From positions 1 to 33,464 of the IMG/VR virus record IMGVR_UViG_3300017757_000055: a DNA stretch of 33,464 nt. One strand, given 5' to 3'. A program made the position numbers and the translations under genes. Positions 1 through 33,464 of this stretch are shown here, one piece after another. This DNA is from a virus. Each line of letters opens with the position of its first letter. The first letter of the stretch is position 1. Under the pieces are notes generated by a model. It was not told the DNA's origin, did no database searches, and saw only the letters and a program-made list of their open reading frames with translations.

Positions 1-167
1 TCATCACCTATCCATTCTATGCCATGCAATAGGACATAGGCTATCATTTGACAATGTGTGATTCCCGTTAGGGATAGCATCACATAATCATTCATCACAA
101 TACGATTTTTATTAATCGCATTATGATATAACGCTATTTGTTTGTATGGTGTTTTAGTTTCCATCAT
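1..167 (-). CDS. Hypothetical protein, 3' end beyond left edge (partial)
   Basis: An open frame of 55 codons starts at ATG 167 and runs off the left edge without a stop (two bases remain). The visible product begins MMETKTPYKQIALYHN and has no motif I recognise. A second ATG follows directly at 164. No clear ribosome binding site precedes it; a 6-bp hairpin lies 11 nt upstream. It follows the 130-aa gene on the same strand but a terminator-like element lies between them, so it may be a separate transcription unit. The open frame and its typical codon composition support it; function is unknown. Confidence 0.5.
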   Translation of the reverse strand, partial: MMETKTPYKQIALYHNAINKNRIVMNDYVMLSLTGITHCQMIAYVLLHGIEWIGD

Positions 168-177
168 TCGGCCAAAT

Positions 178-194
178 CGCACCCATTAGGTGCG
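178..194. repeat. Perfect 6-bp inverted repeat, CATTA loop
   Basis: CGCACC and GGTGCG flank a five-base loop. The element sits just upstream of the partial minus-strand gene (ATG at 167) and repeats the GGTGC core of the larger hairpin at 228-270. It could be a leader hairpin or an operator half-site pair; the sequence does not decide. Confidence 0.45.
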
Positions 195-216
195 TTATTT
201 GCTACCGGATTATTCT

Positions 217-270
217 AAAAAATGTGTGGGATAGGGTGCGTTTTTATCACCCCCATGATGCACCCTACCC
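217..270 (-). terminator. Hairpin plus T-run, terminator-like
   Basis: On the minus strand, downstream of the stop of the 130-aa gene, GGG-TAGGGTGC pairs with GCACCCTA-CCC (8 bp plus 3 bp with one bulged base; plus-strand arms 228-239 and 260-270). Four bases after the stem comes a run of six T (plus A217-A222). This looks like an intrinsic terminator; in archaea the T-run would be the active part. It probably ends transcription of the gene at 309-701. Confidence 0.5.
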
Positions 271-308
271 CGTCATTTCTAAACATTTATTCAAACACTA
301 CAACCGAT

Positions 309-701
309 TCAAAGGTTGTCTAATTGTTGTTTTAATTCGTCGGCCATTTGTTTCATCATTTGTTCGTATTGTGCTTTTAGCATAGCCTTTTTATCGGCTT
401 TGGATAGATGCATTTGTGATAGATTAGTAATCATATCATTCATGTCGTTTTGTAGTTTAGCGTCAATACCTTTTGTAGTGTCAAAGATTGTGTAGGTGTC
501 GGAAAGTTCGGTGTGTAGGTCTTTGATAGATTCCAAAGTTTTGATGATTTGTTGTGTGGTTTTTTTGTTAGGTTTTACCATATCGTTTTTTAGTGATGTT
601 GATTTGTTGTTGATGTAGGCGTTTGAAATGCCGTTCATAAAATCACGCATTCGCATAATGATAATTCCTTTGTCGGTTTTTGAATTAACTTTTTTGTTCA
701 T
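309..701 (-). CDS. Hypothetical helical protein, 130 aa
   Basis: I do not recognise this protein. It is lysine-, methionine- and glutamine-rich, starts MNKKVNSKTDKG, and residues 45-130 look almost wholly alpha-helical and probably coiled coil, ending in a segment rich in Met, Lys and Gln. There is no signal peptide or membrane segment. The start is supported by a strong site GGGGGTGAT 6 nt before ATG 701, matching the archaeal GGTGAT consensus. A hairpin/T-run terminator follows. It stands alone downstream of a 315-base non-coding region, so it may be an early or regulatory gene with its own promoter, but nothing in the sequence shows its job. Confidence 0.75.
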   Translation of the reverse strand: MNKKVNSKTDKGIIIMRMRDFMNGISNAYINNKSTSLKNDMVKPNKKTTQQIIKTLESIKDLHTELSDTYTIFDTTKGIDAKLQNDMNDMITNLSQMHLSKADKKAMLKAQYEQMMKQMADELKQQLDNL

Positions 702-1016
702 TGTAAATCACCCCCTACTACTATAGCCAATGTAGATATGTCAAAGACACACCAACAAATCGAAACCGTGTAGTCAATAGGTTCCACCATGATATGACAT
801 AGTCGTTTAGGTTATAAAGGGCTAGGTTGATGCACGATAGATGCACCGATGGGTGGGGTATATATACTATGACTAAACGGGTGCCAAAAACGGGGGTGGA
901 GCTACGACTTGCATCGCCCACCATCCCTCGAAATTTTTCTTGAATTTTTAGTAAAAGGGGGTTTATAAAAGCATTTTAACCTCTTTTCTAAATAACTACA
1001 ACACCTATGATTAACC
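702..1016. other. Intergenic region with TATA-like elements
   Basis: About 315 bases between the divergent 130-aa gene and the zinc-ribbon gene. It holds a perfect decamer palindrome GTATATATAC (858-867), a minus-strand TATA-like CCTTTATAAC (811-820) and a plus-strand TTTATAAAAG (962-971). A 67-codon minus frame (924-721) is open, but its residue make-up is atypical and I see no good start signal, so I treat it as non-coding. No tRNA or other RNA gene could be folded by eye. Confidence 0.5.
962..971 (+). promoter_or_regulatory. TATA box for zinc-ribbon gene
   Basis: TTTATAAAAG, preceded by a purine-rich stretch (AAAAGGGGG) that could act as a BRE, lies 46 nt before ATG 1017. Transcription about 25 nt downstream would give a leader of roughly 25 nt. 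Assigned by pattern only. Confidence 0.45.
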
Positions 1017-1187
1017 ATGCTCCAATGCTCGATATGTGGCTACAAGGGAGAAAGATGGCTTGTTCATAATGCTATGTTCGAGTTAGAGGTGGCAGCACTA
1101 TACTACGAGTTCCAATGCCCCGAATGCGATTCATTAGATATAGAGATTCTAATTTCCAAAAATGATGAATCTTCCGCTCCCAGATGA
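1017..1187 (+). CDS. Small zinc-ribbon protein, 56 aa
   Basis: Starting MLQCSICGYKGERW, the product has two CxxC knuckles: C4/C7 and C34/C37 (CPEC), separated by a short hydrophobic core. This is the layout of a zinc ribbon, as in many small DNA- or RNA-polymerase-associated or regulatory proteins of archaea and their viruses. The C-terminal 15 residues are acidic/polar and probably disordered. It has its own TATA-like element and is convergent with the large terminase gene, overlapping its 3' end by 39 bases. The intact Cys pairs, not length, are the main evidence. It is one of four tiny Cys-knuckle proteins in the window. The exact target is unknown. Confidence 0.65.
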   Translation: MLQCSICGYKGERWLVHNAMFELEVAALYYEFQCPECDSLDIEILISKNDESSAPR

Positions 1188-2624
1188 CTTGGAATTACCC
1201 CATGTTGTATTATTAGCGGTATGGGTAGCCATTGGTAGTGCGTTAGAATCACTATGCGTCATTTGGTCTATTGCATGTGCGAAAGCCATAACTGTATCGT
1301 TATGCCTTCCAACATCAACAATGTTCCCACTTTTCCAAACATGGGTATCTAACTCCTCTAACAAGGTATTTACTATGCGCCTAGTTTCATCATCACCGTA
1401 AGGAAACACTACCTTTTTTTGTTCAAACCAAACACGAAGGCGGTTCATCAATGCTTGTTTTAAAGAAAGATTAGATACCTTGCTTTGGCGATAATCCACC
1501 GTTATTCCTTTTTGTATTAATAATGATTCATAGAGTCGTTGGAAACCTACATCTTCCGCCGAAATAGGAGCGGTAAAAGTTTTTGACCATTGGCCTAGCA
1601 TATCCGCTTGTCTATCAGGTGCAAAGTCATTCCTACGCCACATATTAACAAAGTGAACATATCCCTCCGAATCTTGTCTAAGTACTACCATAACCGAATA
1701 ATCTTTACCTAATCCGTGAGATGGGTCAAAGCCAATCATGTATTTACCTGGAACTTTATTATCCCACTCGATAACGGCGTTGGTATTCATATTAGCACGA
1801 GTATGTTCACGCTTGAATGCTTGGGCTTCATCATCAACCACTTTACATAGATATTCTTGAGTAAATGCTAAATCACCAATTGCTTGTCTTTGTTCTAACA
1901 AAAAGTCTATCGGTCTTTGTTCTTCCCACAAAGCAATAGGCTCTACCGTTGGGTCGGCTTTATGTTCTTCCCAATTGGGAATTGCTGATGTAGTGGTGGT
2001 TTTCCATACATCATTTGATAACATTTCCGTATGGTATAGGTCTGTCATAGCCATAGGTGTTCCAACAACGAAGATTGAGGTTCCTGGTGAAAGCATAGGT
2101 GTTATTTTCTTTCTAAACCAATTTTGTAGGTTGCTTGGGGATTGGTCTCCCATGTCATCTAATACATCGTCAAATACAATACGGGCTGGGTGTTCACCAC
2201 GAATGGCTGCACCTACACCGGTTGCTCTAATCCATGAACCATTAGTAAAGTGAATAGAATGTTTTGTTCCACGCTTGGGGTCTATTAGATTTCTTAATTG
2301 TGGGTGTCGTCTCATATCTTCCCTAATTTCCTCTAACCTACGGTTAGCAAGGTCTTTGCTTGCACTAAACAACCAAGTAGTAAAGGGTTTATCACGCCAC
2401 TTTTCAAATAAGCAAGACCATAATACCGCTACCCTTAGCGTAGTGGACTTTGAGTGGTCTCGGGGCGCAATAATGCAAACACGATGAACATTATTAGTTC
2501 CTCTTTCAGAATACATATCCATCCATTCCTCGATATGGTCTCCCCAAGAATAACCCAACCATTCATAGAAATACTTTGGGTCTCGAGCACTACGCTTTAG
2601 GGATAAAGTTTGTGTTGCGCTCAT
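1149..2624 (-). CDS. terL: Terminase large subunit (TerL)
   Basis: This is the ATPase-nuclease motor that pumps DNA into the prohead through the portal and cuts it. The N-terminal ATPase shows a variant Walker A, APRDHSKSTT (53-62), as is common in PR-x-H-x-KST-type terminases, Walker B IVFDD (149-153) and a GTP coupling motif (188-190). The C-terminal RNase H-like nuclease shows IGFDPSHG with D300, ED at 356-357, and HND with D443. At 491 aa it is full length for the family. The start at ATG 2624 has GGTGATAGTAT just upstream and overlaps the stop of the Cys-rich gene (ATGA), indicating coupling. The Ser/Gly-rich tail (470-487) looks flexible. No separate small terminase is recognisable. Confidence 0.96.
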   Translation of the reverse strand: MSATQTLSLKRSARDPKYFYEWLGYSWGDHIEEWMDMYSERGTNNVHRVCIIAPRDHSKSTTLRVAVLWSCLFEKWRDKPFTTWLFSASKDLANRRLEEIREDMRRHPQLRNLIDPKRGTKHSIHFTNGSWIRATGVGAAIRGEHPARIVFDDVLDDMGDQSPSNLQNWFRKKITPMLSPGTSIFVVGTPMAMTDLYHTEMLSNDVWKTTTTSAIPNWEEHKADPTVEPIALWEEQRPIDFLLEQRQAIGDLAFTQEYLCKVVDDEAQAFKREHTRANMNTNAVIEWDNKVPGKYMIGFDPSHGLGKDYSVMVVLRQDSEGYVHFVNMWRRNDFAPDRQADMLGQWSKTFTAPISAEDVGFQRLYESLLIQKGITVDYRQSKVSNLSLKQALMNRLRVWFEQKKVVFPYGDDETRRIVNTLLEELDTHVWKSGNIVDVGRHNDTVMAFAHAIDQMTHSDSNALPMATHTANNTTWGNSKSSGSGRFIIFGN

Positions 2625-2782
2625 ATACTATCACCATACCTAATTACCCGCATTGTTCCACAATAAACCATGCGTTTTTCTTCTTTAGACCATTTTTTAC
2701 ATGATGTATAACGACAATACTTTTCACAACCACACTCGTTACATTTACGGTGCTTATAAAATAATACTCCTTTAGTTACCAT
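2621..2782 (-). CDS. Cys-rich 53-aa protein between phosphoesterase and terminase
   Basis: The product (MVTKGVLFYKHRKCNEC...) has six cysteines: C14, C17, C19, C23, C28 and C41. The dense cluster with surrounding Lys/Arg suggests a small zinc-binding nucleic-acid protein. The start ATG 2782 lies inside the end of the phosphoesterase gene (11-base overlap) and has GGTGAGG about 4 nt upstream; its stop overlaps the terminase start (ATGA). This tight coupling on both sides is strong evidence that it is translated. A packaging-accessory role, such as a small DNA-recognition partner of TerL, is inference from position only. I do not recognise the family. Confidence 0.7.
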   Translation of the reverse strand: MVTKGVLFYKHRKCNECGCEKYCRYTSCKKWSKEEKRMVYCGTMRVIRYGDSI

Positions 2783-4211
2783 GATGCCTCACCGGACTAA
2801 ATAAACTCCCTATTAAACCTAATTCTTTATCTATGATGTGAGCAGCCAACCCAGCCTTTGCTGTTGTATATCCGGCTCGGTAGTGGTATCGGTCATGTCC
2901 GGCTAGTGAAGGCAATTGAATTACTAATCCGCCCTCTAACTCATACAATACTTGGTGGTGTAAATGACCGGTGAACCATATATGGTTTTCGGTTTGACCC
3001 CATAATACCCTTTGTTCTTTAGACATTAGCGTAGGTAGTTTTGTCTTTTTAACCGAATCACCATGATTAAAACCTAATAGTGTATTACCATAGGTAGTAT
3101 AGTGTCTAATTTGTGGATTTAGATTTATGCTAACATCATCAATGCCTTCGTATGCTGCCGATAAATACAACATTAAAGCCAATGTGCTATGTCTATCGTG
3201 ATTACCAGCCATAAACACAACCTCAACGGGTGCTACTTGTCGTAAAAGGTCTATATGTTCTCGTGCTAATTGACAACCACTAATTAATATCTCAGCAGGC
3301 GAACCGCACATATCTTGCGGTGTACCACGAGTTGTTGTTCCTAAGTCGTTATCGACATGGAACCAGTCGCTACCGGAAGCCAAAATTATTTTATCCGGTT
3401 GTGCGGGTAGCCACGAGATTATTTCTTGTGTCCTATTCATCAACCTACTCTTTGCTTCTTTGAAATTATATGACTCGCCTACCTCATCAACCCAACCATA
3501 TTTACCCCAATGAAAGTCAGTTGGCGACATAACTACCGCAAAGGGGGATTTACTTTCCGGTATTCGGAGTTTAGGAACGGTTTTTGGTGCTTTTGTTAGC
3601 CCACTCAACATTCCTTTATAAGTATCTTCAAAGTGAAACCACTTTTCAGCTGCTTCTTGTATATCATTCCACTTTCTTTTTTCATACTTTTTGTGTATTT
3701 CTCTACGGTTTCTAAGAACAAGGTCTTCGACAAGTTCATCATTGTCGCTTTCCATTACTTGTTCATCTGTATATGGCAACATATCGTGAGTCCAACCATG
3801 CTTTCGACGGTATTCATCAAACCAAAGACGGGGAAAGTTAAATTCTCGTGCGATTTGGTTTAGTGTTGCTCCCTTGCTTGTCATATTAGAGTATGATGAT
3901 TTCATGGCTCGGTGCATATCGCCGGATATTACTAGGTTTTCGCCCGCACATTTTATAAAAGTAATGTATGTATCTGTTTCTTTGTTGTAGTGATATGGTG
4001 CTTTGTCATATTCTATTGGCGAATTTTGTTTTTGTACTTCACTATCGACATATTTTAGATAGCGATATAGTAGTGCCTCCCAACCTTTGTGCGACCTATG
4101 GGGATATATTCGATGCAATTCTTCCGTTAATTTAGTTTTCATTCCATTTACGGACATTGGGTAGTCGCCAATCAATTCCTCTATTTTATCATAGTCGTCG
4201 TGTCGTTCCAT
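2772..4211 (-). CDS. HTH-containing calcineurin-like phosphoesterase
   Basis: A 479-aa protein in two parts. Residues about 225-430 carry the metallophosphoesterase motifs: DFH (232-234), D282 in GSDWFH, GNHDR (336-340), NHGD (382-385) and GHLHH (415-419), i.e. all metal ligands for a two-metal phosphodiesterase or nuclease. The N-terminal 170 residues include a probable helix-turn-helix (about 115-140, TLNQIAREFNFPRLWF) and a Lys/Glu-rich helix (160-195). ATG 4211 is preferred over GTG 4232: a TATAAA element at 4237-4242 lies about 27 nt upstream of ATG, which would make the transcript nearly leaderless, and GTG would fall inside the promoter. It heads the packaging operon, so a DNA-end processing or TerS-like role is plausible but unproven. 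Confidence 0.88.
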   Translation of the reverse strand: MERHDDYDKIEELIGDYPMSVNGMKTKLTEELHRIYPHRSHKGWEALLYRYLKYVDSEVQKQNSPIEYDKAPYHYNKETDTYITFIKCAGENLVISGDMHRAMKSSYSNMTSKGATLNQIAREFNFPRLWFDEYRRKHGWTHDMLPYTDEQVMESDNDELVEDLVLRNRREIHKKYEKRKWNDIQEAAEKWFHFEDTYKGMLSGLTKAPKTVPKLRIPESKSPFAVVMSPTDFHWGKYGWVDEVGESYNFKEAKSRLMNRTQEIISWLPAQPDKIILASGSDWFHVDNDLGTTTRGTPQDMCGSPAEILISGCQLAREHIDLLRQVAPVEVVFMAGNHDRHSTLALMLYLSAAYEGIDDVSINLNPQIRHYTTYGNTLLGFNHGDSVKKTKLPTLMSKEQRVLWGQTENHIWFTGHLHHQVLYELEGGLVIQLPSLAGHDRYHYRAGYTTAKAGLAAHIIDKELGLIGSLFSPVRHHGN

Positions 4212-4236
4212 TATCTGTCCGTTATAACACACCCAC

Positions 4237-4242
4237 TATAAA
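4237..4242 (-). promoter_or_regulatory. TATA box of packaging operon
   Basis: On the minus strand TTTATAGTG with an upstream purine-rich AGGATATG sits 26-31 nt before ATG 4211. In archaea this spacing gives initiation at or just before the start codon. Confidence 0.45.
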
Positions 4243-4243
4243 C

Positions 4244-4447
4244 ATATCCTGATTTCTTTTTATTCTTTTGACCCAACGACAAAAAAATAAATATGTTTCA
4301 GTCACCGTTTTTTTAAAATTCTTTATTAATGCTTATAGTATATAGAAAGTTATTATTACAGTACTTATTACAGTATTATTATTCCTAACCCTATAAGAAG
4401 AAAAAATAAAAAATAACCAATACCTTCGCAGCATAGCGTTTAATTTA
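4244..4447. other. AT-rich divergent intergenic region
   Basis: The core of the 281-base gap between the divergently transcribed packaging operon and late operon. It is very AT-rich with A- and T-runs, a tandem direct repeat at 4353-4375 and no open frame worth calling. It must hold promoters for both operons and could also hold regulator sites. Confidence 0.5.
4353..4375. repeat. Tandem 11-bp direct repeat TTATTACAGTA
   Basis: Two perfect copies, 4353-4363 and 4365-4375, one base apart, so 12-bp periodic. They lie midway between the two divergent operons. The arrangement suits a regulator bound on roughly one helical face, but could be chance in AT-rich DNA. Confidence 0.5.
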
Positions 4448-4463
4448 TTTGTATATATACAAA
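4448..4463. promoter_or_regulatory. Perfect 16-bp palindrome with TATA core before late operon
   Basis: TTTGTATATATACAAA is a perfect palindrome ending 29 nt before the portal ATG at 4493. Its TATATATA core is placed as a TATA box for the late operon with a leader of about 10-15 nt. Being symmetric it could also be an operator. Its central decamer GTATATATAC recurs at 858-867. Confidence 0.5.
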
Positions 4464-4492
4464 AGAATTAATCCAATTCATTCAAATAGACG

Positions 4493-5935
4493 ATGGCATA
4501 TTTGAACATCATGGCGAAGGAGTCCAGACTACGCAGGTTGTTTAGGAGAAAGCCAGTGGTTGCCACTGAAGTGCCGACTGGTATAGGTGGTAGGAAAGCA
4601 TCACCAACGGAGGTTTTTGGTGGTCTATCCGATGTATTAAAACAAACTGATGATTTGGGGCGTTCATCACGCTCCCGTTCACAATACGACAATTATGACC
4701 AAACATTTGACCTATTCGATAGTATGGTTAGATTAGACCCCGAATTAAACGGTGCTGTGCGTTCTGTTTCATTGACTGCTAATAACTACCACATAGACTA
4801 CAAAATGGCTAAGAATGCCCGTATTCGTAACGCTATCAAAAAACTAATCCACGATTTAGACTTTGACGATATTCTAATATCGGCTTTGCGTAATTTAATG
4901 GTATATGGTAATGACATAAACAAATTGGTAGGAAAAGCGGGTATTGGTATTACCGGCATACAATCCCTACCGGCAAAACAGATAACAATAATGGATAGAC
5001 GAGTTGATGTTAGAGAATTATCATCATCGGGATATACCGGACACATAACCGAAGATAATCCCGTTATGAGTGGTGAATACTATTTGTTCCGTGAAAACAA
5101 GGTTGATACACAGGTGTTTTCAAAAGATGAAATACTACACATAAAGATTGACTACCGTTCCAATTGGTTTAGGGATAGATTAGGTCGCTGGACATACGGT
5201 ATATGGGGTGCATCACGATTTACCGCACTAAAGCAACCTATTCGTGCAAAATACAATAGCATCAACAATAGGGTAGCATTAGAGGATAGTCTAACTAAAC
5301 AATTCATTAGTATTGATATGAAAGCGGTTGAACATATACAAGACCCAGCCGAACAAAAAGAAAGGCTAAAGACAATAATGAATGATGTTGCCAAATTATT
5401 AGAAACACTTGAAGGCGACCAAATACCAATCTTGCCGGACTATATCAAGATAAACCATGTTGATTTACAAAACGCTATCCCCGACTCATCATCGTTTTTA
5501 GACTCGGTTAATGCGGATATTGCAGCTGTACTAAATGTTCCTCGTGTTGCTTCCGGCCAAGAAAAAGGTTCAACATTCGCTGCAACCTACAATGCAAATG
5601 TATGGGCGGTATCAGCAATCACAAGACTACAAGGTATATTGGCAGAATCAATACATAAGTTATTTGGCAAGCATTTAGAACTATTAGGAATACCGCATAA
5701 GCACGATGATTTACCAATATTAAAATTCCAACCAATAGACGAAGAAACACCACTAAATAGAATGCGTAGGGCAGTCCAAGGATTTGATAGCGGAATACTA
5801 TCGCTAGAACAATCCCTAAACATTGTTGGTCTATTAGACGATAAAAAACCAAGAAAAGAATCTAAAAAAACTGAGCAAGGAACCATGCCTCGTGAAAATT
5901 CATTCGAGAATGAATCTAAACCAAAGAACGACTAA
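4493..5935 (+). CDS. Portal protein
   Basis: A 480-aa dodecameric ring protein at the head vertex, the DNA channel and terminase docking site. The sequence has the portal plan: an N-terminal disordered basic arm, the core starting with FDLFDSMVRLDPELNGAV, a wing with DRLGRWTYGIWGASRF (about 225-240), and a long clip/stem helix region with the ADIAAVLNVPRVASGQ motif (about 343-358). The C-terminal 40 residues are charged and disordered. It is the first gene of the late operon, divergent from the terminase operon. An alternative start at ATG 4511 (MAKESRLRRLF) is possible; 4493 is kept because its distance to the TATA element gives a short leader. Confidence 0.92.
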   Translation: MAYLNIMAKESRLRRLFRRKPVVATEVPTGIGGRKASPTEVFGGLSDVLKQTDDLGRSSRSRSQYDNYDQTFDLFDSMVRLDPELNGAVRSVSLTANNYHIDYKMAKNARIRNAIKKLIHDLDFDDILISALRNLMVYGNDINKLVGKAGIGITGIQSLPAKQITIMDRRVDVRELSSSGYTGHITEDNPVMSGEYYLFRENKVDTQVFSKDEILHIKIDYRSNWFRDRLGRWTYGIWGASRFTALKQPIRAKYNSINNRVALEDSLTKQFISIDMKAVEHIQDPAEQKERLKTIMNDVAKLLETLEGDQIPILPDYIKINHVDLQNAIPDSSSFLDSVNADIAAVLNVPRVASGQEKGSTFAATYNANVWAVSAITRLQGILAESIHKLFGKHLELLGIPHKHDDLPILKFQPIDEETPLNRMRRAVQGFDSGILSLEQSLNIVGLLDDKKPRKESKKTEQGTMPRENSFENESKPKND

Positions 5936-5980
5936 GTTAAAACAAGCAAACATATACAGAAGCAAATATAGGTGGCTAAC

Positions 5981-6412
5981 ATGGCAAAAAATGGCAATAG
6001 TTTTAATGACAGAATGGTTTCAAGCACAGTAAAGCCAGCAATTTATCTTTGGTTGCTTGCTTGTGGTGCAGTAGTAGGTATGGGTATTTGGAAACCCGAT
6101 GTAGTTCTACAGAACCTTGATGGGTTCATAGCACTTATCGCAATCATAGGTGGCGTTGCTGGCCCAGCTCTTTCAACTGTATTAAGAATGTGGGAATCCG
6201 AACAAACCCAAGAAGTCGATAACATACCAATTGAATTAAAGCATAACCGAGAACTTAAGTCGGCTATGGATGAGCATAGTATTGAATTAGAAAAGGTTGC
6301 TCAGAAACACGCAAACGAAATCAAGAAGTCTGCGCAAACACATGACCAAGAAATGGAAAAAATTAAACTTGGTTTAGCGACAGAACTAAAACCAATTGTC
6401 AAAAAGAAGTGA
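5981..6412 (+). CDS. Two-TM coiled-coil membrane protein (holin-like)
   Basis: A 143-aa protein with two predicted membrane helices, about 20-36 (IYLWLLACGAVVGMGIW) and 48-68, followed by a charged Glu/Lys-rich coiled coil (75-143) ending KKK. ATG 5981 is preferred to an in-frame GTG at 5972 because AGGTGG lies 6 nt before it. Two TM segments plus a charged cytoplasmic tail fit a holin or another small membrane effector, but the family is not recognised and the position, between portal and head genes, is unusual for lysis. It could instead be an inner virion or membrane-anchoring protein. Confidence 0.72.
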   Translation: MAKNGNSFNDRMVSSTVKPAIYLWLLACGAVVGMGIWKPDVVLQNLDGFIALIAIIGGVAGPALSTVLRMWESEQTQEVDNIPIELKHNRELKSAMDEHSIELEKVAQKHANEIKKSAQTHDQEMEKIKLGLATELKPIVKKK

Positions 6413-6417
6413 TTTAA

Positions 6418-7182
6418 ATGAGTAAAGATAAAACGGTAGAGGCTTTGCAGTACGGCAAACCAGGAAAAAGTGACCCACGAAAGACTCCCGCTAAACCAAG
6501 TGAGCGTCGTAAAGGTTCTAAGAAAAATAAACCAGGGTCTGCAAAAAAACCTAACAAATCAATTAGTATGAGTAAAGAAACGGAGTCAAGACTTCGCTCA
6601 ATGATGACTGAACATAACAAAAAAGGTAAAGGTAGCAAAGCATCTATGGGAGCGTTGAAATCTGTCTTTCGTAGGGGTGCTGGTGCTTTTAGCACAAGCC
6701 ACGCTCCTAATATGTCAAGAAGCGGTTGGGGTATTGCCCGAGCAAAAGCATTCTTATATCTTTTGCGAAACGGAAGACCTTCTAATCCAAACTACAAGCA
6801 GGACAACGACCTATTGCCCTCATCCCACCCCCGAGCCTCCGAGCAAGCCGTTGAAGATGAAAGACAACTCAGCATTATCGCAAGCATGGAAACCCTCGAA
6901 GCAGCAAAATATGGAGGAAAAACAGTTACTATCAACAAACCTTTCAGAACCCCAGGAGAAAGAAAGAAGTTTGGTGTCTATGTAAAAAACCCAGCCGGTA
7001 AAGTGGTTATAGTTAGGTTTGGCGACCCCAACATGGAAATCAAGCGTGATGACCCAAAAAGAAGAAAAAACTTCCGCTCACGCCACCAATGCGATGTTGC
7101 CCCTGGCCCAAAAACCAAAGCTCGTTATTGGTCATGCAGAATGTGGGAAGGCGGTAAATCCGTTTCACAACTTACGAAGTAA
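6418..7182 (+). CDS. Basic head-associated protein with marine-phage domains
   Basis: A 254-aa protein. Residues 1-55 are Lys/Pro/Ser-rich and disordered. Residues about 87-137 (SGWGIARAKAFLYLL... LLPSSHP) and 175-250 (FGVYVKN, VRFGDPNMEIKRDD, a single Cys in RHQC, then ARYWSCRMW) match, from memory, two conserved blocks often seen near portal and prohead protease genes of marine tailed phages. The two cysteines and histidine could bind metal. The start ATG 6418 follows AAGTGATTTAA. Sitting between the membrane protein and protease, it is probably a minor head or DNA-binding morphogenesis protein. No enzymatic role can be claimed. Confidence 0.75.
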   Translation: MSKDKTVEALQYGKPGKSDPRKTPAKPSERRKGSKKNKPGSAKKPNKSISMSKETESRLRSMMTEHNKKGKGSKASMGALKSVFRRGAGAFSTSHAPNMSRSGWGIARAKAFLYLLRNGRPSNPNYKQDNDLLPSSHPRASEQAVEDERQLSIIASMETLEAAKYGGKTVTINKPFRTPGERKKFGVYVKNPAGKVVIVRFGDPNMEIKRDDPKRRKNFRSRHQCDVAPGPKTKARYWSCRMWEGGKSVSQLTK

Positions 7183-7216
7183 GGCTTTATTTAATCTCCG
7201 GTTCATGGATTGAAAC

Positions 7217-8542
7217 ATGGCAGATGTTGAAGCTGGTTATGGTATGGATAAAAAGAAAGACGAAGAAACCGTCAAAGGTGCAGTTCCTAAACCTACATCT
7301 GAAGAAACCCACGATGCTTTTATGGCTCGTTGTGTAAAGATGGGTAATAGTGAATCCGTCTGTATGATGGCTCACAAAGGACACAAATTCAAAGACTCCG
7401 ATGAAAAGGAGGCTGGCTACGGCATGAAAAAGAAAATGGCCTCCGTCGAATACATTATGATGGAGACCAAAGTTAGTGAGGCCGTTGCTATGGTTATGGC
7501 TAATGGCGAAACTGTCATTAAAATTAGTGGGATAGCGTTTCACGAAGGTTCAAACAAAAACCGATGGCAAATAACCCGAGCGGGTGCTGATGTAGTAGTA
7601 AAACAAATGATTGGTGCAGATTTAACATTGAATCATCCCCCAACAAAAGAAAAGGGCGTTGGTTTTACAAGAAACATGAACGGTGATGTGAACGATGCGG
7701 TAGTAGGTATCGTTACTGAAGCAAAGGTTGTTGATTTAGATAATGATAAATACGAAGTACATTATGTTGCCGAAGTAAAAAGAACCGAATTATTCCCTGC
7801 ATTAGAGTCCGGTCTTTGGACTCGTGGGAACTACGGTGTGTCTATCGGCGGGTATGGAATCCCCATAGCAACTGCCGAAGATGGTAGCATGACTTTTGAA
7901 TCCGACTTTACTTTCGACCACCTCGCAATAGTGCATAAACCGGCTTACGAAAGGGCAGATATTAACAAAGTGGAGAAGGTAGAGGCCTCGAAAGAGTTCA
8001 TATACCAGACCGATACTAACGAGAATCAACCGAAGGAAGCGAATATCATGAGCGACGAAACCGACTATGTTGCCGAACTTGAAGACTTGAAGTCTCAATT
8101 AGTTTTGGCAAATGCACTACTAGAAGAAAAAGAGGCACAAGAAGCAGCCCTTGCTGAAGAAGCAAGACTAGAACTTGTCAAGAAAGCCAGCGACATTGGG
8201 CTAAAAGGCCATGAAGACTTAGGCTCAGACACAATTACAAACCTAATATCATCTTGGGAAGCATCACGCCCCGTTGAAACACCGGTTGTAATGGCAGAAG
8301 CAACACCAGCACCAGATAACATGGTGTCCGAAGTTGTTGAAGCATCAACCACAAAAAATGTAGTGGCTAACTTCCTAAATGGCGAAAAGGTTGAAACCGA
8401 CGCTGAAATTTACGGTAGAGTCTGGAACTCATTAGTAGCATCTTATAACACCGGCAACTTTTCAATGGCCGGAGATGGAAACGCATACACATTCGAGGAA
8501 GCTGTTGACAAAGGCTTCCTTAAAATAACAAGAGGTGAATAA
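7217..8542 (+). CDS. Prohead protease with C-terminal scaffold-like domain
   Basis: A 441-aa HK97-type (S78-like) serine protease that matures the prohead. Catalytic His is expected at H140 in DLTLNHP, and Ser at S209 in YGVSIGG, with DHLAIVHKPAY (234-244) as the typical closing motif. The N-terminus holds a Cys/His mini-domain (HDAFMARCV... SVCMMAHKGHKF, 32-58) flanked by two EAGYGM repeats (5-10, 65-70). Residues 280-350 form a Glu/Ala-rich coiled coil like a scaffold (delta domain), with an internal Met at 278. Protease and scaffold are therefore fused, and no separate scaffold gene is seen between it and the capsid genes. The start at ATG 7217 lacks a clear ribosome site. Confidence 0.9.
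   Translation: MADVEAGYGMDKKKDEETVKGAVPKPTSEETHDAFMARCVKMGNSESVCMMAHKGHKFKDSDEKEAGYGMKKKMASVEYIMMETKVSEAVAMVMANGETVIKISGIAFHEGSNKNRWQITRAGADVVVKQMIGADLTLNHPPTKEKGVGFTRNMNGDVNDAVVGIVTEAKVVDLDNDKYEVHYVAEVKRTELFPALESGLWTRGNYGVSIGGYGIPIATAEDGSMTFESDFTFDHLAIVHKPAYERADINKVEKVEASKEFIYQTDTNENQPKEANIMSDETDYVAELEDLKSQLVLANALLEEKEAQEAALAEEARLELVKKASDIGLKGHEDLGSDTITNLISSWEASRPVETPVVMAEATPAPDNMVSEVVEASTTKNVVANFLNGEKVETDAEIYGRVWNSLVASYNTGNFSMAGDGNAYTFEEAVDKGFLKITRGE
8048..8542 (+). CDS. Possible nested scaffold start inside protease gene
   Basis: In frame with the protease, ATG 8048 (residue 278) begins MSDETDYVAELEDL, exactly at the onset of the coiled-coil region, with AAGGAAG eight bases upstream. A 164-aa free scaffold could arise this way, as Nu3 does within the lambda C gene. 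Evidence is positional; the ribosome site differs from the GGTGA type used elsewhere here, so proteolytic release from the full protein is equally possible. Confidence 0.3.
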   Translation: MSDETDYVAELEDLKSQLVLANALLEEKEAQEAALAEEARLELVKKASDIGLKGHEDLGSDTITNLISSWEASRPVETPVVMAEATPAPDNMVSEVVEASTTKNVVANFLNGEKVETDAEIYGRVWNSLVASYNTGNFSMAGDGNAYTFEEAVDKGFLKITRGE

Positions 8543-8544
8543 AT

Positions 8545-9009
8545 ATGGTAGCATTTTCAGGAACAGACCCAAGAAACGCAGTACTAGCAAACAGCGAAGT
8601 CATTAGAGGACTTGGCAGATTGTTGGTCAATGATGGAACAACAAACAAATTAGAAACAACCGATAGCGGAGATATTTGCATCGGTGTTTCCGCTGGTGAA
8701 TCCAGTCGTGATGCAGACCACGCATTCGAGACTTCCGCTGCAACCGTATCATACTTCCCACTAGGGGGAGTACTAATGGTTCAAGCAAAGGCTAACACTG
8801 GAACTGATGGAGTTTTTACTACCGGTTGCACAGTTTATGTCGGTGCAAATGGACTAGCAACTGCAACCGCAGGTTCAGATAAGAAACTTGGAATATATGT
8901 CGGTGAAGGACACACAACCGGCACATCACTACTCGCTACTGCTAACGATAGCACCGAAACAGAAGGTGAACTTATCCCAGTAATGACAGCAGGAGCAGCA
9001 ATCGCTTGA
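8545..9009 (+). CDS. Capsid decoration-like protein
   Basis: A 154-aa small-residue-rich protein (Gly, Ala, Thr, Ser) with predicted beta strands and no charged helices, directly before the major capsid gene. The plan, with VRGLGR-like start, SGDICIGVSAG, SYFPLGGVLMVQAKANTG and a terminal KKLGIYVGEG block, resembles the DUF2190-type head decoration proteins that trimerise on the capsid surface. The start has AGAGGTGAATAAAT before ATG 8545, and the ribosome site overlaps the protease stop. Placement between protease and capsid protein is the usual lambda-like order. Confidence 0.78.
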   Translation: MVAFSGTDPRNAVLANSEVIRGLGRLLVNDGTTNKLETTDSGDICIGVSAGESSRDADHAFETSAATVSYFPLGGVLMVQAKANTGTDGVFTTGCTVYVGANGLATATAGSDKKLGIYVGEGHTTGTSLLATANDSTETEGELIPVMTAGAAIA

Positions 9010-9019
9010 GGTGAATAAT

Positions 9020-9916
9020 ATGGCAAATAAAACATTAGAAGAAGTACTAAACATAAGCGCAGCATCTGGCCCATTCGGAACTGGAGACGCTGTTATACAA
9101 CAAGTTATGCGTGATTTCATTCAACTGGAATCCCTAAGACTTGCAATCGGAACAAACCTTGTAGGTGTTAGAAGTGTGCCTTGGCTTGAATACAAGTGGT
9201 ACACCGCTGGTACAGGCACATTTTCCTACCCAATTGACGACGCAGCTGTTGTTGATGCAACAAAGGTCGGAACTGAATCCTACAATGTTAAATTGGAAAA
9301 AGGACAAGGCCGAACTACTTTCCTTGACACCGTGAAACTTCGTGGTGAATCTTTCGAGAACATGGATAGACAACAACTTGCAATCGCTAAGGGTCGTGCC
9401 GATGTTATTGACGAGCACATTCTTGACAAACTACTTGCTGGTGCTGGCCAAACTTTGGCTGCTACCGGTGCTGGTTTCAAGGCTGCTGATGGTGACGCTG
9501 AAATCGACATTCTAAAGGGTGTTGACCTAATCTTCCAAAATGCTCGTGTCAACGGCAACGAGTCTTTGGCTTTGATTCTTCCTGCAAGCCACAAATCGGC
9601 TATGAACTCCACAACCCTTTACGGAAATGTTGTTCAATCTCTAGCAGAAAGATTGTCTGGACAAATTAACCTAAAGGTTTACTACACAAGAGATTCTGAC
9701 TTTGCATCAACTGCACTATTGATGGTTCCTGGAGCACAAACCGCTGAGCTCTTTACCTACAATGGCCCAGGAGTTACCGAAACCGAGATTACAAGAATGC
9801 CTGGTGTTGGGTTTGATTACCTACTAACTTCCTACATGGGCGTTGTTATCCACCAAACCCAAGATGGTTCTGGTGCTGGCGTAACTAACAGAATTGTAAA
9901 GATTACCGGTATTTGA
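9020..9916 (+). CDS. Major capsid protein (HK97 fold)
   Basis: A 298-aa protein forming the shell. It has the family traits: an N-terminal helix (TLEEVLNIS), an E-loop-like region rich in Gly/Thr (about 60-85), a long spine helix (EHILDKLLAG, about 128-140), a P-domain/A-domain with LALILPASHKSAMN and a final beta region VGFDYLLTSYMGVVIHQTQDG. ATG 9020 is chosen over GTG 9011 because the strong GAGGTGA lies 5 nt before it and includes that GTG. Its codon choice (many GCT, CTT, GGT, GAC) differs from its neighbours, as expected for the most highly expressed gene. Its position after protease and decoration genes supports the call. Confidence 0.9.
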   Translation: MANKTLEEVLNISAASGPFGTGDAVIQQVMRDFIQLESLRLAIGTNLVGVRSVPWLEYKWYTAGTGTFSYPIDDAAVVDATKVGTESYNVKLEKGQGRTTFLDTVKLRGESFENMDRQQLAIAKGRADVIDEHILDKLLAGAGQTLAATGAGFKAADGDAEIDILKGVDLIFQNARVNGNESLALILPASHKSAMNSTTLYGNVVQSLAERLSGQINLKVYYTRDSDFASTALLMVPGAQTAELFTYNGPGVTETEITRMPGVGFDYLLTSYMGVVIHQTQDGSGAGVTNRIVKITGI

Positions 9917-9926
9917 GGCGATTTAA

Positions 9927-10313
9927 TTGGCACGAACACTAACACTAAGCAATTCCTATACACTAGGTGCTGGCGATGGGGCTTCGGGCGAATCTCAATC
10001 AGTATCATTTAGTGTGTCTTCGGGGTTATCAGCCGTAATAAACGGTTCAGCATTAACCGCCGGAACTGAATATGCTGTTGCAGACTATCTTGGTGCAGGA
10101 AACAAAGCAAAAGGAGTTTACTTTGAAAACACTGACTCAACAAACTATTGCACACTAAAGCTCGGAACAGCCACTGGTGGCGGTCAAGTAGCGGATATTA
10201 GAGTTAAAGCCGGTGGAACTCTTTGTTTACACGATGATGGAGATGCAATTACCCATATTGGTATAACTGCAAACACAGCAGCAACAACTTTTGTATTAGC
10301 ATTTTGCGAGTGA
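9927..10313 (+). CDS. Small beta-rich virion protein, 128 aa
   Basis: Starts at TTG 9927 (MARTLTLSNSYTLG), with GAGGCGAT upstream overlapping the capsid stop; no ATG is available near the start. The product is Gly/Ala/Thr/Ser-rich with predicted beta strands and a closing segment ITANTAATTFVLAFCE, typical of small capsid or decoration proteins of marine tailed phages. No specific family recognised. It follows the major capsid protein directly, so a head accessory role is likely. Confidence 0.65.
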   Translation: MARTLTLSNSYTLGAGDGASGESQSVSFSVSSGLSAVINGSALTAGTEYAVADYLGAGNKAKGVYFENTDSTNYCTLKLGTATGGGQVADIRVKAGGTLCLHDDGDAITHIGITANTAATTFVLAFCE

Positions 10314-10322
10314 GGTGTTCCT

Positions 10323-10547
10323 ATGGGTGTCAACCGCATAGAATTTGTTAAAAACATGTGCGCCGAGCACAACAAAGTTTTACCAGCAAATGATGAAATT
10401 CCCCAAACATCAATATCAACTGACCTAAGACGATTCGTATTAGGTCTTGACGATAAACCAATCGTTGAATCAAAGCCAAAGAAAAGTGAAGTGAAGAAAG
10501 ATGGCAATAAGCAAAAAGACAAGTCTAATAAAGAAACTAAAGAGTAA
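10323..10547 (+). CDS. Hypothetical protein with Lys-rich tail, 74 aa
   Basis: MGVNRIEFVKNMCAEHNK begins a short helical domain (1-45), followed by a disordered Lys/Glu/Ser tail. GAGGTGTTCCT precedes ATG 10323. The last 47 bases overlap the next gene in another frame, and the lysine-rich tail is what allows it. Position between capsid and connector genes suggests a small head protein; I do not recognise it. Confidence 0.6.
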   Translation: MGVNRIEFVKNMCAEHNKVLPANDEIPQTSISTDLRRFVLGLDDKPIVESKPKKSEVKKDGNKQKDKSNKETKE

Positions 10548-10800
10548 AGGCATACCTACATTTGGAAACCCAAGTGTTGCCGAACTCGAAAACCGATTAG
10601 AGAATTGGAAGCCAGGTCGTGGTTGGTTAGTTAGAAAACTATACCAAAAGAAACTACCCGATGGTTTAGAATTACCCCAAGCCGATGCTATTTGGATTCC
10701 CAATAGTGATTTAGCCCATAAATTAATGTGTACTGGTGTTATTGTATTACTTGCAAGAACACTCGAACCTCCTAAAGGCGCAGTGGTTTTGGGGGTATAA
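10501..10800 (+). CDS. HeH/SAP-like small head-region protein, 99 aa
   Basis: The N-terminal 35 residues (LIKKLKSKGIPTFGNPSVAELENRL) fit a HeH/SAP/LEM-like helix-extended loop-helix fold, often nucleic-acid binding. The remainder is a compact domain (LELPQADAIWIPNSD...) with a hydrophobic segment near 74-84, probably core and not membrane. ATG 10501 is the only start in frame; its ribosome site is weak (AAGAAAG). The overlap with the previous gene suggests coupled translation. A head-completion role is inferred from position only. Confidence 0.6.
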   Translation: MAISKKTSLIKKLKSKGIPTFGNPSVAELENRLENWKPGRGWLVRKLYQKKLPDGLELPQADAIWIPNSDLAHKLMCTGVIVLLARTLEPPKGAVVLGV

Positions 10801-10801
10801 A

Positions 10802-11251
10802 ATGACAGTTACTACGGACAACATTAGGGATTTACTAAATAGACCTCGTGGGCTAAACAATGCTACGATTAGTGAATATATTTCTATGCGTACCGAAGAA
10901 ATAAACAAAAAGGCTCGTGGCGAAGATTATCTAGCATCGGGCTCGGTAAATGCAGTTACTACGGCACAAAAAGAATCAGCAATCAAAGCATTGGTTTGCT
11001 TAGACTGTCTTTCCGTATTAATTAACACAATCCCCACATATCACCCCGTAGGAGACCAAAAAGCGGTTGACCAACGGTTTAGAGAACAGATAAAAGCATT
11101 TGAAAAGAGAAGCAAAGATTTAGTGGATATGGTAGTAGGCAAAGGTGGAACTGCATTTGTTGTTGATTCAACCAACACAAGACTACCAACGGCAACAAAT
11201 GAAACCGATGTTATTCGTAATTCGCTTCGTGAAACAAGCCCTTACGAGTGA
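10802..11251 (+). CDS. Hypothetical helical head-tail region protein, 149 aa
   Basis: Start chosen at ATG 10802 (MTVTTDNIRDLLNR); an upstream in-frame ATG at 10736 would add 22 hydrophobic residues overlapping the preceding gene and is unlikely. The product is mainly helical (residues 5-115), then a short Thr/Asn-rich end. The make-up resembles small connector or adaptor proteins. It sits between head genes and the fibre gene. I cannot name a family. Confidence 0.65.
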   Translation: MTVTTDNIRDLLNRPRGLNNATISEYISMRTEEINKKARGEDYLASGSVNAVTTAQKESAIKALVCLDCLSVLINTIPTYHPVGDQKAVDQRFREQIKAFEKRSKDLVDMVVGKGGTAFVVDSTNTRLPTATNETDVIRNSLRETSPYE

Positions 11252-11257
11252 TGAAGC

Positions 11258-13672
11258 ATGGCAGTATTACAGTGGCAAATCCCTTTACCATCTGGTGCTG
11301 GAAATTGGTCTGATGTATCAAATTGGATTGACCTAGCCACAAGTTCTCCCCCCACATCTTTAGGCGCAGGTGATACCTATATTGTACTGATTGGTGGTCT
11401 TTTTACTAATGGAATAAATTTAGATACTGCTAATTTAGGGCATTTGTATATTGAAACAAGGGGTGCAGACATAAATGTATCTTTAGCATCATATAACGCA
11501 AAGTCAATTATATTTGGTAATAAGCTTGGTGGCGGTTGTCCTTTAAAATTAACACAAGCAGCAACAGTTATCGCTATGGATGGAACGCATAGCGCAGTAT
11601 CCCCTAACTATGGTATGCCGATAGCAATAAACGGCTCGTTATCCTCCACAAGTAGTAATGCGATTTCAACACTAAAATTTACATTAGGGGGTAGCACCCA
11701 ACACATTTTACCAAGTAGCGGTCAGATGGATTGTGTGATAGAGGTTCTTTCAGGCTCAAGAGCCATTTTAAAATCAAACCCACAAGAAGAAACCATTTGG
11801 TCTTCAACTTATCTTCCTGGTGGTTCAGCACTTCCTTTATCAAACCCAAATCGAGCACTAAATAGTTTAAGAATACACCAATTACTTTTACCAACAAATA
11901 CAACTCAACCGACAGCAGGTGGTAATGAAAGCGCACTTCTTCACAAAGATGGTACTGAGTTTCCACAATACACATTAGAGGTAGGTTATGGTTTAGCATC
12001 AAGTTTAGGAATAATCTCGACTAACAATCCCGTACTAGATTTAACGGGTATAAAAGTGGTGTTTTGGTGCGCCAGTTCATTTACTTTACCATGCGATAAT
12101 CTAAACATTGGTTCTGATATGGTTCAAAACACAAATCCCGATGCTTGCACAACGGTATTATTTGAAGATGTTGAATTAAAATTAGACGAAGCAACCAGTA
12201 AGTGCGTTGTTAAATCAGAATTGACATTTAGAGCGGTGTCTTTAACAATCGGTGCTGGGATATTTCTTAAAGGTACAGGTGATGAAACCCATTCTGCACA
12301 TATAGAATTAATACAAAAGCCGACTATTAGAGGCACATGGAATTTTGAAGAACAAACCGATGGTTTTTACAAAGTAATGGATAAAGCCCCTATCACATCA
12401 ACAATACACGCAACCCATTGTCATGCTCACATTCTAAAAGAGATACGGGTTGATGGTTACATAAAGGTAAAAGAAAGAGCGACAGCCCCAAATAGCGTAG
12501 CCGGTTTTGGTATGTTTTGGGTTGATGATGCTGCCCCAAATACACCTATGTTTACTGACGATACCGGAACATCACATAATCTATTATCCGGTGGCGGTGG
12601 AGGTTCAACATTAGCATTTAAAACAATAGCCGTAGCAGGACAAAGTGATGTAGTAGCAGACACAACAACAGATACATTGACATTGGTAGCCGGTTCTAAC
12701 ATGACACTCACAACAAACGCAAGCAGTGATACAATTACTTTTGCATCAGCAGGTGGTGGAGGAGGGTCAAGTACATTTACGGGTCTAACCGATACACCAG
12801 CAAACTATACGGCATCGGCAGGCAAAGTAGTCGCAGTTAATGCTTCTGCTAACGCACTTGAGTTTATAACGGCTGGTATTCAAGGCATATCAATAAAAGA
12901 TGAAACTGCAGTAGTTACAGGTATTGCATCTCCTTTTGGAAGTATTGACTTTCAAGGTGCAGGAGTAACTGCTACTTCACCAAGCGCAGGTAATGTCATA
13001 GTAACAATACCAGGCGGTGGAGGAGGAGGTGGTGGTGGTTATCCTCTATTTGCACACGACGAGCAACCTTCGGCTAATAATTTTTCTCCATTTAGAAAAC
13101 TACAAGATGGCGATACAATAGAAATAGGGGTATCAACGGGTGGAACTCATAATAAAGATGTATCAGTATTTACTCCTAAAACAACAAACGATATTTCGGT
13201 AAACACAGATGTTATTACTGCAAATAGAATAGGAGCAGTAGGAACAAATACAGGCCGTGAATATATTTTTTACGGTCAAGTGGGAAATTATGAAAATACA
13301 AATATAACAAAATACAGGTTAGACACGGCAAGTAATATGGGTGGTGTGCCGACCTTTTTTGTTAGAAGTATGAGCGTTGTTAATGTAGGCGGTGTTACTC
13401 CTGTTAGTAGTGAAATTATAATTATTGGGTTAGAAAATATAAGTAATGTTAGAGTGTTAGATGCCGGAGTTCACGACATAAAACCTGCTGATTTATCACA
13501 AGAAGAACCCGAACCAGGAGAAGACTCAGACCCTTGCAGACTATTGTTAATTTGCGACCATCAAGTGCATTTAATTCAAAATCCAATCACTAAAGAGCCA
13601 CAATTGATTCCTAACTACGGCTTTACCACTAAAGACATAACAGGTGGAGGCAAGAAGGGCGGAGGTAGATAA
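11258..13672 (+). CDS. Fibre protein with repeated tail-fibre modules, 804 aa
   Basis: The N-terminal part (1-430) is beta-rich, perhaps beta-helix-like. Three glycine linkers (near 444, 497 and 584) then separate modules typical of marine tail fibres: KTIAVAGQSDVVADTTTD, TFTGLTDTPANYTASAGK (the common fibre repeat) and a C-terminal domain ending with a basic Gly-rich tail. Such modules trimerise and present receptor-binding tips. Its place between head genes and the connector, not after the tape measure, is odd: it may be a head fibre. It starts at ATG 11258, seven bases after the previous gene's last base. Confidence 0.8.
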   Translation: MAVLQWQIPLPSGAGNWSDVSNWIDLATSSPPTSLGAGDTYIVLIGGLFTNGINLDTANLGHLYIETRGADINVSLASYNAKSIIFGNKLGGGCPLKLTQAATVIAMDGTHSAVSPNYGMPIAINGSLSSTSSNAISTLKFTLGGSTQHILPSSGQMDCVIEVLSGSRAILKSNPQEETIWSSTYLPGGSALPLSNPNRALNSLRIHQLLLPTNTTQPTAGGNESALLHKDGTEFPQYTLEVGYGLASSLGIISTNNPVLDLTGIKVVFWCASSFTLPCDNLNIGSDMVQNTNPDACTTVLFEDVELKLDEATSKCVVKSELTFRAVSLTIGAGIFLKGTGDETHSAHIELIQKPTIRGTWNFEEQTDGFYKVMDKAPITSTIHATHCHAHILKEIRVDGYIKVKERATAPNSVAGFGMFWVDDAAPNTPMFTDDTGTSHNLLSGGGGGSTLAFKTIAVAGQSDVVADTTTDTLTLVAGSNMTLTTNASSDTITFASAGGGGGSSTFTGLTDTPANYTASAGKVVAVNASANALEFITAGIQGISIKDETAVVTGIASPFGSIDFQGAGVTATSPSAGNVIVTIPGGGGGGGGGYPLFAHDEQPSANNFSPFRKLQDGDTIEIGVSTGGTHNKDVSVFTPKTTNDISVNTDVITANRIGAVGTNTGREYIFYGQVGNYENTNITKYRLDTASNMGGVPTFFVRSMSVVNVGGVTPVSSEIIIIGLENISNVRVLDAGVHDIKPADLSQEEPEPGEDSDPCRLLLICDHQVHLIQNPITKEPQLIPNYGFTTKDITGGGKKGGGR

Positions 13673-13673
13673 A

Positions 13674-13781
13674 ATGACGAGATGTAAATTATTAGATGAA
13701 TGGTTTAACGCTAAATCAAAAGAATTAGATGAGGCCGAAAGCGAACAAAAGAAAGATTTGATTACAGGTGATAAAAAATGA
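13674..13781 (+). CDS. Tiny charged protein, 35 aa
   Basis: MTRCKLLDEWFNAKSKELDEAESEQ forms one amphipathic, highly charged helix. GGAGGT lies 6 nt before ATG 13674 and the stop overlaps the next start (AAAATGA), so it is likely translated as part of a coupled string. Function unknown. Confidence 0.5.
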   Translation: MTRCKLLDEWFNAKSKELDEAESEQKKDLITGDKK

Positions 13782-13942
13782 AAAGACAAGGAAAAATAGT
13801 TTTCGTTCCGGCGGAACGGTGTTTTGCGAATATACTAATAGAAGAAACTAAATATGGGTACAAACTTTATAGGAGCGATAGTCCTACGCACTTCACAGTC
13901 ATACCTCACTCTATGGTGAGAGCAATAGAATATAAAGATTAG
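13778..13942 (+). CDS. Small beta-rich protein, 54 aa
   Basis: MKRQGKIVFVPAERCFAN... looks like a small SH3- or beta-barrel-like domain (alternating hydrophobic residues through IVFVP, ILIEET, YKLYR and FTVIPH). AGGTGAT sits 5 nt before ATG 13778 inside the previous gene, a perfect archaeal-type site. It is followed by a similar AGGTGAG site for the next gene. No family is recognised, but the coupling and signals make it convincing. Confidence 0.6.
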   Translation: MKRQGKIVFVPAERCFANILIEETKYGYKLYRSDSPTHFTVIPHSMVRAIEYKD

Positions 13943-13950
13943 GTGAGAAA

Positions 13951-14241
13951 ATGGAAATAGAAATGATAGTATTGTATATTTGTATAGCAGCTGGATTAGG
14001 TTTAGGAGCATACAAATACTACAAAAAATTGATGGCTGATGGAAAAATCACACTCGATGAAGTTTTAGATTTGGTTGACGATGTAAAAGATGCCGTAGAG
14101 GATTTACCGTCTTTAAGTAAAATCAAAAAAATGAAGAAAGACGAGTTAATTGGGCTTTGTAAAGATAACGGATTAGAAGTTAGCGGAACAAAAGCAGACC
14201 TAATTAGCCGTTTGGAAGAAATACAAAAGGCAGTTGAATGA
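13951..14241 (+). CDS. Membrane-anchored SAP-domain protein, 96 aa
   Basis: One N-terminal membrane helix (about 5-21, MIVLYICIAAGLGLGAY), a linker DGKITLDEVLDLVDDV (31-46), and a C-terminal SAP domain (about 56-90) with the diagnostic LIGLCKDNGLEVSGTKADLI pattern. SAP domains bind DNA; a membrane-anchored one could tether the genome to the envelope. Alternatively it is a holin-like protein whose tail only resembles SAP. AGGTGAG lies 4 nt upstream of ATG 13951. It is followed by another TM protein. Confidence 0.7.
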   Translation: MEIEMIVLYICIAAGLGLGAYKYYKKLMADGKITLDEVLDLVDDVKDAVEDLPSLSKIKKMKKDELIGLCKDNGLEVSGTKADLISRLEEIQKAVE

Positions 14242-14244
14242 AAT

Positions 14245-14394
14245 ATGACCCAAGAAAGATTTGATTCAATCGAAGAGCGTTTGGTCTTACTTGAACAAGC
14301 CGTTTTTGAATTATCCACTATGGCTAAATACCTAAAGTATGCTGCGATTGCACTATTCGCATCCCTTGGCGTTGATGTTCAGGGGGCTATGTGA
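14245..14394 (+). CDS. XhlA-like coiled-coil/TM protein, 49 aa
   Basis: MTQERFDSIEERLVLLEQAVFEL is a short coiled coil followed by a membrane helix (about 31-43, KYAAIALFASLGV). This plan is that of the small XhlA-type membrane proteins paired with holins. The stop overlaps the connector start (ATGTGATG). It is tiny, but coupling and the clear two-part architecture support it. Role in lysis or virion assembly is inference. Confidence 0.55.
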   Translation: MTQERFDSIEERLVLLEQAVFELSTMAKYLKYAAIALFASLGVDVQGAM

Positions 14395-14936
14395 TGGTAT
14401 ATTATTGCTCAGTAGCCGATGTTGGTTCTCGTTTAGGTTTAGATTCAGCACAAAGAAGTCGTGCATCATCCCGCCTAACAAATGCTATTCGTAGGGCTTC
14501 AATAGATATAGACCAAGAATTTTTATCTTATGGTAGGGCTACACCAAGTAGAGAAATAGCCGAAAACACTTTGAACGGTGGCGTTGCAGCAGGTGCTACA
14601 ACAATTACACTAACAAGTGGAACATCATTTTCAAATGCCGGTAATGGAAACATTGACGGAGATTCCTTTGCTTGGACAGGCAAATCAACAAATGATTTAA
14701 CAGGTGTTACTGGTATATCATTCGACCACTCAACAGGAGTATCAGTACAGGAAGGCGAGTTTGCTCATGTTTTGCGTGAGATTTGTGGTGATTTATCGGC
14801 TGCATATTATCTAGAGGATGAGTCGGTATTTCAAGAAGGTATGTCATTTGAAAACGGCGGTATGCGTTCAAATGTGCTCCGTGAGCGTGGATTAACAAAC
14901 TTGCGTCGTGTTGCACATTTGGGAAGTGTTGATTAA
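14394..14936 (+). CDS. Head-tail connector (gp6-like) protein
   Basis: A 180-aa protein with the typical connector opening VYYCSVADVGSRLGLDSAQRS and helix NAIRRASIDIDQEF, then an inserted Gly/Thr-rich beta region (about 62-115) and a final helical part with REICGDLSAAYYL. These rings sit below the portal and form the neck. The insertion resembles a small beta domain seen in some relatives. ATG 14394 overlaps the previous stop (TGATG), preferred over GTG 14391. It is immediately followed by the GNAT gene with a TAATG overlap. Confidence 0.75.
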   Translation: MVYYCSVADVGSRLGLDSAQRSRASSRLTNAIRRASIDIDQEFLSYGRATPSREIAENTLNGGVAAGATTITLTSGTSFSNAGNGNIDGDSFAWTGKSTNDLTGVTGISFDHSTGVSVQEGEFAHVLREICGDLSAAYYLEDESVFQEGMSFENGGMRSNVLRERGLTNLRRVAHLGSVD

Positions 14937-15427
14937 TGGATTCTATTTACGGTAATTTTAGAATAGAATTGCTTTTTAAACATAGCGAGTTAGAAAATGC
15001 TTGGGGTTCGCCATTACCTACCGCAAGCGAAAAGGGTTATCCAAAGATATTCGATAGAATGGTTCATTGGGTATTGTTTGCCGATGAAACCGCAATAGCA
15101 TATACATGTTCCCTATTGATGCCCGACAAAGCCTATGCGTTGGTAGGAAACACCTATGTTCGCAAAGAATGGCGAAGCAAAGGGCTACACACCCATTTAT
15201 TAAATGAAAGAAACAAATCACAGCACCTATATGGTGTACCACTAATCACCGTTTTAAATCCCATAGAAAAGACCGATATAGATAATCTTGTAAAGGTTGT
15301 ATCTAAACTCGGGTACGAAAGAATCAACGAGTATTTAGATGTGGCTGACATTATGCCCTTACCCTCATATACTAAATTGGATTTAAAAGAGCATCAAGAA
15401 TTGTGGAGGTTGAACTATGGCTCGTGA
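14936..15427 (+). CDS. GNAT-family acetyltransferase
   Basis: A 163-aa protein with the GNAT plan: beta-strand NTYVRKEWRSKGLHTHLLNER (73-92) containing the acetyl-CoA pyrophosphate-binding RxxGxx (R80-G83, His at position 85 instead of Gly/Ala), the TVLNP strand (105-109), and K-LGY near 124-127. It transfers an acetyl group from acetyl-CoA to an unknown amine. It lies inside the neck module, overlapping both neighbours (1 base upstream, 11 bases downstream), where virus GNATs have been seen but their substrates are largely unknown. A virion or host-protein modification is possible. Confidence 0.82.
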   Translation: MDSIYGNFRIELLFKHSELENAWGSPLPTASEKGYPKIFDRMVHWVLFADETAIAYTCSLLMPDKAYALVGNTYVRKEWRSKGLHTHLLNERNKSQHLYGVPLITVLNPIEKTDIDNLVKVVSKLGYERINEYLDVADIMPLPSYTKLDLKEHQELWRLNYGS

Positions 15428-16103
15428 TTTTAGGTTCGGCGGTGCTGGTGGTTGGAATATCGTTGGTAGCATTAATACTAAATCGGGTTCAACCGGCTTT
15501 GGGTTTACGGCTCGTATGAGCGACATACAACTTAGGGCTTTTATGCAAGACATAAAAGAAAGATTCCCAAAAGAAATGCAACAAATCATCACACAATCAT
15601 TAGGGCAAGGTATGCGTTGGGCTCGTGAAGATGGGGCAGATAAATTTAAAAGAACTGGCGCAAAGCCATACCAAATTATAGCCGACTCGTTACGAATGAA
15701 AGTATTAGACGATGGAGATGCAGGGGGTAGAGTTTTTGTATCACCCGAAGGAACTGGGCCAATTGGTTCTCGTGGTGCAAAGTTAGCCCATTTATTTTCA
15801 CAAGATATTGCGCCTTGGGATTATGGGTTTGATTTTAATACAGAAGGAAAACCGTTTGTCGTTGATTCGTCACAATTTAAAAGCAGTATTAGACCAGGTT
15901 TGTTTTTGTTAGATGACCCTGATAAAAAGTTTCCTGGTATTGGTGCATTTCGAGCACCCTACGGTGGCCTTGTAAAGTATGCTTGGCCTGACGACATGAA
16001 ATTTTATACCGAGTATGTATTAGAACAAAAACTCCGTGAATGGATTAACAGCACATTTAAACAAAAAGGAACAGTACCAATGAAGAACATGGGTGGTTAT
16101 TAA
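15417..16103 (+). CDS. Neck/tail completion protein (HK97 gp10-like)
   Basis: A 228-aa protein in the position of the tail-terminator/neck genes, with the typical central segment MQDIKERFPKEMQQIITQSL and a C-terminal helix. It has the mixed alpha/beta plan of HK97 gp10-like proteins that seal the tail. GGAGGT lies 8 nt before ATG 15417, inside the GNAT gene. The assignment rests on order and general sequence character rather than a hallmark motif. Confidence 0.55.
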   Translation: MARDFRFGGAGGWNIVGSINTKSGSTGFGFTARMSDIQLRAFMQDIKERFPKEMQQIITQSLGQGMRWAREDGADKFKRTGAKPYQIIADSLRMKVLDDGDAGGRVFVSPEGTGPIGSRGAKLAHLFSQDIAPWDYGFDFNTEGKPFVVDSSQFKSSIRPGLFLLDDPDKKFPGIGAFRAPYGGLVKYAWPDDMKFYTEYVLEQKLREWINSTFKQKGTVPMKNMGGY

Positions 16104-17155
16104 TGGCGATAGCAGATAAAACAACATATTGGAAATTAAAATCAGATGGTTCAAGCGACCCATCAGTAAATACAAATCCCGAATTATACGCATGGACTTT
16201 AACAGGTGTTGGTGGTTCATCGGTAAATAACGAATGGGTAATTACTAATCAAACCGTTAGTTATACGCCAACATCAACAGAATACACTATATGGGCTGTT
16301 ATCAAATACATCACTACGCCCCTAAATGGCACTACTCTTTTGCGCCTACACAACGGTTCACAATATGTCAATGTAGTATCAAAGGGGAATGACACATCGT
16401 TAGGTCTTGATGGTAATACCGACGCAGTATTTACTGGTTTAGATTTAAAAAACGATTACACAATAGTTAGATTAACATTAGATAGTTCCGGTAATGCTCG
16501 AATGTATGTTCACGATATAATAGAAGATGATGACGCTACTACATCTTATTTAAGTGTAGTACCTATAACTGCGGTAGGAACAAAATCAATACAATTTATG
16601 AATGATTCCGGCTCGGTTAGTTTTGCGAATGTATTAGGTTGCGACCAAGGGGCTTTTTCACCCGACGAGTTATCCCCTAGTCAATTCATAAATGATGCTT
16701 TCCATAGGGTAGGTCTAAAGGTTGTTGAAACACTACAAAACTCTAATCGACCATTTTTAAAGAATGTTGTTGATGACTCAGCAATAATTTACGGATATGA
16801 TATAAGCCAAAGCATGATTTCCCGACTTCCCGCACCTTCAATCTATGTATTACAAAGACAAGTTGCATCGGAGGCTTTAGATGTATTAGGTGGTCATGGT
16901 CTTACTACTATTGCACAATTGCAAGTATTTATATTAACTCGTGGAACAAATTATAAGAATGCGTATCGTTATTGTCTTGATATTACCGGTGATGTATTTG
17001 ACGAGATTATGACTAATTTAGGTTTAGATGCAAACCAAGATGCCATATTGGGGTATGAATTAACACTAGATAATAAGATGGATGACGGAGAAACTGTGTG
17101 CGTTCACAAACTATCATTCGACACAATGAGGCGACACCATTTACAAAGGAGATGA
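16103..17155 (+). CDS. Tail-neck protein with lectin-like N-terminal domain
   Basis: A 350-aa protein whose N-terminal 185 residues resemble a LamG/concanavalin-like beta sandwich (WAVIKYITTPLNGTTLLRLHNG, then DYTIVRLTLDSSGNARMYV, and SIQFMNDSGSVSFANVL). The C-terminal half (about 195-345) is helical and may be the neck or tail completion part. ATG 16103 overlaps the previous stop (TAATGG). A carbohydrate-binding or surface-exposed role is inference. Confidence 0.6.
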   Translation: MAIADKTTYWKLKSDGSSDPSVNTNPELYAWTLTGVGGSSVNNEWVITNQTVSYTPTSTEYTIWAVIKYITTPLNGTTLLRLHNGSQYVNVVSKGNDTSLGLDGNTDAVFTGLDLKNDYTIVRLTLDSSGNARMYVHDIIEDDDATTSYLSVVPITAVGTKSIQFMNDSGSVSFANVLGCDQGAFSPDELSPSQFINDAFHRVGLKVVETLQNSNRPFLKNVVDDSAIIYGYDISQSMISRLPAPSIYVLQRQVASEALDVLGGHGLTTIAQLQVFILTRGTNYKNAYRYCLDITGDVFDEIMTNLGLDANQDAILGYELTLDNKMDDGETVCVHKLSFDTMRRHHLQRR

Positions 17156-17181
17156 GTTCATATAGTCGCCCATTAATAGCA

Positions 17182-17203
17182 GACATTAAAGGGGTTATTT
17201 ATT
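17182..17203 (+). promoter_or_regulatory. GACATTAAAGGGG leader of tail tube gene
   Basis: The element ends with GGGG nine bases before the ATG. A near-identical element (GACAATTAAAGGGG) with the same nine-base spacing precedes the gene at 18497. It may be a ribosome site or an internal promoter. Confidence 0.35.
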
Positions 17204-18241
17204 ATGGCTTATACAATTGGTTCAGCAAATAGAGGCGCAGTCATTAGACAACAAACATCATTTGGCACTGTAGGTAGCGGAAGCACATTCTTTGGTGCAA
17301 TAGACGACGAATCACTATCAACCACATTTGATACCAATATGCGTGGAGATATGACCCGTTACGGCGCATCAAAGTCAAAGACCGGCAAAAGATATTCCGA
17401 AGGTGGAATAAACATGGCTTTAGACGATTCACAATTCTGCGCACTATTACTAAAGGGCATTTTTCCAAAGGTAGCAACAACCGGTGGAGGAGACCCATAC
17501 ACTCACGCCATGACTGAAATTAATCACGACCAAGGAAGAGCTGGTGCCGAATCATTCCCTGTATTCCAATTAATTATTGTCCGTGATGAAAAGCAACATT
17601 CCTATTCATCCATGAGCGTCAACCGTGTATCTATCAAAGGTAGCGTTGGTGAGTATGTAATGCTAAGTGCAGACTTTGTAGGAAAGGCTGAGGGAGATGA
17701 CTCAGTAACTTCACCAGATGCAATTGCCACCGAATCAACATTAGCCGTAGGTGCAACCGAACCAGTACACTTCCAAAGCGCAAGTGTAGCATTTAAAAAT
17801 TCTTCAGCATCTTTGCAAGTAAAGTCGGTTGATATTGAGTTTAACCTAAACCGTGATGTTGATGCTTCCTTTGCATTAGGAAACGAAACATGCGTTAGAG
17901 AAGCACCACCACAACTTAGGGAAATAACAGGTTCCGTCGAGTTTATCAAGCCTATTCATAGCACATCATTAAATGAACCACTATTCGGTGATATGATTGA
18001 TGGCGGAGCAAACACCATCTACCAACCTGGTTCAAGCAACCCAGCAATTACACTAACATTTACCTCTACGGCAAACCATGACTTTGTAATCAAAGTATAT
18101 CATGTTCAATGGGATGCACCGTCTATGAATGTATCAGGTAGAGATACACAAACAATGTCATTAGGGTTTACAGCACTATTTGATGAAACAAAGAAGGCTA
18201 TGGCAACACTTGATGTTAGAAACGCAGCTTCATCATTGTGA
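17204..18241 (+). CDS. Major tail tube protein
   Basis: A 345-aa protein, mainly beta, with MAYTIGSANRGAVIRQQTSFG at the start, the inner barrel SVNRVSIKGSVGEYVMLSADFVG (about 138-160) and the closing QTMSLGFTALFD. It stacks as rings to form the tail lumen. Position before two small proteins, the frameshifted chaperone and tape measure is the classic siphovirus order. Codon choice is regular as for a high-expression structural gene. It has the conserved GACA-TTAAAGGGG leader. Confidence 0.85.
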   Translation: MAYTIGSANRGAVIRQQTSFGTVGSGSTFFGAIDDESLSTTFDTNMRGDMTRYGASKSKTGKRYSEGGINMALDDSQFCALLLKGIFPKVATTGGGDPYTHAMTEINHDQGRAGAESFPVFQLIIVRDEKQHSYSSMSVNRVSIKGSVGEYVMLSADFVGKAEGDDSVTSPDAIATESTLAVGATEPVHFQSASVAFKNSSASLQVKSVDIEFNLNRDVDASFALGNETCVREAPPQLREITGSVEFIKPIHSTSLNEPLFGDMIDGGANTIYQPGSSNPAITLTFTSTANHDFVIKVYHVQWDAPSMNVSGRDTQTMSLGFTALFDETKKAMATLDVRNAASSL

Positions 18242-18250
18242 GGTGATTAA

Positions 18251-18448
18251 ATGAGCCACACCATTACCGACAAGTCCAAACTAAAGGTTGTTCAAGTCGA
18301 AGGTGATTTAGCAACAATTGATGCAAACCTACAAACTGCACTTCAAGGTAGTCTTTTTGCTAACGGTGATAAGATTATTGATATTAGCATAGTAAAGAAC
18401 AAACACAATAACAGATTAGTGGCTTACATAACATTTGAAGACCAATGA
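18251..18448 (+). CDS. Small hypothetical protein, 65 aa
   Basis: MSHTITDKSKLKVVQVEGDLATID... folds plausibly as a beta-alpha-beta unit. GAGGTGATTAA precedes ATG 18251, the best ribosome site in the tail module. No family recognised; position after the tail tube suggests tail or head accessory. Confidence 0.6.
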   Translation: MSHTITDKSKLKVVQVEGDLATIDANLQTALQGSLFANGDKIIDISIVKNKHNNRLVAYITFEDQ

Positions 18449-18473
18449 TTTCATATACTCCAGCGCAAGTAAG

Positions 18474-18496
18474 GACAATTAAAGGGGAAAGATAAC
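18474..18496 (+). promoter_or_regulatory. GACAATTAAAGGGG leader of 144-aa gene
   Basis: Second copy of the element before the tail tube gene, with GGGG again ending nine bases before ATG 18497. Confidence 0.35.
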
Positions 18497-18931
18497 ATGC
18501 CGTACAACCGATACCTAAATGGCGTAATACGCAGCGAACACCATGCACACGGACTATCACGAGAAATAACTGTAGAGTATGACTTTGCAGACCTCGAAGG
18601 TGCTGTGGGTGCAGTAACTCTAACCGATGTAAATAACAATGCGGTTTCAATCCCTGATAACGCAATCATTACAAGTGTTGTTTATGAAGAAATTACACCT
18701 ATGACCTCCGGTGGCTCAGCAACCGTTGCTTTGGGTATTACCGGAAACACAGACGCATTCATAGCAGCAACTGCTTTTAATAACGCAGCCTTTACCGCTG
18801 ATGTTAGCACAAAAGAAAACGAAGTACCACTAAAGACAAGCGCATCTGTATCTGTGTTGGCAACAATCGCCACAGCTGCATTAACCGCAGGTAAATTTAG
18901 ATTACACATATCTTATATCAACGGAGCTTGA
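18497..18931 (+). CDS. Beta-rich virion protein, 144 aa
   Basis: A 144-aa protein with a layout common in marine phage structural genes: a SREITVEYDFADLEGAVGAVTL block, then IPDNAIITSVVYEEI, a SGGSATVALGITGNTDAF strand, and a final FRLHISYINGA. Such proteins are usually virion structural, often decoration or tail components, though the function is not established. It carries a leader shared with the tail tube gene, which fits high expression. Confidence 0.7.
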   Translation: MPYNRYLNGVIRSEHHAHGLSREITVEYDFADLEGAVGAVTLTDVNNNAVSIPDNAIITSVVYEEITPMTSGGSATVALGITGNTDAFIAATAFNNAAFTADVSTKENEVPLKTSASVSVLATIATAALTAGKFRLHISYINGA

Positions 18932-18937
18932 TTCTAA

Positions 18938-19090
18938 ATGGATGAGTTTACCGATGCACACGGAGTTTGGCGAGTAGATAAGGTATTGCCAAACGGTGCA
19001 AAAAGGTATGTTTTGGCTGAGCCAGTAGTAAAAGAAAAGAAAAGTAAAGGAAAAGTGAAGAAGAATGCCAGTACTAAAAAAGGAAATTGA
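18938..19090 (+). CDS. Small basic protein, 50 aa
   Basis: MDEFTDAHGVWRVDKVLPNG... forms a short beta unit (GVWRV, RYVLAEPV), followed by a disordered Lys-rich tail. Its end overlaps the next gene by 26 bases in another frame. No clear ribosome site is seen. Translation is plausible because it fills the gap in an otherwise closely packed operon, but it could be chance. Confidence 0.4.
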   Translation: MDEFTDAHGVWRVDKVLPNGAKRYVLAEPVVKEKKSKGKVKKNASTKKGN

Positions 19091-19421
19091 ACTAAACGAT
19101 GGAACAAAAATCTGGGTGCGCCAAGCTTCTGGGTTAGAAAAAATCAAAATAGAAAGCGTACAAGCGAAAGCAGTTAGACGATGCCGTGACTTCGGAAACC
19201 CCGAAGATTGGACTATCGAGCAAAACGAAAAGTTTTTGGAAATTATAGAAGAACTTGGTGGTTCTTTAGAAAACCAAATGACCGAGTGGATTCCTAAGTG
19301 TATATTGACTGAAGGTTTTGATTACAATTTATTAACATCAGAAGAAGCTCGTGATATTCTCGGATTTGTTCGAGGGGATAATGGTGAGGGTGCTATCCCT
19401 TTGGGGTCTTCAGCCGAGTAG
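19065..19421 (+). CDS. Tail assembly chaperone, short form (gpG-like)
   Basis: A 118-aa protein located just before the tape measure gene, as the lambda G/T pair is. It begins MPVLKKEIELNDGTKIWVRQ and is mainly helical after residue 25, with IEQNEKFLEIIEELGG and LLTSEEARDILGFVRG near the end. Such proteins coat the tape measure during tail assembly. Seven codons before the stop, C CCT TTG forms a heptamer CCCTTTG in the zero frame, from which ribosomes could slip -1 into the next open frame. Confidence 0.72.
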   Translation: MPVLKKEIELNDGTKIWVRQASGLEKIKIESVQAKAVRRCRDFGNPEDWTIEQNEKFLEIIEELGGSLENQMTEWIPKCILTEGFDYNLLTSEEARDILGFVRGDNGEGAIPLGSSAE

Positions 19422-19693
19422 CCCCGCTTTTAAGTAGTGCATTTAAAGGAACCTTGCCCTCCGACCTATACGAGAAGTATCACGGTATGGGCGGGCGAGC
19501 ACGAATGGAATTTGACTTAGAAATGGCTTCGGAAATTTCAAGACAAATAGCCAACTCACAAAACAAATCCAAAAACGAGCCTCGTGGTGGAATAAAGGGC
19601 GTAGTAGCCCGTAGGAATCAATTGCGAAAGCAAGCATCACAAAACGCTATTTCCGATGAGCAAGCGGTAAATATGCTTACGGGTATGGAGTAA
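19388..19693 (+). CDS. Tail chaperone -1 frameshift extension (gpT-like)
   Basis: This frame is open from 19388 to 19693 and has no ATG near its start (a TTG at 19454 is the first usable start). It is -1 relative to the upstream chaperone. Shifting at 19397-19403 joins the two as join(19065..19403, 19403..19693), giving a 209-aa fusion whose junction reads AIPL then GVFSRVAPLLSSAFKG, a sensible hydrophobic helix that would be lost if TTG were used. The extension is helical and basic at the end (KGVVARRNQLRKQASQ). In lambda the gpGT fusion recruits tail tube subunits; the same job is inferred here. Confidence 0.72.
   Translation, partial: GCYPFGVFSRVAPLLSSAFKGTLPSDLYEKYHGMGGRARMEFDLEMASEISRQIANSQNKSKNEPRGGIKGVVARRNQLRKQASQNAISDEQAVNMLTGME
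19397..19403 (+). promoter_or_regulatory. Slippery heptamer CCCTTTG for -1 frameshift
   Basis: The heptamer lies in the zero frame as C CCT TTG, obeying the X XXY YYZ rule, seven codons before the stop and within the only 34-base overlap where both frames are open (19388-19421). A small GGGG/CCCC stem (19403-19406 with 19422-19425) could form directly downstream, but this is a weak structure. Confidence 0.65.
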
Positions 19694-19711
19694 CTTATAG
19701 GGGGTGTATGA

Positions 19712-22700
19712 GTGGCAAAGGTAGGTGGCCCCCGAGTTTTCTTCGACATTGTAGGTGTCTTTAATGCTACCAACATGCTTAAAGACATGGATGCTAAGAT
19801 GACTGTTGTAGAGTCAATTGTCTTAGACTCTATGGATGCTATTATGGGCTCGTTTGCTGGAATATCTGAAGTTATAACGCAGATAACCGAAACAACAGTA
19901 CCACTCGCACAATCCCTATCGGAAGCCACTATTGAGTTTGAAAAATTCGCTGGTGTCAACAAAGAATTAGCAGCCGGTATTATTGAGACGGGTATGGGCT
20001 TTGGTTTTACCGCCGAAGAATCCCTAGCAGCGGGTGCAAAGATGGCACAATTAACCGCTTTAATTGGTGAATCATCTGTCGGTGCTGCTACTGAAATGGG
20101 TCAAACTTTTGCGTTGATTTCCGGTATGGGAACAACGGAGGCTATGACCCGTATGATTAACATGCACCAACAAACTGGGTTTATGTACGGTCATTTAACA
20201 AAAGCCCAATTCGATTTGATGACAGCGGAACAACAAGCAAACCATGTTCGTGTAAATACTATTGAGATATTAGACCAACTTAACACTGTTGAAAATCGTT
20301 CAGCTGCATCAATGAAACAAATAACCTTTGTTATGAATCAGTTTGCATCACAGGCTCACCAAACCGGCGAGTCTATTGCTCACATGGCTGCTATGTCTGC
20401 GGTTTTGATTGAGTCTGGTGAAGAACAAGGTAAGGCTGGTAGGGCTTTGCGTATGATTTATGCACGATTAGGTGCTGATACAAGTGGGGCTAGTACGGAA
20501 TTAAATAAGTTGGGGATAGAAACTCATACTGCTAGTGGTGCTTTGCGCCCATTATCGTCTATTGTAGAGGATTTATCCAGCAAATTCTCTACATTAAGCG
20601 ACGAAGAAAGGCAGCGTATTGTTCAGACCGTAGCCGGAAACGACCACTATGTTAGATTTATTAAACTAATTCAAAACCAAGAACGAATGTCAGAATTAGC
20701 AACAGACGCTATTGTTGACCAGGCTACCGCCTCGGAAGAATTAAACCGTGTTTTAGAAGACCAATCAACTGCTTTAAAAGAAGCACAGGCCGAAATGCAG
20801 CATAACCAAGCACTATTGGGTCAAGCACTTGTTCCTGCATATACAAGGGCTACCGAAATTCAAGCACAGTTTACACTAGGCTTAGCGCAATTATCAGAAA
20901 CAGGATTTGGGAATGCTGTTGCTACCGGATTAATAACACTACAAAGATACGCACAAATTTTAGGTGGTGTCTTTGACATGTATTTGAACATGAAGTCTGT
21001 GAATATCGCTATGCGAACACACACGGCTATTCTGCGGGCTATAAACGGCGAAGAATTGGTCAGAACCGATACGCATAGGCAAAGAAACACTTTAGCCACC
21101 GCTACTATTGCTAATGATGAAATTATTGCCGGATTACAAGAAAAGATATTATTAGCAAAACTAAGAATTACTGAGTATGATAATATATACGGACACAATT
21201 CACAAATGCGAGTTAGGCTTGAACAACAATTAGCCTATGAAACCGAAAGAGTGGGGGTTTTAATTGCTGAAAGAAATACTTTACACCAAACAGAAATGCA
21301 AAGTCGAACCAAAATGAGTATGTTAGCACTTGAGTTAGAGTCAATTGAAACTAACGCCTATGTTAATACCATTCAAAGAACAAAGGTACAAGGAATGGCG
21401 CAAGCGCATTTGGGTCAACAACAAATAGCGAATATGATTGCAGTCAATGCTCAATTAGAAGTTGAATTGGTTGCTACAGGAAGAAGGATTCAAGAAGGTA
21501 AAATTTTAATCAACCAAGAATTGCACAAACATGCCATAGAGTTAGCAAAAATAGAAGCTCAAGATACACAATTGATGAATGCTAAAATAGAATTGGAGCA
21601 GGCAAGAAAAATGGGCTTAATGGCAGCAAACCATGTTGACCTTGAAGAAGAAGTCAACCGCCAGTTGCAGGAAAACATGGTGAGAAGGGCAGGGATAATA
21701 AGATTAACGGAACTCCATGATGGCTACAATAGCATTTTGATAAGCCAAGATAAAGAAAGGAATAAAGCAGCAGCAACAATGTTATCCAGAAATGAAGCAC
21801 TATTAGATGTTAATTATATGTTAGTGCAATTAACTGAAACCGAAGCTTCTAGAAAATCCCGAATTGCAGCAATAGATGAAGAATTAGTAATGACTTTGCG
21901 AGCACAAGGTATTTTGAAAGAACAACTTGGTTTCTTAACCCAAGAAGAAATAGCAACTTTACCCGTATTAATAGGACAAAAAGCACAACTTACCGAAGCA
22001 GAAAAAGCACAAAACATGGCCGAAATACAAAGAATAATTGCTCGAAGGCAATTAAACGCCGAAGGTCTTAGGACACTACCTCTTTTAAGCGCACAATCCC
22101 AAGCACTAACAAAATTTTCTATGGCAGCGGGTATGGCTTCTATGTCCGTACAAGTTCTTGCTGGCGTGTTTGGGTTTGACGAAGAAAGAAGCATGAGAGT
22201 ATCTATGATGTTGATGACACTAAGCATGATTCCTGCTATGGCTCAAATGGCTCAAATGACTGTTGGTATGACCAGTGCTGGATTAGCAGCACAAGGGGCA
22301 GCAACCGCAACAAACAAATTTAATATGGCTTTGAAAGGAATAGGTATAGGTATCGCTATTGCTGGTGTTGTATATTTATTTGATATAATTACTGGCATGG
22401 GTAAAAAGGCTAGTGATGAGGTTGATGAACTCAACGATAGCCTAATGCTAACCGATAAATTACTAAGCGATATGACTCATGAAGAAGCAACAGGTCTTGG
22501 TGTTCCCACAACACTTGTTGACACATTAGGTAGCACCATTGACCTTACCACAATGAATGTGACCGAACTAAGAAATGCAATATCCTCGGCTGAAAGTGAA
22601 ATAGATAATATTGACACTAAGGTAAGTGAATTAGGAAGTGACCATCCAGGAATCCCAACACTGCTAGATGAAAAGGGAGAATTAGAAAAAATGATTGGTT

Positions 22701-23365
22701 CTTTAGACCAAGCATTAGCATTAGAAATATCTTTACAATATCAAGGACTTGATGTTAATAGCACTTTTGCAAGGAAAAAAGTACTGCGTGATTTAGAAGC
22801 TGGTTTATTTTCTGGCGATGGTGCGCCTGACAATTTTGCAAGGACACTCGTTCCTGGTATTGAGTATGTACCATTAGATACCGCAACAGGTACAGAATAT
22901 ATAGAAATTGATACGATGGTGCATGCCTACAAAGACTTAGATGAAACTATTGCTGGTCTTGCCGATGGTAGTATTCGGTATAACGAAATAAACGAAGAAG
23001 GTCTTGCCTTTTTGTCTGCACTCGCAGAAAGTGGTTCATATTTGGCTGACAACTTCGGATATGCTGCAGAAGTAATTGTTGAAGACACAGAAGAAATCGG
23101 CTCAACATTTACCGAGGCTGAAGAAAAGATGCGAGCCTTTGCTAACGCTCGTGAAGAATTATTCTTTGGTGGCAAATCCCAATACATGTCCGGCGAAATG
23201 ATGAAGCAAGTAGTTAATAAGGGTGTTGAAAATTTGTATTCTAATGTGGAGTTATTAATGACTAATAACTTTTATGGATTGACATTTGATGAGGCAGTAA
23301 ATGAGATTAGTAATAGGATAACCGACCAATTAATTAGTCAGGGTGTTCCTTTGAATAGTAGTTAG
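19712..23365 (+). CDS. Tape measure protein
   Basis: A 1217-aa protein that sets tail length and enters the tail lumen. The N-terminal 370 residues resemble TP901-type tape measures: FAGVNKELAAGIIETG, IAHMAAMSAVLIESGEEQGKAGRALRMIYARLGAD (about 228-262), SSKFSTLSDEERQRIVQTVAG. The middle (470-760) is long coiled coil, and a hydrophobic segment runs about 800-897. The start is GTG 19712 with GGGGGTG upstream; an ATG four bases earlier is out of frame. At roughly 1.5 angstrom per residue the tail would be about 180 nm, an estimate only. No lytic domain was seen. Confidence 0.92.
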   Translation: MAKVGGPRVFFDIVGVFNATNMLKDMDAKMTVVESIVLDSMDAIMGSFAGISEVITQITETTVPLAQSLSEATIEFEKFAGVNKELAAGIIETGMGFGFTAEESLAAGAKMAQLTALIGESSVGAATEMGQTFALISGMGTTEAMTRMINMHQQTGFMYGHLTKAQFDLMTAEQQANHVRVNTIEILDQLNTVENRSAASMKQITFVMNQFASQAHQTGESIAHMAAMSAVLIESGEEQGKAGRALRMIYARLGADTSGASTELNKLGIETHTASGALRPLSSIVEDLSSKFSTLSDEERQRIVQTVAGNDHYVRFIKLIQNQERMSELATDAIVDQATASEELNRVLEDQSTALKEAQAEMQHNQALLGQALVPAYTRATEIQAQFTLGLAQLSETGFGNAVATGLITLQRYAQILGGVFDMYLNMKSVNIAMRTHTAILRAINGEELVRTDTHRQRNTLATATIANDEIIAGLQEKILLAKLRITEYDNIYGHNSQMRVRLEQQLAYETERVGVLIAERNTLHQTEMQSRTKMSMLALELESIETNAYVNTIQRTKVQGMAQAHLGQQQIANMIAVNAQLEVELVATGRRIQEGKILINQELHKHAIELAKIEAQDTQLMNAKIELEQARKMGLMAANHVDLEEEVNRQLQENMVRRAGIIRLTELHDGYNSILISQDKERNKAAATMLSRNEALLDVNYMLVQLTETEASRKSRIAAIDEELVMTLRAQGILKEQLGFLTQEEIATLPVLIGQKAQLTEAEKAQNMAEIQRIIARRQLNAEGLRTLPLLSAQSQALTKFSMAAGMASMSVQVLAGVFGFDEERSMRVSMMLMTLSMIPAMAQMAQMTVGMTSAGLAAQGAATATNKFNMALKGIGIGIAIAGVVYLFDIITGMGKKASDEVDELNDSLMLTDKLLSDMTHEEATGLGVPTTLVDTLGSTIDLTTMNVTELRNAISSAESEIDNIDTKVSELGSDHPGIPTLLDEKGELEKMIGSLDQALALEISLQYQGLDVNSTFARKKVLRDLEAGLFSGDGAPDNFARTLVPGIEYVPLDTATGTEYIEIDTMVHAYKDLDETIAGLADGSIRYNEINEEGLAFLSALAESGSYLADNFGYAAEVIVEDTEEIGSTFTEAEEKMRAFANAREELFFGGKSQYMSGEMMKQVVNKGVENLYSNVELLMTNNFYGLTFDEAVNEISNRITDQLISQGVPLNSS

Positions 23366-23373
23366 GTGAGTAA

Positions 23374-26300
23374 ATGACAAGAAGTATAGAAAATAGTAAG
23401 TATTCGGCATGGTTAGTAGGATATTATGATGATTGGATAGGTACACAATGTATCGCTGATGATTCTAATGTTCACGATACAAAGCACAATCACGCTAATA
23501 CACACGCTGGTAATCCGTGTAATGGTGAGGCACCTTTAAATCCCCTGTATAGATTTAGCACAATAGAAAGACAAGAAGCACTATCATTTGCTTCTGGTAG
23601 TGGTGCTTTAAGTGAAGCATTACCGGTAAGGTCATGGATGGGTGATTTCTCGCTAAACAACCAATTCTCTATTTTACACAACCAAGGAATACATGATTAC
23701 ATTACAAAAGACACAAACCGATTATTAGGTGGTTGTTTTTATGAAGGAAAGGCTATACCACGAGCACCACAAACATTTTTTCACCAAAATAGAATAAACT
23801 TGGGTAGGTTGACCTCAAGCACCTATAACGATGGCGACTTAGAAAATGCTACCACAATAACAAATGGTGTTGGTTTTATGTGGATAAACAACGCACGAAG
23901 TACCAATGGTAAGTATTGGATTCCTGCAGACAATGATGGTTCTTATATAAGAAAGAGTACCAAAGATGTATCAGCCACCGAAACCGGTTACCTTAGTAAT
24001 ACAATAAAACATAGTGAGGCGGGCAGTCATCTTAGTTATACAATATTAACTGCGGGGCGTAATGAAAGAAATGCCTATCTTACAGGAATGTTTCAATGGC
24101 AAGCCATGCACCAAGATGCGGGGGCGGTTGACAAAAGAGATGCGGTGGGTCAAGAAATAACATCGTTAGGTGGCAAGCCATTTATGGTGTTTGATATTAA
24201 AAACTACGCACGAAATAGGGCTGATTTTGCAGGAGCTGAAATACCAATTATAGCATACGACGGAACACTAAATGCAACCGGAGATGAAGATGTTTTTCAT
24301 ATTAGAATGTGCGAACAATCCCTATTTGGTGGCAGATTTGGTGGTGGTGCAACAATAACTGGGGCTACACTAAATCAAACCTATGCCCCAAAACTATTAT
24401 TAAATATAGGTTATTTGCATTCAGATGCTACATATTCATCAGCCGGTATAACCGCTACAAATCCCGCTATTACCGTTATGATAGATAGATATGCTATGGA
24501 TATAACTGATGCTTTTGCTAATTATAGCCACTTAGCAACAGGATTATCTAATAATGCTGGTGTAGTTCCCAAAAATTTAGAATACCATTTTTGTCTCAAT
24601 AAAATAGGAACACTGAGCGGTACTACCAAAGAAGATAAAATGAACAATCTTTGGTATGATATTGATGTAAAGTGCAATTTTACTACACAAAAATACCAAG
24701 TTTATGTGAACGGTGTTGCTTATGGTGCTTTAACTGCTTTTCAATCAAAACCAGGTGGTGGAGCATGGTCAGCAACCGATTTTTACGGTTGGAGTTTAGT
24801 GCAAGCCAGGGTTTCTCATACAGGGCTAAGTAGCGAAAGTTTTGTTGGTACTGAAGGTTGTTATTGGAATCACATAGTTATGATTGATAGAGTTGCCTTT
24901 GGAAAATATGTTACTCACCCACTAACAGGTGAAACACCACTATTAAATAAAGTATCAACAATTATGACAAGCAATTCCCTATCATCAATGCGTGTTGATA
25001 TTTACGACGATTCTGATGTATTGAATCTTTATCCCCTAATTAGTGGTGTGGCAAATTCTGATTATCACTTTTTGTTATTTAGAAACGGACAAGATAGACC
25101 TATACTAAACGGTATATTGAATAACATTAGTATTAAACAACAGATGAAACAACAAACAAAGGTAATAGAGCTGGCTATTAGCGACCCCGCTAAATTATTG
25201 GATAAAACACTACCTGTTTTCGATTTAGGGCAAACAACACTAACCAGTGATTTAGATGTAGCAGCGGGGCTACGGGGGGGCGCAGAATCGTTGCAGGATG
25301 CACTTTATTTTGGAACGGCAAAACTATTAGTTCGTGATGATAACATAGGTGGTGATTCTAACTCTAATGCTTCACTAAGTTTTATGCCTACACAAGACCA
25401 AAGAACATGTTTAGATTCGGCACACCCTATCCAGTTGTATAATAATGAGGAGACAATCGGGCCAAATTACCCCGAATACCAGTGGCTCGGTAAAAAAGCA
25501 AAGGTGATTCACCCACTTAAGCATAACCCAGGTTCCGGTATGGTTATTTCATCATCAGTTACTGCCGTTGCTATTGATGCTAACGATGGAACAGTAGTAT
25601 GGGATTTGTCTGGTTCGCAAGCACCGGAAGGTTTGCAGACCGGCGATACAATAAACATTTTTGGAAGTGTGGTTAGCGATTGTACTAACCAAGCAGTCAC
25701 ACAACATAGCGGTCAACAAGCAGCCGATGTGGCAGCAAATAACTTTTGTATTACTAAAGCACCACCAGGATTTAATGCTACATCAGATGCTTACATTCGC
25801 TGGCAACATGGCACTGCAGAAAAAGTTTGTATTAGATTAACTTCGGGTTCATACTCCCAAACACCATCATACACACAAGCCACTCATGTAGTAGTAAAAA
25901 GAACAGATACGGCACTTAGCCAACATGACAATACGCCATATAAAATACTAAATTCTGGTTATGGTAGTGGTGCTGATGCCTATAACTTTTACATTTGGAT
26001 TGATGCGGATTGGACAAGTTTTACAGGCAAAGCAACCACTTTTGTAGGAAATGCAACACCGATAGGTTGTACTTCGACAAGCAACCAGTCTAGAGTATAT
26101 TGGAGTAATGGGTATGTTGATTTGCATACTGCTGACGCATCTAAAAGCACAGTAACCACTTTTAATAATGTAGCACCTTGGAGTACACCAAGTGTTAAAA
26201 ATCGTGCAGCACAAGCCGTTTGGTTGCGTGATTTGCCTAAATCACTTTGGTTTCAAAAGATGTTCGGAAGAATTGCGGAAACACCAGACGCAACGGGAAC

Positions 26301-29300
26301 ACTACAAACACCTTACCCAGTCAACACATACACAGGCTCCGGCTTTCATACAACTGGGGTATTAACAACCATAGATTATAACGATGTTTCAGCTGATATT
26401 CGCACCGGAGGCGGTGTAGCAGAATTAGTACACCCTAATGGTGAAGTCGATTCATTTTGTTTTGGTAATGTTTCAAATGCTTCAGGTAAAGCCCAATTAA
26501 ACAATTGTAAATTTATAACTCATAATTACCAAACTAATTTTACTATGGGTGGCACTGCCCCAACAATCAACATTAGAACAATTAGTGATGATTACAAACA
26601 CATTTGGGTGCTTTGGGCTGACATGAGAAACGATGGTACTGCTGATGCTGACGGTGGAGAAAGAGATACAAAGTTTGGCTTACTTTACCCTACACCAGAT
26701 AATTATAGCGTATCACTACAATATACTGACCAAGTGGATATAGAGGGTAATGCTGTGGATTTTGTTGATTTAAAGGTGGGTTACGATTGTGATATTTGGG
26801 AATTAAGCTCGAAACAAGAACCATATAGCGAAGATGCCTGGAGCACTTTGGGTTCTAATAGCCACTTTGAACCGTCATTCCACAATTGGGATAGGAAGGC
26901 TGGTGCATTTTTGGTGTTTGATTTTTCTAAGTTTTTTAATCTAAACACCGAAGCAAACGGTGGTAAATGTAACCAAATAGCCGGAAGAAGAAAAACCTTG
27001 GGCGACTTAGTTATTGATACCGAAGGACACCCCGCTTTAATAGATGATTATTGGCAAGAAGTTATAGCATCACCAAAGAACTTAGGATTAGCACGAACAG
27101 ATATTACTAATCATCCCAATTGGTATAGATTCTTTAGTGCAGGCTCAAATTTAGCACCAAATGTAGGAACTTCAAATACTAATGCTGGTTCAACGACATT
27201 AAAATTAGATGACACAAGCGAGTTTCCATCCGAAGGTATAGGGATGATAGAATTAGAAAGAGACTCCACACAAGGGGGTACAAAGGAAAGAAACCTATTA
27301 TTCTTTTTATGGTTTGGTAATAATACCAGTACTAATACCTTATCCGATGTAACAAGTTTTGATTTAGACGAAACAACATTAACTCAAGACCAAATCCAAA
27401 CACAAATGTTTCAAAGGCTTCTTGGATTTACTAATTCGGCTGCTGGTGTAACGGCTTCGGGTTTGAACCAAAAACTAATTTACAATGACACTATAAATAA
27501 TATCACCACTGGTTATGATAAAATCGTTGCATATTCTTCCCTTAGTGCGCCTTTCGCTTTACGATTTATGATGAAACTAAATGGTTATGTAGAGTCAAAA
27601 GACAATGGCAACTGGTATATCCATGACGCACTTAGAAGCATGATGACGCTTGCTAATACACACCACCCACTATCTCTATTTAGATTACCAGTAACATTTA
27701 GCAAAGTAAATATACCAATAACAAGAAGAATGACGACTACACAAACTACAGTATCTATTGCATCACGACATTACCGTGTTTCTTCGGGTAGTGTTTTGGA
27801 TTGGGATAACTTCGGAGGTGTTGTTGATATGCGAGGCAAATCCTTACTACAAGCGGTTGTTGAAATAACAGAAAAAACTCGGGTAGGCGAACAAGGCTCA
27901 TCGACTATTTTTACCTATACTACCGGTAAAGATGGTAAGTTAGATATAAGGCCAGCATACTCGTCTGGTTTTGTTTTTAATAGAAATAATCTTAGTTTAT
28001 CTAACATTTCTGGTTCTCCAACCGTATCTATTTCAAATGTTAGAGTGTTTTATAACAACGGTGCATCATTTGTTGATTTCCCTGCGGGAATATCAGGAAC
28101 CGAATCAAAGTGGAAGTTTGTTGATGTTCCTACGGTTAGGTCAGATAAAGAGGCATCACAAATAGCAAAAAGAACCTATGAACAATCAAAAGAATCTAAT
28201 ATAAAAATAGAAGCGGAGTTCGTTACACAGGCTACCGAAACAGACAAAATGCTTTATAATGCTCGCTTTGGGTACATAGCAGACCCTGCCTTTAGAACAA
28301 GCTCTCCCGTTTTAAAAGGAGCTCAAACTTGGACTTCATGGTATAACGGTGCTCATTATAGCGGAATACAAAACAGATTAGATGGAAACCTTACTTGGAA
28401 TGGTTATGGTACTGCTAATGTATATAACAAAAGGTCGTATGGAAAAGAAGTTACAAATTATTCGTCTGACCCACAAAATCATTTTGGTGGTGCTTGTATA
28501 TTCCCTACCGGTGATGTTGCTCCAGAGCAAAACTATGGTTGGATTGGCGATAAATCCGTTACAAATGCGGTAGAGATAGTGCATATACCAAAGGGAATGC
28601 CAAAGGTTAGTGATGCACACGGCCATGAACTTAGGGTTAGTATTCAATTGGCTGATTACTACGAAGTTTCCGATGGTTTAGACATAGAAGATATGGAGTT
28701 TTTCCTTACTTTAGCCGATGTTGACCCTACATTTACGGCTGGCGCAACAACGGTAGGAAGTGCCGTTTCTAATACTTTCCAACCAATAACAATTGCCGAG
28801 AATTATCCCGATGTTAAACACCTACAGTTTAAGCATAGTGGTTTTCATGAGATTGAAATACCGGCAGGATATTGGTCTGGTGCAACCGGTAATGAAAGAA
28901 TCGTAGTTTCTATTGATTGTGAATATCTAAGGGCATGTCTAAGACATAGAATGGGTAGTGCGATAGGTTCGCCAAAGTGGGGTAACGCCGTACAAATTCC
29001 TGGTGCTCCTAACATTGGAACTGTTGATAGTGGTTCATGTTTCCCTATGGGTGCAAGAACTCAACCAAATATCCCTGTGGGTCAAGATGCACCTTGGTAT
29101 CACGCCCCAAGAATAATTATCGTTGATGATTTAAATTTCTATCCATCAACAAAAGTTACTTTTGAAGACGCATCTCTGGGCATTACCTCAGCAACTCCAT
29201 TTTCGATAAATCAGGTAAAGTGGAATGCAAACGAAAGAACTCACGATTCAGTTAGATTAACATTAGAAAAGGATGAGTCAAAGGGATTAGGGGGTCTTGC

Positions 29301-30282
29301 GTCATATATATTGCCGGAAATAAACAAAGGAAGAACTCCAGGAACTATACCTACCAAACCTACACCACCACCTCGAACCGGTGGCGGAGGAGGCGGGGGC
29401 GGAGATAGCGGTTATAGACCAACCATACCACCGCAAGTTGGGCCAGTAGGAACACCTTATACTAACCCATACCAAACCCAGGAAGTAGGAAATACACCAA
29501 TAGGAAATAACCCCGAGGGCATTAGGAATCAGCCTGGTGCGGGCGTTGATGCTGGAACCACTACGATTAGCGGGCAATTGCTTTCACAAGCAAATGTTGG
29601 TATAAACAATACAACGGCTGATTTAATTAAAAGGGCTACCGGAAACATGGACTTTCACGGACAGTTCGGCAATAAAGATGGGGAATTTTCTATACTAGGC
29701 CAAAAGAAAAAGGGTGCTCCGGCACAAACCACTAGAGAACTAGATGGTATTGATTGTGTTTGGGATAAAAATAGGGGCGCAGTATTTTCGAGTGAGGGTG
29801 CGGTTTTCCCTGGTATTACCAGTGAAGACGGTAGCGCAGTAGGACAAGTACATACCCATTCTCTATCGGCCACAGTTCCTAGTGATGTTATAGGTAAAAA
29901 GATTGTATTAGAAGGCCGTATTAGTATGTCGGGGATGGCAGGTGGTACAGCAAACGGAGCATCGTTACTTGTAAAATTAGAGTGTAAAGAAACAGGAAGT
30001 TCAGTTAGTAAATTAGTACCGATATACGCATCAACAAATGAAGATGAAAATGCTTTTATCAATATGACTTTGTTAAGTTGTGAATTGGATGGTGCAAATG
30101 TCGAGGGAAACACGATTAAAGCGACCATAAAGCGTCAAGCAACAACCGGTTATGACACAGCTGGGTATAATTCAGTAGTTATGAACAACCTAAAAATGAA
30201 GTTTGTCCGTAGTGCGGTCTCGGGCAGGTCTGATTCATATAGATTCTTAGGGCTAAAGAATGGTGGGGTGAGAGGTAATTGA
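23374..30282 (+). CDS. Giant tail-tip/hub protein, 2302 aa
   Basis: The largest gene of the window, directly after the tape measure, as for baseplate hub and tail-tip genes. ATG 23374 is preceded by TAGGTGAGTAA. I see no catalytic motif. Residues about 578-612 (ISIKQQMKQQTKVIELAISD) and about 1582-1612 (SDKEASQIAKRTYEQSKESNI) recall segments of hub-type tail proteins, and the rest is mostly beta-rich. A Pro/Gly linker (about 1989-2060, containing eight Gly in a row) leads to a C-terminal beta domain (2140-2302), perhaps a receptor-binding tip. It may combine distal tail, hub and spike functions usually split among several genes. Recognition is positional more than homologous. Confidence 0.75.
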   Translation: MTRSIENSKYSAWLVGYYDDWIGTQCIADDSNVHDTKHNHANTHAGNPCNGEAPLNPLYRFSTIERQEALSFASGSGALSEALPVRSWMGDFSLNNQFSILHNQGIHDYITKDTNRLLGGCFYEGKAIPRAPQTFFHQNRINLGRLTSSTYNDGDLENATTITNGVGFMWINNARSTNGKYWIPADNDGSYIRKSTKDVSATETGYLSNTIKHSEAGSHLSYTILTAGRNERNAYLTGMFQWQAMHQDAGAVDKRDAVGQEITSLGGKPFMVFDIKNYARNRADFAGAEIPIIAYDGTLNATGDEDVFHIRMCEQSLFGGRFGGGATITGATLNQTYAPKLLLNIGYLHSDATYSSAGITATNPAITVMIDRYAMDITDAFANYSHLATGLSNNAGVVPKNLEYHFCLNKIGTLSGTTKEDKMNNLWYDIDVKCNFTTQKYQVYVNGVAYGALTAFQSKPGGGAWSATDFYGWSLVQARVSHTGLSSESFVGTEGCYWNHIVMIDRVAFGKYVTHPLTGETPLLNKVSTIMTSNSLSSMRVDIYDDSDVLNLYPLISGVANSDYHFLLFRNGQDRPILNGILNNISIKQQMKQQTKVIELAISDPAKLLDKTLPVFDLGQTTLTSDLDVAAGLRGGAESLQDALYFGTAKLLVRDDNIGGDSNSNASLSFMPTQDQRTCLDSAHPIQLYNNEETIGPNYPEYQWLGKKAKVIHPLKHNPGSGMVISSSVTAVAIDANDGTVVWDLSGSQAPEGLQTGDTINIFGSVVSDCTNQAVTQHSGQQAADVAANNFCITKAPPGFNATSDAYIRWQHGTAEKVCIRLTSGSYSQTPSYTQATHVVVKRTDTALSQHDNTPYKILNSGYGSGADAYNFYIWIDADWTSFTGKATTFVGNATPIGCTSTSNQSRVYWSNGYVDLHTADASKSTVTTFNNVAPWSTPSVKNRAAQAVWLRDLPKSLWFQKMFGRIAETPDATGTLQTPYPVNTYTGSGFHTTGVLTTIDYNDVSADIRTGGGVAELVHPNGEVDSFCFGNVSNASGKAQLNNCKFITHNYQTNFTMGGTAPTINIRTISDDYKHIWVLWADMRNDGTADADGGERDTKFGLLYPTPDNYSVSLQYTDQVDIEGNAVDFVDLKVGYDCDIWELSSKQEPYSEDAWSTLGSNSHFEPSFHNWDRKAGAFLVFDFSKFFNLNTEANGGKCNQIAGRRKTLGDLVIDTEGHPALIDDYWQEVIASPKNLGLARTDITNHPNWYRFFSAGSNLAPNVGTSNTNAGSTTLKLDDTSEFPSEGIGMIELERDSTQGGTKERNLLFFLWFGNNTSTNTLSDVTSFDLDETTLTQDQIQTQMFQRLLGFTNSAAGVTASGLNQKLIYNDTINNITTGYDKIVAYSSLSAPFALRFMMKLNGYVESKDNGNWYIHDALRSMMTLANTHHPLSLFRLPVTFSKVNIPITRRMTTTQTTVSIASRHYRVSSGSVLDWDNFGGVVDMRGKSLLQAVVEITEKTRVGEQGSSTIFTYTTGKDGKLDIRPAYSSGFVFNRNNLSLSNISGSPTVSISNVRVFYNNGASFVDFPAGISGTESKWKFVDVPTVRSDKEASQIAKRTYEQSKESNIKIEAEFVTQATETDKMLYNARFGYIADPAFRTSSPVLKGAQTWTSWYNGAHYSGIQNRLDGNLTWNGYGTANVYNKRSYGKEVTNYSSDPQNHFGGACIFPTGDVAPEQNYGWIGDKSVTNAVEIVHIPKGMPKVSDAHGHELRVSIQLADYYEVSDGLDIEDMEFFLTLADVDPTFTAGATTVGSAVSNTFQPITIAENYPDVKHLQFKHSGFHEIEIPAGYWSGATGNERIVVSIDCEYLRACLRHRMGSAIGSPKWGNAVQIPGAPNIGTVDSGSCFPMGARTQPNIPVGQDAPWYHAPRIIIVDDLNFYPSTKVTFEDASLGITSATPFSINQVKWNANERTHDSVRLTLEKDESKGLGGLASYILPEINKGRTPGTIPTKPTPPPRTGGGGGGGGDSGYRPTIPPQVGPVGTPYTNPYQTQEVGNTPIGNNPEGIRNQPGAGVDAGTTTISGQLLSQANVGINNTTADLIKRATGNMDFHGQFGNKDGEFSILGQKKKGAPAQTTRELDGIDCVWDKNRGAVFSSEGAVFPGITSEDGSAVGQVHTHSLSATVPSDVIGKKIVLEGRISMSGMAGGTANGASLLVKLECKETGSSVSKLVPIYASTNEDENAFINMTLLSCELDGANVEGNTIKATIKRQATTGYDTAGYNSVVMNNLKMKFVRSAVSGRSDSYRFLGLKNGGVRGN

Positions 30283-30464
30283 CGGAATGGTGTCTTAGTG
30301 TAGGTAGTGGGGATATAGCCCACGAAACCTGTTTACCACCACACGCATTTTTTATAGCGATTGCTGCCGAATGTTTTTTCTATATACTATGTGGTATGGG
30401 GTTATGGAAGGCCTTTAAACTACGACAACGAAAAAAACTTGAGATGGTAATGTCAAAGGAATAA
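30279..30464 (+). CDS. Small single-TM protein ending late operon, 61 aa
   Basis: TTG 30279 starts inside the previous stop (TTGA), after GGTGAGAGGTAA, which supports the non-ATG start. It has one strong membrane helix (about 24-43, FFIAIAAECFFYILCGMGLW) and a basic C-terminus (RQRKKLE). A late-operon end and one TM segment fit a lysis or envelope-active protein, but no family is recognised. The stop overlaps the convergent ERCC4 nuclease gene by 12 bases, so no free terminator space exists. Confidence 0.6.
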   Translation: MTEWCLSVGSGDIAHETCLPPHAFFIAIAAECFFYILCGMGLWKAFKLRQRKKLEMVMSKE

Positions 30465-31169
30465 GTCTCCTGCTTTCTTTAGTAACCGAGCTCTTTGGCG
30501 TGTTACTCCACGCGTTTTCATTAACTCTTTCTGTGTCATTTTTTTGTCAAGTATTTTCGAGATACTCCCATGCGTAGTCAACAACTGGCGGGCGATTTGA
30601 GGCGTGATACCTTGAATCCCACATAGCATTCTTATCCGAGGGTCTGTTTCACTTACAACTCCACTAACTAAAAACGGATTATTATTGCGTTTACCTTGTA
30701 TAGTCATTTGAGTATGATTAGTCTTTACCCACTCTACGAAGTCATTCATAGTTTCTACTTGCATAAATTTAATCTTGGGGTGGCGAATGTGAAGTGTTTC
30801 TTTAAACTTCTTAATAGTGGCATTCATTCTTGCTATTTGTATTGCCATTTCTTGCCTTGTGGGTTTGCGACCCTTAATAAAAGGCTTTAGAGTAGTACCA
30901 TAGACTACGAGAAAAGCAACATCAAAGTTATCGGCTAAATCGGTAAGTTGTGCATGAACCGTTCTTGAACGACCATGACCCATAATACTATGATATAAGT
31001 CATTGATTTCCTTTGCCTCCATACCCCAACCTAAATCTGGTATGGTGTAATCACCAACGGGTAGTCTATCCACCTTGGCTAAACCCTTTTCATCTAAACT
31101 ATTATCCCCGAGTGCCATTAATAATTTATTAATGACTTTGGGGTTTTCTCTATCATCAATATGAAGCAT
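30453..31169 (-). CDS. ERCC4 (XPF/Hef-type) nuclease with HhH tail
   Basis: A 238-aa structure-specific endonuclease. The ERCC4 domain (1-140) has IDDREN (4-9), VGDY (38-41) and E51-A-K53 followed by INDL (55-58), equal to the GDX(n)ERKX3D signature except that Arg is replaced by Ala. The tail (180-232) has two helix-hairpin-helix motifs (GIQGITPQIARQLL and TRGVTRQRARLL) for binding DNA junctions. Proteins of this class cut branched or flapped DNA at replication forks; archaeal Hef also has a helicase, absent here. Expected role is replication or recombination intermediate resolution. No clear ribosome site precedes ATG 31169, 26 bases after the upstream gene. Confidence 0.9.
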   Translation of the reverse strand: MLHIDDRENPKVINKLLMALGDNSLDEKGLAKVDRLPVGDYTIPDLGWGMEAKEINDLYHSIMGHGRSRTVHAQLTDLADNFDVAFLVVYGTTLKPFIKGRKPTRQEMAIQIARMNATIKKFKETLHIRHPKIKFMQVETMNDFVEWVKTNHTQMTIQGKRNNNPFLVSGVVSETDPRIRMLCGIQGITPQIARQLLTTHGSISKILDKKMTQKELMKTRGVTRQRARLLKKAGDLFL

Positions 31170-31195
31170 TGTAAACTCTACATCTAATATCCATT

Positions 31196-31372
31196 TTAAC
31201 AGTTTGCTTCTGGGTGTTTTAGCAGATGAAATTGTTCTTGAGTATTACACACCAACTCTATTTTATGACCATCACACCACAAGCACATGTAATGCTTGTC
31301 TTGGTCTGCCCATTGTTCTCCACAGTCTAAACATTCCCATATCTTTGAAAAATCTATTGTCTTATTATCCAT
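31196..31372 (-). CDS. Small zinc-ribbon protein, 58 aa
   Basis: The product MDNKTIDFSKIWECLDCGEQW... has CLDC and CLWC knuckles (C14/C17 and C30/C33) and a helical tail containing two more cysteines (C41 and the terminal C58), forming a likely zinc ribbon. ATG 31372 is preferred because GGAGGTAGTCCTA lies directly before it. A longer form from ATG 31429, overlapping the primase stop (ATGA), is possible and would add 19 residues. It lies between primase and nuclease, so a replication-associated role is plausible. Confidence 0.68.
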   Translation of the reverse strand: MDNKTIDFSKIWECLDCGEQWADQDKHYMCLWCDGHKIELVCNTQEQFHLLKHPEANC

Positions 31373-31425
31373 TAGGACTACCTCCTCGCTATTACTACAC
31401 CATATCAGGGTGTATAAATGCTTAC

Positions 31426-32448
31426 TCATATTGTTCCGTCATACCGCCAGCATTTACCTGCACACATATTCCGAGATTCAAATGCTCGACATGTGGGTGA
31501 TTGTTTGTACTTCATGTTTGTTCTGATACCATGTTTTGTCTTTGATGGATTGAAGTCTCTCCAATTCAATTCTTTGATATAGTCAAAGATAGCATCTCCA
31601 ATAGTTTGCCACTGTTCATCAGACACATTATCTGGGTGTGCAAACCAGCGCATTTCTTCGGACAAGTGTTGTACCAAAGCCATGCGTGAAAAGTGATTAG
31701 GATTCTCGCTACTGATGTGATTAGATATACAGGGCGGGAGTGGTATTTCTCCGGCATTAGTGGAGGCATCAACCGCCATAATGAGTTTTGCGTTCTGATG
31801 CGATTCTGCGCCATTTGTGGGCTTTGGGTTATCATGTACCCAACGCACGAAATCAAACGATTCTGCGACGGTTCTGACACCCAGAAACGGACAAAGGGTG
31901 AATGCGTTAGGGTCGGGCTTTTTGGGGATAGCGAAGGAATCAGGATTAGCCATAAAATCATCTGCATTGATACAAACAGACCAACGACCTCGCTTTACAT
32001 TGTATGTGTTAGGAACACGGACTAACTTCTCCGGTAGCCCTACGCCATCTAATGTAGGTAAGTCTTTTGCCATCATGCGCTGGTAGTGGTTCAAATGACT
32101 ACGCCACTCATGGCCTGTTACTGGTCTGTCAAAGAATTGGAAGACATGGAATCCACGACCCGTAGCAACAACACGGACTTCACCGGTCAATCGTTGCAAT
32201 AGTTTGACAACATCTTGCTTTACCAGTTCTATGCCGTTTTCTTCGCCGGAGTCAAAATCCCACCATGCTTTGTCAATGATAGCAGTCTTGTAGTCGAATT
32301 TCCAGTGTTTATCTTCACGCTTTGAACGGAAATGATAGAGGGAAACATAGACCGAGGATTTACCCAACAACCTACGAACATACGATTTGAACTCGTTGGT
32401 CGAACTACAATGCTTTCTCTTTAATCCTATCTCACGAGGAAATGACAT
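31426..32448 (-). CDS. Compact archaeo-eukaryotic primase with PriL-like Fe-S domain
   Basis: A 340-aa protein. The AEP catalytic part has WWDFD (62-66; D64 and D66), GRGFHVF with H101, an acidic motif LDG with D134, and KLVRVPNTYNVK (141-152), as in plasmid and virus PrimPols. The C-terminal part shows LPPCI (C240) and three further cysteines, C320, C329 and C333, the layout of the PriL 4Fe-4S domain. It should therefore start DNA synthesis by itself, fusing PriS- and PriL-like functions. ATG 32448 is chosen over TTG 32490 because it overlaps the upstream zinc-ribbon stop by 17 bases, in keeping with the tight packing of this operon. Confidence 0.85.
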   Translation of the reverse strand: MSFPREIGLKRKHCSSTNEFKSYVRRLLGKSSVYVSLYHFRSKREDKHWKFDYKTAIIDKAWWDFDSGEENGIELVKQDVVKLLQRLTGEVRVVATGRGFHVFQFFDRPVTGHEWRSHLNHYQRMMAKDLPTLDGVGLPEKLVRVPNTYNVKRGRWSVCINADDFMANPDSFAIPKKPDPNAFTLCPFLGVRTVAESFDFVRWVHDNPKPTNGAESHQNAKLIMAVDASTNAGEIPLPPCISNHISSENPNHFSRMALVQHLSEEMRWFAHPDNVSDEQWQTIGDAIFDYIKELNWRDFNPSKTKHGIRTNMKYKQSPTCRAFESRNMCAGKCWRYDGTI

Positions 32449-32590
32449 TATGCGATTCGCTACCACAGTCAACACACCTACACACTTCAATTTCCTTTGG
32501 GGGGTTTCCTTCTTGTCCTAACGCCAATACCATTTTGTCAAATTCTAAGTTTGTTGAATCACAATCTGCACATATTATCTGTTTGTTCAT
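32432..32590 (-). CDS. Small zinc-ribbon protein upstream of primase, 52 aa
   Basis: The product (MNKQIICADCDSTNLEFD...) has CADC (C7/C10) and CRCVDC (C37, C39, C42), a typical zinc ribbon with a hydrophobic middle. The stop overlaps the primase start, so the two are likely translated together. The upstream site is weak (CGGTTATTT). The paired Cys motifs and overlap support it. It might be a processivity, DNA-binding or transcription-type factor for the replication genes. Confidence 0.65.
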   Translation of the reverse strand: MNKQIICADCDSTNLEFDKMVLALGQEGNPPKEIEVCRCVDCGSESHNVISS

Positions 32591-32616
32591 AAATAACCGT
32601 CATGTGTGAAACTATA

Positions 32617-33464
32617 TTAACATATTTGTGTCGGGTCTTCGCATAGCCCAACGGTCTCAGGTTCACATTGTATTACATAGTCGCAATATTGAGTACAAAA
32701 ATAATCATTCCATTTGATAGGGAAGTCCTTCGCTTTTAGTTCGCCCACAGTCTTTTCATAGGCCTTCATAAAGGCATTGACGGTTCGTAAAGATAAAGGC
32801 TCCATAGCAAATATACCCTGCGTTAAACCTGTTCCAACCACTTTCTTTTTTTGTCCTTCTAATGTAGTTAATAACTTTGCATCGGTAGCGTCAGGTGCTA
32901 TGTATAGAAAATGTGTTGGTCTGGGGTACTCGGTAAATTCTAACATGTATGTATAGAACGCTAACTCTCTACGGGTTCTGGACATTTTACCACTATTGAA
33001 GTTACCGGTTTTCAATTCAACCAATACTATTTTACCATCTTCGGTTCGCAGTAAGCCATCCATAGCACCCACCAAGTACACATCTAATCGCTCATCATAA
33101 ACGGTGATTTTTTGCTCGGCCATCAGTAATTCATATTTACCAATCTTTTCCTCCAACATCACTAACAAATCTGACATGACAGCAAAACCCATATCCCCAT
33201 CAACATCTTCTTCTTTAGCCACTTTGATAGTTTCTTCTTGAACCTTCGGGTCATTGGGTGCAACGATTAGAGGTTCCATAACTCGGTGAATCTTTGAACC
33301 ACGAATCATAGCATCAGATGGTGGCGGTCTAACATCTGGTAGTCCTATGTAATTCCACCAATACTTACGAGGACACATGTTGTATAACATAAAAGAAGAT
33401 TTACTAATCTTTAGAAATGTGTCTTCATCTATCTCGTGTGGGTTGTATGTTAGGGGTTGGGTCA
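32617..33464 (-). CDS. Cas4/RecB-like PD-(D/E)XK nuclease, 5' end beyond right edge (partial)
   Basis: The open frame continues past the internal ATG at 33390 to the right edge with no stop, adding at least 24 residues. These include ISKSSFMLYNMCPRKYWW, the N-terminal motif of Cas4/RecB-type nucleases, so ATG 33390 is not the real start. Counting from that ATG, the catalytic set is G31/H35 (RGSKIHRVME), D111, E125-x-K127 (VELKTGN) and E142 (RRELAFYTY). Cysteines C6, C232, C236 and C242 are the likely Fe-S cluster ligands. Expected activity is exonuclease trimming of DNA ends in recombination or replication. Confidence 0.9.
   Translation of the reverse strand, partial: TQPLTYNPHEIDEDTFLKISKSSFMLYNMCPRKYWWNYIGLPDVRPPPSDAMIRGSKIHRVMEPLIVAPNDPKVQEETIKVAKEEDVDGDMGFAVMSDLLVMLEEKIGKYELLMAEQKITVYDERLDVYLVGAMDGLLRTEDGKIVLVELKTGNFNSGKMSRTRRELAFYTYMLEFTEYPRPTHFLYIAPDATDAKLLTTLEGQKKKVVGTGLTQGIFAMEPLSLRTVNAFMKAYEKTVGELKAKDFPIKWNDYFCTQYCDYVIQCEPETVGLCEDPTQIC

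Follow-up and report, generated by a model that had tools for sequence, protein, structure and literature searches.

The stretch of DNA analysed here, referred to below as the window, comprises 33,464 nucleotides (positions 1 to 33,464 of the IMG/VR virus record IMGVR_UViG_3300017757_000055). Between its tail tube and tape measure genes, where the G/GT genes lie in phage lambda, it carries a small gene, here called G, whose 3′ end is overlapped by an open frame in the −1 phase, here called T (Table 1). The extents of both frames given in a preliminary description of the window were recovered unchanged, with an overlap of 34 nt counting the stop codon. The end of G reads AAT GGT GAG GGT GCT ATC CCT TTG GGG TCT TCA GCC GAG TAG in the zero frame, and the exact heptamer C CCT TTG that had been noted in that frame indeed lies inside the overlap.

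Table 1. Positions of the predicted tail chaperone genes, the slippery heptamer and the neighbouring genes in the window.
Feature	Position	Strand	Basis or remark
Tail tube protein	17204-18241	+	PF18906 5e-15; phrog_290 1e-16
G, predicted tail assembly chaperone, 118 aa	19065-19421	+	Ends at TAG 19419-19421; normal termination product
Predicted G-T fusion, about 209 aa: G residues 1-113 (...EGAIPL) and 96 aa of T	19065-19693	+	Inferred from heptamer position
GAGGG, Shine-Dalgarno (SD)-like stretch, possible stimulator	19386-19390	+	Upstream of heptamer
T frame (-1), open	19388-19693	+	Conservation in relatives; codon-position variability moves to the -1 frame past the G stop
Slippery heptamer C CCT TTG, zero frame; -1 pairing CCC TTT	19397-19403	+	CCCTTT[GAT] in 96/108 relatives
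T, expressed part (predicted), 96 aa, GVFSRVAPLLSSAFKG...	19403-19690	+	
Tape measure protein, directly downstream of T	19712-23365	+	phrog_4211 6e-24 and other tape-measure families

Elsewhere in the window, a small SAP-domain protein (13951–14241; PF02037, E 1.5e-11) is encoded within the virion gene block, and past the tape measure gene lies a gene for a 2,302-aa protein (23374–30282), the first 875 aa of which have no Pfam match.

At a threshold of E < 0.01, searches of G and T against Pfam and PHROGs gave no known chaperone family; one member of the family matches phrog_344 (tail assembly chaperone) weakly, at E 0.04. Modelled with AlphaFold (pLDDT 90.7), G consists of a beta hairpin and helices, as does the tail chaperone gp13 of HK97 (2OB9), which ranks first among solved structures for this model in both Foldseek and VIA-align. 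The match itself is weak (Foldseek E 0.3–0.5; Z 4.9; 81 residues aligned, rmsd 4.0, 14% identity), suggestive of homology rather than proof of it, and several viral tail assembly chaperones come next in the ranking against BFVD. Such fold scores are weak alone but, combined with the gene order, they make a persuasive case from the model that G is a tail assembly chaperone. In the model of T, the C-terminal half is of low confidence, and the only match was to an unnamed viral protein. No relatives of G, the portal or the tail tube protein were found in named phages, nor did the tail tube protein or the G profile find any in 84,980 prokaryote genomes.

The comparative evidence comes from 108 distinct IMG/VR gene pairs, including that of the window, which were found with G and T as queries and in which the lowest pairwise identity between G proteins is 44%. 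T is in the −1 phase in all 108. A zero-frame CCCTTTG, CCCTTTA or CCCTTTT lies in the overlap of 96 pairs, among them the nearest kin of the window (L001–L004); the comparison of relatives for a heptamer at the same place, proposed in the preliminary description, comes out in favour of the frameshift in the clade of the window. One further pair, L151, which sits on a long branch, carries T TTT TTG in its place, 13 nt upstream of the G stop, possibly a turnover in which one slippery site was replaced by another canonical heptamer; with it, 97 of the 108 overlaps hold a canonical XXXYYYZ heptamer. The 11 others have NCCTTTT with A, G or T as the first base (nine pairs) or CATTTT (two pairs). Clustering of the set at 70% G identity gave 20 clusters, and 19 of their representatives have the heptamer. 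The distance from the heptamer to the G stop varies from 7 to 34 nt, the stop shifting its place and changing its type, and the heptamer is therefore not merely part of a conserved C-terminus of G.

Within the window, zero-frame XXXYYYZ occurs at 67 of the 9,936 codon sites of its genes, two of these being CCCTTTN; on these counts, the naive chance expectation for an overlap of 11 codons is ~0.07 for any XXXYYYZ and ~0.002 for CCCTTTN. Given the relatives, a chance origin of the heptamer is untenable.

Codon usage at the site points the same way. Where CCT TT is kept (92 distinct contexts), the preceding codon specifies Val, Ile, Pro, Leu, Cys or Thr, and its third base is C in 84 of them, against a background elsewhere in G of 0.12 for GTC among Val codons and 0.14 for ATC among Ile codons. 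The proline at the heptamer column is encoded by CCT in all 105 pairs that have it (0.37 elsewhere), and the codon that follows is TTG or TTA in 70 of 70 cases when it specifies Leu (0.50 elsewhere) and TTT in 22 of 22 when it specifies Phe. No other conserved Pro column in the G alignment showed comparable codon fixation. By this comparison, the heptamer is conserved as nucleotides, beyond the residues that it encodes. Variability in the alignment columns is greatest at third codon positions, those of frame 0 upstream of the heptamer and those of frame −1 past the G stop (1.48 and 1.52 bits), and both frames are therefore coding; the short overlap itself gives a mixed signal, as double coding would.

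The preliminary description had also stated that the downstream frame lacks a good start codon, and this holds for the window: the first ATG, GTG or TTG of the T frame is the TTG at 19454, downstream of an FKG motif in which K and G are invariant among the relatives. The T residues VAP, which are likewise conserved in relatives, and the invariant K and G thus precede any start codon available in the window. Compared with the frameshift product, a protein begun at 19454 would lack 17 codons (19403–19453), rather than the about 22 residues first suggested, a figure that counted the whole open frame from 19388.

These observations bear directly on the possibility that T is translated separately from G, through internal initiation or through termination–reinitiation near the G stop, the heptamer being incidental. 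Some ATG does precede the FKG motif in 76 of the 108 pairs, and in many relatives outside the clade of the window a −1 frame ATG lies 17–32 nt past the G stop. In one 26-row group of the tree (computed from G and T without the overlap; support 92, not starred), an ATG overlaps the G stop in 24 rows, as TGATG or TAATG, and 10 of these 24 are without the heptamer. The refuting condition named in the preliminary description, a conserved ATG and ribosome site at the second frame, does not occur in the window or its nearest kin, which have no ATG with a ribosome site there; this other clade, with its overlapping ATG and decaying heptamer, qualifies that result. Against separate synthesis of T, 21 of the 108 pairs, including the window and its nearest kin, have no ATG, GTG or TTG ahead of the FKG motif, and CCCTTTG is present in every one of them; in the window, the one late TTG would discard conserved T residues; and the conservation of CCCTTT at the nucleotide level would be left unexplained. 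We consider separate synthesis an improbable explanation for the window.

A second alternative is that CCCTTT is kept solely by protein constraint in two overlapping frames, with no slippage at all. The −1 frame reads P-F here and the zero frame x-P-L, and drift would indeed be limited by such double coding; the −1 frame at this point, however, needs no translation unless the shift happens. The C before CCT, moreover, is kept though the zero-frame residue varies, the first C of the heptamer decays only where an alternative ATG exists, and L151 exchanges the site for another canonical heptamer. Double coding by itself is accordingly a very unlikely account. That a sequencing or assembly indel has split a single ORF, a general possibility in metagenome contigs with nothing further in its favour, can be dismissed with near certainty, because 108 distinct sequences from many metagenomes share this −1 arrangement and have both frames unbroken.

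A −1 frameshift of the lambda G/GT type, as first suggested for this locus, is instead well supported by the gene order, the constant −1 phase, the conservation of the heptamer and coding selection in both frames. We regard it as highly probable, judging from the sequences, that 19065–19693 is a lambda-type G/GT tail chaperone pair, in which T is reached by −1 slippage, and that it belongs to a tailed marine virus, probably an archaeal one. Most ribosomes would stop at the TAG at 19419 and release the 118-aa G protein, while a minority would slip back by one base at C CCT TTG, the tRNA-Pro moving from CCT to CCC and the tRNA-Leu from TTG to TTT, and would read the −1 frame to 19693 to give a fusion protein of about 209 aa. 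On the lambda model, G in many copies and GT in few would coat the product of the neighbouring tape measure gene and would recruit the tube protein, whose gene lies just upstream. We infer the occurrence of slippage, its rate and this role in assembly from the arrangement of the locus.

Several candidate stimulators and one other mechanism were considered and set aside. A stem or pseudoknot downstream of the heptamer found little favour: the downstream RNA of the window folds no better than its shuffles when folded without pseudoknots (z −0.07 and +1.17), over the whole set of relatives there is a slight tendency to stability (mean z −0.70, against −0.12 for a control stretch), and no shared stem was seen by eye in an alignment of the 22-nt group. 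In its strength of pairing with the assumed anti-SD, the GAGGG or GAAGG upstream of the heptamer comes close to the start of G, but this pairing (−7.06 observed, −5.97 expected under synonymous-codon randomization) is mostly explained by the residues E-G-A and codon use. Transcriptional slippage was set aside, the site having no long homopolymer.

All 11 pairs without a canonical heptamer fall in the 26-row group described above (L044, L045, L053, L055, L058, L062, L073, L081, L118 and L119, with sister rows), and among the remaining 82 rows only L151, with its replacement heptamer, is without CCCTTT. Losses being confined to the clade with the overlapping ATG, L151 apart, the heptamer is lost where another start for T is present. 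Counting L151, the tree needs a minimum of seven changes to account for the presence or absence of CCCTTT. Two rows of the clade depart from the pattern: L094, on a contig of 4.5 kb, is the sole pair with neither heptamer (ACATTTT) nor stop-overlapping ATG, and L167 has lost the ATG and kept CCCTTTT. The clade has apparently switched, as far as its sequences tell, from frameshifting to stop–start coupling. A fuller reading, that within one virus family T is reached by frameshifting in most lineages, and that in one clade a stop-overlapping ATG and a repeatedly decaying slippery site mark separate, translationally coupled G and T proteins, is one that we put forward tentatively, at slightly under an even chance. 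At the sites without the heptamer, CCT TTT C still permits the A-site slip, and shifting may persist there at a lower rate.

The attribution to an archaeal virus, also made in the preliminary description, draws on replication genes and a nuclease gene. The nearest long relative of the window, the 61-kb L002 contig, encodes a family B DNA polymerase, which matches archaeal and eukaryotic enzymes of that family, and an RFC small subunit, for which the best relatives of solved structure come from archaea (2chq, 1iqp). The window itself encodes on the minus strand (30453–31169) a protein with ERCC4 and helix–hairpin–helix domains, resembling XPF/Hef-like nucleases, with marginal similarity (E 0.007) to the annotated Hef nuclease of HVTV-1. 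These genes support the attribution, and the host is likely, from the gene content, to be archaeal. The L002 contig also encodes a PLP-dependent enzyme (L186, 11345–12235) and an ArdC-like anti-restriction protein with a metallopeptidase domain (L187, 7353–8348). Among viruses of Poseidoniales, the Aoguangviridae of the order Magrovirales encode PCNA among their replisome genes (PMC10768690). Membership of Magrovirales was considered for the window and not adopted: neither PCNA (PF00705; 0 of 15) nor TFB was found in 15 long relatives, although these contigs may be fragments and the absence of PCNA is not final.

The locus resembles lambda G/GT in having a small gene between the tube and tape measure genes, an XXXYYYZ heptamer towards the 3′ end of G, T in the −1 phase and, in the clade of the window, a long downstream frame without a good start of its own. 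It differs in its heptamer, CCCTTTG, where that of lambda is GGGAAAG, in having no detected sequence homology, in its probably archaeal setting and in the one related clade that seems to replace the shift by a stop–start overlap. In tailed phages, frameshifting is the norm for tail chaperone genes (PMC5009743), and a −1 frameshift has been reported in the haloarchaeal Druskaviridae HVTV-1 and HCTV-1, -2 and -5 (PMC8211752); the mechanism proposed here is therefore not new. Those too are archaeal tailed viruses in which the chaperone is annotated as G and a joined G-T before the tape measure gene, with a −1 heptamer in the overlap; on inspection, the sequence of the joined chaperone of HVTV-1 has GGGAAAG 34 nt before the G stop. 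Unlike the window, they have hypersaline hosts and a different heptamer, and the proteins were unrelated in the searches made. In the literature searched, we found no description of this protein family, of a CCCTTTN site or of an apparent switch to a stop–start overlap, and the family, the site and its turnover appear to be new.

Recoding in archaea is thinly documented, the reviewed record consisting of the case of alpha-fucosidase and of frameshifts reported for a few haloviruses (PMC8211752), and some 100 diverse pairs from marine viruses offer a deep comparative case outside the halophiles. CCCTTTN, with no conserved RNA structure, is a new site for testing on archaeal ribosomes. The reading also corrects annotation, since gene callers would miss T or give it the wrong start. 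In the clade that gains a stop–start overlap while losing the heptamer, the need for a G-T fusion in tail assembly becomes testable and, if the switch is true, it suggests that the covalent link between G and T may be dispensable.
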